64,000 nucleotides of DNA, taken from contig JANXCF010000005.1 in assembly GCA_025059995.1 (NCBI GenBank), positions 1-64,000 on the forward strand, read 5' to 3'. The notes below the pieces were generated by a model. That model did not search any database, was not told where the DNA came from, and saw only the letters and a list, made by a program, of their open reading frames with translations. Each line of letters starts with the position of its first letter. Within the stretch, counting starts at the first letter, position 1. The stretch is from Leptospiraceae bacterium (GTDB taxonomy: Bacteria; Spirochaetota; Leptospiria; Leptospirales; Leptonemataceae). Both the position numbers and the translations under genes were made by a program. This document shows, piece after piece, positions 1 through 64,000 of the stretch.

Positions 1-1
1 A

Positions 2-1261
2 AAAGAAATATTATTATTAATTCAATTTATATTGATTATAGTTATAGGATTTTATCTTTTTGATTTATATAACCCATGGGTTCACTATTCAAACATCCCA
101 TTACAATACCGAAGCTTGCTGGGAATTTTTTTGATTCCAATACTCTATATCTCTTATAACTACATTTTGACTTTCTATATGCAATCCTTTTTTCAAAGTA
201 GAACCATTTTATTAACGTCATTTTTATTCATTGCTCCTTTCATTTTTATATCAAGATTTTACTTTCAAAAGTATTTGGACCCCAAAAGGCTCAAAATACG
301 TATATTAGTTATTTGCAATCTTGAGATTGCAGAAAAGTTTCAACATGAAATCAATATCCGAGGCGGGAAATGGCAAATTGAATACTTATTAAATGAAATA
401 CCAAAAGAAATGAACAATAGTCAAAACCTCAGTATTTATGGAACAATTCAAGAAAAATTCTATACGGCTATCCGTGAGCAATGGACAGCGATTGTTGTTG
501 CCAAAAAAGATTTGGAATTAGAAAAAGAAAAAATCCAAATCCTCTTCGAACTAAAACAAAAAGGAGTTCTTGTTTATGATTTGATTCATTTTTATGAATA
601 TTACTTTTTTAAAATTCCTCTCTACTATATTGACGATTATTGGTTCATTCAGACAAAAGGGTTTTTGATTGTGGAGAGTTCAACTGTAATGAAACTAAAA
701 AGGATTGTAGAAGTTATATTTAGCTTGATTTTAGCTTTACCAATACTTGTATTCCTACCTTTTATACTTTTGATTGTATATCTAAGTGATGGTTTTCCAT
801 TAATTTATAAGCAAGAAAGATTAGGAATGAATAACAAAAAATTTATAGCATATAAATTCAGAACAATGATAAAAGGATCAGATAAATTAGATCCATATAC
901 GAGAGAGAAGGATAGCAGAGTAACAAAAATTGGTAATTTTCTTAGAAAATCGAGGATAGATGAAATTCCCCAAATTATCAATGTAATAAAAGGTGATATT
1001 AGTTTGATCGGTCCTAGAGCTGAATGGACAAAGTTAACAGAAATTTATCAAAAAGTGATTCCTTTTTACTACTACCGCCATACCATTCGTCCTGGGCTTA
1101 CGGGTTGGGCTCAGGTAATGTATCCTTATGGAGCTTCGATTGAAGATACAATACAAAAATTAGAATATGATTTGTATTATATCAAAAATTATTCTTTTTT
1201 GTTGGACATTTCCATTTTGATCAAAACCATTAGGATTGTTCTTTTTGGTCGAGGTAGGTGA
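2..1261 (+). CDS. Polyprenyl-phosphate sugar transferase (WcaJ/PssY type), 5' end cut by window
   Basis: The protein is predicted to transfer a sugar phosphate from a nucleotide sugar onto undecaprenyl phosphate at the inner membrane, the first step of exopolysaccharide or O-antigen assembly. The frame is open to the left edge of the window, so the TTG at 32 is probably not the true start and the gene is partial. Hydrophobic segments fill the N-terminal 80 residues, then comes a nucleotide-binding-like middle region. The C-terminal 190 residues are a typical bacterial sugar transferase domain (PF02397 type): one membrane segment, then YKFRTM, FLRKSRIDEIPQ, GDISLIGPRAE and RPGLTGWAQV. Family and reaction class are clear; the sugar is not. 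The tRNA gene follows about 100 bases later. Confidence 0.9.
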   Translation, partial: KEILLLIQFILIIVIGFYLFDLYNPWVHYSNIPLQYRSLLGIFLIPILYISYNYILTFYMQSFFQSRTILLTSFLFIAPFIFISRFYFQKYLDPKRLKIRILVICNLEIAEKFQHEINIRGGKWQIEYLLNEIPKEMNNSQNLSIYGTIQEKFYTAIREQWTAIVVAKKDLELEKEKIQILFELKQKGVLVYDLIHFYEYYFFKIPLYYIDDYWFIQTKGFLIVESSTVMKLKRIVEVIFSLILALPILVFLPFILLIVYLSDGFPLIYKQERLGMNNKKFIAYKFRTMIKGSDKLDPYTREKDSRVTKIGNFLRKSRIDEIPQIINVIKGDISLIGPRAEWTKLTEIYQKVIPFYYYRHTIRPGLTGWAQVMYPYGASIEDTIQKLEYDLYYIKNYSFLLDISILIKTIRIVLFGRGR

Positions 1262-1301
1262 TACCAGACATTTCGCTTTGCAATAATAAAAAATTTGAGT
1301 T

Positions 1302-1329
1302 TTGAAGTTAAATTAGAGTTGATTATAGT
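1302..1329 (+). promoter_or_regulatory. Candidate sigma-70 promoter for tRNA-Phe
   Basis: TTGAAG at 1302-1307 and TATAGT at 1324-1329 are separated by 16 bases, and the tRNA begins 33 bases after the -10 element. Both boxes are near consensus, but A+T-rich DNA produces such matches by chance. Confidence 0.4.
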
Positions 1330-1362
1330 ATGATGTTTGCTTTTTTGGTTCTGTAATCGGTA

Positions 1363-1435
1363 GCCCAGGTAGCTCAGTCGGTAGAGCAGTGGACTGAAAA
1401 TCCATGTGTCGGTGGTTCGATTCCGCCCCTGGGCA
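1363..1435 (+). tRNA. tRNA-Phe (anticodon GAA)
   Basis: A 73-nt cloverleaf can be folded by hand. The acceptor arm GCCCAGG (1363-1369) pairs with CCTGGGC (1428-1434), with discriminator A at 1435. The D arm is GCTC/GAGC, the anticodon stem GTGGA/TCCAT encloses the loop CTGAAAA with anticodon GAA, and the T arm GGTGG/CCGCC carries TTCGATT. The 3' CCA is not encoded, so CCA must be added by nucleotidyltransferase. Confidence 0.97.
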
Positions 1436-1500
1436 TAATTTCTTTCCCTTCGTGGTCTCAAAGTTCTTGATATTCTGAAATCCTACCTTGTAATGGAAGC

Positions 1501-1989
1501 ATGGAAAAAGGATTTATCATTTGTGTTGATGATGAGGAAAATGTAATCAAGACTCTAAAAGAACAATTATCATATTATTTTTCAGAAACTCATGAAATTG
1601 AAGTGGCATTAAGTGGAGAAGAAGCTTGGGAAATCATCCAAGACATCCTCAGAGAGGGTGGCTCTGTGGAAGTTATTATTACCGATCAAGTGATGCCGGG
1701 GATGAAGGGAAGCGAACTACTCGAAAAAGTCCACCAAATCCTTCCCGACACCATCAAGATACTTTTAACAGGACAGGCCGGATTACAAGATACCATTGAA
1801 GCCATCAACAAAGGTGGTTTGAACTACTTCATCGAAAAACCTTGGGAACCCGAAGAACTACATTTACAAGTAGAAAGACTCATCAAGAAATATAAAGAAA
1901 ACGTAGAAAATCATCGATTGATAAAAAAGCTGGAAGCAAGAGTCAAAGAATTAGAAGAATTGCTGATAGAAAAAGTAAAAGAAGAATGA
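1501..1989 (+). CDS. Receiver-domain response regulator with coiled-coil tail
   Basis: This 162-residue protein is a CheY-like phosphoacceptor. It has the acidic pair D10-D11, the phosphorylatable D62 in TDQVMPG, T90 in LLTGQAG and K113 in EKPWEP, so the full catalytic set is present. After residue 125 there is only a charged helix predicted to form a coiled coil, with no DNA-binding or enzymatic output domain. The sequence resembles the receiver of RpfG-type regulators. GGAAG just upstream of the ATG may serve as ribosome binding site. Its stop overlaps the start of the next gene (ATGA), so it is translationally coupled to a run of exported proteins. No histidine kinase lies nearby. Confidence 0.9.
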   Translation: MEKGFIICVDDEENVIKTLKEQLSYYFSETHEIEVALSGEEAWEIIQDILREGGSVEVIITDQVMPGMKGSELLEKVHQILPDTIKILLTGQAGLQDTIEAINKGGLNYFIEKPWEPEELHLQVERLIKKYKENVENHRLIKKLEARVKELEELLIEKVKEE

Positions 1990-3032
1990 TGCAAAAAAGC
2001 AGATTTAAAATTTTGTGGTTTCTTTTCGTTTTTGTATTTGTAGCTCAAATAAATTCAAAAGATAATCCCCAAAAAAAGCTAACAGAAGAACAATACCAAA
2101 CAATCCTAAAAAAACTCCAATATCTCCACACTTCTGAGCGAATTCAAATCATCAAAAGTTTGGATAAACTCGACAAAGAAGAAAAATCCAAATTTTTCGA
2201 TGTTCTGGCGGATCTTTCTTTGAATGATTTTGATCCCCTTTTGATAGAGGCATCCCTTCGGTTTTTGGTGGATCATAAAGCCAGTTGTGATAAGTGTATA
2301 GAATCCTACAAATCAAATCTCTTTCATAAAGAAGAAAGAATTCGATTGCAGGCATTACGAGGAATAGAAACCTTAAAAATACAAAACATAGAAGATTTAG
2401 TCTTAAAAACTCTAAATCAAATAGATTTTCAAGAAAATTCAATGTTTACTCATGCTTTTTTAAGAACCATTGGAAATCTCAACTATAATCAAAAAGAAAT
2501 CACAGAAATTCTAAAAGAAAAGTTCCAACGAGAGGATACCCATATCGAAATCAAAAGAGTGATTTTAGTATATGCTGGGAATTCGAAAAATCAGGACTTT
2601 AAAGAAATTCTTTATCAAAATTTAGACAACGAAGAGGATTTATACCTACGAGCTTATAGTATCAATGCACTTTCGAAATTGGCTTTGGAGTGGCAGGAGG
2701 AAGAAAAAATAAAACTTGTTCAAAAATTAAAAGAAATTTATAATAAAATTTTAACAATCAATAATCCCACAGAAAGAGTCAAATATCATTCCCTAAAAAA
2801 TCATGTAATCCAAGCATTAATCAGACTAAAAGATGATTCAGTCAAGGAAGAAATCAAAAAATTAGCTATGGATGATGATGCCAACACTCGATTGAAGGCA
2901 TTGGATTACATCGAAGATTTAGAACTCAAAGAGTTTCGAGAATTATTGGAAGTCAAATCCCTCTATGATCCCAGTAAATCCGTAAAACGAAAGGCCAAGG
3001 AAATCTTAGAAAAATGGTCTTCTTCGCAGTAA
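1986..3032 (+). CDS. Exported HEAT-repeat protein
   Basis: A 348-residue protein of unknown function. The N-terminus has a short basic stretch and a hydrophobic core (residues 8-20), consistent with a signal peptide. The rest is almost entirely helical and lysine/glutamate-rich, with HEAT-like units near residues 85-120, 150-180, 190-235 and 290-345 (for example DDANTRLKALDYIEDL). HEAT solenoids usually act as protein-binding scaffolds. The start overlaps the response regulator stop by four bases, and the 3' end overlaps the next gene by 19 bases. A related exported HEAT protein lies at 24239-25486. Likely location is the periplasm; the partner is unknown. Confidence 0.75.
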   Translation: MMQKSRFKILWFLFVFVFVAQINSKDNPQKKLTEEQYQTILKKLQYLHTSERIQIIKSLDKLDKEEKSKFFDVLADLSLNDFDPLLIEASLRFLVDHKASCDKCIESYKSNLFHKEERIRLQALRGIETLKIQNIEDLVLKTLNQIDFQENSMFTHAFLRTIGNLNYNQKEITEILKEKFQREDTHIEIKRVILVYAGNSKNQDFKEILYQNLDNEEDLYLRAYSINALSKLALEWQEEEKIKLVQKLKEIYNKILTINNPTERVKYHSLKNHVIQALIRLKDDSVKEEIKKLAMDDDANTRLKALDYIEDLELKEFRELLEVKSLYDPSKSVKRKAKEILEKWSSSQ

Positions 3033-3418
3033 TATTTCTTTTCCCCAATTATGCTTTTGAGGCTTATCTTGATGAAATTTCTTTCGATGTTGGAAGTTTT
3101 CGAAACCAATCAGTCATTAAAGTAAATTTACTTTTTTCGCGGGTTGAGGATATTTACTTGGTTTTTTACGACAAAAAAAGAAAAGAAATCTATGTCCCTT
3201 ACAAACGGGATCGCTTTGATGAAAGGAATGAAGCTCTAAAAAATGCATTTGTTCCTGGACTTCCCTATCAACTCAGTTTGACTTTCAAAGGAATTCTTTT
3301 TCAAAATCAGCTCTTTTTGGAAAATCTACCAGAAGACCCAGAATTTCGAAGGTCGGCTATTTTCGTTTTTACTCTGTTGGAGTATCGAAGTTTGGTGCTG
3401 GATGCATTGGTTTTTTAG
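3014..3418 (+). CDS. Small exported protein of unknown function
   Basis: I do not recognise this 134-residue protein. It begins with a hydrophobic stretch (residues 2-14) that looks like a short signal peptide, followed by beta-rich sequence with many aromatic residues. It starts inside the end of the HEAT-repeat gene and its own end overlaps the following gene by 17 bases, so four exported proteins are read as one tightly overlapped unit. Codon use matches its neighbours, supporting a real gene. An alternative is that the start lies slightly downstream, but no better start is visible. Confidence 0.6.
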   Translation: MVFFAVIFLFPNYAFEAYLDEISFDVGSFRNQSVIKVNLLFSRVEDIYLVFYDKKRKEIYVPYKRDRFDERNEALKNAFVPGLPYQLSLTFKGILFQNQLFLENLPEDPEFRRSAIFVFTLLEYRSLVLDALVF

Positions 3419-3923
3419 TTTGTTAATTGTTTCTTGGCAGTTCTTGTATCCTCAAAATTTGTACATTAAAACAGCAAAAGCTCACGAAACATTTTTCTTT
3501 CCTATCACGACTGATACTTATTGGGTCTGGGAATTTCCTTATGATATGCAATATCGGGTTGAAGTTTTTCAAAACCTTCGAGGTTTCGAGGGAAAGAATT
3601 TAGGTATTGAAAAATTTTGGATTAAGTCCGTGGTTCTCCAAAATCGAAAGGGGATTTCGCAAGAAGACTGGGACAATTTTTTTTTAAAATGTCGAAACAA
3701 AGCTTTTGGCGAGTTGGTTTTTCATCAATACGAAGTTTGCGAGAAAAATCAAAACTTTCTTCTTCGAGGCTATGTTGTTGATGGAAATCAATATCATATC
3801 ATGTATATGCTTTGGAAAAAGGATTTAACTCAAGAAGAACAAGAAAAAATCAAAGTGTTTTTATACCAAATACGGTTTCACAAAGATAGTTCCAAGGAAA
3901 ATGCGGGGAAAAACGAAAATTGA
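3402..3923 (+). CDS. Exported protein of unknown function
   Basis: A 173-residue protein I cannot assign. The N-terminus MHWFFSLLIVSWQFLYPQ resembles a signal peptide. The mature part contains many aromatic residues and two cysteines around residues 88-108 that could pair in the periplasm. It overlaps the genes on both sides, and a position between HEAT and TPR proteins suggests a role in the same envelope complex, which is inference from context only. Confidence 0.6.
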   Translation: MHWFFSLLIVSWQFLYPQNLYIKTAKAHETFFFPITTDTYWVWEFPYDMQYRVEVFQNLRGFEGKNLGIEKFWIKSVVLQNRKGISQEDWDNFFLKCRNKAFGELVFHQYEVCEKNQNFLLRGYVVDGNQYHIMYMLWKKDLTQEEQEKIKVFLYQIRFHKDSSKENAGKNEN

Positions 3924-5199
3924 CTCGATAAACGAAATGATGAGGTTTTTCGTTTTTTTGGTTTTTATTTCTTTTTCTTCTTTGTTTTCTTTGGAAGAGA
4001 GAGATCATGTTTATGTGTTTGAGTCCTATCAAGCGTTGCGTCCCAAAAAAATGATTTTAGTGGGAGAAATTAAATCAAAAGTAAAATCCACCAAGACAGA
4101 ACTCAAAGATGAGCCAATTAAAGAATATGATGTAAGAAAAGACGTAGTGTTGGTAAAACTTTACAACAAAAAAGGAATTAGAGTTGGACAGAAGTTATAT
4201 ATAGTTTATAAAGATTTACATCAAAAATACAGAAATGCTTTGCTTGTGGGGGAAATAATAGTAAATGCGATTTTGTATCATCCTTTATATGGTTTGGCTT
4301 TACTTGGGGAAGGAAACTTGCTTCGAGTAAGAGAAGGGTATTTTGTGGTTCGTGATTTGGAATCAGAAAATTTAGAAAAAGCCCATTTGATCAAACGAAA
4401 AGGGGATAGTGAATATTATCGAGGCAACACAGAAAAAGCGATTGAAGAATACACAAGAGCTCTCCAGCAAGATAATACCTTGGTGGATGCTCATTTTGCC
4501 TTGGGGAGGGTCTATTACTCAGAATACTTAAAAAAACCTCAAGATGTGATGCTACGAAATGCTTTAAAAGAATTCGAGATTGCATGGGACTTACGAAATC
4601 AATTCCACACAAACAAAGACAAGTATGAATACTATAAACTTTACTATTCATCTTTGTTGGAAATGTTTTTATCGTTTGATTTTCAAGAGGCTCAAAAAGA
4701 AAAAAAAGCTATATTGGATTCTTTCATTCGAATGAAAGAAATCGCAGAAGAATGCCAAATCATCAGCGATGATTTAGAATGTAAAAAGGCAAAGGCAATA
4801 CCACTGTATTACGAATATCGTTTTTATTCTGATGAAGCTACCAAAGAACAACGGCAAAAGTTCGATCAATTGCGAGGAGAATTAGGACAGCTTTTGAAAT
4901 CCATCGAAGACGAAGAAAACCAAAGGCAGTATTTGAAAGTTCAGGAATATCTTGCGGGAGAGGTGAAATATATTGAACCTTTTATCGACCTTCCTCAGTA
5001 TGAATATGTTTTTATTCACTTTTATTTTGAGCTATATAAAGAATTAGATTCTTTTAAGCAATGGAAAGAAAAACAAAAGCTCAAAGAAATCTTAAGGACT
5101 CACATTCAAAGGTATTTTCTTTTCACAAAAGATAATCCCAAATATCACCAACAAAATCAGAAAATTCTTTTCATCAAAAATGCTTTGGAGTCAAACTAA
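3901..5199 (+). CDS. Exported TPR-containing protein
   Basis: A 432-residue protein. The reading frame opens at 3901, but two adjacent ATGs at 3937 and 3940 would give a cleaner signal peptide (MRFFVFLVFISFSSLFS), so the start is uncertain. A stretch of about 100 residues after the signal may form a small beta domain. Residues near 160-215 contain two TPR-like helix pairs (DSEYYRGNTEKAIEEYTRAL, then DNTLVDAHFALGRVYY). The remainder is helical and highly charged. It closes the overlapping run that starts with the response regulator at 1501; tgt follows 20 bases later. Function is unknown. Confidence 0.7.
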   Translation: MRGKTKIDSINEMMRFFVFLVFISFSSLFSLEERDHVYVFESYQALRPKKMILVGEIKSKVKSTKTELKDEPIKEYDVRKDVVLVKLYNKKGIRVGQKLYIVYKDLHQKYRNALLVGEIIVNAILYHPLYGLALLGEGNLLRVREGYFVVRDLESENLEKAHLIKRKGDSEYYRGNTEKAIEEYTRALQQDNTLVDAHFALGRVYYSEYLKKPQDVMLRNALKEFEIAWDLRNQFHTNKDKYEYYKLYYSSLLEMFLSFDFQEAQKEKKAILDSFIRMKEIAEECQIISDDLECKKAKAIPLYYEYRFYSDEATKEQRQKFDQLRGELGQLLKSIEDEENQRQYLKVQEYLAGEVKYIEPFIDLPQYEYVFIHFYFELYKELDSFKQWKEKQKLKEILRTHIQRYFLFTKDNPKYHQQNQKILFIKNALESN

Positions 5200-5219
5200 G
5201 AAGTAGATTTTGGATTTCA

Positions 5220-6365
5220 ATGAAACCGTTTGAACTTATCTCGGTAGATTCTACTTCTTATGCTCGTTATGGTAAAATGAATTTTTCTAACGAAAATGGG
5301 GTGTTTTCTATTCCGACTCCTATGTTTATGCCCGTTGGAACCCGAGGGAGCGTGAAAGCCATTTGGCAGGATCAACTCGAAGAAATCGGATATAGGCTAA
5401 TTTTGGGAAATACGTATCATTTGTATTTACGTCCAGGCACTTCCATCGAACAATTGGGGGGCTTAAAGAAATTCATTTCTTGGAGCGGGGCAATACTGAC
5501 AGATAGTGGTGGTTTTCAAGTATATAGTTTGTCGAGGATTCGAAAGTTCCACGAAGATGGAGTTATGTTTCAGAGCTACTTTGATGGTTCTAAGCATTTC
5601 TTGAGTCCAGAGAGTGTGATAGATTTTCAGTTTTTGTTGGATTCAGATATCATGATGGTGTTGGATGATTGTCCTCCAGCAAATAGCGATAAAAAAAGAA
5701 TTCGTGAGTCTTTGGATCGAACTCATCGGTGGGCAAAACGCTCTAAAGAACACTTTGAACGAAAAAAAAAAGAAACTGACTCAAACTCGAACTGGAAGAA
5801 AAAGCAGCTCTTTGGGATTGTCCAAGGTGGGATCTTCGAGGATACACGTCTTGAGTCATTAGAATTTATTGAATCCCTTCAGTTCGATGGAATTGCTGTT
5901 GGAGGTTTAAGTGTTGGTGAAGAAAAAGAAGACTTTTATCGCATTCTTTCGTTTTTAGGACCAAAGCTAAATCCCCAAAAGGTTCACTATCTAATGGGTG
6001 TGGGAAGTATCAAAGATATTCTTTATGCTGTCTATTATGGTTTCGATATATTTGATTGTGTTCTTCCAACGAGGAATGCTCGACATGGTCATGCCTATAC
6101 GTGGAGTGGAAAGTTAAATATCAAAAATTCTCATTTTAAACTTGATACGAAGCCTATTGATGAAAAGTGTGATTGTAGAGTCTGTCGTCGTTATAGTAGA
6201 GCTTATATACGTCATCTATACAATACAAAAGAGCTCTTAGCTTATGAACTATTAACATATCACAATTTGTATTTTTATTTTCATTTTTTTGAAAAAATGA
6301 GGGAAGCCATTATGAAAAAAACCTTCAAAGAGTTTTTTGAAAATTTTATAAATCTTAACTGGTAA
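5220..6365 (+). CDS. tgt: tRNA-guanine transglycosylase
   Basis: The enzyme exchanges guanine 34 for preQ1 (or queuine) in GUN tRNAs during queuosine formation. The sequence is full-length for the family (381 residues). It has the general-acid/base region DSGGFQVYSL (D95), the nucleophile D279 in FDCVLPTRNARHG, the glycine loop QGGIF and a zinc site built from C317, C319, C322 and H348. No Shine-Dalgarno sequence is evident before the ATG, and the gene may be read with the upstream envelope genes. A putative queuosine-precursor transporter lies elsewhere in the window (29768-30448); no queC, queD, queE, queF or queA is present here. Confidence 0.96.
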   Translation: MKPFELISVDSTSYARYGKMNFSNENGVFSIPTPMFMPVGTRGSVKAIWQDQLEEIGYRLILGNTYHLYLRPGTSIEQLGGLKKFISWSGAILTDSGGFQVYSLSRIRKFHEDGVMFQSYFDGSKHFLSPESVIDFQFLLDSDIMMVLDDCPPANSDKKRIRESLDRTHRWAKRSKEHFERKKKETDSNSNWKKKQLFGIVQGGIFEDTRLESLEFIESLQFDGIAVGGLSVGEEKEDFYRILSFLGPKLNPQKVHYLMGVGSIKDILYAVYYGFDIFDCVLPTRNARHGHAYTWSGKLNIKNSHFKLDTKPIDEKCDCRVCRRYSRAYIRHLYNTKELLAYELLTYHNLYFYFHFFEKMREAIMKKTFKEFFENFINLNW

Positions 6366-6546
6366 TTTTTTTTTGTTTGACAAAAGTCGATAATGCTAAT
6401 GATAGAAAAATAATTCACAAAAATGATTGATAAAAAAAAGTTGAAAAAAGTTATCATAAAAAATATTTATCATAATAGCTATAAAATTAGAAACATGTCT
6501 TTATGCATAATTTTATCAGGAATTTCATAGATTAGGAAGGACGTAT

Positions 6547-6885
6547 ATGGAGATTTCAAGAAGAGAGAGTGGAGATATAGTGATCCTTGATGTTAATGGT
6601 GAAATCGATTTATATAATGCTCCAGAGATTAAAGATACTATTAATAAATTGATTGAAGAAAAAAAATACAATGTTGTCATCAATCTCGATAAGGTTTCTT
6701 ATATTGACTCATCAGGAATTGGAGCTCTGATTTCGAGCCTATCAAATTTAAAAAAATATCAGGGTGGATTAAAGATTTGTAATGTTTCTGGTTCCGTGCG
6801 AAAAGTGTTTGAACTGACGAAGTTGACTTCATTTTTCGAAATTTACGATACAGAAACAGAAGCTATATCGGCTTTCAAAAAATAG
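6547..6885 (+). CDS. STAS-domain anti-sigma factor antagonist
   Basis: A 112-residue single STAS domain of the SpoIIAA/RsbV type. Such proteins bind an anti-sigma kinase when dephosphorylated. The conserved phosphorylation loop reads YIDSSGIGALIS, with S56 the expected phosphoserine. AGGAAGG about six bases before the ATG is a strong ribosome binding site. No anti-sigma kinase or sigma factor is adjacent. A SpoIIE/RsbU-type PP2C phosphatase at 54168-55040 could be the enzyme that resets such a switch, which is inference. The LysM lipoprotein gene follows after 30 bases. Confidence 0.93.
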   Translation: MEISRRESGDIVILDVNGEIDLYNAPEIKDTINKLIEEKKYNVVINLDKVSYIDSSGIGALISSLSNLKKYQGGLKICNVSGSVRKVFELTKLTSFFEIYDTETEAISAFKK

Positions 6886-6915
6886 TTTTAATTCAATATA
6901 GTTATGAGGTAAGTT

Positions 6916-8331
6916 ATGAAATCAATTAATTATTCTATTTCTAATGTAATTTATTTTTCTTTGGTTTTGTTTTCTGTTTTCTATTGTAGTAAGCCTGTAC
7001 CTGTTGAAGATGTAGTGATTGCTCGAGAAGCAATTGACGAAATTAGCCAATACAACGTTTCGGGGAAATCCCAAGAATACTATAATAAGGCTGTCGAGGA
7101 ATTGAAGTTGTCTCATTCATTCCTACCACAAGAAAAATATGAAGATGCGAAGGAAAAAGCGCAGAGTTCTTTTTTATTTTCACGTTTATCTTTGTATGAA
7201 TGGTATCCGAAACTTTTTGATCAATACGAGAAACAAATCCAAGAAAAACAACAAAGAGCTGATGAGTTAAATGCTGAAATTCATGCAAAAGGAGATTTTG
7301 AGACCTCAAAATCTTTTCTTCAAGAGGCAAAGGAATTAAGAAACAAATTAGCAGAGTTCAGTCTTAAACAAGAAGAAATTAATGCCATCGAAAAATCCGA
7401 TTATAAAGATGCAAAACAGAAAGAAGATATACAAAAGAAATTGAATTCTCATATTTTATTGAATAAAGAAATTGAAGAAAAATACGAGAAGTCTTTAAGA
7501 TCTGCTAATGTAGCTGTTGAAACATCCTTGGTACAGAAAGGTGAATATATAAATCGACTTAATTCCCTAGAAAGAAAATGGAAGACTGCAAAAGAATATC
7601 AAGTTGAGAAATATGAGCCAGAAATTAGCGCAGTCATTGAAGGAAGGATTTCTGAAACACGTGAACAGATCCAAAATGAAAAGTTGAAAGTAGCTTATCA
7701 AAATCTCTTGATTTTAGAAGAAGATATTGGGCAGGTTTATCAAACTTCATTAGAGAGATACTCGGGAGAAATTTTAAAAATTGCTCAAAAATCCCTTGAT
7801 AATACAGAAAAAAATGTAAAGGCATCATCAGGTGCTTTAAAGAGATTTCAAAAAGAGCAAAACATAAATGAAATCCTACTAGCAGCAAGAGAATCCAAAC
7901 AGAATGCCGAAAAGGAATACGAAAACAAGCAATTTGAAACTTCTATTCATTATTCAAAAGAAACAATTGATTTAACTAAAATCATCAATGAAATGTTGAA
8001 AGATGTAAATGTTTCTTATCAAAGAGCTTTAGCTGAAGAAGAAAGAAGAAAAAAAGAAGAATTGGCTGCAAAAGAAAAAGAAATCCATGAAAGACAAACA
8101 ATTCAAGAAACTGTTTCCCAAACAAAATCAGAACTAATAGATGAAAACATCAAACTTATTTACACTGTGCGAAAAACAAAACCAGCAGAGAGTTTATGGA
8201 GAATAGCAGGAAAAAAAGAAATCTACAACAACCCAAGAAAATGGCCTAAAATTTATGATGCAAATAAAGATCAAATCAAAGACCCGGACTTAATATATCC
8301 AGGTCAAAAACTAAAAATTCCAAAGGAATAG
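6916..8331 (+). CDS. Coiled-coil lipoprotein with C-terminal LysM domain
   Basis: A 471-residue envelope protein. A signal peptide ends in a lipobox-like FYCS with the lipidated cysteine at residue 24. The following 60 residues resemble a DUF4398-type unit (ARE-AIDEIS ... YYNKAVEELKLS). Most of the protein is charged helix predicted as long coiled coil. The last 55 residues form a LysM domain (YTVRKTKPAESLWRIAG to YPGQKLKIPKE), which binds peptidoglycan. It is therefore likely a tether between the outer membrane and the wall. GAGGT precedes the ATG at good spacing. Its 3' end forms one arm of a hairpin shared with the convergent gene. Confidence 0.85.
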   Translation: MKSINYSISNVIYFSLVLFSVFYCSKPVPVEDVVIAREAIDEISQYNVSGKSQEYYNKAVEELKLSHSFLPQEKYEDAKEKAQSSFLFSRLSLYEWYPKLFDQYEKQIQEKQQRADELNAEIHAKGDFETSKSFLQEAKELRNKLAEFSLKQEEINAIEKSDYKDAKQKEDIQKKLNSHILLNKEIEEKYEKSLRSANVAVETSLVQKGEYINRLNSLERKWKTAKEYQVEKYEPEISAVIEGRISETREQIQNEKLKVAYQNLLILEEDIGQVYQTSLERYSGEILKIAQKSLDNTEKNVKASSGALKRFQKEQNINEILLAARESKQNAEKEYENKQFETSIHYSKETIDLTKIINEMLKDVNVSYQRALAEEERRKKEELAAKEKEIHERQTIQETVSQTKSELIDENIKLIYTVRKTKPAESLWRIAGKKEIYNNPRKWPKIYDANKDQIKDPDLIYPGQKLKIPKE

Positions 8332-8347
8332 AGGTAAACTCTATTCC
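8325..8347. terminator. Hairpin between convergent genes, likely terminator for the minus-strand gene
   Basis: GGAATAGAG (8325-8333) and CTCTATTCC (8339-8347) form a perfect nine-base stem with a five-base loop. On the minus strand the stem is followed by a T-rich stretch, so it best fits termination of the NamZ-like gene ending at 8356. The plus side has no T run. It overlaps the stop codon of the LysM gene. Confidence 0.5.
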
Positions 8348-8355
8348 CCTCTGAT

Positions 8356-9747
8356 TTATCGATAAATCAAAATATCTTTTATCAAATCTTCAAATACTAA
8401 GCTTTCGGATTTCCAAAGGTTTTCAAATTCTTTATAGTTTAAGTCATGTTCGATGGATTTTCGATACAGATCAGAACCCCATAACTTGTCTATAAAAAAT
8501 TGTTCTTGGGATTGCTTAAAATAGAATTTATCAGGATGTAATTTGCGAATTATTCTCATGTATTCATAACCAATTTCTAAAGGATTTAGTTCTTTAGAAA
8601 TTGGATGGATTTGAATCCCTTTGCATAGTTCACCTTTATAGACAGAGTAGGTGGGTCGAAATTCCACTAATCCAACTTTGATACCTTTTAACGAAAGTTT
8701 TTGAAGCTCTTGAATCACTTCTTTGTGATTTAACCAAGGAGCTCCTGAGTAAATAAAAGGTTTTGTCGTTCCTCTACCAACACTCAAGGGTGTTCCCTCA
8801 AAAAATACAAGACCTGGGTATATGAGAGCAGTTTCTAAGTCTGGAATATTAGGAGAAGGATTAATCCAGATGTTGCCCAAAACCCATTGAGTATCTTTGG
8901 GATCAAAGTACTCCATTTTGATGATTTTTAGTTTTAGGTTTTTTAGTTTGTATTTCGTGAGGAAAATACTGTATTCAGCTGGAGTTAGATTATAAAGAAA
9001 TGGAACAGGAGCTTCGCCAACAAAACTTCGATATTCTTCTTGTAAGAAACCACCCATGGGCTTCCAAATTCCATATGGGTGAGGTCTATCTAAAATGATT
9101 ACTTCTTTGTGGAGTTGGTCAGCTACTTCTAATAAGTAAGTTAAAGTTGATACATAAGTATAACATCTAACAGGTAGATTTTTTAAATCAATCAGTATTG
9201 TATCAATGTCTTTTAATAATGCTAAAGGAGGTTTTTTGATTTCTGAGTAAAGACTCAAGATGGGAATAGAATAAGTTTTTTCTATTCGGATTATAGAAGA
9301 AAATTTTTGATCTTCTGCGCTATATATTCCATGCTCTGGTTCTATAAGAAGTTTGGGGAAATAGCCATTTTCAATAAGAATGTCCAAAGTACTTTTAAGA
9401 TTTCGATTCAATCCTGTTGCATTGGTAAACAAAGCAAAAGAATGTTCTTCAAGGAATTCGAAATTTGACTTCTCAGCAATGTCTAAGCCTGTTATGACCT
9501 CATATGTTGAGATATCATATATTTTATTTTTTAATTTTTTTTGAATATCTTGATTTCTGTTTTTTAGAGAATATACACAAATTCGATTTTCATCATAACT
9601 CTGAAAAACTTCAAAAGAAGGAAATCGATAGATTTCACAAGTTGGTTCTTTCAAAACATTTTGATAATCTTTTTTTATCATTATTTTACTACAATAAAAA
9701 AATAAAAAAGAAAACAAATATAAATTAAAAAAAATTATATTTTTCAT
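8356..9747 (-). CDS. NamZ-like exo-N-acetylmuramidase lipoprotein (DUF1343)
   Basis: Members of this family with known activity remove terminal N-acetylmuramic acid from peptidoglycan fragments, so a role in wall turnover or recycling is likely. Family hallmarks are IEPEHGIYS, the YTYVSTL segment, ILDRPHPYG, a GEAPVPF motif and PSPNIPDLETALIYPG followed by FEGTPLSVGRGTTKPF. I place the start at the ATG at 9747 rather than further upstream. It begins MKNIIFFNLYLFSFLFFYCS, an ideal lipoprotein signal with cysteine 19, and it avoids overlap with the divergent thioesterase. The mature protein should be membrane-anchored. Length fits the family. Confidence 0.88.
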   Translation of the reverse strand: MKNIIFFNLYLFSFLFFYCSKIMIKKDYQNVLKEPTCEIYRFPSFEVFQSYDENRICVYSLKNRNQDIQKKLKNKIYDISTYEVITGLDIAEKSNFEFLEEHSFALFTNATGLNRNLKSTLDILIENGYFPKLLIEPEHGIYSAEDQKFSSIIRIEKTYSIPILSLYSEIKKPPLALLKDIDTILIDLKNLPVRCYTYVSTLTYLLEVADQLHKEVIILDRPHPYGIWKPMGGFLQEEYRSFVGEAPVPFLYNLTPAEYSIFLTKYKLKNLKLKIIKMEYFDPKDTQWVLGNIWINPSPNIPDLETALIYPGLVFFEGTPLSVGRGTTKPFIYSGAPWLNHKEVIQELQKLSLKGIKVGLVEFRPTYSVYKGELCKGIQIHPISKELNPLEIGYEYMRIIRKLHPDKFYFKQSQEQFFIDKLWGSDLYRKSIEHDLNYKEFENLWKSESLVFEDLIKDILIYR

Positions 9748-9789
9748 AGCGAATAAAGAATTTTGCAAAATGTAAATCTTTCTTGACAG

Positions 9790-10218
9790 ATGGATTATTT
9801 TTATAAAATTCATTCCGTGTCAAAAAGAAGTAAAACAAAGAGTTTTGGTAGTGGTTCAGATAATCCGTGTGGCTTAAATTTGAAATTGAGTTTTGATGAA
9901 GATAGTAAAACAGCATATGGTGAGTTCGTAGCAGATGAACGTTTCGAAGGAGAACCAGGAGAAATCCATCCAGGGATTCTTACTGCCATACTAGACGAAG
10001 CGATGATTAAGATAAATGAATCTATGAATTTTGATACCACAACGGGGGAAATCAATGTTCGATTCTTGATGTCAGCAAGAATTGGAGAGAGCTTATACAT
10101 ACGTGGCTGGTTCATCAAGAAAAATCGAAAAGTAATAGAAAATCGAGCTGAGGTGGAAAACGAAATTGGAAAGATTGTCGCTCGTGCAAAAGGAAAATAC
10201 ATCGAAAGAGAGGAATAG
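9790..10218 (+). CDS. Hotdog-fold thioesterase (PaaI/4HBT family)
   Basis: A 142-residue single hotdog domain. The signature [13 protein letters not shown] corresponds to the catalytic helix motif HGG..(A/T)LLDEA of acyl-CoA thioesterases, and the later [15 protein letters not shown] strand is typical. It probably hydrolyses an acyl-CoA or aryl-CoA; the substrate cannot be read from sequence. It is divergent from the NamZ gene and meets the HAD phosphatase gene stop-to-stop with no spacer. Confidence 0.85.
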
Positions 10219-10986
10219 TTAAAACAAACCAAACACCTGCAACAAACTTATATAATACTTTTGCCATTTATTTCGAAATGGCGTTGCATATTGTAAAATT
10301 TCCCAATCATTTTTTTTGGCTTCCTGTAGGAGTCGAAGATCGTCGGGATTTATAAGTTTTGCTTTTTCTGTGATCTTTAAAAGAGGTAAATCCGAATAAC
10401 TATCCGAAAAGGAAATAGAGTTTTTTAATTGGTTTGAAAAAAGGGGATTCTTTGAGTCCTTTGAAAGGATTTTTATAGAATGATCGCTGATTTTCGATAA
10501 TAAGTTTTCCACTTTGACAGTTGATTTATTGTTTTTGCCTATGATTTTGGGGAAACCCCATTTTTTTGAGAACTCAACGTGGGTCGAAATTACCATGTCA
10601 AATTCTAAATATTTTCCAATGAATTTAACGTAGAAATCTGGAGCTGCTGTATTCAGAATCAAAACCTTTTCTTTGGCATGAAGTTGAATTTCCTTCAAGA
10701 TTTCGGGAGAGACTTTAGGTAGAACCTCATTTTCTACGAACTCTTTTGAATAGGTTTCTAATTTCTCTTTTGAAATTCCCCATAAAAAACTCAAGAAAAA
10801 TTCTTTCATTGTTTTTGTAGAAATTAATCCCAGTAAAGCCAATGGAAGGAGAGGAAATATCAAAATCAAATAAAACATTCTCCATCGTTCTTTTTTCAAA
10901 ATGTAATTGGCAAAAAGAAACATGGTATCGTATGGAAGGATGGTATAATCTAAATCAAATATGGCATATCCATTTGTCTTTTTCAT
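10219..10986 (-). CDS. HAD-superfamily phosphatase (HAD-IB type)
   Basis: A 255-residue phosphatase with the nucleophile/acid pair D11 and D13 in FDLDYT, a second motif around LILNTAA and the metal-binding motif SFSDSYSDLPLL. The cap contains a strongly hydrophobic segment (about residues 36-56), which is common in SerB-like and YfhB-like members acting on phospholipid-type or phosphoserine-type substrates. The usual DGT of motif I is DYT here, seen in part of the family. Substrate is unknown. The stop codon abuts the thioesterase stop. Confidence 0.85.
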   Translation of the reverse strand: MKKTNGYAIFDLDYTILPYDTMFLFANYILKKERWRMFYLILIFPLLPLALLGLISTKTMKEFFLSFLWGISKEKLETYSKEFVENEVLPKVSPEILKEIQLHAKEKVLILNTAAPDFYVKFIGKYLEFDMVISTHVEFSKKWGFPKIIGKNNKSTVKVENLLSKISDHSIKILSKDSKNPLFSNQLKNSISFSDSYSDLPLLKITEKAKLINPDDLRLLQEAKKNDWEILQYATPFRNKWQKYYISLLQVFGLF

Positions 10987-11119
10987 GTGAATCCATTTTT
11001 TCTTTATTATTTAGTTGATCAAAAAATAAATAAAAATTATCTTTTGTTTAGTTGATTGACTATGTTGTTTTAGAAAAATTTTTTCTTTCTCTTTTTTGGT
11101 AATGGTATATCATGGTATT

Positions 11120-12610
11120 ATGCATTTTCATAATTATGTCAATTTTTTGATTTTTAGCTTAATACTTCTTTTTCCTCTTTCTTTATTTGGAGATGTAATT
11201 TATTTGCGTGATGGTCGAGTCATAAAAGGACAGATTAGTCGGCAGACCATTAATCAAGTTGAAATCATCACACAAGATAATCGGGTTCTCGTAATACAAA
11301 AACGTGATATACAAAAAATCCTTTATGTTAGTGAGGAGGAATTACGAAGAATCGAAGAAAAAAAGAGACAAGAGAGAGAAAAAGCCGAGAAATTGAAACG
11401 ACAATTAGAAGAACTTAAGCGAAAAGAAGAACAACGTCGGATTGAAGAAGAACAAAGACGAAAAGAAGAATTAGAAAAACTAGAGCAAGAAAGAGAAAAA
11501 GCCATCCAAGAAATCCAAAAAATCGAAGAAGAAATCCAAAAACCAGAAACAGAGGTGATCGAGGAACTTCAAAAAAAATCAAGACATATTTCCGTATTTG
11601 GAGGTCTTGGCTTAGGAACTAGCAACATTCCTTTGAATCAAGTTTATAATTACATCAACTACTTTAAATCTTATTTAACAATTACAGGAAATTATGATCC
11701 GAATGCTTTGATTGTTATGCGAGAGTTGCCTAATTGGAATTGGAGTGGTGATGGTTTTTTTGGATTAAGATACCGGTATCAATTTATAGAATTTGATTTT
11801 TTCCTAAAAACTTTTTATCAGAATGTAAACCCAAAGTTATATGCTATACCGAATAGAAACCTTTTAAATGTGAACCTGTATGAACTCCTTTCTGAAACAA
11901 GATATCAGCAAAAACAATACCAGAATCTTTTTTCAAATTTTTCTTTTCGTTACTATACTTTTGATCTCTTCTCTTTATTCTGGAACTATATTTTTCCTTA
12001 TTTTGAAGTTGGATATGTGAGTAGAGAATTTACTTATTCTACGGCTTTAAACTACGATTTAGTAGCTGCTGAACTGATCACTTTAAATAATTTCTCCGTA
12101 TCAAGACTTGTTTCTACCAACCAGCAAAATAACCAAAAATTAAGGAATCAAGGGATTTATTTAACTGTGCCTTTTCGTTTTCTTAAGATTTTTACTTCTG
12201 ATTTTCTTTTTGAGTTTCATTACGTTTTTTCGGGAAATTCCAACATGAAACAGAGTGTCATTGAAAGAAACATCAATAACTTACAGGTCAAAGATACACT
12301 TTTATTAAATTCAAACTATACGGGAAGCTATCGCGGTAGTTTTGTGTCTTTCGTATGGCAAAATGAGATTCCCTCAAAAAGTGATAACAAAAGATATGTA
12401 TTTTTTCGAATATCAAAGCTTGAGTATTTAAGTAAATTCAAAAATATTAATGCCGTTTCATTAATTATTAGGGATAAATTCTCTGTTTCCTTTATTAACG
12501 AAATACTTTTGATACCTTACAATCTTTTAGATAGGAATTTAGATATCAGGGACATCAAAGAGAGTTATACTATTGCAGAACTAGGATTTACTTATCAGTA
12601 TAATCTTTAA
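11120..12610 (+). CDS. Outer-membrane-type protein with coiled-coil linker
   Basis: I chose the ATG at 11120; an ATG at 11102 and a TTG at 11096 are in frame. A signal peptide (hydrophobic to LFPLSLFG) is followed by a small domain beginning DVIYLRDGRVIKGQI, a motif common at the mature start of spirochaete envelope proteins. Then comes a roughly 85-residue Arg/Glu/Lys coiled coil. The C-terminal 320 residues alternate hydrophobic and polar residues, are rich in Tyr, Phe and Asn and end in the aromatic strand TIAELGFTYQYNL, fitting an outer-membrane beta-barrel. No specific family is recognised. A surface or pore function is inference. Confidence 0.7.
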   Translation: MHFHNYVNFLIFSLILLFPLSLFGDVIYLRDGRVIKGQISRQTINQVEIITQDNRVLVIQKRDIQKILYVSEEELRRIEEKKRQEREKAEKLKRQLEELKRKEEQRRIEEEQRRKEELEKLEQEREKAIQEIQKIEEEIQKPETEVIEELQKKSRHISVFGGLGLGTSNIPLNQVYNYINYFKSYLTITGNYDPNALIVMRELPNWNWSGDGFFGLRYRYQFIEFDFFLKTFYQNVNPKLYAIPNRNLLNVNLYELLSETRYQQKQYQNLFSNFSFRYYTFDLFSLFWNYIFPYFEVGYVSREFTYSTALNYDLVAAELITLNNFSVSRLVSTNQQNNQKLRNQGIYLTVPFRFLKIFTSDFLFEFHYVFSGNSNMKQSVIERNINNLQVKDTLLLNSNYTGSYRGSFVSFVWQNEIPSKSDNKRYVFFRISKLEYLSKFKNINAVSLIIRDKFSVSFINEILLIPYNLLDRNLDIRDIKESYTIAELGFTYQYNL

Positions 12611-12684
12611 TTGATAAAAAATAGAATTTCTTGATAAAAAGAAATAAAATTATATTTATGTCAAAAATTATAGGAGTTTGAAGT

Positions 12685-13125
12685 ATGAGGAGATTTCATT
12701 TTTCGGTGTTTTTTTTGCTAATGTCTTTGGTGGTTTGGAGTTGTGGCAAAAAAGAAAAAGAAGAAGGGAAACCACAAATTCAAACATCATTTAAAGAAGG
12801 TTTGTGGGAATTCCAAGTGAGAGCTGAAGTAGTTGGAATGCAAGGTATGAGTCAAGAAGTAAAATTTGAAGATTGTCTAAAAAAAGAAGATTATGTTCCT
12901 AACAATCCTGAGTTTACAAAGTTTTGCAAAATCACAAAACAGAGTTTTGATGGTAAAACTGCTGAGTGGGAGGCTGAGTGTAATTTTGCGGGTATGCGTT
13001 CTCAATTTTCTGGCAAAGCCGTTTATTCTGAAAACTCAATGGAGGGAGAAATGGTAATGCAAATGGATCAGCAAAAAGTAATTCAAAAAATGAGTGGAAA
13101 ATACATTGGTGAATGTAAAAATTAA
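12685..13125 (+). CDS. DUF3617-family lipoprotein
   Basis: A 146-residue lipoprotein with signal peptide and lipobox-like VWSC (cysteine 20). The mature domain FKEGLWEFQVRAEVVGMQGM with a conserved cysteine pair, ending in SGKYIGEC, matches the DUF3617 family, whose function is not established. AGGAG lies eight to nine bases upstream of the ATG. A strong hairpin terminator follows immediately. Confidence 0.85.
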   Translation: MRRFHFSVFFLLMSLVVWSCGKKEKEEGKPQIQTSFKEGLWEFQVRAEVVGMQGMSQEVKFEDCLKKEDYVPNNPEFTKFCKITKQSFDGKTAEWEAECNFAGMRSQFSGKAVYSENSMEGEMVMQMDQQKVIQKMSGKYIGECKN

Positions 13126-13135
13126 ATTGATAAAT

Positions 13136-13170
13136 AGCTGGTTATTTCATTAAAATAACCAGCTTGTTTT
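13136..13170. terminator. Bidirectional rho-independent terminator
   Basis: AGCTGGTTATTT (13136-13147) and AAATAACCAGCT (13153-13164) form a perfect 12-base stem with a five-base loop, followed by TGTTTT on the plus strand. On the minus strand the stem is followed by an A/T-rich stretch with T runs. It can terminate both the DUF3617 gene and the convergent citrate synthase gene, which stops at 13175. Confidence 0.88.
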
Positions 13171-13174
13171 AAAT

Positions 13175-14464
13175 TTACTTTCTTTCTTCAATTGGAATGT
13201 AGGGTCTCCTGGGATATCCTATGTAGATTTGGCGTGGCCTTCCGATCTTTGTATTAGAATCCTCTATCATTTCTTTCCACTGGGCAATCCAACCTGGCAT
13301 TCTACCCATAGCAAACATAACTGTGAACATATTCGTTGGAATCCCAATCGCTTTGTAAATGATTCCCGAATAAAAATCCACATTTGGATATAGTTTTCTT
13401 TCGATGAAGTAATCATCATTAAGGGCTCGTTCTTCTAATTTTTTCGCAATTTCTAAGAGGGGATCATTCATCCCAAGTTTATTTAAAACCTCATCAGCCA
13501 TTCGTTTAATAATTTTAGCACGCGGATCAAAGTTTTTGTAAACTCGATGACCAAATCCCATCAAACGGAAGGGATTATTTTTATCTTTTGCTAAATTTAT
13601 GTATTTATCAACATTCCCACCATCTTCATAAATCATTTGTAGCATTTCAATCACTTCTTGGTTTGCTCCACCATGCAAAGGACCCCACAGAGCACAAACG
13701 CCACTTGCAATGGCAGCAAAAATATTTGCTCTACTGGAGCCAACCAGTCTTACCGTTGAAGCTGAACAGTTTTGTTCATGGTCGGCATGAAGAATCAAAA
13801 GCACTTCTAAAGCACGTTCTACAACAGGATCAATTTCGTAATCCTCTGCTGGAACCGAAAACATCATATTCAAAAAATTTCCCACGTAGCTTAGACTATT
13901 TTTAGGATATACAAAGGGTTGTCCAATGGATTTTTTATAGGAGTACGCTGCTATGGTAGGTGTTTTTGCAATCAAACGAATAATAGAGATTTCACGATGG
14001 CTTGGGTTGAGCGGATCCATTTGATCGTTATAATAACCTGACAAAGTTAAGATCATGGAGCTCAATATTGCCATAGGATGGGAGTCCTTGGGAAACCCAT
14101 CATAAAGTCTTTTTAGATCTTCATGAATCATTGTATGTCGTGTTACATTTGTTTTAAATTTTTGGAATTCTTCTTTTGTGGGAAGTTCACCATAAATAAG
14201 CAAATAAGCGACTTCCAAAAAGCTGGATTTTTCCGCTAATTCTTCTATGTCATAGCCTCGATACCGAAGAATGCCCTTTTCTCCATCAATGAATGTAATG
14301 GCACTCTTGCAAGAACCTGTGTTCATGTATCCGTCATCTAATGTGATTGCTCCTGTTTGATTTCTTAGCTTTGTGATATCAATTCCGATTTCGTTTTCGG
14401 TGCCTTTTATGATGGGTAGTTCTACTTCTTTTCCTAGAATATTTAGTTTTGCCACTTCTGACAT
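13175..14464 (-). CDS. gltA: Citrate synthase
   Basis: Condenses acetyl-CoA and oxaloacetate to citrate, the entry step of the TCA cycle. The 429-residue length is that of the hexameric type II enzymes. Catalytic regions are present: HADHEQNCSAS, WGPLHGGANQE with the active-site histidine, FGHRVYKNFDPRA and PNVDFYSG with the catalytic aspartate. AGGAG lies about eight bases before the ATG. The gene is transcribed toward the DUF3617 gene, and the shared terminator separates them. With fumC nearby it indicates respiratory metabolism. Confidence 0.97.
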   Translation of the reverse strand: MSEVAKLNILGKEVELPIIKGTENEIGIDITKLRNQTGAITLDDGYMNTGSCKSAITFIDGEKGILRYRGYDIEELAEKSSFLEVAYLLIYGELPTKEEFQKFKTNVTRHTMIHEDLKRLYDGFPKDSHPMAILSSMILTLSGYYNDQMDPLNPSHREISIIRLIAKTPTIAAYSYKKSIGQPFVYPKNSLSYVGNFLNMMFSVPAEDYEIDPVVERALEVLLILHADHEQNCSASTVRLVGSSRANIFAAIASGVCALWGPLHGGANQEVIEMLQMIYEDGGNVDKYINLAKDKNNPFRLMGFGHRVYKNFDPRAKIIKRMADEVLNKLGMNDPLLEIAKKLEERALNDDYFIERKLYPNVDFYSGIIYKAIGIPTNMFTVMFAMGRMPGWIAQWKEMIEDSNTKIGRPRQIYIGYPRRPYIPIEERK

Positions 14465-14510
14465 TTTTGGGCTCCTTGTGGTTTTTTTCGTAAGAAATAA
14501 TTTATTTCGT

Positions 14511-14527
14511 TTTGATTTGCAATCAAA
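14511..14527. promoter_or_regulatory. Palindrome upstream of gltA, possible operator
   Basis: TTTGATT, three central bases, then AATCAAA form a perfect 17-base palindrome about 50 bases upstream of the gltA start. On the minus strand it overlaps a TTGATT that could act as a -35 element. A dimeric repressor or activator site is possible, but there is no second copy to support it. Confidence 0.3.
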
Positions 14528-14541
14528 TAATTTTGTTAATG

Positions 14542-17500
14542 TTACCTTGGTTGAAATCTTAATTTAAACCATTCCCTAAAGGAAGAGAATTTATAAAATA
14601 GAAGTGGAATGATAAACAAGGTCAGTAATGTTGAAAATAAAAGTCCCCATGCCAAAGCCAAAGATAATGGCACAAGGAATGGGTCTTTCCCACCAATTCC
14701 GTAAGCAGTAGGTAAGAGTCCTAAAACTGTGGTCAAAGTTGTAAGAATGATGGGTCTAAGTCGTAAAGAAGCTGCTTCTATAGTGACTTGTTCTAATGAT
14801 AATTCAGGATTATTTTTTCTTAATTTTTCTGCGAAGTCTATCATCACAATTCCTGAGTTCACAACAACACCAGCAACCCCGACAAATCCTACTAAGGCTA
14901 AAAAGCTCAAGGGTTGTTGGTGTAAAACAAAAGAAATGAATATCCCTGATAAAGCAAATGGTATGGTGATTAGCGTTATAAAAGGAAGCAGAATCGAGCC
15001 AAATAAAGATGAAAGAATCATAAAATTAATCACAAAACCAATCAGAAAGGCACGTTGAAGGCTTTTCAGAGATTCTTCTGTGTCTTTGTTTTCACCACCG
15101 AGTCTTACCGTGTAGCCTGGATATTTTTCTATGATTTCGTTCATAAACTTTCGAATTTGCTGGTTTACCTCAGCTGAGGTGGTTCGTTTTTCATCAATGT
15201 CGGCTAAGACCGTTAAAAGACGTTCACCATTAAGATGATTATAAGCAACAACACCTTGTTTTTTTTCAATACGGATTAATTTTTTTACAGGGATCAGTTG
15301 ACCTAAACGATTCATTACATAAAGAGAATACAATGTATCTATGCTTTTGTGGTATTGGTCATCATAACGAACTCTTATAGAAATTTCTTCTGTTCCTTTT
15401 TTGATTGTAGTAGGAACTACTCCCATGAAGGCAGCATTGATTACCAAACTTATACTTTCTACGCTTACATTAGCAATTGAGGCAGCTCTTTCGTCAATCT
15501 TGACTCGGATTTCGTATTTTCCTAGCTCAAAGTCGTCATCAACGTTTTTTACACCATCAATCTTTTTTATTCTTTCCTTGAATTCTTCTCCAATTTGTTC
15601 AAGAATTTTATAATCTTTTCCAACAATTTCCACAGCAACAGGTCTACCAACGGGTGGTCCACCTCGAAGCAAATCAATTTGAAGTGTCTCCAGTTTTCCT
15701 TTAAGGTTTTCGAACTCAGGAAAGATTTTAGGTTCGAATTTTTGATGGGGGTTGAAAATTTCCATTCCTTCTAAAAATTTGGGATTGATGAGCCACGCCG
15801 TTTCTTCTCGAATCTGTCTAATGATTTCCTCACCACTTCGTTTTCTTTTTCCTTCAGGTGTTAAATATACCAGTGCCATTGCGTAGTTGGTTCCTCGTTT
15901 TGTGAAAGGGTCTGTAGGGTTTTGTTGAGAAATTCCAGCAGCGGTTCGGTAGTTTTCAATTTCTTCTTTGGGTAAGGACTCAATCACTTTACTTATGTAT
16001 TGATTGAATTTATCCATTTCTTCGAGCGGTGTAGATGGATCAGCCTTCATTTTGATGAAAAAGGCTTCTACTGCCCCAGTGAATAGTTTGAACTTTCCAA
16101 CAGTAATTTGCAAAACAAAAGAAAAAATCAAAAATCCAACCGTAGCTCCAAGAGATATCCATTTGTGTTTTAAAACCCATTTGAGAGCGGGTTCATAGAT
16201 GTTTTTGCGGAATTGATAAAATCGATTGCTTTCTCCTTTGATTTCTTTTGTGGATTTAGAAAATTTGTTGATATCATATAAATGCCCTGGCAAAATAAAA
16301 AAAGCTTCAAATAATGAAGCAAGAAGAGTCAAAATCACAACTAAGGGAATGTAATACACAAACTTACCAAAGATACCACTCATGAACATCAAGGGGGCAA
16401 AAGAAACAATGGTTGTGATCACAGAAGCAAAAACAGGAGCAATAACTTCTGAGGTTCCTTTTACGGCTGCCTCAAAAGATGATTTCCCTTGTTCCAAATA
16501 ACGATAGAAGTTTTCGCTCACAACAATCGCATCATCCACTAAGATACCAATCACAATAATCATCCCCACCATAGAGATAAGATTTAGAGTCACTCCCAAA
16601 AACTTGAAGCTTATAAAAGCTGTTCCCAAGGCAATAGGAATTCCCAAAGCCACCATGATGGCTGTTCTCCAGCCTAAAAAGAAAAACAAAGAAACCACTA
16701 CCAAAAATAGTCCAGTTAATGCATTGTTGATTAAGATGTTGAGTCTTCTTTTCACATAAAAAGAAACATCATTTTGGATTTCTACTTGGATGTTGTTGGG
16801 AAGGAGTTTCTTGAAGTTCTGAACCTTCTCTTGAACCCTGGCTACAGTGTCGATGATGTCTCCTTGCTCTTTTTTGGCAACAATGAGGGTGATGGCTATT
16901 TTCCCATTGGTTCGGTAAATATAAGGTTCTTTTTCAAAATCTTCTTCTACTCTGCTAATGTCTTTTATTCTAACTCCTTGTCCCAGTTCATTCGAACGTA
17001 TAATGAAATTTTCAATATCACTAATTGAAGTAAATTCTCCTATTGTCCTAACAATTTGAGACATCCCATTGACGATAACTTCACCGCCGGGAAAATTAAT
17101 GTTTCTTTGTTGGAGTGATAGAAGAATTTGTTCTATGCTTATGTAGTTTTCTTGAATCTTTTTCGGATCAAGTTTGATGACATATTCTAAATCTTGCCAG
17201 CCTCGTCTCGATACATTAGCAACAGAATCGATCGTTTTTAAATCTGCCTCTAAAATTTCTGCATATTCTCGTAAAGTTTTGTAAGAAACTTCATTTTCAT
17301 CTGCTAATAAATTCACTTCAATTACAGGGATTTGTCTTGATGAGACTTCGATAATTAAAGGTTTTTCTACATCTTTGGGAAGAGTGTTTACTCTATCAAT
17401 TGCGCTGCGAATGTCTTCAATCACTTTTCGTGGGTTCTTTGCATCAGGATCAATAATAACGTTAATTCCTGAGCGATTTTCTATCGAAGAAGAACGTATT

Positions 17501-17739
17501 TCTTTTATTCCTTCAATACCTTTGATTTGATCTTCAATGGGATTGGTGATCAATTTTTCAACTTCTTCGGGAGAAGCACCGGGAAATACGGTAGTAATTA
17601 CGACTACATCAAAATCGATTGGAGGGAATGCCTCACGATTGATAGTGAATGCCACGTAGCTTCCCCATCCAATCAAAAGAAGACTCAAAGTATTTCCAAA
17701 AATACTTTTTCTAAGGAAAAATTCTATAATGGCTTGCAT
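14542..17739 (-). CDS. RND-family efflux transporter, AcrB-type inner membrane subunit
   Basis: A proton-driven trimeric efflux pump subunit of about 1065 residues, full-length for the family. Features are an N-terminal membrane helix after MQAIIEFFLRKSIF, the porter domain segment TTVFPGASPEEVEKLITNPI, the proton-relay aspartate pair in GILVDDAIVVSEN, a second periplasmic half and a C-terminal membrane bundle (GVVVNSGIVMIDFAE). I prefer the ATG at 17739; an in-frame ATG at 17766 would add nine residues. No membrane-fusion or TolC-like partner is present here, so either the partners are encoded elsewhere or this is a lone pump. Substrates could be drugs, metals or lipids. Confidence 0.93.
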   Translation of the reverse strand: MQAIIEFFLRKSIFGNTLSLLLIGWGSYVAFTINREAFPPIDFDVVVITTVFPGASPEEVEKLITNPIEDQIKGIEGIKEIRSSSIENRSGINVIIDPDAKNPRKVIEDIRSAIDRVNTLPKDVEKPLIIEVSSRQIPVIEVNLLADENEVSYKTLREYAEILEADLKTIDSVANVSRRGWQDLEYVIKLDPKKIQENYISIEQILLSLQQRNINFPGGEVIVNGMSQIVRTIGEFTSISDIENFIIRSNELGQGVRIKDISRVEEDFEKEPYIYRTNGKIAITLIVAKKEQGDIIDTVARVQEKVQNFKKLLPNNIQVEIQNDVSFYVKRRLNILINNALTGLFLVVVSLFFFLGWRTAIMVALGIPIALGTAFISFKFLGVTLNLISMVGMIIVIGILVDDAIVVSENFYRYLEQGKSSFEAAVKGTSEVIAPVFASVITTIVSFAPLMFMSGIFGKFVYYIPLVVILTLLASLFEAFFILPGHLYDINKFSKSTKEIKGESNRFYQFRKNIYEPALKWVLKHKWISLGATVGFLIFSFVLQITVGKFKLFTGAVEAFFIKMKADPSTPLEEMDKFNQYISKVIESLPKEEIENYRTAAGISQQNPTDPFTKRGTNYAMALVYLTPEGKRKRSGEEIIRQIREETAWLINPKFLEGMEIFNPHQKFEPKIFPEFENLKGKLETLQIDLLRGGPPVGRPVAVEIVGKDYKILEQIGEEFKERIKKIDGVKNVDDDFELGKYEIRVKIDERAASIANVSVESISLVINAAFMGVVPTTIKKGTEEISIRVRYDDQYHKSIDTLYSLYVMNRLGQLIPVKKLIRIEKKQGVVAYNHLNGERLLTVLADIDEKRTTSAEVNQQIRKFMNEIIEKYPGYTVRLGGENKDTEESLKSLQRAFLIGFVINFMILSSLFGSILLPFITLITIPFALSGIFISFVLHQQPLSFLALVGFVGVAGVVVNSGIVMIDFAEKLRKNNPELSLEQVTIEAASLRLRPIILTTLTTVLGLLPTAYGIGGKDPFLVPLSLALAWGLLFSTLLTLFIIPLLFYKFSSFREWFKLRFQPR

Positions 17740-17912
17740 ATATATATAAAAATTATCCTTAACCAAATGGTAAATATTTTTATTATGATTAAGAATTACT
17801 GAAAAATTATTGCGAAATGAGAATGTATTTCAGACTGAAATATCGTTAATTATTATTTAATGGAATACTGATTTAATGATATTTTTGGATAACTACATTT
17901 TTTGATTATTAA

Positions 17913-17956
17913 AACTTCGATAATGAAGTTCGTAGATGATGGGGAGAATTCTCCCC
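17913..17956 (-). terminator. Hairpins downstream of fumC, weak terminator candidate
   Basis: Two inverted repeats follow the fumC stop on the minus strand: the palindrome GGGGAGAATTCTCCCC (17941-17956) and AACTTC/GAAGTT (17913-17930) followed by TTTTAATAAT. Neither is a textbook terminator, but together they may end fumC transcription. The remaining bases up to the RND gene show nothing else I can support. Confidence 0.4.
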
Positions 17957-17958
17957 AA

Positions 17959-19368
17959 TTAAATATCCTTTAAGTTGGGTTTAATCATTTCTTCTGGTTT
18001 TACATATCGATCATATTCTTCCGCTGTTAGGAGTCCTAGTTCGATAGCAGCTTCTTTGAGGGATTTTCCTGTTTTGTAGGCGTGCTTTGCAATCTTTGCT
18101 GCGTTGTCATATCCGATGTAGGGGTTCAATGCTGTGACTAACATTAAAGAGTTATTTAGGTGTTTTTGAAGATTTTCGTAGATAGGTTCGATTCCAATGG
18201 CACATCTATCATTAAAGTTTCTACATGCATCACCTAATAGTCGAATGGAATGAAGGACATTATGAATGATCATGGGTTTATAAACATTCAATTCAAAGTT
18301 TCCACCAGAACCCCCGAAATTAATGGCAACGTCATTTCCCATCACTTGACAGCAAACCATGGTCATGGCTTCGCTTTGAGTAGGATTGACTTTCCCGGGC
18401 ATGATGGAGCTTCCCGGTTCATTTTCAGGTATTCGGATTTCAGCCAAGCCACTTCGTGGTCCACTTGCCATCCAACGGATGTCATTGGCAATTTTCATTA
18501 AATCTGCTGCAAGGGTTTTCAAAGTTCCATGAAAGTTCAAAAGAGCTCCATGGGAAGTCAACGCTTCGAATTTATTAGGAGCACTCACAAAAGGAAATCC
18601 TGTGAGTTCTGCGATCTTTTTCGCAACTCGTTCAGGAAATTCTGGATGAGCGTTGATACCCGTTCCGACCGCTGTTCCTCCCAAGGCAAGCTTATACACA
18701 TCATCCAGTGATTTTTTGATTCTCTCAATAGCATAATCCAGCATAGCCACGTATCCAGAGAATTCCTGACCTAACGTGATGGGGGTTGCATCCATCAAAT
18801 GGGTTCTTCCAATCTTGATGATGTCCTTGAATTCTTTGGATTTTTGATAGAGAGTATCTCGTAAGATTTTTATATTTGGTATGAGGTGATTCCACGTTCG
18901 TTCTACGGTGGCAATGTGCATCGCTGCTGGGAAAGTATCGTTCGAGCTTTGAGATTTATTGACGTGATCATTGGGATGAACGGGTTTTTTAGAGCCCAAT
19001 TCGCCACCTGCCATTTCAATGGCACGATTGGAGATTACTTCATTAACGTTCATGTTGAATTGGGTTCCACTACCAGTCTGCCATATCACTAAAGGAAAGT
19101 GGTCGTCTAATTTTCCTTCAATCACTTCATCAGCAGCTCGAACAATCAAATCCGCAATGTAAGGATCCAAAACTCCTAGTTCTTTATTGACTAATGCTGA
19201 TGCCTTCTTGATGATTCCGAAAGCCCAAATAAATTCACGTGGAAAGTGATCTTGACCTATCTTAAAGTTTTCTAACGAACGTTGGGTTTGGGCACCCCAA
19301 TACTTATCTGCGGGAACTTGGATTTCACCCATTGTGTCTTTTTCAATGCGGTATTGTTTTTCACTCAT
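17959..19368 (-). CDS. fumC: Class II fumarate hydratase
   Basis: Interconverts fumarate and malate in the TCA cycle without an iron-sulfur cluster. The 469-residue protein has the superfamily signature [17 protein letters not shown], the substrate-binding [14 protein letters not shown] and the [14 protein letters not shown] and [10 protein letters not shown] motifs that hold the catalytic residues. AGGAGA lies about six bases before the ATG. The gene lies upstream of the RND pump on the same strand but is separated from it by about 190 bases. Confidence 0.97.
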
Positions 19369-19464
19369 AAATCTCTCCTGATAATTGAGTCTTTTGTGAA
19401 ATTCTCTTTTGAGTCAATCGATTTCAAAAAAAATAAGATGTTCGGGAAAGTAGGATTTAAATGA

Positions 19465-19767
19465 TTATGTTTGATTTTCTGGTTGTTTTAGAATTCTTCT
19501 GAAAGAAGGAGGATAATCAATTTCTAAAATATATGTTTTTGTCAATATGTCCATTTCCAAAAATTCAACTTTGCTTTGGAAGAAGCAATCATAGTTGCCT
19601 TGTTTGGTTTCGAAATCTAATCGATCTTCGTGTTTTAGTTTTTCTATCCAAGGATTTTCAGGAATCCTCAGACTGATTCTTTTTTCTGTTTCAAAGAGAA
19701 TTTCACATGGGATTTTTTGATTTTTATAAAGAATAAAAACTTCTTCACTTCCTTTCAGAATTGGCAT
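19465..19767 (-). CDS. Small protein of unknown function, possibly YcgR-N/PilZ-related
   Basis: A 100-residue beta-rich protein I cannot assign firmly. Its pattern (ILYKNQKIPCEILFE, then a strand SKVEFLEMD, then EIDYPPSFRRILKQ) is reminiscent of the N-terminal domain of flagellar-brake YcgR proteins, which lies just before PilZ, but it ends where PilZ would begin. It is preceded by a perfect consensus sigma-70 promoter only nine bases away, implying an almost leaderless mRNA. No ribosome binding site is visible. The strong promoter argues that this small gene is real. Confidence 0.6.
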   Translation of the reverse strand: MPILKGSEEVFILYKNQKIPCEILFETEKRISLRIPENPWIEKLKHEDRLDFETKQGNYDCFFQSKVEFLEMDILTKTYILEIDYPPSFRRILKQPENQT

Positions 19768-19776
19768 GGATTAAAA

Positions 19777-19805
19777 ATTATAATTTTTATTCATCTTTTT
19801 GTCAA
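19777..19805 (-). promoter_or_regulatory. Perfect consensus sigma-70 promoter with near-zero leader
   Basis: On the minus strand TTGACA (19805-19800), exactly 17 bases, then TATAAT (19782-19777). Both hexamers match consensus at every position. The start codon of the 100-residue protein begins nine bases after the -10 box, so the predicted transcript starts about three bases before the ATG. Confidence 0.7.
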
Positions 19806-19861
19806 AATCTTTTTTTGTTTGTCAATCAATAGTATAAAAGACAACAATATTGATTTGTGAA

Positions 19862-19890
19862 TTGACAATAAAAAATATAGTTAATATTCA
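19862..19890 (+). promoter_or_regulatory. Candidate sigma-70 promoter for the VKOR-DsbA/ribH/nusB unit
   Basis: TTGACA (19862-19867), a 17-base spacer and TATTCA (19885-19890) lie about 60 bases upstream of the ATG at 19949. The -35 is perfect; the -10 is weak. Confidence 0.45.
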
Positions 19891-19948
19891 GAAACAAGCT
19901 TCATAGTTTGTGCTTTTCACGTAAATTAAAAAAATTATTTTGTTTTTT

Positions 19949-21229
19949 ATGCATAGTAAAAATCAAATTTATTATCTTTCGGGATTTTTGATAAGCGTCA
20001 TTGGAATCATTTTGTCTGTCATACTTATTTGTAAGCATGGATTTCCAAACATTTGCACGGGCTCTATGGGGTGTTCGATTGAGGGGGTTGATGGCTGTAA
20101 AGAACTGGGAGAAAGTGAATACTCGAAAATTTTTGGGATTCCTATTGCTTATTTTGGTATTATTTTTTATTCATTTTTAGCCTTTTTGTTTGGGTATTCT
20201 TTTTTGAAAGAAAAACCAGAACATCCGGAAATCAATCATTCTCGAATATTGCTTTTGTTTTATGCCAGTATCTTTGGAGTCATTTTTGATTCTTTTTTGG
20301 GATATATCAATTTTACGAAGTTGATCGTGCCGTGTTTACTTTGTGTTTATACGTATTTTGTGACCTTAGCCATTTTTATTTTGTCGTTGGTGCTTAAGAA
20401 TCGAAACAAGCCTCAAATCTACATAAGAAAGATTTTTAATCAAGGTTTGATCAACTTGGGTTCGGCGATTATCTTTGCGACTCTTGTAGTAGGAGTCTTC
20501 TATGCTTTTGAGAATACTCAAGCAACTTCTCAAACCAAAAGCGTATTACTTCCATCAGATAAAGTCAAAGACTACTTGAATGATTTTTACGCTCTCAAAG
20601 AATACTCCTTATCAACCAAGGATCTAAAAACCTACGAAGGAAGTTTAGATGGCTATATTGTGATTCATAAGTTTGCTGATTTTCTTTGTCCCCATTGTTA
20701 TGATACTGCACAACTCTTACAAAAAGCTTTGCAAAGATGGCCTGGACGAATTTTAGTGTATTATCGTCAATTTCCGTTGGATTCAACTTGTAATAAAGAC
20801 CTTACCTCTCCTCCGAGAAAGCCTTATGGTGATTGGCGTTGCAACGGTGCCTTAGCTGCCGTTTGTGCCGGGGATTACCCACAATTTGCAGAATTCTATC
20901 ATCAAATCTTTGCTTTGCAAGATCAACAACTTCCCATTGATTTAGAGCAATTACAAAGAATAAGCAAGAACTTAGACATTCCATGGAATAAGCTTTTTAT
21001 GTGTATGACAAGTCCTTTTGCTCAACAAAAGATCAACCGTGATGTCGAAGATGCTAGAATTGTAGGTATAAATTCTACTCCTACAGTGTTAGTAAATAAT
21101 CGACTTGTCTCAAGAGGAACACCTGATGAAACCTACTTCTTTTATTTACTGGATGCCTTGGTTTACGAGAAAGAAGGAGAATCAGCCTATCAAGAGTTTA
21201 ACGAGCGGATGAAAAAACAAGGGAAGTAA
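19949..21229 (+). CDS. VKOR-DsbA fusion, disulfide-forming enzyme
   Basis: A 426-residue membrane protein that should make disulfides in exported proteins. Numbered from the ATG at 19949 (a TTG nine bases upstream is also in frame). The N-terminal half is a vitamin K epoxide reductase-type bundle with loop cysteines C36, C42 and C50 and the quinone-facing CLLC at 129-132. A membrane segment near 170-187 leads to a periplasmic thioredoxin/DsbA-like domain with the active site CPHC at 247-250 and the cis-proline region NSTPTVLVNN. Both redox partners of the pathway are therefore in one chain, replacing DsbA plus DsbB. ribH follows two bases later. Confidence 0.9.
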   Translation: MHSKNQIYYLSGFLISVIGIILSVILICKHGFPNICTGSMGCSIEGVDGCKELGESEYSKIFGIPIAYFGIIFYSFLAFLFGYSFLKEKPEHPEINHSRILLLFYASIFGVIFDSFLGYINFTKLIVPCLLCVYTYFVTLAIFILSLVLKNRNKPQIYIRKIFNQGLINLGSAIIFATLVVGVFYAFENTQATSQTKSVLLPSDKVKDYLNDFYALKEYSLSTKDLKTYEGSLDGYIVIHKFADFLCPHCYDTAQLLQKALQRWPGRILVYYRQFPLDSTCNKDLTSPPRKPYGDWRCNGALAAVCAGDYPQFAEFYHQIFALQDQQLPIDLEQLQRISKNLDIPWNKLFMCMTSPFAQQKINRDVEDARIVGINSTPTVLVNNRLVSRGTPDETYFFYLLDALVYEKEGESAYQEFNERMKKQGK

Positions 21230-21231
21230 CT

Positions 21232-21705
21232 ATGAACGTTTATGAGGGTTCATTACTAAATGCTCCAAAATACAAATACGCCATTGTGGTTTCAAGATGG
21301 AATGAGTTTATCACCGAAAGGCTCAAAGAAGGAGCTCTTTTGGCATTACGTAAACATGGAGTTCCCGAAGAGAATTTCGATGTTTTTTATGTCTCAGGTT
21401 CTTTTGAGTTGGGATCAACGGCTAAAAAGATTGCTCTAACAAAAAATTATGATGGGATTTTATGCATTGGTTGTGTGATACGGGGAGCTACCGACCACTA
21501 CGATCACGTAGCAAGTCAAGCGGCAAGCCAGATTGCCCGAGCAAGCATGGACACAAACATTCCGATAATTTTTACGGTTTTGACTACGGATACAATTGAG
21601 CAAGCCATTGAACGTGCAGGAACAAAATCAGGAAATAAAGGCTACGAAGGTGCTATTACCCTCATGGAAATGTGTGATTTGTATCACAAAATAGAAAAGC
21701 TATAA
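21232..21705 (+). CDS. ribH: 6,7-dimethyl-8-ribityllumazine synthase
   Basis: Catalyses the penultimate step of riboflavin synthesis, condensing the pyrimidine ribitylamine with dihydroxybutanone phosphate. The 157-residue protein has VSRWNEFITERLKEGA, SGSFELG, GCVIRGATDHYDHVA with the catalytic histidine and PIIFTVLTTDTIEQA. All fit the icosahedral-type family. Coupled to nusB six bases downstream, a very common bacterial pairing. Other rib genes are not in the window. Confidence 0.97.
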   Translation: MNVYEGSLLNAPKYKYAIVVSRWNEFITERLKEGALLALRKHGVPEENFDVFYVSGSFELGSTAKKIALTKNYDGILCIGCVIRGATDHYDHVASQAASQIARASMDTNIPIIFTVLTTDTIEQAIERAGTKSGNKGYEGAITLMEMCDLYHKIEKL

Positions 21706-21710
21706 AACCT

Positions 21711-22199
21711 ATGCCAGAACCACAAAAACGAATCTATATTCGATTAAAACCAACGAAAAAACCCGATCCACGTTCAAATGCTAAGCACAAAAATTTTAAC
21801 CTTCGAGAGATTGCTTTGCAGGGGCTATTTCAGATGGAAGTAGCTCACGTTCCCTCAGAAGAAATCATAAAATTGGAGTGGGTTCATTCAAATCTAAACG
21901 ACGAAGAACGTAAATTTATAGAAGACTTAATTTTAGGAACAGCTGAATTAGAGATAGAAATAGAAAAGATTTTGCAAAAATACAGCAAAAGGAATTTAGA
22001 AACTCTCTCGAGTATAGTGCGTTGTGTTTTGAAATTAGGAACTTATGAACTACTTAAAGGTGAATTCCCTGGTTCCATCATTATTGACTCTTATTGTAGG
22101 TTGACACGAAAGTATGATGACGACCATGCAGTCAAATATACTAATGCGATATTAGATAAAATTTATAAATTCATTTTACAAAAACAACAAGAAAATTAA
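21711..22199 (+). CDS. nusB: Transcription antitermination factor NusB
   Basis: An RNA-binding helical protein that acts with NusE in rRNA antitermination. After a basic N-terminal extension of about 25 residues, the NusB core starts at FNLREIALQGLFQMEV. It continues through ILGTAELEIEIEKIL and LETLSSIVRCVLKLGTYELL to the C-terminal SYCRLTRKYDDDHAVKYTNAILDKI, which carries the family signature. The extension (KRIYIRLKPTKKPDPRS) is unusually basic and could add RNA contacts. It sits between ribH and a TPR protein gene in one unit. Confidence 0.95.
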   Translation: MPEPQKRIYIRLKPTKKPDPRSNAKHKNFNLREIALQGLFQMEVAHVPSEEIIKLEWVHSNLNDEERKFIEDLILGTAELEIEIEKILQKYSKRNLETLSSIVRCVLKLGTYELLKGEFPGSIIIDSYCRLTRKYDDDHAVKYTNAILDKIYKFILQKQQEN

Positions 22200-22205
22200 A
22201 TTTCT

Positions 22206-24242
22206 ATGGATAAAAATAGAATTCTTCTTGATCTTCCGGAAGAGTCGCCTCCACATAAGCAAGAAGAATCACAACAAACCATTCCCAAAAAGTATTTTTA
22301 TATCTTGATAGGTGCTTTTACAGCCATTGTGGTGTTTTTTTTGATTGGAGGTTTTTATTGGTATTGGCAGAAATCAAAAGAACAAGTCAATGAAGGTAAA
22401 GATCCTTTTTTAAAAAACTTACCCGAGCTAAGTTTAGCTCTAAAAGAAAAATATTACTATCCACGAGAGCTCATCACACCAGCTTTAGAATCAGCGGTAA
22501 AACTTTACAAAGAAGGTTTCTTGAGCAAAGCTGAAAAGGAATTCCAGTCAATCATTAATCACTCGGCAGATCCATTAGAAAAATCTGTTGCATATACTTA
22601 CTTAGGTATCATTTCTTTGGATTTGGAAAAATTTCCTTTAGCAAAACATTATTTTCAATTGGCATTAAAATTCAAAGAAAACTATATACCCGCGGTAGTG
22701 AATTTGGCAATTACGGAATACAAATTGGGAAATGTCGATGAAGCCTATCGATTAGCAGAGACGGCAAAGACGTTGTCTCCGAATGACTCTTTAGTAGCTC
22801 TTTTGACGGGCAATCTTCTCATGAATGTACAAGGGGCATCGGAAGCAGAAAAAGAATTCCGTCGAGGAGTTCAGTTAGAACCCGAAGAACCAATCAATCG
22901 TTATAATTTAGCAATCTCTTTATTACGTCAGGGGAAAGCTCAAGAAGCAGTGGTTGAATTTCAACATTTTCTTACTCTCTATCCAACTCATGCATTAGTT
23001 CCAAATGTATTAGCGTATTTAGGGCAGATTTATTATAGTGTCGATCAATACGAGAGGGCATTGGAGTATTACAAAAGAGCTGTGGGACTTGCGCCCGATA
23101 ATGCCAAATTCTACTATAATTTGGGAGTAATTTACCTACGATTGAAAGATGAAGTTTCAGCAAAAGAAGCTTTTAAAAAAGCCATGAACTTAGGAGCTAC
23201 CGATCCAGAAGTTTTTGAAAAATTGTCCTACGCTTTTGAAGAATTTCAGGATTTAGATTTAGCCATCAAAACTTTAGAGCGATCCATCCAATATCATCCT
23301 GATCACATACCTACTTTGTTTCGATTAGCAGAACTTTATCAAAAAAAGAATGACTACTTAAAATCAGCTGAAGTTTACAGAAAAATTGTCAATCGAACTC
23401 CGGGAACAGAAGATACCATCCGAGCCCTCAAAGAATTAGGAAACCTTTACATTAAAATGGAAAGGTATGAAGATGCAGTGTTTGTTCTAAAGAAAGCTGT
23501 AGATATTGATCCCAACCCCAAAGCGGAAGTCCTTTACGAATTAGGAAGGGCATATTATCATGGGGGAAGGAAAGACAAAGCAATTGAAGTTTGGAAGTAT
23601 GCCTTAGATAAATCCAGCGTAAATCCCGAAGAAAAAGAAAAGCTTCATATCATTTTGGCAAAAGCCTATCAAAACTTAGGTTCTTATGATTTGGCACTTC
23701 AAGAATTAAAGAAGATTAACATTCATTCAGGAAATGCAAGTAAAATTAATTATGAATACGGACTTTTATACAAAAACCTAAAAAATTATGATCAAGCCAT
23801 TGCTCATTTTCTAAAGGTTTTTGAATCCATTGACTCAAGTATAGAGCAAAAAAAAGAATCAGCAATGCACATAGCGGAGATTTATCTTCTCACAAAAGAT
23901 ACTCAACAATTGGATTTTGCGAAAACATGGATCAACAAGGCAATTCGTTTAGATAACGAAGATCCGAAATTAAAAATCATCAAAGCCAAGATACATTTAG
24001 CGAGTTCAACATTAACTGACATAGAGCAGGCAATTGAAATTTTACTTCCCATGACGTATGAGGAATTACCCCCAAGTTTGATGAAAGAAGTCTATTTAAC
24101 TTTGGGAGAAGCCTACTATACTAACAAAGAATACCAACGAGCTCTACAATCCTTCAATAAAGTCTTAAGTATAGATCCCTTTGATGAACAAGCTCTTCAA
24201 TATAGGCAAAAAACCATAGCTTATCTTGAAGGGAAACGATGA
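22206..24242 (+). CDS. Membrane-anchored TPR protein
   Basis: A 678-residue protein with a 30-residue cytoplasmic tail, one membrane helix (about 31-54) and a long series of tetratricopeptide repeats from about residue 90 to the end. Clear units include DQYERALEYYKRAVGLAPDN, MERYEDAVFVLKKAVDIDPN and KEYQRALQSFNKVLSIDPFD. The topology (N-in, repeats out) places the solenoid in the periplasm, where it would scaffold a protein complex. The start is six bases after nusB and the end overlaps the next gene by four bases (ATGA). It resembles many spirochaete TPR envelope proteins; the partner is unknown. Confidence 0.85.
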   Translation: MDKNRILLDLPEESPPHKQEESQQTIPKKYFYILIGAFTAIVVFFLIGGFYWYWQKSKEQVNEGKDPFLKNLPELSLALKEKYYYPRELITPALESAVKLYKEGFLSKAEKEFQSIINHSADPLEKSVAYTYLGIISLDLEKFPLAKHYFQLALKFKENYIPAVVNLAITEYKLGNVDEAYRLAETAKTLSPNDSLVALLTGNLLMNVQGASEAEKEFRRGVQLEPEEPINRYNLAISLLRQGKAQEAVVEFQHFLTLYPTHALVPNVLAYLGQIYYSVDQYERALEYYKRAVGLAPDNAKFYYNLGVIYLRLKDEVSAKEAFKKAMNLGATDPEVFEKLSYAFEEFQDLDLAIKTLERSIQYHPDHIPTLFRLAELYQKKNDYLKSAEVYRKIVNRTPGTEDTIRALKELGNLYIKMERYEDAVFVLKKAVDIDPNPKAEVLYELGRAYYHGGRKDKAIEVWKYALDKSSVNPEEKEKLHIILAKAYQNLGSYDLALQELKKINIHSGNASKINYEYGLLYKNLKNYDQAIAHFLKVFESIDSSIEQKKESAMHIAEIYLLTKDTQQLDFAKTWINKAIRLDNEDPKLKIIKAKIHLASSTLTDIEQAIEILLPMTYEELPPSLMKEVYLTLGEAYYTNKEYQRALQSFNKVLSIDPFDEQALQYRQKTIAYLEGKR

Positions 24243-25486
24243 GGTGGATGTTGTTTTTTTTATTTGTATTTTTGAATACGAAAATTTTAGGTCTTGACCT
24301 CTCGAAAGAAAATTTATACCAAATGTTGGAAAAAGGAGGAGAAGATCGGCTTCGTGCTATATGGTTAAGTTATGAGACACGACAATATGTTTTATTTCGT
24401 ATTGCTGCGAATTTCTTGTTAGAAAGTGAAAACGAAGAAGAGCATTTACTGGTTCTTCGCATTTTTGATTTATTAGGTCAGGATTTGGAATGGGTTCTTC
24501 CAAATTGGCACATTCTATTAGATGAATTTTTGACAATCAAGCGTTCTAAGGAAGTATTGATTCCTTCTTTGAATTTGATCAAAAAGTGGAAAGAACGAAA
24601 ATTGATTTATGCTTTGATCCGTTTAACAAAACATCCTGAGTATGAAATTCGTAGGATGTCTTTGGAAGTATTACAGGAACTAAGTAGTGATCAAATCGTT
24701 CCTGTGATCATTCAGTATCTAAAATCTCCCAGTAATCTTACAAAAATATATGGTTTAGAAATCAGCTATTATTACAAAGATAATCGTTTGATTCCATTTT
24801 TACGAGAGCTGATCCAACATCCAAACAAATCTGTTAGGATTTACGCCATCAGAGCTCTTTCAGAATATGAGAACGAACATTTTTACATTTTTAGAAATTA
24901 TCCAACAGAAACTGAAGAAGTTCAGAAAGTGATGATTGAAATTATAGGAGAAAAATCATTAACACAATATCAAAATTATGTGTTAGCGGGAATTAGTGAT
25001 CCTAACAAAAGTATCAGAAAAGCCTCTTTGATTGCAGCAAAGAATTTTCCACAACCCAACTTTATTCAGGCGGTCTCGAACCAACTATTGATTGAGCAGG
25101 ATGATGAACTCATTATCGAAGGGATTTTGTTATTAAGTCGATTTGGCAAGGATCCCCAAAAAGTCTTGATTCATTTGTTATCCAATCAAAATCCGAAGAT
25201 ACGATTACTATCTTTGCAAACAATCCAAGAATTAAAATTAAGTGATTATTTAGAAGATTTATTATTCTTTTTGGAAAAAGAAAAAGAATCTTCTGTGCAT
25301 TTAGAAATTGTCTATACTCTTAGTTCTCTTGTGAATGAACGAAACTACAAAATCCTTTTGGAAAGCTTGAATTACTATAAAGAGTTCTTAAATCATCAAG
25401 AGAAATACTTGATTTATTCAGCTCTACAACCCTATTTAAGTTTTGGTGAAGAAGTCCAATTGAAAAGATTATTTCAAATTTTTTGA
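24239..25486 (+). CDS. Exported HEAT-repeat protein
   Basis: A 415-residue protein beginning with a signal peptide (MRWMLFFLFVFLNTKILG). The mature part is a HEAT-like solenoid with units such as HPEYEIRRMSLEVLQEL, HPNKSVRIYAIRALSEYE, DPNKSIRKASLIAAKNF and NQNPKIRLLSLQTIQELK. It is translationally coupled to the TPR protein upstream, so the two probably work together on the periplasmic side. A similar HEAT protein is encoded at 1986-3032. No enzymatic motif is visible. Confidence 0.82.
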   Translation: MRWMLFFLFVFLNTKILGLDLSKENLYQMLEKGGEDRLRAIWLSYETRQYVLFRIAANFLLESENEEEHLLVLRIFDLLGQDLEWVLPNWHILLDEFLTIKRSKEVLIPSLNLIKKWKERKLIYALIRLTKHPEYEIRRMSLEVLQELSSDQIVPVIIQYLKSPSNLTKIYGLEISYYYKDNRLIPFLRELIQHPNKSVRIYAIRALSEYENEHFYIFRNYPTETEEVQKVMIEIIGEKSLTQYQNYVLAGISDPNKSIRKASLIAAKNFPQPNFIQAVSNQLLIEQDDELIIEGILLLSRFGKDPQKVLIHLLSNQNPKIRLLSLQTIQELKLSDYLEDLLFFLEKEKESSVHLEIVYTLSSLVNERNYKILLESLNYYKEFLNHQEKYLIYSALQPYLSFGEEVQLKRLFQIF

Positions 25487-25501
25487 TTTATTTTTAATAA
25501 T

Positions 25502-26377
25502 ATGAACGAAGAGAAAAAATTAGAAAACGTCGACACATTAGAGTCCAGCCAACAAATCACAGAAAAAGTCAGAAAAAGAAAGCCATTTGCAGACGAAATC
25601 ATCCGGTCAGAAGATGTTCTCTACAAAAGAAAGCGACTAGCCACAAAAGGGGATATCAAAAGAATACGAAAAGAAAGTTTTCGCTACGAAGGGAAAAAGG
25701 TCATCACAGATGATGTAAAAAAGCTAAAGTCCTTAGATATAGTTCCAAAAATCCCAAGAGAAGAAATCTATGATTATTATGTAGAGCCTATTAAGATTGA
25801 ATATTATATTCCAAAAGACTCAAAATTCAAAACAGAAATTCGATATTTATACATTCCTTTGATTGATCCTCCATTTGATGAGCGTTATCCTATATTGAAC
25901 GAAGCCATGAAGAAAAATCGATTTTTGGATGTGATTGAAGTAATTAATGAATATCCTGAGCACACAACAACTATTTTAGAATCTTATCGAGAAACTTTTA
26001 CGTATCATGAACAAATCTCCAACTTAATGAAAGAAGCCAGACGAAATCCAGAAAGCTATAGAACAGTTTTTTATCTTTGCGAAACCCTGATGAAGTTTGA
26101 ACCCACTTTGGCGTATTTAGAAGTTTTGGGGGATTATATCACGTGGAATTTGAATTGGCTAATCCGAAAAATGAATGAACTTCGAATTTCTTTTTCTGCA
26201 GAGGATGACACAATCATGTATTTAATTAAAAGAAGAAATATTTATTGGGAAGAAAACCAACTTCCATTTGATGAAAGATTTGAAATTTTAGCTGCCTTAT
26301 TTTATGATCAAGCCTATCCTAATCGTGGCTTGTCTATTGAAGAACAAGATTATTTTTTTGGCATCTTTGATAAGTAA
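25502..26377 (+). CDS. Protein of unknown function
   Basis: I do not recognise this 291-residue protein. There is no signal peptide. The N-terminal 85 residues are highly charged and probably disordered, with many Lys and Arg. The rest is helical with a short YIPLIDPPFDERYPIL segment repeated in looser form near the end (NQLPFDERFEILAALFYDQAYP), suggesting an internal duplication. It is the last gene of the nusB unit and ends exactly where the convergent flagellin gene ends, with no spacer. A cytoplasmic partner of the coupled TPR/HEAT proteins is possible from context. Confidence 0.65.
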   Translation: MNEEKKLENVDTLESSQQITEKVRKRKPFADEIIRSEDVLYKRKRLATKGDIKRIRKESFRYEGKKVITDDVKKLKSLDIVPKIPREEIYDYYVEPIKIEYYIPKDSKFKTEIRYLYIPLIDPPFDERYPILNEAMKKNRFLDVIEVINEYPEHTTTILESYRETFTYHEQISNLMKEARRNPESYRTVFYLCETLMKFEPTLAYLEVLGDYITWNLNWLIRKMNELRISFSAEDDTIMYLIKRRNIYWEENQLPFDERFEILAALFYDQAYPNRGLSIEEQDYFFGIFDK

Positions 26378-27247
26378 TTATGACTCTGATGCAGAATTGG
26401 ATGTTTTTAGTAATTTTAACACAATTTCTGGACGAATTCCTGATTGTGCTAGCATCGAAGTAGAAGCTTCCATTAATATTTGTTTCGTTGTGAGGTTAAT
26501 GATTTCTTCGGCAATATCAGCATCTCGAATCTTTGATTCTGATGCCTGAAAGTTTTCATAAGTAATCATCAGGGTTTTGGCAACATACTCTAAACGGTTA
26601 TAAAAAGCCCCTAATTCAGCTCGTTGCCTCATGACTCTATCCAGAGCTCTATCAGCAACCTCAATCATTTTGTTTGCTGTGATGGGTGTGGAGATACTTA
26701 GTGTTTTGTTTGTTTCATCACGAAAACCCAAAGATCTTGCCGTCATGGTGGAAATGAACGTTCTTTCTCTTTGGTAAGCATTAGGACCAATGTGAAACCA
26801 AATTGAACCAATTCGAGAAGTTCTTGAAAATCTTCCCAACAAAAGATCGACTCGATTGAACTCTGCTTGGGAAGCAATCCGATCAATTTCATCAATCAAT
26901 TGAGAAACTTCAACTTGCATGAGTTGCCGATCCTCTGGAGAGTATATCCCATTACTGGACTTCAAGGCTAAAGCTCGTATTCTATGGATAATTTCTGTAG
27001 TTTGTTGTAAATATCCTTCTGTGGTTTGTAGTAGACTCATTCCGTTTTCGGTGTTTCTTTCTGCTTGTTGGATGCCTTTGATCTGGGTTCTCATTTTTTC
27101 GGAAACAGCTAAATTTGTAGGATCATCGCTTGCTCGATTGATTCTTAAACCAGTAGCAACCTTTTCAGTAGATTTTTCCAGCTCCCAAAGATGAAACTTC
27201 ATCATTCGATGAGAATGTAGAGCATTTAGATTATGATGGATTTTCAT
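26378..27247 (-). CDS. flaB: Flagellin FlaB paralogue (divergent)
   Basis: A 289-residue core flagellin of the periplasmic filament. The N-terminal D0/D1 helix ([20 protein letters not shown]) and C-terminal D1/D0 helix ([19 protein letters not shown]) are conserved. The short centre contains the spirochaete-type segment around [14 protein letters not shown]. It differs from its upstream copy in many core residues and carries an extra tail (KTSNSASES) beyond the usual LLR-like end. Unlike the upstream copy it lacks a clear Shine-Dalgarno sequence and lies 61 bases downstream of it, so it is probably a less abundant filament component read from the same promoter. Confidence 0.93.
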
Positions 27248-27308
27248 TAAAGCTGTATCTATAGAGAGATATATAAAAATCTAAAAATATAATATTAAGA
27301 ACCCGATC

Positions 27309-28154
27309 TTATCGCAAAAGTTGTAGTACGGATTGTGGTCGTATGTTTGCTTGAGCCAACATTGCCGTTCCACTTTGAACTAGGATCTGATTTTTTGTAA
27401 AACTCACAATCGTTTCTGCAATGTCTGCATCACGTATCCTTGATTCAGAGGCTTGGGTATTTTCATACGCAACCATCAAACCTTTTGCTGCATGTTCTAA
27501 CCGATTGTAATAGGCTCCAAGATCCGCTCTTTGTTTATTGACTCTATCCAATGCTCTGTCCACGATACCAATCAAATTATTCGCGGACTCAGGAACAGAT
27601 AATGTTACAATCCCACCATCGATTCTTCTTAAGTTTAAAGCCAAAGCCGTCATGGTTTGAATATAAACTCTTTCTCGATGGTATTGATTGGGTCCAATGT
27701 GAAACCACATCGAAGAAACACGTGAACCACGAGCAAAATGCCCTTGTAGCAAAGCCATTCGGTTGAATTCTGCTTGAGAGGCAATCCGATCAATTTCATC
27801 AATCAATTGAGAAACTTCCACTTGGATCATCTGACGATCTTCTGGCGTATAAATCCCATTGGCTGATTGGATTGCAAGGACACGAATTCTTTGCAAAACA
27901 TCTGTCATTTGTTGTAGATAACCTTCTGCAGTCTGAATCATGCTCATACCATCTTCTGCATTTCTTTCTGCCTGCCTCAAACCCAAAACTTGTGCTCTCA
28001 TTTTTTCTGAAACTGCAAGTCCTGAGGCATCATCACCTGCTCTATTGATTCTGAGTCCAGAGGAAAGTTTTTCCATGTCTTTGGAAACTTCCATGTTTTG
28101 GAATTTCAAAACACGATGGGCGTTAACCGCCGACAAGTTATGATTGATAATCAT
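27309..28154 (-). CDS. flaB: Flagellin FlaB (major copy)
   Basis: A 281-residue spirochaete core flagellin. Features are [34 protein letters not shown] and the central [18 protein letters not shown] stretch seen in Leptospira-type FlaB. It ends with [20 protein letters not shown] and the terminal QSVLQLLR. There is almost no variable central domain, as expected for periplasmic filaments. AGGAGG seven bases before the ATG predicts high expression. A sigma-28-like promoter lies about 100 bases upstream. The second flagellin gene follows on the same strand. Confidence 0.96.
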
Positions 28155-28256
28155 TCGCTTCCTCCTAAAGCTATGGGGCTATTTTATTAAAAGTTTCTTA
28201 TTTCCCCATTTCGAAATTCGGAAAAAAATCAAGCTAACTTAATGCGAAGCTTCAAA

Positions 28257-28283
28257 AAATCGGAATTTAACAATATAATTTTA
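28257..28283 (-). promoter_or_regulatory. Sigma-28 (FliA)-like promoter of flaB
   Basis: Reading the minus strand, TAAA (28283-28280), exactly 15 bases, then TCCGATTT (28264-28257). This fits the flagellar sigma-28 pattern TAAA-N15-GCCGATAA, with a perfect -35 and a conserved CCGAT core. The leader to the flaB start would be about 95 bases. A poorer sigma-70 match (TTGACA at 28321-28316, TATAAA at 28296-28291, 19-base spacer) lies just upstream. The rest of the 295-base gap holds nothing else I can support. Confidence 0.7.
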
Positions 28284-28449
28284 GCATTTTTTTATACTTT
28301 TTAAGTAAAATTTATTGTCAACAAATATTGATAAATAAAAATATCTTAGTTTACAAAGATTTTATGAAGTTCATTTCTTGAGTTTTATTTACGACATTGA
28401 AGGTAAAAATTATTCCTACTCCTGAAAATTAAAATTTTTTTGGATTTGT

Positions 28450-29766
28450 ATGGACAAAGTTTTTATTGAAACTTACGGTTGCCAGATGAACGTTTATGAT
28501 TCGGGTATAGTAAGGACCTTTTTTCTCAAAAAAAATTTCGAGGTTGCTAATTCCGAAGATCAAGCCGATGTGATTGTGATTAACACATGTGCGGTGAGGG
28601 AAAATGCCCAAGAACGTGTATATGGTAAACTTCAATCCCTTTACTCTATAAAAAAACGTAATCCTTCAATCATTATTGCTATCATTGGTTGTATGGCACA
28701 AAATTTAGGGGATGATTTGTTTGCGATGGGGCTTCCCATCGACATTGTTTTGGGACCCGATAACTACCGGAATTTGCCAGAGATTGTAGAGCAAATCCGA
28801 ACCAAAAAAGAGCACAAATTTCAACTAACAAAACTTTCCTCGAACGAAGTATATGATGACATAGAACCAGAAGTAATCGAAGGTTGTAGTGCTTTTGTTA
28901 CCATCATGCGGGGATGTGATAATTTTTGTTCTTTTTGTGTGGTACCTTATACTCGTGGGAGAGAAAGAAGTAGAAATCCAAAAAGCATTATCAAAGAAAT
29001 TCAAAACCTGATTGAACGTCATCAGATTAAAGAAGTCACGCTATTAGGACAAAACGTCAATTCATATCGATATGAAGGTTATGATTTTACTGATCTTGTT
29101 CAAATGATATTAGATCAAACTTCCATTCAACGGATTCGTTTTACCTCACCACATCCCAAAGATTTTCCAAAAAAACTCATCAAGCTTATGTCTCAAGAAC
29201 CACGATTCTGCAATAGCATCCATTTACCTTTGCAATCGGGTTCCACAAGGATTTTACAACGAATGCATCGAAACTATACCAGAGAAGAATATTTAGAGCT
29301 CGTCCATCAAATCAGAAGTGAGATCCCAGAAGTGGGTTTATCAACCGATATTATCGTAGGTTTTTCTGACGAAACCTTGGAGGATTTTGAAGAAACCTTG
29401 GAGGTAGTCAAAACTGTGCAATTTGATATGGCATATATGTTTTATTACTCTGAACGGGAACACACAATTGCGAAAAGAAAATATAAAGATAACATTCCTT
29501 ATGAAGAAAAAATCCGAAGACTCAATCTTTTGATTGAACTTCAAAATTCCATCAGTAAAGAAAAAAACCAAAGAGAAATCGGCAAAGTCTATGAAATTTT
29601 GATTGAAGGAAAAAGCCGCAAATCCCAAAAAGATTGGATGGGAAGAACAACATCGGGAAAAGTCGTTGTATTTCCTGATCCCAACGAACTTTATCAAGTG
29701 GGGGATTTTGTAAAAGTCGAAATCACAAATGCTACCAAGGCAACCTTGATAGGGAAGGTGATATAA
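28450..29766 (+). CDS. miaB: tRNA methylthiotransferase MiaB
   Basis: A radical-SAM enzyme that adds a methylthio group to i6A37 of tRNAs reading codons starting with U. The 438 residues include the N-terminal cluster cysteines C11 (TYGCQMN), C47 (NTCAVREN) and C81 (IIGCMAQ), and the radical-SAM CxxxCxxC at C156, C160 and C163. A C-terminal TRAM-like domain follows. The NTCAVRENA motif separates MiaB from MtaB and RimO. The transporter gene follows one base after the stop. Confidence 0.96.
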   Translation: MDKVFIETYGCQMNVYDSGIVRTFFLKKNFEVANSEDQADVIVINTCAVRENAQERVYGKLQSLYSIKKRNPSIIIAIIGCMAQNLGDDLFAMGLPIDIVLGPDNYRNLPEIVEQIRTKKEHKFQLTKLSSNEVYDDIEPEVIEGCSAFVTIMRGCDNFCSFCVVPYTRGRERSRNPKSIIKEIQNLIERHQIKEVTLLGQNVNSYRYEGYDFTDLVQMILDQTSIQRIRFTSPHPKDFPKKLIKLMSQEPRFCNSIHLPLQSGSTRILQRMHRNYTREEYLELVHQIRSEIPEVGLSTDIIVGFSDETLEDFEETLEVVKTVQFDMAYMFYYSEREHTIAKRKYKDNIPYEEKIRRLNLLIELQNSISKEKNQREIGKVYEILIEGKSRKSQKDWMGRTTSGKVVVFPDPNELYQVGDFVKVEITNATKATLIGKVI

Positions 29767-29767
29767 G

Positions 29768-30448
29768 ATGCAGCGACGTTACAAATACCTTGATTTCGTG
29801 ATGGTGGCATTTGTCACAGTGCTTCTTACATCGAACATCATTGGACCAGCCAAAGTTGCGATTGTCTTTGGATTTGAGTTTGGTGCTGGTGTCTTCTTTT
29901 TCCCGTTCAGCTATATCTTTGGAGATATTCTGACGGAAGTATATGGTTATGCAAGAACCCGGAGGACTGTTTGGGTGGGTTTTGCCGCTCTCGCCTTTGC
30001 TTCCTTCATGAGCTACGTGATTGTGAGTCTACCACCATCCCCCAATTGGAAACATCAAGAAGCCTATGAAATTGCTTTTGGTATGACCCCCAGAATTGCT
30101 TTAGCATCTTTGATTGGTTATTGGGCAGGAGAATTTGCTAACTCCTATGTGATAGCAAAAATGAAGATTTGGTCGAAAGGAAAGTACCTTTGGTCTAGAA
30201 CCATTGGTTCTACAGTTGTTGGTCAAGCGGTTGATTCTTTGATTTTCTATCCTTTTGCTTTTTACGGATATTGGGGGATCGGAACCATTATACAAGTGAC
30301 ATTTAATGATTATTTACTCAAAGTATTTTGGGAAGCTATCATGACACCTTTTACTTACATAGTGGTTCATTTTCTCAAAAGAGCTGAACAAGAAGACTAC
30401 TATGACTATCATACGAATTTTACTCCCTTCTCCCTAAAAGATGAGTAA
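29768..30448 (+). CDS. Queuosine-precursor transporter (YhhQ/VUT family)
   Basis: A 226-residue membrane protein with about six hydrophobic segments. Family hallmarks are the SNIIGPAK segment after the first helix, PFSYIFGDILTEVYGY in helix 2, and the later SRTIGSTVVGQAVDSLIFYP. Characterised relatives import preQ0 or preQ1. It is coupled to miaB, another anticodon-loop modification gene, and tgt lies elsewhere in the window, so salvage of a queuosine precursor is a consistent reading. It stops two bases before the convergent HAD gene stops. Confidence 0.9.
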   Translation: MQRRYKYLDFVMVAFVTVLLTSNIIGPAKVAIVFGFEFGAGVFFFPFSYIFGDILTEVYGYARTRRTVWVGFAALAFASFMSYVIVSLPPSPNWKHQEAYEIAFGMTPRIALASLIGYWAGEFANSYVIAKMKIWSKGKYLWSRTIGSTVVGQAVDSLIFYPFAFYGYWGIGTIIQVTFNDYLLKVFWEAIMTPFTYIVVHFLKRAEQEDYYDYHTNFTPFSLKDE

Positions 30449-30450
30449 AT

Positions 30451-31149
30451 TTATAAATATTTTTTAATATCCTCGAAAGATTGAAGGTGAAGTATAGCTC
30501 CTTCTCTTTCTTTTTGGTCACCGTGTCCGTAATCAGCGGCTATAAAGTAAATCCCGTTTTCGAAAGCTGCTTTTCGATCCGAGTCTCGATCCCCTATGAT
30601 AACGCATTGCTTAGGCTCAAGTTGGTATTTTTGAATGATATATGCGACCAATTGGGTTTTGTCATGAATTTTTTGGTAATCTAATGTCGGAATTTCTTTG
30701 AAGTAAGGATAAGTCTGATTGGCTTTTAAGATAGCTTCTACATAGGGTTTTCTTCCATTTGATGCAGCAAAAAGATTATATTGTTTTTTGTATAGATATT
30801 CGATGGTTTCTTTTACGTTTGGATAGTGGAGTCCTTCTCCGTTTTGGATTCGTTTTACAAAGATTTCTAAAATTTTTTGACTGATCTTTTCTCTGCCAAC
30901 TTCATCGATATCTGGAAGAAGATTAGCAAAGATTTGTTTTACCGGCAAACCGATATGGAGTATAATTTCATCAAATGAAGGAAGTTTTCGTTCGATGTTG
31001 GCTTCACGAAAATATTCCTTCATGGCTTCTTGGTAAACTTCTTCAAGCATCTCTACACTTGAGAAAATGGTTCCATCAATATCGAAAAAAAGGTGTCGTA
31101 TTTGCTTTAGGATTTTTTCTAAATCTTCATTCATCAACTGGGTTTTCAT
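30451..31149 (-). CDS. HAD-superfamily hydrolase (phosphoglycolate phosphatase-like)
   Basis: A phosphatase of about 232 residues with a helical cap. It has the nucleophile motif FFDIDGTIF, motif II in the LFAASNGRKP segment, a motif III lysine, and IIGDRDSDRKAAFENG. I choose the ATG at 31149: GGAG lies nine bases upstream and this start leaves a four-base gap after the stop of the kinase-like gene, whereas a longer start would overlap it. The tight spacing implies co-translation with that gene and perhaps opposing chemistry on the same compound, which is inference. Substrate unknown. Confidence 0.88.
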   Translation of the reverse strand: MKTQLMNEDLEKILKQIRHLFFDIDGTIFSSVEMLEEVYQEAMKEYFREANIERKLPSFDEIILHIGLPVKQIFANLLPDIDEVGREKISQKILEIFVKRIQNGEGLHYPNVKETIEYLYKKQYNLFAASNGRKPYVEAILKANQTYPYFKEIPTLDYQKIHDKTQLVAYIIQKYQLEPKQCVIIGDRDSDRKAAFENGIYFIAADYGHGDQKEREGAILHLQSFEDIKKYL

Positions 31150-31153
31150 ACAA

Positions 31154-32305
31154 TTACTCCAAATCAAAAGATTCGATGAATTGTTCAATTACATCAATGT
31201 GTTCTTTCTCAGGATTTTTTAGCAACTTGTCATCGTAATCATAAAGATGTTCATCAAAAATATGAAAATCAAACAATTTCAATTCAAACTCAGGAATGGT
31301 GATGATGATGTTTTCTGTGTGGATATCTAAGATCAATTTTTCTTCTCTGGCTAATCGTTGTGTGAAGTTAGCAAGTCTTTGCAAATCTTCTTTGATTTTG
31401 TATAGAACTCTTTTTTTGATGTTTGAAAATACCCCAATGTCAAATTCGAATTTATACTTTGGAGGTGTTATCCAGCGCAAAAGTAAATTTTCTGGATAAA
31501 CCCTTTTTCCTGATTTAATCAGTTCTTTTAGGTGTTTTCCTGCTAAAAGAACCTGAACATCCATTGGTTTGATGGCAAAAAACACGCTATCATTCAAAAA
31601 ATGTCTTCGGTATTGCATTCCTATAAAAAACCTCGTAGGGATAATAAGATCAGGAAGATTTTCTTTCACAATGGCATAGTGATAACGTTCTAATCCCAAA
31701 CGTAAAAACTGAAACCACAAAAATTCTTTTTGGAAACGATTCAGACCTTTAGAAAAGTGTTCGTAAAGTTGTAATTCTTCAGAAGTCAAAAAACGCTCAG
31801 GTTTTTTTCTTACTTCTGTAAATAAACTACCACAAAGAGGATCCGAGGGTAGAATCATTTTTGAAACCTTGATCACCATCTTCCAGGGAAGAGCATAAAC
31901 GAATTTGTAGGAACCCCTTCCAAGAAAGGTATCATACGATATAGGCATGAATTCATCCAAGAATTCTCTTCCGTATCGGTACCTCAGGCGAAAGGCGTAA
32001 GTAACAGGAAACGTTCTTTCGAAGATTTTTCGAAAAAAACCCAGTTTTCGAAGTTCCAAGTTAAGGGGGATTTCATCAATCGATGGGGCAAGGGTTTCTC
32101 GTGCTTTTTGAAGTGCTCTTTCAATCCAGTCTTCAGAAATGATTTCTGTAATACTGCTAAGAGAAGTTTTAAATAAAAGGTTTCGTTCTTCTAAATCCCG
32201 TTTTGCTTTTTGAATGCGTTCTCTGACTCGAAGAAAAATTTCTTTTAGCTTCACTTCAAAATCATCATAGAAAATTTTTCTTTTATTGTGAAAAGGAATT
32301 TTCAT
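31154..32305 (-). CDS. Divergent protein-kinase-like-fold protein
   Basis: A 383-residue protein that, read against the kinase-like (APH/ABC1/RIO) superfamily, has every core element. These are a glycine-rich loop GRGSYKFVY (129-137), an ATP-binding lysine K146 in MVIKVSK, a possible helix-C glutamate E194, the catalytic loop LDIHTENII with D327, H329 and N332, and the metal-binding D346 in LFDFHIFD in place of DFG. The spacing is plausible for a small-molecule or lipopolysaccharide-type kinase. The N-terminal 120 residues are charged helices of unknown role. It is co-transcribed with a HAD phosphatase four bases downstream and divergent from purE. The target is unknown; assignment rests on motif order only. 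Confidence 0.6.
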   Translation of the reverse strand: MKIPFHNKRKIFYDDFEVKLKEIFLRVRERIQKAKRDLEERNLLFKTSLSSITEIISEDWIERALQKARETLAPSIDEIPLNLELRKLGFFRKIFERTFPVTYAFRLRYRYGREFLDEFMPISYDTFLGRGSYKFVYALPWKMVIKVSKMILPSDPLCGSLFTEVRKKPERFLTSEELQLYEHFSKGLNRFQKEFLWFQFLRLGLERYHYAIVKENLPDLIIPTRFFIGMQYRRHFLNDSVFFAIKPMDVQVLLAGKHLKELIKSGKRVYPENLLLRWITPPKYKFEFDIGVFSNIKKRVLYKIKEDLQRLANFTQRLAREEKLILDIHTENIIITIPEFELKLFDFHIFDEHLYDYDDKLLKNPEKEHIDVIEQFIESFDLE

Positions 32306-32362
32306 AAGTTGAGATAGTATGATTTTCTTTGACGTCGTTTGAGAAAAAAAATTTTTGACTTC

Positions 32363-32869
32363 ATGAAAGAGCTACCACGCCATCCAATCGTAGGCGTGAT
32401 TATGGGAAGTGTTTCTGACTTGGAAACAATGAAAGAAGCAGTGGAAATTCTTTCAAATTTTCAGATTCCTCACGAAGTGAAAATTGTTTCTGCTCATCGC
32501 ACTCCCGAGTGGATGTTTGAGTACGCAAAAACTGCTGAAGAACGAGGAATTGAAGTAATCATCGCAGCTGCAGGAGGAGCCGCCCATTTGCCTGGAATGA
32601 CGGCATCCATAACGACTCTTCCTGTGATCGGAGTTCCTATTTTATCCAAAAGCTTGAATGGTTTGGATTCTCTTTTATCGATTGTGCAAATGCCTGCAGG
32701 GATTCCTGTAGCTACCGTAGCAATTGGAAATGCGGGAGCTAAAAATTCAGCACTTCTTGCCATACGTATCTTGAGTATCAAATACAAAGAGTTGAGTCAA
32801 AAACTCAAAGAATACTATCAACAACTAAAAGAATCCGTGCTTTCTGAAAATGAAAAACTTCAAGCTTAA
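32363..32869 (+). CDS. purE: N5-carboxyaminoimidazole ribonucleotide mutase
   Basis: Second enzyme of the two-step ATP-dependent route to CAIR in purine synthesis. Motifs are [26 protein letters not shown] with the catalytic histidine, [14 protein letters not shown] and [25 protein letters not shown]. These are typical of class I bacterial PurE. I prefer the ATG at 32363; an in-frame TTG at 32339 would add eight residues. No clear ribosome binding site is visible. The stop lies 20 bases inside purK, so the two are coupled. Confidence 0.96.
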
Positions 32870-34064
32870 AAAAACTATTGGGATTATTGGTGGTGGACAG
32901 TTAGGAAGGATGATGGCATATGAAGCCTATAAGATGGGGTTTTTTGTGTATGTTTTGGATCCTGATCCTGATGCCCCTGCAATGCAGATTTGTCATAAAC
33001 CCATAGTTGCTTCATATGATGATGAAGGAGCCATCTTCCAAATGGTAAAAGAATGTGATGTGATTACATATGAGTTTGAAAACGTCAATCCCGAGCTTTT
33101 GTTGGAGTTTCGAAAAGAGATACCTATCCATCCTAATCCAGAAATCCTAAAGATTTCCAAAAATCGAAACAAAGAAAAAGAATTAGCCCATCGATACGGG
33201 ATCAGCATTCCCAAAATCTTTCCCATCAGGACCGTTCAGAATCAAAAAGAATCCATAGAAACACTTTATCATGAGCTAAGAAAAACAAATATCGACTGGA
33301 TCATAAAAACAGCAGAGGGTGGTTATGACGGAAAGTTCCAGATTTTCTTTCCTTCACAAACCATTACGCTCAGTGACTTCGAACAAAAACTAAGTGAGAT
33401 TTTTCGTGCTTTCAAAAAAGACACGATTGAAATCATCATCGAAGAACGATTGAACTTCTCTTTTGAGTTTAGTGTGATTTCTTGTGGCATCAAGGATCAA
33501 AACGGGAACTACCGAATAGAGTTTTTTCATCCTTTCATCAACTATCATAAAGATGGGATTTTAAGAAAAACCTTTCTTTCTCTACAAAAAGAAGTTCAAT
33601 TCCTTGAAGAACTTCAAAACAAAATCACCCAACTTATGAGGGATTTTGATTATATTGGATTATTGACAATTGAATTTTTTTATAAAGAAAATGAAATTTT
33701 TTTCAATGAGATGGCTCCAAGACCTCATAACTCAGGGCACCTTACGATTGAAGCTTATGATTATTCCCAGTTCCATCAACATGTTCGAGCCATCAGTAAA
33801 CTTCCTGTTCATAAACCCAAGCCTCATTCTTATGCGGGTATGTTGAACCTGGTTTCTTTCAATCGAATAGACGAACAACCTTATCTCGTAGAAGAAATTT
33901 TAAAATACCCAAAAACATATTTTCATTACTACGGGAAAAAAGAGGCTAAACAAAAAAGAAAAATGGGGCATATTACAGTGCTTCAATCGGAGTTCCACCA
34001 CGTTCAAACAATCATTGAAGAGTTAGAAAGAAAAATCTATGCTCACGAATTTATAAACCAATAG
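32850..34064 (+). CDS. purK: N5-carboxyaminoimidazole ribonucleotide synthase
   Basis: An ATP-grasp enzyme that carboxylates AIR using bicarbonate. The 404 residues open with [17 protein letters not shown] and continue with VITYEFENV, the [12 protein letters not shown] nucleotide-binding segment and [12 protein letters not shown], the metal and substrate site. The length is at the upper end for the family. The gene starts inside purE and its 3' end overlaps the convergent fabG by 14 bases, with both stop codons inside the other coding sequence. Confidence 0.96.
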
Positions 34065-34812
34065 CGGTTCCCCCGTCCACACGAATTACATTTCCAGTAA
34101 TAAAGGAGGCATCATCAGAACACAAAAAGCGAACCATACGTGAGATATCTTTCACTTGAGTGGGGCGACCTAAAGGAATGGATTTTCGGAGTTCTTCTTT
34201 CACGGCATCAGGGAGAACAGCAGTAAGATCAGTTTCTACATAACCTGGGCAGATCACATTGCAAAGAATCCCTTTTTTGGCGTATTCCCTTGCTACAACT
34301 TTGGTAAAACCGATCAACCCAGCTTTGCTTGCTGCGTAGTTGGCTTGTCCCACCTGTCCTACTAAGCCAGAGATGGAGCTGATGTTGATGATTCTGCCAC
34401 CGTCTTTTGCTTTCATTAACATAGGTAAGAAAGCTTTTGTAACTAAAAAAGGTCCTTTCAAATTGACGTTGATAACGAAATCCCATTCTTCTTCTTTCAT
34501 ACGAATAAGTAGATTATCTCTGATGACACCAGCATTGTTAACTAAAAAATCCAAACCACCAAACTCTGCTTTGACTTTATTTGCTGCTTCTTGAACTTGG
34601 TCGCTTTTGGTAACATCACATGCTATAGGTAAACATCGGACATTGTATTTTTCTGAAATTTCATTGGCAGTTTTTTCACAGTCTTCATACCGTAAATCTA
34701 AAATCACTTGATTGGCACCCCATTCGGCTAAATCCTCTGCAATCGCTTTCCCGATACCTCTTGCTGAACCAGTCACTAATGCGACTTTACCACTGAAGAG
34801 TCTTTCACTCAT
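34051..34812 (-). CDS. fabG: 3-oxoacyl-ACP reductase-type short-chain dehydrogenase
   Basis: An NADPH-dependent reductase, probably the beta-ketoacyl-ACP reductase of fatty acid elongation. Numbered from the ATG at 34812 (a TTG nine bases upstream is also in frame), it has the Rossmann motif TGSARGIG, NNAG at 92-95, and the catalytic S146, Y159 and K163 in QANYAASKAG. GTAIGL near the C-terminus is typical of FabG. It is isolated from acpP and other fab genes, so a paralogous oxidoreductase role remains possible. The 3' end overlaps purK by 14 bases. Confidence 0.88.
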   Translation of the reverse strand: MSERLFSGKVALVTGSARGIGKAIAEDLAEWGANQVILDLRYEDCEKTANEISEKYNVRCLPIACDVTKSDQVQEAANKVKAEFGGLDFLVNNAGVIRDNLLIRMKEEEWDFVINVNLKGPFLVTKAFLPMLMKAKDGGRIINISSISGLVGQVGQANYAASKAGLIGFTKVVAREYAKKGILCNVICPGYVETDLTAVLPDAVKEELRKSIPLGRPTQVKDISRMVRFLCSDDASFITGNVIRVDGGTAIGL

Positions 34813-34924
34813 AAAAAACAAAGAAAAAAAATTGATTTGAAAATCAAGAAATTTATCTTAAAGAAATGATAGAAATTTCTTTTATAAAATCAAATAGTTA
34901 AATTTTTATAATAAATCCAAAATG

Positions 34925-36130
34925 TTAGTATGCAGCTAAAAGTATGGTTTCGATTTCATTTCGATCTAATTCTCTTGGAGTATTATGAACTAAAGGAAAT
35001 TGGGAAGCAAAATGAGAAATCTCTGGTAAAATTTCTTTAGGCAAATCAAAATCAGATAATTTATAAGATAAGCCTAGTTCCAAATGAAGTTTTCGAACTC
35101 CTTCAATGGCTTTGATGGCTGCTTCGATTATGGTGATTTGGGCAATGTCTTCGTTTAACGCTTGAGCAATCTGAACATAGGTTCTTGCAGAAGTAGTTAG
35201 ATTATATTCCATGATATGTGGTAATAATATCGCATAAGCTTGATAAAAATCCATACCGCTAAGCAAATGGATGGATAAAGCAATACTATAACTTAATCCT
35301 AAACTAGTATTTGAGTGAGCAATTCCACAAACTACATTGGCAATAGCAAGGTTCATCCTCGCTAATTCATTTTCTGGATTTTTCATTAAAGTACGGATAC
35401 TTCTTGAGACCAAATCAATGGCTTTGAGGGAAGTAGCTGTGATGATTTCGTTGTTTCTTTTTGAAAGAATACTTTCAATTGAAGCTGCTATGATTGCCAT
35501 AGAGGCTCTTGCTAATTCTAATTTTGTCATGTTTGCAATGATGTTTGGATCAAACAAAATGGCTTGAGGGAAAAATCGGGTATCTCTATGATAAAAAAAT
35601 GTTTTCTTTTGTTCATCGTAGTTAAAGATGTCTGGAGAAGCCTCTTCTCCCATACTAAATATACTGGGAATACAAATCAAAGGTAAGGGGTCTTTTTTTA
35701 TTTCAATCTTAGAATTTACCAAGTCATTTGTATAACGATAAAATCGTTGGAGCCCTTCTTCATCAGGAATTTGTACTAAGTAATCATTCGTTGCCAGAAA
35801 ACACAAGGTCCTAGCAATATGAAACGTAAACTTCCCACCATAAGCAACAACAAGGTCTACTCCACTGCGCTTCAAAAAATAAGCCAAATATTCAATCTGA
35901 TCATGAGAAGGTCTTTGGGTTAGTTCATCATTGACAATACAAGATATGCCATTTCTTTCCATGCTTGTTTTGAGGATGTAGAAATCATCTTCATTTCGTT
36001 GTTCGTTTTTAATGGTAAAGAGAAGAACTCTTTTAGCGAAATCTGCAATGTAGCTACCCATTTTATGGGTTGAGTCTTTTTCGATGTGGATTTTAATGGG
36101 GAACTGAAAGTGAACCCATTCGAATGGCAT
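34925..36130 (-). CDS. Iron-alcohol-dehydrogenase-fold protein lacking all metal ligands
   Basis: A roughly 401-residue protein that aligns along its whole length with group III (iron) alcohol dehydrogenases such as FucO: LICIPSIFSMGEEAS, PQAILFDPNII, the AHSNTSLGL segment and AILLPHIMEYN. Numbered from the ATG at 36130, the four metal ligands (Asp, His, His, His) are replaced by A212, A216, Y281 and F295 at matching spacing, and the nucleotide-binding GGGS is GGKF. It therefore cannot bind iron in the usual way and is probably not a dehydrogenase. The frame is intact, so it is likely a retained protein with a new or structural role. It is divergent from the RsmG fusion. Confidence 0.75.
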   Translation of the reverse strand: MPFEWVHFQFPIKIHIEKDSTHKMGSYIADFAKRVLLFTIKNEQRNEDDFYILKTSMERNGISCIVNDELTQRPSHDQIEYLAYFLKRSGVDLVVAYGGKFTFHIARTLCFLATNDYLVQIPDEEGLQRFYRYTNDLVNSKIEIKKDPLPLICIPSIFSMGEEASPDIFNYDEQKKTFFYHRDTRFFPQAILFDPNIIANMTKLELARASMAIIAASIESILSKRNNEIITATSLKAIDLVSRSIRTLMKNPENELARMNLAIANVVCGIAHSNTSLGLSYSIALSIHLLSGMDFYQAYAILLPHIMEYNLTTSARTYVQIAQALNEDIAQITIIEAAIKAIEGVRKLHLELGLSYKLSDFDLPKEILPEISHFASQFPLVHNTPRELDRNEIETILLAAY

Positions 36131-36179
36131 AACCAATAGTTATGAGTTGAAGTTTTATTCGTAAAGTTTTTTTTGTTGT

Positions 36180-37673
36180 ATGGATTTCTTTGTTCTTTTG
36201 GATGAATATTTTGATTGTATTTCTTTACCATTAAATCCAAAGCAAAAAGAACTGTTTTTCCGATTTTATCAACTTCTGAAACAAAAAAATCCAGAACTCA
36301 ACTTAACACGTATTCATTCATTAGAAGAAATCATCCGAAAACACTTTGTTGATTCATGTATGATTCTTCCTATCCTCGATAAATATAGGCTTGTTTTAAA
36401 AACTCCTATTATGGATTTAGGAACGGGGGCGGGTTTTCCTTCTATTCCTCTTGCCATACTTTTGGAAAATCAAAACTTTCTTTTAGTGGAAAGTCGAAAA
36501 AATCGAGTGGAGTTTCTTTTAGAAGTAAAAAAGGAATTGGGGTTGAATCATATCGAAATCATTCATAAAACCTTAACTTATAAGGACCAAGTTCCTTGTG
36601 GAAGTGTGATAACTCGAGCTCTAGAAAGCATGAAGGAAACAGCCATAAGAACCGCAAATTCCTTACCAAAAGAGGGATTGTTGGTATTTCTCAAAGGTCC
36701 TAATGTCCAAGAAGAACTCAATGAAATGAATGAAAAGTATTTTGAATTGATCCTAAAACATGATTATGTTCTTCCCTCAAGAGGAGAGCAAAGAGATGAA
36801 AGAACCTTGATTGTTTTTCGAAAAAAAGTATCTAAAGAATATTTACTTAGTCCTGTAGTTCGTCATTACTTTCAGCTTGAGAAGTATTTACGTTTTCGAA
36901 AGATTGAATCGAAGCAAAATGAATTCTTCAAGTTTCTAAAAAAATTAGAAAACTCCAAAGAGATCAAAAAAGAAAAACGAACCTTAATTGCAGGAGAAAA
37001 AATTGTCAATGAATTCATAGAGAAGTTTCCTGAAAAGATACAAGACTTTCTTTTTACAAAAGAATTGAGTGAGGAAAAAGTCTTAAAATATTTTAAGCTA
37101 ATCAAAAATTCAAATGTAGAATACGTATATCTTGAGAAGGAACTAGTTCGAGAGCTCGAAATAAGTGAATACTCTCCTCCTTATCTTTTGGTAGAAACAA
37201 AGGAAATCCAAGAAATAAAAGCTTTTGATTATTCATCAAGTTTTTTGATTTTGCCTCTACAAAATCCTTTGAATTTAGGAGCTTGTGTTCGAACTGCGAT
37301 TGGTTTTGGGATTTCGAATATTGTGTTAACAAAAGAAAGTGCCAATCCGTTTTTATTGAAATCCATTCGAAGTTCAAGTGGAGCAGTTTTTCTTGCAAAT
37401 TTTTTTTCTTTGAAAGACGATAAAGATAAGTTTATCAATTCTTACCGAAACAAAATTTTTCTCTTAGATATTGAAGGCGAGGATATTCGACAATTGAAAG
37501 TGATTCCTAAAAACTTCGGTTTGATCATTGGGGAAGAAGGACAAGGCATTCCTAAAGAATTTTATCAATATTCTTTACCAAAAATCACTATTCCCATCAG
37601 CAAAGAAATCGATTCTTTGAATGCAGCGGTATCTTGTGGAATTGCTTTGTTTTATTTAGAAAACCGAAAATAA
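36180..37673 (+). CDS. rsmG: RsmG-SpoU fusion: 16S rRNA G527 methyltransferase plus SPOUT methyltransferase
   Basis: A single 497-residue frame with two RNA methyltransferases. Residues 1-215 are RsmG (GidB), with the SAM motif MDLGTGAGFPSIPLAIL, the ESRKNRVEFL strand and SRGEQRDERTLIVF; this part would make m7G527 in 16S rRNA. A linker with an RNA-binding-like region (about 220-330) leads to a SpoU/TrmH knot domain, with LPLQNPLNLGACVRTAIGFG, LIIGEEGQGIPKE and ITIPISKEIDSLNAAVSCGIAL. The second target is unknown (rRNA or tRNA 2'-O). RsmG is usually a lone protein of about 210 residues. The gene stops three bases from the convergent Rrf2 gene. Confidence 0.88.
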   Translation: MDFFVLLDEYFDCISLPLNPKQKELFFRFYQLLKQKNPELNLTRIHSLEEIIRKHFVDSCMILPILDKYRLVLKTPIMDLGTGAGFPSIPLAILLENQNFLLVESRKNRVEFLLEVKKELGLNHIEIIHKTLTYKDQVPCGSVITRALESMKETAIRTANSLPKEGLLVFLKGPNVQEELNEMNEKYFELILKHDYVLPSRGEQRDERTLIVFRKKVSKEYLLSPVVRHYFQLEKYLRFRKIESKQNEFFKFLKKLENSKEIKKEKRTLIAGEKIVNEFIEKFPEKIQDFLFTKELSEEKVLKYFKLIKNSNVEYVYLEKELVRELEISEYSPPYLLVETKEIQEIKAFDYSSSFLILPLQNPLNLGACVRTAIGFGISNIVLTKESANPFLLKSIRSSSGAVFLANFFSLKDDKDKFINSYRNKIFLLDIEGEDIRQLKVIPKNFGLIIGEEGQGIPKEFYQYSLPKITIPISKEIDSLNAAVSCGIALFYLENRK

Positions 37674-37676
37674 ACC

Positions 37677-38111
37677 TCAAGTAGGGACATATTCTATCTT
37701 AGGCCAAAAACGATAGCTTGCTTCTTTGATGGTTATATTTGAAAGGTTTTCAAATATATCCATTTTGGCTTGATTCCAAAGTTCATGTAAAGGGCAAGGA
37801 TTATTGGAATTGCAAGGTTTCCATCCCATTGCACATTGACTGAGAAGTTCTTTATTTTCTAATTGTTTATAAACTTGCAATAAATCGATATGAAAACTTT
37901 CTTCAGGGATAGCAAATCCTCCCTCGGGTCCTGTTGTGGAAATTAAAATTCCTTCTTTTACGAGATCTTGGAGGATTTTTGTCAGATAAGAAGGCTTAAT
38001 GCCTAATTGTTCTGCAATTTCCTTGGATTTAAAAAATTTTTTTTTGTCTCTAAACTTATAAAGGAATACCACTGCTTGAATGCCATAATTTGATCGCTTT
38101 GAAAAAAGCAT
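37677..38111 (-). CDS. Rrf2-family transcriptional regulator, probable Fe-S sensor
   Basis: A 144-residue winged-helix regulator. The N-terminus MLFSKRSNYGIQAVVFL and the recognition helix region KPSYLTKILQDLVKEGIL, followed by the wing GPEGGFAI, are diagnostic of the family. Three cysteines (C93, C100, C106) in the loop before the dimerisation helix match the cluster-binding cysteines of IscR, NsrR and RirA, with slightly different spacing. A role in iron-sulfur, iron or nitric-oxide sensing is likely. No suf or isc genes are adjacent. Confidence 0.88.
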   Translation of the reverse strand: MLFSKRSNYGIQAVVFLYKFRDKKKFFKSKEIAEQLGIKPSYLTKILQDLVKEGILISTTGPEGGFAIPEESFHIDLLQVYKQLENKELLSQCAMGWKPCNSNNPCPLHELWNQAKMDIFENLSNITIKEASYRFWPKIEYVPT

Positions 38112-38223
38112 ATTCCCACCTTTTTAATATTTTTGTGGATTTTAACTTAAATTTTTTAGACTTTTTTATCTTAATTAAAATTTTTGTCAATCCAAAAATA
38201 GAATTTAGAAAAATTTCATTCAT

Positions 38224-38766
38224 TTAAGGGATAACTTCAATCGTGAAGTTATGATTCGTGAAGACACAGATTTCAGCGGCGATCTTTAGGGATTCTTCTA
38301 CAATTGCGCGGGCATCTAACTGGCTAAATTTTTTTAGGGCTCTTGCTGCGGCTAAGGCATAGTTTCCTCCGGAACCTATGGCTAAAATCCCATCATCAGA
38401 TGCAACAACATCACCATTCCCAGAGATCAAATAAGATTCTTTGCTGTCGGCAACGATCATGAGGGCTTCTAACCTTCGAAGAACTTTATCCGTCCTCCAA
38501 TCTTGAGCCAATTCCACAGCAGCTCTACTGAGATTCCCTCGATATTGTTCTACTTTTCTTTGAAACATTTGAAATAATGTAATGGCATCTGCTGTTGAAC
38601 CAGCAAATCCTACGACAATATTTTGGTTTTCTAATTTTCGAATTTTTTTGGCGGTATGCTTGAGGATGGTATTCCCCATACTGATTTGACCATCTCCGCC
38701 AATTGCCGTCATTCCATCTTTTTGCACACACAAAATAGTAGTTCCGTGAATTTTATTGTTCTTCAT
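38224..38766 (-). CDS. hslV: ATP-dependent protease subunit HslV (ClpQ)
   Basis: The peptidase ring of the HslUV protease. The 180-residue sequence reads MKNNKIHG then TTILCV, so an eight-residue propeptide should be removed to expose the catalytic threonine T9. [25 protein letters not shown] and [16 protein letters not shown] are typical, and the leader resembles that of Leptospira HslV. The ATPase partner hslU is normally next to it but is absent here on both sides, so it must lie elsewhere. Confidence 0.95.
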
Positions 38767-38806
38767 GTTTTTTATTTTTTACTGATTAAACAAATGTGAA
38801 ACATTT

Positions 38807-39163
38807 TCAAAATAAAACTGGAGAAATTTTACATTGATAAAGAAAATTCTTATAAAAACTAATAATACTTGCTGTATCACGGGATGTAGGACATTCCAAC
38901 GCCAAAAAAAGAAGATTGCAGGTTTCTACACTACTTTTTTTGTAATATAACTCACTAAAAAAATCATTATAACCTTCTTTTATCATATACTCCAAACTAT
39001 CTTTTGTTGAAGGGCATGTTTCTATGACTCTTAAAGAAGAAATTTGAAAGGTCTCAATCGTTTTTTTTCGGCTATATACTTCTATGCCTTTGATGGAGGA
39101 AACCTGATCATCACTCATGACACAAGAAAGTAAAAGCAACAAAACTACAAGAAAAATTTTCAT
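38807..39163 (-). CDS. Small lipoprotein of unknown function
   Basis: A 118-residue protein starting MKIFLVVLLLLLSC, a lipoprotein signal with cysteine 14. The mature part has four further cysteines (near residues 49, 82, 90 and 110), which could form two disulfides, in line with the VKOR-DsbA enzyme in this window. The start overlaps the end of the upstream sodium:solute symporter by four bases, so the two are translationally coupled and may act together. No family is recognised. Confidence 0.65.
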   Translation of the reverse strand: MKIFLVVLLLLLSCVMSDDQVSSIKGIEVYSRKKTIETFQISSLRVIETCPSTKDSLEYMIKEGYNDFFSELYYKKSSVETCNLLFLALECPTSRDTASIISFYKNFLYQCKISPVLF

Positions 39164-40941
39164 GAATTTTTGTTAAAAACCAAAGAAACAATCACGGGTA
39201 AACCAGAAATCACAGAACCAATCACGTACAAAACTGAATACACGTATTGGGAAAAAATGAAATAACCAATCGATAGCATGAACATCAAAATGCTGATATT
39301 ACCTAAAACCCAAAGGATCAAATCCTTGATCAAAGGCTTAATTTTGTTTGAACCCATATATGGTTTCCAAAACCCATAGGGTTGAACTTTTTCAACAAAT
39401 TGAGCTAAAACCCTATAGTCCGTTGGTTTAGTTAGTAACGTTACTACCAAACTTATGATTACACTTCCGATGGCAACTAAAATTAGCTGGTATTCTGGCT
39501 TTAAGTCATCAAGATAAAGATAAACCAGTAAAGTCAAAACCAATGAGGAAATCATTCCACTGATTTCGCTCCATGCATTAATTCTCCACCAAATCCATCG
39601 AAGCATCTGTGGAAGACCAATCCCGGCAGAGATAGCAATCAAAAACTTCCAAGCTCCAGAGATGGTTTCCATTTGACTTGAAAAGACAATTCCTAAGATT
39701 GCCATCAAAACTATTCCCCATTTGCTTACCCATACGAGTTCTTTTTCGGAGGCGTTGGGTCGAAAAAAACGCTTATAGAAATCATTTGCAATATAGGAAG
39801 CTCCCCAGTTGAGGTGGGTTTCAGCTGTGCTCATGAAGGCAGCAATCAATCCTAAGAATAAAAAGCCACGTAAACCTTCAGGAAGTAACTCAAACATCAT
39901 CACAGGATACACGAATTCTCGATCTTGACAAAGAAGTTGATCCCCTAAGCAATTTGTTTTTGGATACAAAACCAATCCCACTAAACCAATTACGACCCAT
40001 GGCCAAGTTCGTATCACGAAATTAGCAAAAGAAAACCATAGAACACTGAGTTGCGCATCTTTTTCTGTTTTGGCAGTATTCATCCTTTGGACCAAATATC
40101 CTGTGCCATCGGAGTAATACTGGGTCCACCACTGAACACCAAAATAGATCAAAAACAAACTCAAAGCATCCCAAGAATTGGGAAAAAACGACAAAATCTG
40201 CTCACTTTCATCGGGATACAATGTTTTGATTTGAGAAATCAAACCTTCTGATCCGCCAACGTAAGAAAGAGCGAAAAACGCAAAATAAAGTGAACCACCC
40301 ATCGCAACAACAAACTGAAGGGCATCATTGGAAATCCCACTTCGTATCCCACCAAAGCTCGCATACAAAACCACCACAAAAATCAAGACCAATGAGACAA
40401 AGGTCTGATGATAATTCCCCATTACCAAAAACTCAGGATAAATCCTCACAAACCAGTCCAAAGAAAAAGAAAGATCCACAATCGGGTAAAGGATTTTATA
40501 AAGGGAATGAAAAACCCAACCCAGAATTATACCATTAAGAAGAATAGAGAAATAAAAGGCTTTGATAAACCTCAAGATTGCTGCTTCTTTACCAGAATAG
40601 CGGAGTTCTGTGAATTCCACGTCTGTGATGATTTTACTTCGCCACCAGAATTTTGAATAAAAGATGGCAAAGCTCATATAGGTCAAAATCCAGCTCCACC
40701 AAAACCAATTTCCCGAAATACCTTGATTGGCAGTGATTCCCGAAACGGCCAAAGGAGTATCCGCAGAAAAAGTCGTAGCCACCATCGAAGTCCCAATCCA
40801 AAACCAGTGGTATTCACGATTGGCAACAAAGAAAGAAAACAAATTCTTACTTGCTTTTTTACGAAGAAAAAAACCAACGGATATTACCACAATAAAATAA
40901 ACAACAATCATTGCATAGTCTAGAGCTGTGAGTTTTAACAC
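39160..40941 (-). CDS. Sodium:solute symporter (SSS family)
   Basis: A transporter of about 593 residues with about 13 membrane helices. It starts with LTALDYAMIVVYFIVVISVGF and contains the family features ATTFSADTPLAVSG, LYASFGGIRSGISNDALQF and AAFMSTAETHLNWGASYI. I prefer the GTG at 40941, which gives the usual short N-terminus; a TTG at 40965 is also in frame. The solute (amino acid, sugar or organic acid) cannot be read from sequence. The start overlaps the start of the divergent EamA transporter by 14 bases. Confidence 0.9.
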   Translation of the reverse strand: MLKLTALDYAMIVVYFIVVISVGFFLRKKASKNLFSFFVANREYHWFWIGTSMVATTFSADTPLAVSGITANQGISGNWFWWSWILTYMSFAIFYSKFWWRSKIITDVEFTELRYSGKEAAILRFIKAFYFSILLNGIILGWVFHSLYKILYPIVDLSFSLDWFVRIYPEFLVMGNYHQTFVSLVLIFVVVLYASFGGIRSGISNDALQFVVAMGGSLYFAFFALSYVGGSEGLISQIKTLYPDESEQILSFFPNSWDALSLFLIYFGVQWWTQYYSDGTGYLVQRMNTAKTEKDAQLSVLWFSFANFVIRTWPWVVIGLVGLVLYPKTNCLGDQLLCQDREFVYPVMMFELLPEGLRGFLFLGLIAAFMSTAETHLNWGASYIANDFYKRFFRPNASEKELVWVSKWGIVLMAILGIVFSSQMETISGAWKFLIAISAGIGLPQMLRWIWWRINAWSEISGMISSLVLTLLVYLYLDDLKPEYQLILVAIGSVIISLVVTLLTKPTDYRVLAQFVEKVQPYGFWKPYMGSNKIKPLIKDLILWVLGNISILMFMLSIGYFIFSQYVYSVLYVIGSVISGLPVIVSLVFNKNS

Positions 40942-41875
40942 AAAAGCGAATTTTTTCTCTTTCAACTATCAGGCATACTTTTTTTTAGTGTTTGCCACCA
41001 TGCTTTGGGGTGGCTCATTCCCGGTCATCAAAATAGCATTGGCTTCAATGGATCCTTATCTTCTGATTTTTCTTCGTTTTTTTGTGGCGTTTTGGTTGAG
41101 TCTAGCGATTTTCCTTTGGAAATCTTCTTTAAAAAAAGTATTCAAAAAACAAACCCTTACTGTAGGGATTTTGTTGGGGATTGTGGGGTTTTTTAGTTAT
41201 TTTACACAAACAAAGGGCTTGGAATTTACAACGCCACCTAGATCCGCTTTTATCACTCAATCTCTCATCTTGTTTGTGTATGTGTTTCAGAAAGCTTTTC
41301 TAAAAAAAGAAATCACGCTTTTGCAATGGGGAAGTTTGGTTTTGATTGTTTTTGGTAATCTATTGATGTTTTACCCATACTTGCGAGACTCTGTAGATTT
41401 TTCGTATTCCATAATTTTGGGGGATGGTTTGACTTTGCTTTGTGCTGTAGGATTTGCCAGTTACATTCTTCTGATTGATGGAATCAAAGAAAATTTTTTT
41501 TCCATTATGATTGTTCATTTTTTTGTTATCTTTGGATTCAGCTTTTTATTTTCAGACATGTTTGGAATTCTTGAGGAAGTTAAAAATTTTGATATCACGA
41601 TAATTTTGTCCATTCTTTACTTATCTCTCTTTTCTACGTTGATTACAACGGGCATTATGTTTTATTATCAGCCGAAAGTTTCTCCTGTTCAAGCATCTAT
41701 CATTTATTCGTTGGAGCCAGTTTTTGCTTTGATTTTTTCTTTGGTCTTTTTGAAAACCCAAATCACCATTTTTGAAGGTTTTGGAGCTTTGTTTCTTTTT
41801 GTTGGTTCTTTTGTCGGGGAGTTGAATCCTTCCCTTTTTCAAAAAATAATCAATGTCAATAAAAGAGAAATTTAA
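40928..41875 (+). CDS. EamA/DMT-family transporter
   Basis: A 315-residue exporter-like protein with ten predicted membrane helices in two EamA repeats. The first repeat begins FATMLWGGSFPVIKIAL and includes KGLEFTTPPRSAFITQ; the second ends with SPVQASIIYSLEPVFALIFS. The only start that preserves the first helix is the GTG at 40928, so the 5' end overlaps that of the divergent symporter. Substrate unknown; relatives export amino acids or other metabolites. Confidence 0.85.
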   Translation: MSFNTKANFFSFNYQAYFFLVFATMLWGGSFPVIKIALASMDPYLLIFLRFFVAFWLSLAIFLWKSSLKKVFKKQTLTVGILLGIVGFFSYFTQTKGLEFTTPPRSAFITQSLILFVYVFQKAFLKKEITLLQWGSLVLIVFGNLLMFYPYLRDSVDFSYSIILGDGLTLLCAVGFASYILLIDGIKENFFSIMIVHFFVIFGFSFLFSDMFGILEEVKNFDITIILSILYLSLFSTLITTGIMFYYQPKVSPVQASIIYSLEPVFALIFSLVFLKTQITIFEGFGALFLFVGSFVGELNPSLFQKIINVNKREI

Positions 41876-42023
41876 ACTTCGATGTGAGATGATTTGAGTC
41901 ATCAAAAACTAATTAAAGCAAATAAAACATTATCAAATCATAATTAAAAATTTCCATGCCAATAAAAAATCGAATTTACAGAAATAAAAATGGCATCGTT
42001 ATGGAATAGAAAATGGAGGTTGT

Positions 42024-42800
42024 ATGTATGTTGATTTAGTAAAAAAAGGAAACTATGCAATTTTGACCCTCAATCGAGAAGAAGCTTTGAATGCTTTAAA
42101 TTCTAAAGTTTTATCAGAAATCCGAGAAGCCATTCGAGAATTGATTACTGACCCCAAAATGAGAGGTTTTATCATCACGGGAAAAGGTGATAAAGCCTTT
42201 TGTGCTGGAGCTGACATCAAAGAACTTCATAATCTATCTTATGATGATGCTGAAGAGTTTGCAAGAAAAGGCCATAAGACCATGAACATGATAGCTGGTT
42301 CGGACCTGATTTCGATTGCCGCCATTAATGGATATGCTTTGGGTGGTGGATTGGAATTGGCATTGGCGTGCGACATTCGAATTGCTTCTAAGAATGCGAA
42401 GATGGGGCTTCCGGAAACAGGCTTAGGTATAATCCCTGGTTTCGGAGGAACACAGCGACTACCCAGAGTCGTAGGAAAAGGCATAGCCTTAGAGATGATC
42501 TTTAGTGGTGAATCCATCACAGCTGATAGAGCTTATGAAATCGGATTAGTTAATTATGTGGTGGATATTTCAGAATTACTTCCCAAAGCCGAAGAACTAA
42601 TGAAGAAAATGCTCAACCATAAGGGAGTTGAGGCACAAAAAATTGCAAAGTGGTTAGTTCACTCAGGAACCGAACTACCCTTGACAGCTTCCTTAGAAAG
42701 AGAAGTCACCCTTTTTGCAGAAATGTTTACAAAGAAAGAACCTCAAATCGGAATACAAGCATTTTTAAACAAACAAAAACCCAATTTTGAAGAAAACTAA
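42024..42800 (+). CDS. Enoyl-CoA hydratase/isomerase
   Basis: A 258-residue crotonase-fold enzyme, probably hydrating 2-enoyl-CoAs in beta-oxidation. The oxyanion-hole segments KAFCAGADIKEL and GYALGGGLELALACD are present. Both catalytic glutamates of true hydratases are present at E111 and E131 (LPETGLGIIPGFGGTQRL). GGAGG precedes the ATG with only four bases between them. It stands alone, with no thiolase or dehydrogenase next to it. Confidence 0.92.
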   Translation: MYVDLVKKGNYAILTLNREEALNALNSKVLSEIREAIRELITDPKMRGFIITGKGDKAFCAGADIKELHNLSYDDAEEFARKGHKTMNMIAGSDLISIAAINGYALGGGLELALACDIRIASKNAKMGLPETGLGIIPGFGGTQRLPRVVGKGIALEMIFSGESITADRAYEIGLVNYVVDISELLPKAEELMKKMLNHKGVEAQKIAKWLVHSGTELPLTASLEREVTLFAEMFTKKEPQIGIQAFLNKQKPNFEEN

Positions 42801-42823
42801 GACTCAAGTTTAGGTTCTCATTC

Positions 42824-45655
42824 ATGGAACAAAAAGAATTATATTCTGTTCTTGACAGTCTGACATTTCCTGTAGTGATTTTAGACAATTTGAATGTTCG
42901 ATACTTAAATGAGAAAGCAAAAGAAATAATTAAAACAGAAGAAGAACAATTTGATTTTTCTTTGTTTATTGATGAGAGTCAAAAAAACTTTCTAATCTCT
43001 CAGCTAACACAGATAAAAAAAGGCGAATCAATTAGTTTTTCTTTGATCTTAAAGACTCAAGAACAAGATGTTCCAGTTTTAGTAACTGCTAGGTTGATTG
43101 AAAACATAGACCAAAAGTATCGTTATTTTTTGGTATTTCAAACAATCCAAAATCAAGATGTTGTAGATTCTATATTGAACAATATCATCCTCGAGACCTT
43201 TACTTTGCATGGAGAAGAACTTATCCAAACTCTTTTGAAAAAAATTGTCGAAGCGTTTGATTTCAATGGTAGTTTTCTTTTATTAAAGGAACAGATTCAG
43301 GAGTACATGAAATCACATATTGTCTTTCAATACGAAAAATCGAATCAAAAAATAGAAATCAATTTAACTAAAAATTTTATAAAAAAACTTGATCTTTCCG
43401 GCTTCATCTTAATTGAGAAAGATTTCAATCAAATTTATCCAAGCGAAAAAATAGGGGATTACGCCCTTCAGGCTCTCATAGGAATCAAAACTCAGTTAAC
43501 TGAACAGGAAACTTTGTATTTGATTGCTTATTCAGAGAAAATTCAAAAAAATCTGCCGAAAATTCACTTTGCCTTGAATATTCTCAATTTAAAAATCATA
43601 AATGATTACATGAGACTATATTTCTATAAAAAATATGAAAACATTTATAAAATTTTTCTACAAACAAGCGATGCAGTTTTTATTTATAACGTCGAAAAAA
43701 ATGTGATTATTGATTGTAATAATGCTTTTTTGAGACTGCTTAATACAAGTAAAGACAAAATCGTCAATCAATCCCCTTTCGCTTATGTAGATGAAGTACA
43801 AATCAATCGTTTCAGAAAAATCTTTGAATACTACTACAGAAAGAAAAGATTAAAAAATAATAGATTAAGAGTGGTATTCAAAAATTCAGAAGGAGCAGAA
43901 ATTCCTCTTGAAGTTTCTATAACTATCATTCAGATGCCAGATGGGACAAATTTGATAGGAGTTGTTCGAGACCTCAGTTATGTGCTTAAAGCCATTGAGC
44001 ATCAAAAAAATTATTCACAAGTATTGAATTTTTTAAAGCTTCATGTGGTTGAATTAGATCGAAACCTACAAGTTATTTCTTTTAATAACTATTCAAATTC
44101 CAGTGATATTAGACTAAAAGTAAATGATAATTTTTTAGAAATTGTTCAGCAAGACTATCAAGAATATGTGAGGATGATGATAAATAACTTGTTCATTGAT
44201 AAAAAGTCTATTAGAATTCGATTCCCTATCATGTTAAAAGCAAAAAAAGAATGGTATGATGGAGATTTTTTTGTCGTTCGAAAGAATAAAAAAAAAATCA
44301 TAAAGGGGATTTTAAAAAACATCACTTTAGAATATCTTACTGAAAAGCAGTTTATACTTATTTCTGAGTATGATCTATTAACATCTCTACCAAATAGAAT
44401 TCGATTGGAAGAAGATTTATACAAAGCCATATTAAGAGCAGATAGAAATCGTTCTTTATTGGCAGTTGGTTTCTTAAATTTAGACAAGTTTTTTCATGTT
44501 AATGAACTTTTAGGTCATAGATTAGGAGATTTGCTGATAAGTCTATTTGCTGAAAGATTGAGGCTATTCCCAGAATTAAAAAATAACATCTATCGATGGG
44601 GTGGAGATCAATTTGTCTTTTTTATTGAAGACATTTATGATAAGCAAGCCCTTTACCCAATTATTGAAAGGTTGAAACAAATCGCCAAAGAACCTTTTTT
44701 TATTGAAGGTGAGAAATTTTTTTTAACTTTTTCTATTGGTATAGCAATTTATCCTTCTGATGGTTTGACGATAGATGTTCTCTTCGGGGAGGCTGATAAA
44801 GCTTTACATCATGCAAAACAAAGTGGTCGCTATCAAGTTGTGTTTGCTTCGAACCTTCCCAAAAGAAGTTTTCCTATTAGTAGATTTGAACTTCAAAGCT
44901 ATATATTAGAATCAATCTCGGAAGAAAAGATATATTCTTATTTTCAACCCATTTATGATATATTTATCATGAGGATCATAGGAGTTGAAGTCCTAGCGAG
45001 ATTAAGGCATTTTCAGAATGAAATTTACATTGGACCTGATATATTTATTCCAATTGCGGAAGACTTGGGATTGATTGAAGAACTTAGTTTGTATGTAATC
45101 AAAAAGTCGATGGAATTTTATAAAAAAATCAGAAAATTTACCCCTCTTTACATTTCGTTTAACATATCTCGCAGGCTTTTACAATCGGATTATTTTGTGA
45201 TGAGCCTTTTTGATATCCAACGTTTCGTTGGTGTTGAAGCAAAGGATATTGTGATTGAAATTACGGAATCATTAGCAATGTTTGATAAAGAAAATAGTAT
45301 CACCAAATTAGGGCAGTTGAAAAAAATCGGTTATCGCATAGCCATTGATGACTTTGGTACCGGATATTCTTCGTTGAGTGAACTTCGTGATTTTCCATTG
45401 GATATAATAAAAATAGACAAAACATTCATAAAAAAGATCCATTTGGAAGAACAAAAAAGAATTGTAGAAGCTATCGTTTCTATTGCTAATAGCTTAAATC
45501 TTGAAGTAGTTGCAGAAGGCTTGGAAGATCTTAATACTTTAGAATTGTTGAAGAATCTAGGTATTCGATATGCACAGGGATACTTTTTCTCACCACCTTT
45601 GCCAGAAAAAGAACTCGAGAAGACGTTAAAAAGAATAAACAACATTGATGTTTAA
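42824..45655 (+). CDS. PAS-GGDEF-EAL protein, probable c-di-GMP phosphodiesterase
   Basis: A 943-residue cytoplasmic sensor. Residues 5-105 look PAS-like, 115-260 GAF-like, 272-388 a clear PAS domain and 395-505 another PAS-like region. The GGDEF domain (515-675) has the altered motif GGDQF (593-597) and no I-site, so cyclase activity is doubtful. The EAL domain (690-935) keeps the catalytic set: E722 (EVL), N780, E812, E815, D842-D843 in IDDFGTGYSS, K863, E898 and Q918. The net prediction is c-di-GMP hydrolysis, with the GGDEF domain possibly sensing GTP. No membrane segment is seen. It lies upstream of chemotaxis-type genes. Confidence 0.9.
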   Translation: MEQKELYSVLDSLTFPVVILDNLNVRYLNEKAKEIIKTEEEQFDFSLFIDESQKNFLISQLTQIKKGESISFSLILKTQEQDVPVLVTARLIENIDQKYRYFLVFQTIQNQDVVDSILNNIILETFTLHGEELIQTLLKKIVEAFDFNGSFLLLKEQIQEYMKSHIVFQYEKSNQKIEINLTKNFIKKLDLSGFILIEKDFNQIYPSEKIGDYALQALIGIKTQLTEQETLYLIAYSEKIQKNLPKIHFALNILNLKIINDYMRLYFYKKYENIYKIFLQTSDAVFIYNVEKNVIIDCNNAFLRLLNTSKDKIVNQSPFAYVDEVQINRFRKIFEYYYRKKRLKNNRLRVVFKNSEGAEIPLEVSITIIQMPDGTNLIGVVRDLSYVLKAIEHQKNYSQVLNFLKLHVVELDRNLQVISFNNYSNSSDIRLKVNDNFLEIVQQDYQEYVRMMINNLFIDKKSIRIRFPIMLKAKKEWYDGDFFVVRKNKKKIIKGILKNITLEYLTEKQFILISEYDLLTSLPNRIRLEEDLYKAILRADRNRSLLAVGFLNLDKFFHVNELLGHRLGDLLISLFAERLRLFPELKNNIYRWGGDQFVFFIEDIYDKQALYPIIERLKQIAKEPFFIEGEKFFLTFSIGIAIYPSDGLTIDVLFGEADKALHHAKQSGRYQVVFASNLPKRSFPISRFELQSYILESISEEKIYSYFQPIYDIFIMRIIGVEVLARLRHFQNEIYIGPDIFIPIAEDLGLIEELSLYVIKKSMEFYKKIRKFTPLYISFNISRRLLQSDYFVMSLFDIQRFVGVEAKDIVIEITESLAMFDKENSITKLGQLKKIGYRIAIDDFGTGYSSLSELRDFPLDIIKIDKTFIKKIHLEEQKRIVEAIVSIANSLNLEVVAEGLEDLNTLELLKNLGIRYAQGYFFSPPLPEKELEKTLKRINNIDV

Positions 45656-45786
45656 TTTAGATTTAATAGTATAAATAAAAAATAATAAAAAAAACCAAAT
45701 TTTAAATTTTATTATCACACTGTTCTATAATGATTATAATGATAAAGTATTGTCATTAAATTTAGAATTTTATTATTTATATCTAT

Positions 45787-46047
45787 ATGAAATACAAACA
45801 CCTTAGTTTAAATGAAAGAAAAGAAATTGAACGCTTATATGGTGAAGGCTATACTATTACGAAAATTGCTAAAATTTTGAACAGAAACCCATCCACCATC
45901 TCTCGAGAACTCAAGAGAAATTCCCAACAGATGGAAAATCGAACTATTTATATTGCTGAGTCTGCGAATCAAATTTATCTAACAAAAAGAAAGAAAAAAA
46001 GAGAAAGGAGCGAAAATCAGAAAGAAAATGTAAATACTTCCTACTAA
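45787..46047 (+). pseudogene. IS30-type transposase N-terminal HTH, remnant or domesticated
   Basis: Eighty-six residues that match only the DNA-binding start of IS30-family transposases. YKHLSLNERKEIERLYGEGY and IAKILNRNPSTISRELKRN are the typical helix-turn-helix (HTH_38), followed by a basic stretch rich in Lys and Arg. The DDE catalytic domain that should follow is missing, and I see no terminal inverted repeats nearby. It may be a decayed insertion sequence or a small retained DNA-binding protein. Flanking DNA is very A+T-rich. Confidence 0.7.
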
Positions 46048-46084
46048 TTTTTATATTACTTCATTAAAATTCTTTTCTATATTC

Positions 46085-46111
46085 CAAAATTATTCTTTAA
46101 AAATCCGATAT
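46085..46111 (+). promoter_or_regulatory. Sigma-28 (FliA)-like promoter of the Aer-like receptor
   Basis: CAAA (46085-46088), exactly 15 bases, then TCCGATAT (46104-46111). The layout and the CCGAT core match the flaB promoter in this window and the flagellar consensus TAAA-N15-GCCGATAA. Transcription would start about 13 bases before the ATG at 46131. Confidence 0.6.
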
Positions 46112-46130
46112 AAAATAAAAATTTATTTCT

Positions 46131-47750
46131 ATGAAGTTAAAAGTTTTAAAAAAGATTATTCAAGAAAGAAAAGAAAAAATCAAAGATGAGCAGAAACGTT
46201 TGAATGTGTTTATTACTTCGATAGAGAATCACTTTAAAGAAGAAAATCCGGTTTTGGTTTCCAAAACGGATCTTACGGGAAAAATCATTTATGCTAATCG
46301 TGCTTTCGAAGAAATCAGTGAGTATGAAAGAGGCGAGTTAATAGGAAAACCTCATAGTATCGTTCGACATCCTGATATGCCACGAAGTGCTTTTTATGAT
46401 CTCTGGCAAACCCTGCAAATGGGTTTACCATGGAGAGGATATGTCAAGAATCGATCAAAAAATGGGAATTATTATTGGGTAGATGCAAATGTAGCTCCTA
46501 TAAAGAAAAACGGGAAAAACATAGGATACATTTCCGTTAGAAGACGTGCTGATAATGAAGAGAAACAACGGCATGAAGATTTATATAGGGAAATCCGAGA
46601 AGGAAAAAAAGAATTTGAACCTACAATATTTAGGCAAACAAGCCCAATCAATAGAATTAAAAGTTATGTAATATTCTTTACTTTTTTCAATCTGATTTTC
46701 TTCTTGCTTCAATATTTTCTTAATTTTCCTTTCTTCATTTCCATCATTATTGTAATTGTTTTAAGTGTTTTAATTGTATCCTTGGCATTTCGATCTCTTG
46801 ATCATATGAAAGCAAGAATCCAAGAGCTGATTGATAAAACTAACGAAATGGTAGAAAAAAATTTAAGTATAAATTTCAATACAAGAAGAAACGATGAACT
46901 TGGTTTCTTAGAAAAAGCATTGTTAAATTTATTAATCAATGCAGGGGGGATGATAGGAGAACTTCAAGATACCCTTTCTCGCCTTCAGGAAGTTTATAAT
47001 GAACTCAAGCAATCCACTAATTCGTTGGCAAGTTTTTCAGATGAATATATTCAAAAAGTTCGATTCATGGCTAATCAAATCAAAGAGATCGATAAACTTT
47101 TGCAGAATATATCAGCATCAATGGAGGAGTTTAGTATTTCGACGAAAGAAGTTTCGAAAAAAAATTCCGAATCTTATGAAATCACAAAAAAAACAGCTGA
47201 ATCCTTGCAAAAAGCCAATCACACCATTTTTAATTTAGTAGAACATATTAAAACAATTTTGAGTTTTACAGACTCAATTAATAGTATTGCTGAGCAAACA
47301 AATTTACTGGCATTGAATGCCGCTATTGAAGCAGCATCAGCAGGAGAGCACGGCAAAGGATTTACTGTTGTTGCAAACGAAATCAAGAACTTGGCCTATG
47401 AAACCAAAAATCATACTATTAAACTCAAAGAATTATCCCAAGTGATACGAAAAGAATTAGAAAGCACAATTCAATCCATGGCCACTCTTAAAGAAGATTT
47501 TTTGACTTTAGAAAACGTAAACTCTGTGATTGTCTCAGCAGTTGAAGAACAGACCATATCCATAAGAGAAAACGCTAAATATATCAATAATGTTTCGGAT
47601 TCATTACAAAAAGTTTCTCAAAGTTTAGATTCCTTTTTAGAAGAATCTGCACAACTAACGAAAGCAGTACAGACGAACCATCAACAAGTTAGCGAAATCG
47701 AAAAAGAAATCCAACATATTCATAGCATTATAAAAGAATATCATATCTAG
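46131..47750 (+). CDS. Aer-like methyl-accepting chemotaxis protein with N-terminal PAS
   Basis: A 539-residue receptor for energy taxis. The PAS domain (about 40-145) carries [17 protein letters not shown], the Aer-type FAD-binding signature. Two adjacent hydrophobic helices (178-197 and 201-220) form a membrane hairpin with no periplasmic domain. The cytoplasmic signalling tip is [20 protein letters not shown] (near residues 384-403), the CheA/CheW-binding hairpin. It should report redox or respiratory state to the flagellar motor. A sigma-28-like promoter precedes it. No cheA, cheW or cheY is next to it. Confidence 0.93.
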
Positions 47751-47772
47751 TTTTTAAAACTATACTTCATAC

Positions 47773-47801
47773 TTGACTTTATAATTATACTTGGTTATAA
47801 G
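47773..47801 (+). promoter_or_regulatory. Candidate sigma-70 promoter of the adenylate cyclase
   Basis: TTGACT (47773-47778), 17 bases, then TATAAG (47796-47801). The ATG at 47815 is only 13 bases further, predicting a leader of about seven bases without a ribosome binding site. Confidence 0.5.
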
Positions 47802-47814
47802 TCAGTTAAGTGGT

Positions 47815-49539
47815 ATGAAAAAAGAAACTATCAATACGAAAATTTTCTTTTCCTTTATCAATTTTTTAATTTTACCAACCTTAATTGGAATTATTCTTTT
47901 GAGTATTTTTTTCATCGTACTTTCGGAAATTCAACAATCAAGAATTCATAAAGAAATATTAATTAGCATTGAAAAAAGGCTTCATCAAAAGAAAAAAGAA
48001 TTATCTCAGCTCTTGGTGGAATGGGTGGATTACGATGCCCCTGTGAAGTATTTTCAAAATTTATATCCTGATTTCATTGAAAGAGAATTTTTGGTTAGTG
48101 TGAGGAATTTAGGTTTACAGTTGATTGCCACCATCCAGAAAGATGGAAGTCTAAAAGAACTATATTTATTTAATCCTGATGGAACCATTAGTGATATTCC
48201 CAAAGATTTGCAAAACTTTTTTTCTCAAAGAAATATCCCTCATCTGACTAAAAGAGAGGAGGAGATTACTGGATTTCTTTTTTCTGAGAAAGGTTTAATT
48301 ATGTTTGCTACTCGTGGAGTTTTATGGTTCAAAGAAAATTATAAAAATTCTCATGGAACAATGGTATTTGGTAAAGTCATTGATGATCGTTTTCTTAAAC
48401 AACTCCAAAATGATATCCAGTATAATGTCTCGTTAGAAAAGCTTACTGATGCGACTAATATCAAAGACTCCGTTGAATTGAAAAGAGAAAGTCTGTTTTA
48501 CAACGAAGGGAGGGTATATATTTTTGATTACTTTGGAAAACCCATTTACTATTTATCTATTGAATTTCCCAAAACCTACGTGAAATATAATGTTTACTTA
48601 CTACTTTCAATATTGGTGTTCACTTTAATAATTATTATGGTCTCTTTCTTTCTTCTAAGGAGGGATATTTTTAATAAAGTTGTGAAAAGATTACAACATC
48701 TGAATGAGGAGATAAACCACATAAAGAATCATCCTGAGGACATAAGAGATTTGATGGTAGTGAATGGAAAAGATGAGATAGCTCAACTACAAATGGATTT
48801 CATAGAGATGATGAGGAAAATAAAAGAATACGAGTCATTGAATAAGATTTATATAGAGTTATTAGAGCAAGAGAAGAATAAGACATTTAAGTTATTATTG
48901 AATATATTACCGAAGCCGATAGCTTATCGATTGTTTGAGAGTCATGAGGATTTGATAGCGGATGGATATAATGAAGCGAGTATACTGTTTGCAGACATGG
49001 TGAACTTTACGAGTTGGAGTAAGGATCTGGAACCGAGAGAGTTAGTGTCGACGTTGAATGAGTTGTTTACGAGGTTTGATAAGATAACGGACAGGTATAA
49101 AGTAGAGAAGATAAAGACAATAGGGGACTGTTATATGGCGGCTACGGGTATACCTGAGTATGACGATTGGCATGCGGACAACATAGTGAGGTTTGCAATG
49201 GGGATGATAGGGGAAATAGAGAGGATGAATCGAGAGAGAGGATTGGATATAATGATGAGAATAGGTATAAATAGTGGTAGGATAGTGGCTGGTGTGATAG
49301 GGACAAAGAAGTTTATATATGATGTATGGGGGGATACGGTGAACATAGCGAGTCGATTAGAAAATTATGGAGTGGGCAATCAGATACAGATATCGGAGGA
49401 AACGTATCGCAAGATAAAGGATGAAAGATTGAAGGGGTTGTTTCGCAAGAGAGGAAAGTTGCAGTTAAAGTCGGGTCATATCATAGATGTCTATGTGATG
49501 GACATGAGCAAGAAAGACCTTGTTCTGGATATAAATTAA
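47815..49539 (+). CDS. Class III adenylate cyclase with periplasmic CHASE4-like sensor and HAMP
   Basis: A 574-residue membrane receptor making cAMP. Numbered from the ATG at 47815 (a TTG at 47791 is also in frame). There is a membrane helix at 14-36, a periplasmic CHASE4-like sensor (about 40-255, with VEWVDYDAPVKYF), a second helix at 259-281, HAMP (282-335) and the cyclase domain (385-565). The metal-binding D394 and D438, the adenine-selecting K434 and D503, and N510 and R514 are all present, predicting an active adenylate rather than guanylate cyclase. Codon usage changes sharply near residue 297, described separately. The stop overlaps the convergent ABC gene by four bases. Confidence 0.93.
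   Translation: MKKETINTKIFFSFINFLILPTLIGIILLSIFFIVLSEIQQSRIHKEILISIEKRLHQKKKELSQLLVEWVDYDAPVKYFQNLYPDFIEREFLVSVRNLGLQLIATIQKDGSLKELYLFNPDGTISDIPKDLQNFFSQRNIPHLTKREEEITGFLFSEKGLIMFATRGVLWFKENYKNSHGTMVFGKVIDDRFLKQLQNDIQYNVSLEKLTDATNIKDSVELKRESLFYNEGRVYIFDYFGKPIYYLSIEFPKTYVKYNVYLLLSILVFTLIIIMVSFFLLRRDIFNKVVKRLQHLNEEINHIKNHPEDIRDLMVVNGKDEIAQLQMDFIEMMRKIKEYESLNKIYIELLEQEKNKTFKLLLNILPKPIAYRLFESHEDLIADGYNEASILFADMVNFTSWSKDLEPRELVSTLNELFTRFDKITDRYKVEKIKTIGDCYMAATGIPEYDDWHADNIVRFAMGMIGEIERMNRERGLDIMMRIGINSGRIVAGVIGTKKFIYDVWGDTVNIASRLENYGVGNQIQISEETYRKIKDERLKGLFRKRGKLQLKSGHIIDVYVMDMSKKDLVLDIN
48705..49515 (+). other. Codon-usage island in the cyclase catalytic half
   Basis: From about residue 297 to near the end of the cyclase gene, isoleucine is coded by ATA almost without exception (about 30 codons by hand count, two or so exceptions). 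Lys AAG, Glu GAG, Arg AGG, Gly GGG and Val GTG are also frequent. The sensor half of the same gene uses ATT/ATC, AAA and GAA, with ATA about once in the first 16 isoleucines, like the neighbouring genes. The boundary falls in the HAMP domain. Confidence 0.8.
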
Positions 49540-50486
49540 TTACTAAAGAAGCATTTTACTTGATGATTGTTATTTTCTATCATGTTTGGTTTTTGAGTTC
49601 TACACAAATCTTTTCGTATTGAGCAGCGATCATAGAAAATACAATAGTTATAAATTTGATTGGTTTTTGGTGGTTCTCCTTCTAAGAGTTTGGGTTTTCG
49701 TTTTCGATTCAAGGTAGGAACTGACTCCAATAGGGCTTTCGTGTAGGGATGCTTTGGGTTTGAAAAGAGCTCTTTGGTTGGAGCTATTTCCATGATTTCT
49801 CCGCCATACATCACACAGACTTTAGTGCTTATATAGCGAACAATAGATAAATCATGAGTGATCAAGAAAATTGTCAGATTGAATTTTTCTTGTAATTCTT
49901 TAAGTAGTTCTAAAATATATGCTTGGACGGAAACATCCAAAGCCGAAGTGATTTCGTCACAAACCAATACCTCAGGTTGTAATGATATTGCTCGAGCAAT
50001 ACTCACTCTTTGTCGTTGTCCCCCAGAAAGCTCATGAGGATAGCGCTTTAAAATATCAAGAGGTAAATGAACCAATGACAAATAGTATTTTAAGCTTTCA
50101 TCAATCTCTTTCTTTTGGTGGATTTTCAGTGCAGACGAAAGATATGTTTTGATTGTATGTTTGGGATTAAGTGAGGAGTAAGGGTCTTGAAAAATCATCT
50201 GAAACTTTTTTCTTAAATCTAAGTTTCTTTTTAGTAAATTCGTCTGAGGAGATAAAATTTCTTGACCGTGATAAATAACTTTCCCTTTCGTTGGTGTTAG
50301 TAATCCTACAAGGGTATTACCTAAAGTAGTTTTTCCACAACCAGACTCTCCCACGATAGCAATGAATTCTCCCTTTTGAACATTTAGCGAAAAGTCTTTT
50401 AATGCATATATCGTTAGTTTTGGGGTAAATAGTCTTTTTTTTGTGACATAGTAGGTGTGAAGATTTTGTATGGAGAGAAATGCCAT
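49536..50486 (-). CDS. Oligopeptide/dipeptide ABC transporter ATP-binding protein (OppF/DppF-like)
   Basis: A 316-residue ATPase that would power peptide uptake. Walker A is GESGCGKTT, the signature is LSGGQRQRVSIARA, Walker B with its neighbours is LVCDEITSALDVSVQA, and the switch histidine is in LITHDLSIV. The C-terminal oligopeptide-transporter extension with cysteines (YNYCIFYDRCSIRKDLC) identifies the Opp/Dpp group. The permease, solute-binding and second ATPase genes are not in the window. The start overlaps the end of the protease gene by one base, and the stop overlaps the cyclase stop region by four. Confidence 0.92.
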   Translation of the reverse strand: MAFLSIQNLHTYYVTKKRLFTPKLTIYALKDFSLNVQKGEFIAIVGESGCGKTTLGNTLVGLLTPTKGKVIYHGQEILSPQTNLLKRNLDLRKKFQMIFQDPYSSLNPKHTIKTYLSSALKIHQKKEIDESLKYYLSLVHLPLDILKRYPHELSGGQRQRVSIARAISLQPEVLVCDEITSALDVSVQAYILELLKELQEKFNLTIFLITHDLSIVRYISTKVCVMYGGEIMEIAPTKELFSNPKHPYTKALLESVPTLNRKRKPKLLEGEPPKTNQIYNYCIFYDRCSIRKDLCRTQKPNMIENNNHQVKCFFSN

Positions 50487-51628
50487 TATTGGGGTCTTTC
50501 TTCTACGACTACCATGACTGTTAGAATTTGATTTTTTCTATTGATTCGGAGCTTTATGATTTTTCCAATGGGGGTTTCATTTACAATCCGTATTAAATCA
50601 TCAGGTTCGTTAACTTCTTTATCATTTGCAGAAAGGATTACATCTCCTACTTGTAATTTGGCTTTGTCGGCTGGACTATTTTCCAAAATACTTATGATTA
50701 CGACTCCTTTTCGTTCTCGTACTCCTAATTCTTGGGCTAGTTCTTCTGTTAAAGAAGCTATTTGTATGCCTATGTATCCTCTTTTGACTTTACCATGTAG
50801 TCTTAGTTGTTCTATTACTGTTTTCGCTGTGTTGATGGGTATTGCAAACCCAATACCTAAGTTTCCTCCTGTTTGGGAATAAATCATTCTATTTACACCA
50901 ATAACTTCTCCGTCAATGTTGATTAGGGGACCGCCTGAGTTTCCGGGATTAATGGATGCATCTGTCTGGATATGGGAATTGCCCATCTGATCTACGTCTT
51001 TTCTTGCAACTGCGCTAATCACTCCAACCGTGAAAGTTCTGTCAAGACCAAAAGGGTTTCCTATAGCAATTGCCCAGTCACCTACCTTGACTTTATCGGA
51101 GTCTCCAAAGTAAACGGGTTGTAAATCCTTAACTCCATCCACTTTCAAAAGAGCAATATCCACAAATCTATCGGAACCGACAATTTTGGCATTATATTCT
51201 TTTCCCTTTATAGAGACTTTGACGACGTCCATTCCTGCTATCACATGATGATTAGTGCAGATATATCCATCACTCGAGATGATAAAGCCAGTCCCCAAGC
51301 CCCGTTGTTTTTGGGTCTCAGGTAGTTGCGGGATGTTAAAAAAACGCCTCAAAAACGGATCATTATAAAACGGATTCTCTATCCGAACAGTTTTTTCGGT
51401 GCTTATAAAGACCACAGAATCTTTATACAATTCATAGATTTCATAAAATCGTTGCTGGAGTTCATAAATCCCTACAAAATTCTTTTTGTTTTTTAAAGGT
51501 GATTCTGCATATACTTCTTTTAAAAATGTAGTGTTCTCGTTGATACATGAGGATAAAACAATCAAAAGAAAATAAAGAAAGAATGAAAGCTTAAAGTAGT
51601 TTATTAAGTATTTTTTTTGTTTACTCAT
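50486..51628 (-). CDS. HtrA/DegP-type serine protease lipoprotein
   Basis: A 380-residue envelope quality-control protease. A signal sequence ends in LSSC (cysteine 28), suggesting membrane anchoring by lipid, unlike soluble DegP. The trypsin-like domain has the triad H128 (TNHHVI), D157 (VDIALLKV) and S231 (NPGNSGGPL). A single PDZ domain (about 285-375, RGYIGIQIASLTEELAQELG onward) follows, as in DegS. It is read together with the peptide-transporter ATPase, whose start overlaps its stop; a link through peptide products is inference. Confidence 0.94.
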   Translation of the reverse strand: MSKQKKYLINYFKLSFFLYFLLIVLSSCINENTTFLKEVYAESPLKNKKNFVGIYELQQRFYEIYELYKDSVVFISTEKTVRIENPFYNDPFLRRFFNIPQLPETQKQRGLGTGFIISSDGYICTNHHVIAGMDVVKVSIKGKEYNAKIVGSDRFVDIALLKVDGVKDLQPVYFGDSDKVKVGDWAIAIGNPFGLDRTFTVGVISAVARKDVDQMGNSHIQTDASINPGNSGGPLINIDGEVIGVNRMIYSQTGGNLGIGFAIPINTAKTVIEQLRLHGKVKRGYIGIQIASLTEELAQELGVRERKGVVIISILENSPADKAKLQVGDVILSANDKEVNEPDDLIRIVNETPIGKIIKLRINRKNQILTVMVVVEERPQ

Positions 51629-51680
51629 ATAAATGCCAATATTGAAAATAAAATTATGAAATCAAATTCTTTTTAAAGAA

Positions 51681-52466
51681 ATGAAAGTAGTAGAGCTCCG
51701 ATTTTATGGAAAGTTAGTATTTCTATCAAAAGTTTCTTCAATGCGAGTTGCGTTTTATGGAAGACGAACCATCAAGGACGTCGTTGAGTCTTTGGGGGTG
51801 CCACATACAGAAATCTTTTTGGTTTTAAGAAATCAAACGATTACATACCTAAATCAGATAATAGAACATAATGATAGGATTTCTCTTTATCCAATGTTTT
51901 TTCAAATGGATAGGGAAATTCTAAGGGAAATCTTAACCTCAACAAAACTAACTTGCGAAGAAAAAAAAGAATACGTAAAAAAATACAAAATCAAATTCAA
52001 GCAAAAGTTTATTGCAGATGTTCATTTAGGAAAACTAACAAGGTATTTACGTCTATTAGGGATTGATGTATTATTTAATCCTAAATGGAATGATTTTGAG
52101 TTGATTCAGATTTCGAATCAAGAAAAGAGAGTTTTATTAACTCAGGATAAAGGAATTTTAAAGCAGAAACGACTAGAATATGGTTACTATCTCATTAGCA
52201 GAACCCCAAGCGAACAATTGCAAGAGATTTTGAGTCATTTTCATCTCAAGATAAAGCCTTTTCAACGTTGTAGTATTTGTAATTCAATCTTAAAGTATGT
52301 TGATAGCTCTGAAATTTTAGAACTCCAACCCATACCCGTTTGGCTTATGGAGACGTATGAAGGTTTCTATGTTTGTGAGAAATGCAAAAAAGTTTACTGG
52401 GAAGGTAGTCATTATAAAAAAATGGTAGAATTTTTTTATAAATATAAATTAGATTTCGAAAAATAG
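51681..52466 (+). CDS. Mut7-C RNase-domain protein with N-terminal ubiquitin-like fold
   Basis: A 261-residue protein of the bacterial Mut7-C family. Residues 1-85 form a ubiquitin-like/ThiS-type beta-grasp (VELRFYGKLVFL to NDRISLYPMF). Residues 110-200 are a PIN-like nuclease core (FIADVHLGKLTRYLRLLGID, LLTQDKGIL, YYLISRTP). Residues 212-250 are a zinc ribbon (CSICNSIL, then CEKCKKVYWEGSHYKKM). Relatives are proposed RNases; no substrate is known. Between the fold and the nuclease is an extra helical linker of about 25 residues. Its last 31 bases overlap the convergent enzyme I gene. Confidence 0.85.
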   Translation: MKVVELRFYGKLVFLSKVSSMRVAFYGRRTIKDVVESLGVPHTEIFLVLRNQTITYLNQIIEHNDRISLYPMFFQMDREILREILTSTKLTCEEKKEYVKKYKIKFKQKFIADVHLGKLTRYLRLLGIDVLFNPKWNDFELIQISNQEKRVLLTQDKGILKQKRLEYGYYLISRTPSEQLQEILSHFHLKIKPFQRCSICNSILKYVDSSEILELQPIPVWLMETYEGFYVCEKCKKVYWEGSHYKKMVEFFYKYKLDFEK

Positions 52467-54163
52467 GAATTAAAAATTGATTTGAGGTTTTCTTTCATTT
52501 CTTTTTTGGTTTTTGAAAATAAAATCAAATTTTTGAATTCGGATTGGAATTTCTCAAAGAAATCATAATTACTAAAAAAATCATATATTTTTGAATATAA
52601 TCCCAAAGGAACACTAAAATTACGAACTTGAGAATAATAAAGTAGAGGTATAAGATCCAATCTAGTGGCGATGGCTCCACAAATACCAATTTCTTTTTGA
52701 AGGGAATTTAAAGTAAAGAACAGCATTCGATAAAAAGAAGGATCATAGATATCTTCTTCTGAAATCAAGTTTCTATGTTTTCCTATAAACATGGATAATA
52801 AGTCATTAGTGCCAATGCTAAAAAAATCCACTTCTTTCTCTAATTGATGTAGATTAAAAAAAACAGAGGGGATTTCCAGCATAATACCAATTTGAATTTT
52901 AGGACTCGACTCCAAACGAATATGGTTTCTTTCTTCTAAGATTAATTCAAATACAAACCTCCAGTCTTCGTAATTCGCTACCATGGGTATTAATATGCGT
53001 AAGGTCCAATTGATGTTAGATAAATCCTGCAATGCTTTGAAGATACTTCGGATTTGGTTTTTTATGATGGTGATTTCTGATTTATAATACTCCACTCCTC
53101 TTTTGTTTCGGTTTTCTGGAGAACTATAAAGGTAATAACTATATTTATCTTCGTTCACATCAATGAGACGTAAAGTTAGGATTTCATGTTCATCGAAATT
53201 CAAAAAGATCTCTCGATAAGTATGTGTTGCTTTATTTAAATCATAGATTAAACTCGGATCTTTAATATACAAAAATTCAGTTCGAAATAATCCCACGGAA
53301 AGATAGTAATGGTTTTTATGGTTTTTTATGATTTCTATATCATCTGCATTGATGGATATTGTCACTTCATTTTGCGTATAGCGTTTTTTCTGGGTTTTTG
53401 GTAGAATTTCTGATATAAGATTGATTTCAGGTGGTGGTTCTTTTTTGATAATAGCTTTACCTTTGTCAGTATTGATGACAATCCAATCTCCATCGTGGAT
53501 TTTATAGAAATTCTCTTTGGGAAAAACTTGGATCAAAATAGGGATTCCTTGATTGGTAGCAAGTAATGACAAGTGATCCATCAAAGAACCATCTTTTAGG
53601 ATGAGTCCTCTTGGTTTGGGAATTTTTAAAAACAATAATGGGCTAATTTCTTGAGCAACTAAAATATAATTACAATTTTTTTGACATTGTAATTCAATTT
53701 TATTTATAGATTTTTCGATATAGGATATTTTCAAAATTTCTTCTAACAGTTGGTGGATGGCGTCTTGTAAGTCGATCCATCGTTGTTGAATAAGAACTGG
53801 TGCTTGTTCGTGGAAAAATTTCTTTAATTCCAAAGAACCTTGATAAACAGCTAGAGCTACATTTTTCCCTTCGTTTAAAATTTTTTTTTCAACAGCATCA
53901 ATGAAAATAGGATCTCGTAAAAAATGAATTTGAATTTCTAACAAATCCCTCAAGCTCTCTGGTAGTTCACTTTGAGTGGTTTTTATTTTATTGATAGTAG
54001 TTCGTAAATAGTGATGAAATTTTTTTAGTTCTTCTCTTCTTAGTTCAGAGTCAAAAATGAGTTCTTCTGATATGTAATAACTAAAGGGTTCAATAATAAC
54101 AGCAATACCTTCTCCTCGACCATGGGAAGCAATTTCTCCATAAAGTTCCAAATGATTCTTCAT
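52436..54163 (-). CDS. PTS enzyme I-like phosphoenolpyruvate phosphotransferase
   Basis: A 575-residue homologue of enzyme I, which moves phosphate from PEP to HPr. By alignment with E. coli EI the phospho-histidine is H197 (LMDHLSLLA), and the PEP site keeps R294 (GLFRTEF), R332, E430 (GIMLEIP), D454 (FFSIGTNDL), R464 and the acid C495. The usual CGE around that cysteine is CGA, and the swivelling domain lacks the GGxTSH consensus. No HPr or sugar permease genes are present, so a regulatory PTS is likely. The gene begins four bases after the stop of a PP2C phosphatase gene, suggesting joint function. Confidence 0.85.
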   Translation of the reverse strand: MKNHLELYGEIASHGRGEGIAVIIEPFSYYISEELIFDSELRREELKKFHHYLRTTINKIKTTQSELPESLRDLLEIQIHFLRDPIFIDAVEKKILNEGKNVALAVYQGSLELKKFFHEQAPVLIQQRWIDLQDAIHQLLEEILKISYIEKSINKIELQCQKNCNYILVAQEISPLLFLKIPKPRGLILKDGSLMDHLSLLATNQGIPILIQVFPKENFYKIHDGDWIVINTDKGKAIIKKEPPPEINLISEILPKTQKKRYTQNEVTISINADDIEIIKNHKNHYYLSVGLFRTEFLYIKDPSLIYDLNKATHTYREIFLNFDEHEILTLRLIDVNEDKYSYYLYSSPENRNKRGVEYYKSEITIIKNQIRSIFKALQDLSNINWTLRILIPMVANYEDWRFVFELILEERNHIRLESSPKIQIGIMLEIPSVFFNLHQLEKEVDFFSIGTNDLLSMFIGKHRNLISEEDIYDPSFYRMLFFTLNSLQKEIGICGAIATRLDLIPLLYYSQVRNFSVPLGLYSKIYDFFSNYDFFEKFQSEFKNLILFSKTKKEMKENLKSIFNSYFSKSNLYL

Positions 54164-54167
54164 TTTA

Positions 54168-55040
54168 TCATCGAGTTTTTTTATTGTATTTAATCACTAA
54201 ATAGGTTGTATCATCAAACTGAGGGACAAACATTCGAAAAAACCTAAGGTCAAAATAAAGCTTTTGAACTAAATGTTTACTACTTTTGTTTAAGTTTTTT
54301 TTCAAGGCTTTTTTTAGTCTTTCCAATCCGTATTGTTGTCCTTTTTTGTTTTCTTGTTCATAAGCTCCATCGGTATAGCACAAAATTACATCACCGGGAT
54401 TGAGATCGATTTTTTTTCCTTTAAAGATGAAATCATTTTCAATCCCAAGGGGGATGTTTAGCAAATCGATTTCTTTTAAGGTATTTTCTCTATGTATGTA
54501 GTGAAGCAAAGGTGGACATCCTGCCGCTGCATATTCAATCGTTCCTGAAAGTAAGTCTAATAATAAAATAGTAAAAGTTGCAAATTTGATGTCATCAAAA
54601 ATCTCTAAACTCAATTGATTGATTTTTTTTAGTAAAGCTTGGGGGGTAAGGCTTGTATAATTAAGCTCATGGGTTATATAATAGGAAAGCATTAAAGCAA
54701 GTATTCCGGCTTCTAAACCCTTTCCACTTACATCCGAAAGTGTAATAAAAACACGACTATCTTTCAATTGAAAGATACCAAAAAAATCTCCACTGATATA
54801 ATATTTGGGGTATGTTTTTCCGTATATTTCAAAATCTTTGATTTTTATGACCTTACTTTCATTTAATTCGAATTCAGACTGGTTTAGTTGGTAGAGCTTT
54901 TTTTCATTTATGAGTTTATTTTCATATAAGTATACGGGAAGTAATGCATTACTTCTATAATAGTCATCAATCATTTCTTGAAGAGGTTTATTTAAAACTT
55001 CATATTGGTCTAAAAGTTTTAATACATCGATGCTTTTCAT
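54168..55040 (-). CDS. SpoIIE/RsbU-type PP2C phosphatase
   Basis: A 290-residue serine phosphatase. After about 65 helical residues that probably sense or bind a partner, the PP2C domain shows D85 (ISGDFFG), D103 in LSDVSGKGLEAG, FATFTILLLD, ILCYTDGAYEQ and DDTTYLVIK. The metal-binding aspartates are therefore all present. Such enzymes dephosphorylate STAS proteins like that at 6547-6885, though the pairing is not shown. It is divergent from fliI and co-transcribed with the enzyme I-like gene. Confidence 0.92.
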   Translation of the reverse strand: MKSIDVLKLLDQYEVLNKPLQEMIDDYYRSNALLPVYLYENKLINEKKLYQLNQSEFELNESKVIKIKDFEIYGKTYPKYYISGDFFGIFQLKDSRVFITLSDVSGKGLEAGILALMLSYYITHELNYTSLTPQALLKKINQLSLEIFDDIKFATFTILLLDLLSGTIEYAAAGCPPLLHYIHRENTLKEIDLLNIPLGIENDFIFKGKKIDLNPGDVILCYTDGAYEQENKKGQQYGLERLKKALKKNLNKSSKHLVQKLYFDLRFFRMFVPQFDDTTYLVIKYNKKTR

Positions 55041-55084
55041 TGAAATTCATAAAAATTATTCAAATACAAAAATCAACTAATTAT

Positions 55085-55113
55085 TTGACAAATATTGTTT
55101 TCTTGGCTTAAGT
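55085..55113 (+). promoter_or_regulatory. Candidate promoter of fliI, very short leader
   Basis: TTGACA (55085-55090), 17 bases, then TTAAGT (55108-55113), a weak -10. The fliI ATG at 55120 begins six bases later, so the message would start at or next to the ATG. Confidence 0.4.
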
Positions 55114-55119
55114 GTTCTT

Positions 55120-56439
55120 ATGCAAAATTCTTCAACAATTTTAAGAAAATACTTCAAAGTAATTGAAGAGACAAATACCATTTTGCCTTTAGGGAGGGTT
55201 AAAGAAGTTGGTGGTTTTACCATCATTTCTGAGGGACCACCAGATACCGCTATCGGAGATATATGTCGTGTCGAAAAAGAAAGTGGCGAATACTTATTTT
55301 GTGAGGTCATGGGCTTTAGGGGTAAGAATTTGATATTGATGCCTTTTGGATCACCTGAGGGGATTTTACCCAAAGCAAACGTTCACAACACAAACAGAAA
55401 AGCACAAATTTTAGTATCAGAAAAAATGATTGGAAGAGTTTTTGATGGTTTGGGGCACCCAATCGATGGAGAGTTAGAGATTTTTGAAGGAGAATATCGA
55501 AATGCCGATAATCCACCACCAAACCCCATGGAAAGAGACCCCATAAATACCATCATGGTTACAGGTATCAAAGCGATTGATGGACTACTGTCGGTTGGGA
55601 AAGGTCAAAGGATTGGGATTTTTGCAGGAACAGGTGTAGGGAAATCCACTCTTTTAGGAATGATTGCTAAATATACCACTGCTGATATCAATGTGATTTG
55701 TTTAGTTGGCGAACGCGGCAGAGAAGTAAGAGAATTTATAGAAAGGGATTTAGGAAGGGAAGGCTTACAGCGCTCTATTGTAATTGTAGCAACAAGTGAT
55801 AAAAGTTCTTTAGAGAAAGTATATGCCGCTTATTTTGCAACTTCGATTGCAGAATATTTTCGTGATCAAGGGAAAGATGTAAATTTGTTTATGGACTCGG
55901 TCACACGTTTCAGTTTCGCTTTGAGGGAAATTGGAATTGCTATTGGAGACCCTCTAGGACCTGGAGGTTATCCACAGAGCACTTGGCTCAAGTTAAGTAG
56001 ATTAATAGAAAGAGCAGGAGTGAGTAAAAAGGGAACCATTACGGGATTTTATAGTGTTCTGGTCGAAGCAGATGATATGAATGATCCTGTGGCTGATGCA
56101 GCTCGTGGGATTTTGGATGGTCATATTATCTTGAGTAGAAAATTAGCTCAAAGGAATCATTATCCAGCAATAGAAATTACTGAATCTATTTCTCGTGTTA
56201 TGCCGAATGTAGTAAGTGAAGAACATGCAAAATTAGCTATGAAAATACGTTCATGGCTTTCTGTTTACAGACAAAATGAAGATTTAATTCAATTAGGAGC
56301 ATATGCAAAAGGAAGCAATCCTGATCTGGATATAGCCATTGAAAAGATGCCTCAAATTCGAGCTTTCCTCCAACAACCAATCGAACAAGGCTTTACACTC
56401 GAGGAAACAATAGAATTGATGAAAAAGATTGTAGGTTAG
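55120..56439 (+). CDS. fliI: Flagellar export ATPase FliI
   Basis: The hexameric ATPase of flagellar type III secretion. The 439 residues include Walker A GIFAGTGVGKSTLLG, the family-typical VGERGREVREFIERDLG, Walker B NLFMDSVTRFS, and DPLGPGGYPQSTW. The sequence and the link to fliJ distinguish it from rho and F1-ATPase subunits. There is no Shine-Dalgarno sequence. The gene heads its unit here: fliH, fliG and fliF, which often precede it, are replaced by the divergent phosphatase gene. Confidence 0.96.
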   Translation: MQNSSTILRKYFKVIEETNTILPLGRVKEVGGFTIISEGPPDTAIGDICRVEKESGEYLFCEVMGFRGKNLILMPFGSPEGILPKANVHNTNRKAQILVSEKMIGRVFDGLGHPIDGELEIFEGEYRNADNPPPNPMERDPINTIMVTGIKAIDGLLSVGKGQRIGIFAGTGVGKSTLLGMIAKYTTADINVICLVGERGREVREFIERDLGREGLQRSIVIVATSDKSSLEKVYAAYFATSIAEYFRDQGKDVNLFMDSVTRFSFALREIGIAIGDPLGPGGYPQSTWLKLSRLIERAGVSKKGTITGFYSVLVEADDMNDPVADAARGILDGHIILSRKLAQRNHYPAIEITESISRVMPNVVSEEHAKLAMKIRSWLSVYRQNEDLIQLGAYAKGSNPDLDIAIEKMPQIRAFLQQPIEQGFTLEETIELMKKIVG

Positions 56440-56442
56440 ATT

Positions 56443-57024
56443 ATGAAGTATAAACGTTTTCAATCATCTTTAGAACCACTGTTAAGACTGCGAACAATTG
56501 AAGAAGAATTAGCAATGCAAGAGCTGGGTGAAGTCTTATCAAAAATCAATGCAGAAAAAGAAAAATTAAGAATCCTCGAAGAACAATACCAACAAGAATT
56601 AGAAAAACTCCCCAAGATGATCAAAATGCCGGAGGCTATTCAATTTTATCGGACTTTTGAGGCATTTTTAAATCGCATTGAAAATCAAAAAAAATCAGTG
56701 GAAAAGCTCATAGCGGAGCTACAACCAGAGTTAGAAGAAAAAAGAAAAAAATTAGTTGAAAAAACAAAAAATAGAAAGATAGTAGAAACCTTGATCCAAA
56801 ACCAAAAAAACGAATATGAAAAACAATTGAAAAAGTCAGAACAAAAAGAATTATTTGAACTCAATCAGAATAATATTTACTCGATGAAGCAGAAAGAAGA
56901 TGATAAGGATATTAAAAAAACTCTTCCAAAAAGACCAGATAAGAAAGAAACAACCAGGGACCTCCAAACAAGAAGAAGAGAAGCCCTACAAAAGTTTTAT
57001 CAACAACGAGGAATTTCATTATGA
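56443..57024 (+). CDS. fliJ: Flagellar export chaperone FliJ
   Basis: A 193-residue, almost entirely coiled-coil protein right after fliI (three bases apart), the standard position of FliJ, which couples the ATPase to the export gate. The N-terminus YKRFQSSLEPLLRLRTIEEE matches the FliJ pattern. The C-terminal 50 residues are extra, basic and probably disordered (TLPKRPDKKETTRDLQTRRR). Identification rests on position and coiled-coil character more than on strict motifs. Borrelia calls the corresponding gene flbA. Confidence 0.85.
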   Translation: MKYKRFQSSLEPLLRLRTIEEELAMQELGEVLSKINAEKEKLRILEEQYQQELEKLPKMIKMPEAIQFYRTFEAFLNRIENQKKSVEKLIAELQPELEEKRKKLVEKTKNRKIVETLIQNQKNEYEKQLKKSEQKELFELNQNNIYSMKQKEDDKDIKKTLPKRPDKKETTRDLQTRRREALQKFYQQRGISL

Positions 57025-57034
57025 AAGTAAATTA

Positions 57035-57202
57035 TTGAATAATGATTCAACGAATAAACATGAGTTTGAAAAGAATCTTTTTCCAATTCCAAAAAGAAGA
57101 TTCGAAGGAGAATATTACGAATACTACACAAAAGTTTTGAAGAAGAAAATCACAGAAAAGATAACAACTTTAGATCGAATCATCAATAAATGGAGTAAGT
57201 AA
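57035..57202 (+). CDS. Possible small protein between fliJ and flbB
   Basis: A frame of 55 codons with a TTG start at 57035, ending one base before the flbB start. The frame stays open upstream to an ATG at 56900 inside fliJ, in a different phase. The product would be basic with a helical end (YYTKVLKKKITEKITTLDRI). The gap is otherwise an unexplained 180 bases within a tight flagellar operon. It may be a real small gene, or a former extension of fliJ lost by frameshift. Confidence 0.35.
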   Translation: MNNDSTNKHEFEKNLFPIPKRRFEGEYYEYYTKVLKKKITEKITTLDRIINKWSK

Positions 57203-57203
57203 A

Positions 57204-57818
57204 ATGGTTTCTCCAAAAATCAAACTTTTATACTTGATTTTCTTAATTTTCTTTTTGATAGGTGTTTATTTGTATTTGTTAGATCAGTGGGGCATAATTA
57301 CCCTAAGAGATTATATTCCCTTCTTGAAGAAAGAACCACCCCCCGTAGATCAAACGCAAGCCAACTTTTTGTTGATTGAAAAAGAGCAGTTAGAAAAAGA
57401 AAAAGAAATCTTACAAGAAGAAAAAGTCAAACTTGAGGAACTCAAACTCCAATTAGAAGAAAAACAAAAATCACTAACAGAAAAAGAAAAAGAATTAGAA
57501 AGCGAAAAAGAAAATATCGAAAAACAAAAACAAAAACTTCAAGAGATTGAAAATGCAAGAAAAGAAAAAAATAGATTGATTGAAAATATGGCAAGAAGAC
57601 TGAATGCAATGCCACCCCAAGCCGTGATTGATATGATTCAAGGATGGAATAATCTGGATATTGTGGAGGTCTTTTTAAGAATGGAAGAATTGGCAGAAGA
57701 GGAAGGAACTCCTTCAATTGTTCCTTTTTTACTTTCACAATTACCGCCTGAACGAGCAAGTATCATTTCTTCTTTGATGTTGAACGAAAGTATCCGGGAA
57801 AAAATTTTCGAAGAATAA
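57204..57818 (+). CDS. flbB: Periplasmic-flagellar collar protein FlbB
   Basis: A 204-residue protein with one N-terminal membrane helix (about 7-25), a long Glu/Lys coiled coil (50-125) and a MotE/MgtE-N-like helical domain (RRLNAMPPQAVIDMIQGW to LLSQLPPERASIISSLML). This architecture and the fliI-fliJ-flbB order match FlbB, which in Borrelia builds the collar around periplasmic flagellar motors. It is a strong marker of a spirochaete. An alternative name is MotE-like chaperone. Confidence 0.85.
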   Translation: MVSPKIKLLYLIFLIFFLIGVYLYLLDQWGIITLRDYIPFLKKEPPPVDQTQANFLLIEKEQLEKEKEILQEEKVKLEELKLQLEEKQKSLTEKEKELESEKENIEKQKQKLQEIENARKEKNRLIENMARRLNAMPPQAVIDMIQGWNNLDIVEVFLRMEELAEEEGTPSIVPFLLSQLPPERASIISSLMLNESIREKIFEE

Positions 57819-57893
57819 AGTATTTTTTAAATATCAGTTTCAGCAATCAATATAGACGATCCATTCCTTTAAAAGTATTTCCCAACGAGTAAT

Positions 57894-59330
57894 TTATTCT
57901 TGCAAATATTCATCCACTACGTCAGCGCATTTTCTTCCTTCTGAAATTGCCCAAACAATCAAGGATTGCCCTCTACGAGCATCACCACAAGCAAATATTC
58001 CTGGGACAGTGGTTTTAAAGTGATTTCCTCCAATTCCAAATGAAGCTTTTATGTTTCCGAATGGATCAAATTCGACTCCGATTTCTTTTAATTGTTCTAT
58101 GAGAGGCGATTTCTTTGGACCACTGAATCCAATAGCGATAAAAACTAAGTCTGCTGGAATCTCAAATTCTGTGTTGGGGATATCATAAATTTCAATTCTT
58201 GATTTTTTCATGACTTCATTTCCATAAACAGCTATCACGTTTCCGTTGGAGTCACCTTTGAAACCTTTTGCATGAGCTGCCCATTTTCGTATTACTCCTT
58301 CTTCCTGAGAGGTAGAAGTTCTCAAGATACGTGGATACAAAGGCCATGGTTCTTGAGGACTTCGTTTTAGAGGAGGAATGGGGTTATAATCCAATTGTGT
58401 CACAGATTTTGCTCCCTGCCGATTGGCGGTTCCAATACAATCGGAAGCAGTATCCCCTCCACCAATTACTACTACGTGTTTGCCTTTTGCATCGATAGGA
58501 TTTTCGACATTGTCTCCTGCAACGATACGGTTGGCTTGAACCAAATAATCCATTGCATAGTAGATTCCCTTTAAGTCAGACCCGGGGATGTTTACTTTTC
58601 TTGGTTCTTCAGCTCCTATAGCTAATATAATAGCATCGAATTCTTTTTGGAGTTGTTGGATAGAAATGTCCACTCCCACGTTAACCTTGGTTTTGAATTT
58701 GACTCCTTCCATCTTAAGCTGTTCCAGTCTTCGATCAATACGCCACTTTTCCATTTTGAAGTCCGGTATTCCGTATCGAAGTAACCCGCCGATTCGATCT
58801 TCACGTTCAAAGACGGTAACGGAATGTCCTTTTCTTGCAAGTTGTTGAGCAGCAGCTAATCCTGCTGGACCTGATCCCACGATGGCAACTTTTTTACCTG
58901 TTAAAAAATCAGGAGGAAGAGGTTCTACCCAACCTTCTTCGAAACCTCTTTCAATGATCGTTCGTTCGATATTTTTGATAGAGACGGGGTTATCAATCAA
59001 ACCTAATGTGCAGGCGTATTCACAAGGAGCTGGACAAAGCATACCTGTAAACTCAGGAAAATTATTCGTTTGATGCAGTCGATCCAATGCTTCTTTCCAC
59101 TGTCCGTGATAAACCAATTCGTTCCACTCAGGGATTAAGTTATCAACAGGACATCCAGTATCACCTTGACAAAAAGGGATTCCACAATCCATGCAGCGAG
59201 CTGCTTGGATTCGCGCTGTTGTATCATCGTAGGATTTTTCAAATTCTTTGAAGTGAGTGACTCTTTTTTCGACTGGTTCCCTTGGGATGTCACTTCTTTT
59301 GTATTCTAAAAAACCTGTGATTTTACCCAT
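57894..59330 (-). CDS. gltD: Glutamate synthase small subunit
   Basis: Supplies electrons from NADPH to the large subunit. The 478 residues have N-terminal cysteine clusters for two 4Fe-4S centres (AARCMDCGIPFCQGDTGCPV and LCPAPCEYACTLG). They also have an FAD-binding GSGPAGLAAAQ, an NADPH-binding GGGDTASDC and a C-terminal FACGDARRGQSLIVWAISEG. GGAGG lies about seven bases before the ATG. The start overlaps the end of gltB by eight bases, so subunits are made in a coupled way. Confidence 0.96.
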   Translation of the reverse strand: MGKITGFLEYKRSDIPREPVEKRVTHFKEFEKSYDDTTARIQAARCMDCGIPFCQGDTGCPVDNLIPEWNELVYHGQWKEALDRLHQTNNFPEFTGMLCPAPCEYACTLGLIDNPVSIKNIERTIIERGFEEGWVEPLPPDFLTGKKVAIVGSGPAGLAAAQQLARKGHSVTVFEREDRIGGLLRYGIPDFKMEKWRIDRRLEQLKMEGVKFKTKVNVGVDISIQQLQKEFDAIILAIGAEEPRKVNIPGSDLKGIYYAMDYLVQANRIVAGDNVENPIDAKGKHVVVIGGGDTASDCIGTANRQGAKSVTQLDYNPIPPLKRSPQEPWPLYPRILRTSTSQEEGVIRKWAAHAKGFKGDSNGNVIAVYGNEVMKKSRIEIYDIPNTEFEIPADLVFIAIGFSGPKKSPLIEQLKEIGVEFDPFGNIKASFGIGGNHFKTTVPGIFACGDARRGQSLIVWAISEGRKCADVVDEYLQE

Positions 59331-62300
59331 GGAGCACCTCCTCGATTTCTTCTTCTTTTTCTTTTAAACCTGATAATTCTTCTTCTTCTAATTTCTGTAA
59401 AGCCAATTTGTAATCACCTGGCATTACTTTTACGAAATTACCAATTTCGTTTTCCCAGTTGTCTAAGATTTCTTTTGCTCTTTTTGATTTTGTGTATTGA
59501 TAATGTTTAGTGAGCATATTCTTCACAAACTCTATTTCTTTTGGGTTGATAAGTTCTTCTATGTCCACCATAGATAAGTTGACGTTTCTTTCGAATACTT
59601 TCTCTGGATCCCAAACATACGCAATGCCACCGGACATACCCGCTGCAAAGTTTCTTCCTGTTTTACCCAGGATGATTACCCTGCCAGCAGTCATATATTC
59701 ACAGCCATGATCGCCTACACCTTCAACCACTGCATACACGCCTGAGTTTCTGACGGCAAATCTTTCTCCCGCTACTCCATTAATATAAGCTTCCCCTGAT
59801 GTAGCACCATAGAAACAAGTATTACCAATAATTATGTTTTCTGATGGATCTAACTCAGACTCTTCTGGAGTTTGGATAATGATTTTTCCGCCACTCAAGC
59901 CTTTCCCAACGTAATCATTTGCTTGTCCTTTTAAGTGGAGTGTAACCCCTTTTGTTAAGAAGGCACCGAAACTTTGACCAGCATAACCTCTTAAGTAAAT
60001 TTTGATAGTATCTTCTGGTAATCCTTCGTTTCCATATCTTCTTGCAATTTCTCCTGAGATTATGGTTCCGAAAGCTCGATTTTCGTTGTTAATGTCCAGA
60101 TGGAGTTCAACCGGATTGAAATTCTCAATAGCATCTTTGATTTTATCCATGATTTTATAATCCAACTGTTTTTCTAATCCGTGATCCTGTTTTTTGGTGC
60201 AGTAGAGTTGTGTATTAGGATAAGGGGTGACTTTTCTTAGAATATTTCCCATGTAGATACCACGAGCTTTCCAGTGATCACGAGGTTTATTAAACTTAAT
60301 ACGATGAACCTGACCTATCATTTCATTCATTGTTCGATAGCCGAGTTTCGCCATGTATTCTCGAACTTCCCTTGCAACAAAATAGAGGTAGTTTATTAGA
60401 TACTCTGGTTTTCCCGTGAATTTTTTACGAAGTATAGGATTTTGCGTTGCAACCCCAACAGGACAAGTATTGAGATGGCATTTTCTCATCATAATGCAAC
60501 CCATGACAATCATGGCAGAAGTGGCAAAACCAAATTCTTCAGCTCCGAGTAATGCGGCATAAACAACATCTAAACCATTCATCATTTTTCCATCAGTGGC
60601 TAACACAACTCTGTCTCTTAGTCCTTGTATGAGCAATGTTTGTTGAGTTTCTGAAAGTCCGATTTCCCATGGAGTTCCTGCGTAATGTATCGAAGAAATG
60701 GGGCTTGCTCCGGTTCCTCCATCATGTCCTGAGATCAGGATGTGATCAGCATGAGCTTTAGCAACTCCTGCTGCAATTGTCCCTACCCCCACACAAGAAA
60801 CTAATTTTACACTAATTCTTGCTGTGGGATTGACGTTTTTTAAATCGAAAATCAATTGGGCTAAATCTTCAATGGAATAAATATCGTGATGTGGTGGTGG
60901 AGAAATCAAAGTCACACCTGGCGTTGAGTGCCGGATTTTGGCAATGATTTTATCCACTTTGAAGCCGGGGAGTTGTCCACCTTCTCCTGGTTTAGCTCCT
61001 TGTGCGATTTTGATTTGTATGTCTGATGCATTCACCAAATAATTCGTTGTTACGCCAAATCGACCAGAAGCTACTTGCTTGATGGCACTATTCATGCTAT
61101 CCCCATTAGGTAGTGGCTTATATCGTATTGGATCTTCTCCACCCTCTCCGGAGTTGGATTTTCCGCCAATTCGATTCATTGCAATTGCGATATTGACATG
61201 AGCTTCCCAAGAAAGAGCCCCAAAACTCATGGCTCCAGTATGAAATCTTTTTAGAATGGATTCTTCTGGTTCGACTTCTTCAATAGGGACAGGAGGTTCT
61301 GAATAATCCAATTCAAAAAGACTACGTAAAGTGATCTTGTCTTTATTTCCTTCATAGATGTCTCGACTGAATTCTTTGTATAAGTCATAATCATTTCTTA
61401 TGGCAGCTTGCTGGAGTTTAAAAATGGTCATGGGAGTCAAAAGGTGAGACTCTGAGTATTTCCTCCAATAATGTATCCCACCTACGTGGAGCTGACCAGG
61501 AATTAAGTTTTTATCGAATGCTTTTCGATGACGACGTACTGTTTCTTCTTCGAGCATCTCAAGACTGAGTCCCTCGATATGGGTGGGTGTGCCAGTGAAG
61601 TATAGATTTACTAACTCTGAGTCTAATCCCACTGCTTCATAAATTTGAGCTCCACAGTAACTTTGCAATGTAGAAATTCCCATCTTACTAAAAATCTTTA
61701 ATAATCCTTTTTGGATTGCTTTGATGTAGTTTTTTCGGGCTTCTCGGAAATCTCGGATTTCTCCTAAAATACCTTGTTTCACTAAATCGTAAATAGTTTC
61801 AAAAGCCAAGTAGGGATTGATTGCATTCGCTCCATAACCAATCAACATCGCAAAATGAGCGACTTCTCGTGGTTCTCCCGACTCAACAATAATGCTGGTT
61901 TTTGTTCTTAAACCTGCACGTATGAGAAAATGATGAACTCCTGCGGTGGCTAATAAACTAGGTATAGGAGCCATATTTCTTGCAACGCCCCTATCGGAAA
62001 GTATGATGATGTTATAACCTTTTCGTATTGCTTGTGCAGCTTCATCACAAATTTGATCTAGACGATTTCTCATTCCATGTTTTTGATCAGGATCGAAGAG
62101 AATATTTATCGTTATGGTTTTGAATTTTCCAATGGAAATGCTTCGTATTTTTTCTAGTTCGTTGTTGGTGAGTATGGGATTTTTCAATTCTATTCGATGT
62201 GCATATTCAGGTTTTTCATCCAAAAGATTTCCTTCTGGTCCTAAGTAGCTTGTCAAATCCATTACAATTTCTTCACGAATGGGATCAATCGGAGGATTAG

Positions 62301-63906
62301 TAACTTGAGCAAATACTTGTTTAAAATAACGAAACAAGGGTTGGGGTTCAGACGATAAGATTGCTAAAGAAACATCATCTCCCATTGCTCCCGTAGGTTC
62401 TTCTCCTTTCTCCGCCATCGGTTTCATTGTCTGATAAACATCTTCTGTAGTGTATCCAAAGATTCTTTGTCTTTCAACAACGGTTGAATGATCTGGCTGA
62501 GGTATAAAAGGAGGATCAGGTAGTTCCTCTAATCGAATTGTATATTTTTTAATCCATTCTTTGTAGGGTTTTTGTTTAACAATCCTATGTTTGATTTCTT
62601 CGTCTTCAACAATCCTTCCTTCGTTGAGATCGATAAAAAACATTTTTCCAGGTTGCAACCTTCCACTTTTGACAATCCTTTCTGGTTCAACGGGAATCAC
62701 ACCTACTTCAGATGCCATGATTACGATGTTGTCTTTTGTAACGATATAACGTGCTGGACGTAATCCATTTCTATCTAACGTAGCTCCAATTACATTTCCA
62801 TCAGAAAATACAATCGCAGCTGGCCCATCCCATGGTTCCAACAACATGGCATGGTATTCATAAAAGGCTTTTTTATCTTCATCGATGTCAGGATTTTTGG
62901 ACCATGCCTCAGGAATCATCATCATAATTGCATGAGGTAAACTTCTTCCCCCCATGTAAAGTAGTTCTGCTACCGAGTCAAATGTAGCAGAGTCACTTTG
63001 CCCCACCATAATGATGGGAAGCATCCTTTTGAGGTCCTTCCCAAAGTATTTGGATGCCATTACCATTTGTCGGGCTTCCATCCAATTCACATTTCCACGT
63101 AGGGTATTGATTTCACCATTATGAGCAATCATTCGGAATGGTTGTGCCAAGTCCCATGTGGGTAGAGTGTTGGTTGAAAATCTCATATGTATCATGGTAT
63201 AAGCGGATTCTATATCAGGATCAGTAATATCAGGATAGAAGTTAATCAATTGATCAGCCTTGAGCATTCCCTTGTAATTAATGGTTCTACTTGAAAAAGA
63301 AGGCACGTAGTATTGACTTCGATCTAATTTGAGCTCTGCCCGAATTCTTCGGTCAATCACTCTTCGAATCAAGAACAACTTTCGTTCAAACTCCATTTGA
63401 TCTTGGATGTTTTCATTTGCTTCTACAAAAGCTTGCATAAAAAACGGTAGGGTTTTTTTCGCCAACTCACCACAATATTGTTCGTTGATAGGAACTTCCC
63501 TCCAACCTAAGAAGATTTGTCCTTCATCAAGAACTACTTTTTCTATGATGTTTTGGACTTTTTCTCGAAGGCTTCTTCTTCGTGGCATGTAAAAAAATCC
63601 AACAGCATACCTTCCGTAATCAGGAAGTTGTATTTGTAGTTTTTCATTTTCTATAACTTTTCGGAAAAACTTGTCAGGGATTTGGATTTGGATGCCAGCG
63701 CCATCTCCTGTTTCTGGGTCAGCACCGACAGCACCACGATGCTCTAATTTTTTTATAACTTGTAATCCTAATCGGACAATATGATTGGATTTTTTTCCTG
63801 TAAAATCTGCTACAAATCCCACACCACAGGAGTTTTTATGATATTCTGGTCTATACAAACCTTGAGGTTTTTCTAGGTTTTTTAAGGTGCGATTGTTAAG
63901 TTCCAT
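59323..63906 (-). CDS. gltB: Glutamate synthase large subunit
   Basis: Makes two glutamates from glutamine and 2-oxoglutarate, the main ammonium-assimilation route with glutamine synthetase. The 1527 residues are full-length. A 26-residue propeptide precedes the nucleophile C27 (NSCGVGF) of the amidotransferase domain. Then come the central domain, the FMN-binding synthase domain with the 3Fe-4S cysteines in CIMMRKCHLNTCPVG, and the C-terminal beta-helix (GQSFGAFLTKGV). GAGGG lies just upstream of the ATG. gltD follows as the next gene. The last 94 bases of the window upstream of it show no feature I can support. Confidence 0.97.
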   Translation of the reverse strand: MELNNRTLKNLEKPQGLYRPEYHKNSCGVGFVADFTGKKSNHIVRLGLQVIKKLEHRGAVGADPETGDGAGIQIQIPDKFFRKVIENEKLQIQLPDYGRYAVGFFYMPRRRSLREKVQNIIEKVVLDEGQIFLGWREVPINEQYCGELAKKTLPFFMQAFVEANENIQDQMEFERKLFLIRRVIDRRIRAELKLDRSQYYVPSFSSRTINYKGMLKADQLINFYPDITDPDIESAYTMIHMRFSTNTLPTWDLAQPFRMIAHNGEINTLRGNVNWMEARQMVMASKYFGKDLKRMLPIIMVGQSDSATFDSVAELLYMGGRSLPHAIMMMIPEAWSKNPDIDEDKKAFYEYHAMLLEPWDGPAAIVFSDGNVIGATLDRNGLRPARYIVTKDNIVIMASEVGVIPVEPERIVKSGRLQPGKMFFIDLNEGRIVEDEEIKHRIVKQKPYKEWIKKYTIRLEELPDPPFIPQPDHSTVVERQRIFGYTTEDVYQTMKPMAEKGEEPTGAMGDDVSLAILSSEPQPLFRYFKQVFAQVTNPPIDPIREEIVMDLTSYLGPEGNLLDEKPEYAHRIELKNPILTNNELEKIRSISIGKFKTITINILFDPDQKHGMRNRLDQICDEAAQAIRKGYNIIILSDRGVARNMAPIPSLLATAGVHHFLIRAGLRTKTSIIVESGEPREVAHFAMLIGYGANAINPYLAFETIYDLVKQGILGEIRDFREARKNYIKAIQKGLLKIFSKMGISTLQSYCGAQIYEAVGLDSELVNLYFTGTPTHIEGLSLEMLEEETVRRHRKAFDKNLIPGQLHVGGIHYWRKYSESHLLTPMTIFKLQQAAIRNDYDLYKEFSRDIYEGNKDKITLRSLFELDYSEPPVPIEEVEPEESILKRFHTGAMSFGALSWEAHVNIAIAMNRIGGKSNSGEGGEDPIRYKPLPNGDSMNSAIKQVASGRFGVTTNYLVNASDIQIKIAQGAKPGEGGQLPGFKVDKIIAKIRHSTPGVTLISPPPHHDIYSIEDLAQLIFDLKNVNPTARISVKLVSCVGVGTIAAGVAKAHADHILISGHDGGTGASPISSIHYAGTPWEIGLSETQQTLLIQGLRDRVVLATDGKMMNGLDVVYAALLGAEEFGFATSAMIVMGCIMMRKCHLNTCPVGVATQNPILRKKFTGKPEYLINYLYFVAREVREYMAKLGYRTMNEMIGQVHRIKFNKPRDHWKARGIYMGNILRKVTPYPNTQLYCTKKQDHGLEKQLDYKIMDKIKDAIENFNPVELHLDINNENRAFGTIISGEIARRYGNEGLPEDTIKIYLRGYAGQSFGAFLTKGVTLHLKGQANDYVGKGLSGGKIIIQTPEESELDPSENIIIGNTCFYGATSGEAYINGVAGERFAVRNSGVYAVVEGVGDHGCEYMTAGRVIILGKTGRNFAAGMSGGIAYVWDPEKVFERNVNLSMVDIEELINPKEIEFVKNMLTKHYQYTKSKRAKEILDNWENEIGNFVKVMPGDYKLALQKLEEEELSGLKEKEEEIEEVLHG

Positions 63907-64000
63907 TTTTTTCCCTCTTTAGGTCTAATCCTTTTAGGTTATTAGTTATATTTGAAATTTGATTTTAAAAACCTGACTGTTATTTGAAATTGCTTTTTTT

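Follow-up and report, generated by a model that had tools for sequence, protein, structure and literature searches.

The described systems closest to the protein analysed here belong to the kinase-like (PKL) superfamily, in which most of the ten key residues are dispensable in some family and in which the Rio and KdoK families are described as carrying an insert between the ATP-binding lysine and alpha-C (PMC1821047). Members of the KdoK family (PF06293), namely WaaP, WaaY and KdkA, are kinase-like and basic, as is the family described below, and in E. coli the GT4 gene waaG overlaps the kinase gene waaP. UbiB/ABC1 proteins (PF03109) carry a DxHxxN catalytic loop, and the APH/choline kinase family (PF01636) has a motif of the same style. 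Kinase-like proteins have also been described from the same broad lineage as our locus: the CP1 pseudokinases of Leptospira interrogans, whose motifs (KILR/VLIK and WLG/DFS) and domain layout differ from those of the present family (PMC12599244), which by comparison with that description stands apart in keeping its catalytic residues. Our literature search found no paper joining Leptospira with "heptose kinase", and those parts of the literature mentioning "Kdo kinase" that were available contain nothing describing this family.

The gene under study lies within a 64,000-nt stretch of spirochete DNA, hereafter the window. The original prediction of a divergent kinase-fold protein had its coordinates right, and the open reading frame lies on the minus strand (32305..31154, 383 aa), the plus strand across 31154-32305 being full of stops. 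In three sister species (G001, G002 and G003) the sole start in the aligned position is a GTG at residue 18 of the 383-aa frame, and since these species can start only there, the protein is probably 366 aa long, with its true start at GTG 32254. The features of the locus, with residues numbered on the 383-aa frame, are as follows.

30451..31149, minus strand: HAD-family phosphatase; its ATG lies 4 nt past the kinase stop, and its GGAG overlaps that stop
31154..32254, minus strand: kinase-like gene, likely coding extent; GTG start, stop TAA at 31156-31154
32255..32305, minus strand: 5' extension of the frame from an upstream ATG, probably untranslated; missing in aligned relatives
32006..32254, minus strand: N-terminal region, residues 18-100; basic, predicted helical at low confidence
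31895..31921, minus strand: glycine-rich loop GRGSYKFVY, residues 129-137; near-invariant, in register with the Pkinase Gly loop when the N-lobe is aligned alone
31868..31870, minus strand: putative ATP-binding lysine K146 (VIK); invariant, aligned to the AIK lysine of Pkinase
31688..31690, minus strand: E206, candidate alpha-C glutamate (LERYHY..LPDL..PT); invariant, assigned by spacing, with E177 as the alternative
31310..31327, minus strand: putative catalytic loop D327-I-H-T-E-N332; D, H, E and N invariant, aligned to Pkinase HRDxxxxN and ABC1 DxHxxN
31262..31270, minus strand: putative metal-binding D346-F-H348; D and H invariant, aligned to DFG

Elsewhere in the window, an open reading frame of 497 aa (36180-37673, plus strand) appears by eye to fuse an RsmG/GidB-type 16S rRNA methyltransferase to a SpoU/TrmH-type RNA methyltransferase, and a tandem pair of similar flagellin-like genes (289 and 281 aa) lies on the minus strand (26378-27247 and 27309-28154).

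Conservation was assessed across 22 aligned relatives from two families, with 44-69% identity to the window protein. The glycine loop, K146, the D-x-H-x-x-N loop and the DF(H) motif stand where they had been noted, in kinase order, and their key residues are invariant in these relatives, the invariant positions including G129, G131, K134, K146, E177, E206, D327, H329, N332, D346 and H348. Conservation in homologues had been the proposed check on K146, D327, N332 and D346, and free variation at these residues was not seen. Close pairs show strong purifying selection, with dN/dS at 0.025 (dS 1.1) and 0.08 (dS 1.07) in the two whose dS could be measured short of saturation. Together with in-register profile alignments, this selection and the invariance of the ATP, metal and catalytic residues suggest that the protein is probably active, in support of the earlier argument for an active enzyme. 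The 120-residue helical N-terminal region of the original prediction is retained in part: it is predicted to be helical, at low confidence, and is probably some 80-100 residues long. Residues ~74-121, around its end, are well conserved (LP.D..LR.S...R..YE..FPVSHVFR), and the protein is basic (pI 8.9-9.8).

The remark that the rest of the protein matched nothing recognisable holds, as no family model of Pfam, NCBIfam or PHROGs claims it, and scans of Pfam, NCBIfam and the PDB with the single window sequence found nothing. Below curated thresholds, PF00069 (Pkinase) matches the catalytic loop in four family members, the best at 16.5 bits (E 0.0058) against a cut-off of 31.7 bits, and reaches E 0.00074 against catalytic-region fragments. 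A phage Ser/Thr kinase family matches the same place. Compared with PDB sequences, the catalytic segment finds its best match in a Ser/Thr kinase, in register but at a non-significant E of 0.5. Weak PDB matches to a PAS domain and to SERA5 are functionally unrelated and were judged to be chance. There was no Pfam match to PF06293, PF03109 or the APH family, and a PF06293 search of the window genome (G000), which carries separate true ABC1 proteins, misses the window gene.

Profile-profile comparison gave a score of 38 against Pkinase, for which 120 column shuffles reached at most 25, although this profile, drawn from 30 sequences in related genomes, was the deepest available and is thereby favoured in ranking. 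The ABC1 score of 31 also exceeded its shuffle maximum (26 in 120 column shuffles), with only the catalytic loop aligning, in register. The APH score of 21 fell inside the shuffle range (maximum 24), and with no Pfam match either, membership of that family was dropped. Aligned alone, the N-lobe places the glycine loop and K146 on their Pkinase counterparts, weakly but in register. In a test against Pkinase the family reached a probability of 47%, compared with 14.5% for E. coli WaaP and 76% for WaaY, a yardstick that is only rough because both E. coli proteins were entered as single sequences. Direct comparison by hhalign, likewise with single sequences, detected no relation in sequence to either of them: WaaP scored 0.1%, out of register, and WaaY 0.2%, with the catalytic loop in register.

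Mapped onto the PKL scheme, G131, K146, D327, N332 and D346 are the equivalents of G52, K72, D166, N171 and D184, all invariant, and the likewise invariant E206 and P223 are by their spacing candidates for E91 (the alpha-C Glu, for which E177 is an alternative) and P104 (beta4). The set, candidates included, is collinear with that of Pkinase. Equivalents of PKL H158 and H164 are missing: the window protein has A at position 319, and position 325 is an invariant I. Unlike Pkinase, the family has DxHxxN in place of HRDxxxxN and DFH in place of DFG, and falls under every Pfam threshold. The sequence contains neither an APE motif nor an HRD arginine; about 37 residues follow DFH, which leaves no activation segment, and D220 of helix F has no clear equivalent there. 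Some 60 residues separate K146 from E206. The DxHxxN and DFH motifs, the lost histidines, the short tail and the K146-E206 insert argue against an ordinary peptide kinase.

AlphaFold models built on a four-sequence alignment had a mean pLDDT of 41 for the full length (41-47 over runs) and 46.5 for residues 100-383; in them strands and helices follow one another as in kinases, at a confidence too low to claim a fold. A fold search with the shorter model returned no match, a result to which so poor a model gives no meaning, and we attribute the quality of the models to the shallow alignment. Homology to kinases is thus weak but consistent, and the protein very probably belongs to the kinase-like superfamily: of the original assignment, the invariant motifs and the in-register alignments to protein kinases stand, and the bilobal fold itself is putative.

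The distribution of the family was traced by a protein search in 61 genomes and profile searches in 48 and 393 genomes (E <= 0.001). The gene is present in 27 genomes, all in two families (f1 and f2) of the window's order, and is single-copy in each, the one exception being a gene split over two contigs. At this threshold it was absent from the other genomes sampled within the class and the phylum (393 of the phylum), and no relatives were found among the viral contigs and plasmids searched. Matches outside the order at E 0.04-0.6 were short and fragmentary, and we set them aside as noise. Within the order it is missing from two f1 genomes, G012 (0.9 Mb, 76% complete) and G013 (2.2 Mb, 91%), and from G021, a fragmented assembly (77%, 930 contigs). 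The gene is near-universal and single-copy in the window's order, and among the genomes searched the family is confined to this one spirochete order, probably Leptospirales.

Gene neighbourhood provides the main clue to function. In 10 genomes, representing 8 of the 11 kinase-bearing f1 genera, a GT4 glycosyltransferase gene lies directly upstream and usually overlaps the kinase start, the layout seen in E. coli waaG-waaP. A PfkB sugar kinase gene usually precedes GT4 in f1 loci, and a gene for an LtaS/MdoB-like membrane protein of sulfatase fold is near the kinase in most of them. In the window's genus GT4 is unlinked; the PfkB-GT4 pair is kept elsewhere (G000:C3) and the kinase retains its HAD neighbour. 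Linked or not, a GT4 ortholog scores above the cut-off in 25 of the 27 kinase-bearing genomes, a 26th being truncated at a contig edge (G010) and only G018 lacking one. G012 and G013, which have no kinase, lack GT4 as well. This co-occurrence is confounded by phylogeny. In f2 the kinase follows a RecQ or GH18-like gene and GT4 sits beside polA, with no envelope theme; these neighbours say little about substrate. A Kdo transferase family is present throughout the class, and in G001 its gene is close upstream of the kinase.

PfkB overlapping GT4 recurs throughout f1 (L198 6089-8250 in G000:C3, L199, L200 and L201), next to genes for the LtaS/MdoB-like membrane protein and for a 400-aa protein that matches nothing in Pfam, and to a NUDIX-like gene; the neighbourhood is an uncharacterised conserved block. 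One GT4 ortholog that scores like those of the order itself occurs in another order, in a genome from which the kinase is absent (G039:C23:9145-10251), possibly through lateral transfer or contamination. In two sister species, two successive genes for sigma-54-type AAA+ activators lie near the kinase (L029 8621-10809 and L030 8613-10816).

In 12 of the 16 f1 loci examined the HAD gene comes directly after the kinase, overlapping it or within 4 nt in several, and in the window the 4-nt gap and the GGAG overlapping the kinase stop place the two genes in one operon. The HAD family reaches genomes that lack the kinase (G012, G013 and those of the Turneriellaceae-like f3) and is unlinked to the kinase in f2 and several f1 genera; because it occurs without the kinase and is often unlinked, its tie to the kinase looks looser than that of GT4.

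We tentatively favour a role for the protein as a kinase of an envelope glycoconjugate, working with a GT4 partner and a HAD accessory enzyme. As an atypical kinase-like enzyme that its residues predict to be catalytically competent, and without the activation segment of peptide kinases, it would use ATP to phosphorylate a sugar or glycolipid headgroup of the glycoconjugate; the GT4 glycosyltransferase would be its partner in the pathway, biochemically as well as genomically, and the HAD enzyme may serve as an accessory phosphatase. The earlier suggestion of an envelope glycolipid substrate gains indirect support from gene context, through GT4 upstream in eight genera and its co-occurrence. 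Against it stand the unlinked GT4 of the window's genus, the f2 neighbourhoods and the presence of GT4 without the kinase in G039, outside the order. The more specific proposal, that this is an order-specific kinase family for an envelope glycoconjugate sugar, independent of WaaP/KdkA and wired to GT4 in like manner, is doubtful.

Some of the same context could be read as that of a metabolite kinase acting on a sugar phosphate or a nucleoside-like compound, coupled with HAD in phosphorylation/dephosphorylation or repair and with GT4 as an incidental neighbour. The HAD gene directly downstream in those 12 loci, the window included, would fit such an enzyme, as would the PfkB sugar kinase within the same operon and the lack of an activation segment, whereas the extension of HAD to kinase-less genomes and its unlinked position in f2 and several f1 genera speak against it, and we regard it as unlikely.

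Equally, we think it unlikely that the family comprises Rio/Bud32-like protein kinases, or a kinase fold with an AMPylation, ATPase or regulatory pseudokinase-like role, whose target would be a conserved cellular protein. A target of this kind would account for the near-universal single copy and for the f2 neighbourhoods with RecQ and polA. Among distant similarities, that to Ser/Thr kinases is the best, ahead of APH, and the long insert from K146 to alpha-C has its parallel in Rio as well as in KdoK (PMC1821047). Against this, the ranking of Pkinase owes something to the depth of its profile, and the contexts are inconsistent, RecQ adjacency being confined to f2.

That the motifs are a chance resemblance in an unrelated conserved fold is very improbable, even though library matches all stay under their cut-offs, the two AlphaFold models are of poor quality and the fold search is empty. 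Each lobe aligns to kinases on its own, and the two do so in the right order; the Pkinase and ABC1 scores exceed all column shuffles, and the invariant residues are exactly the catalytic ones.

A single-copy gene kept in nearly all of the order, held under strong purifying selection and claimed by no family model is probably important for the biology of that order. If the protein is a kinase, it represents a new divergent member family of the kinase-like superfamily, one whose C-lobe is minimal and whose metal motif is DFH. If the favoured role in envelope decoration is also true, the family would supply a missing step in the LPS/glycolipid pathway, which in Leptospira has been described as poorly understood (PMC13111663).
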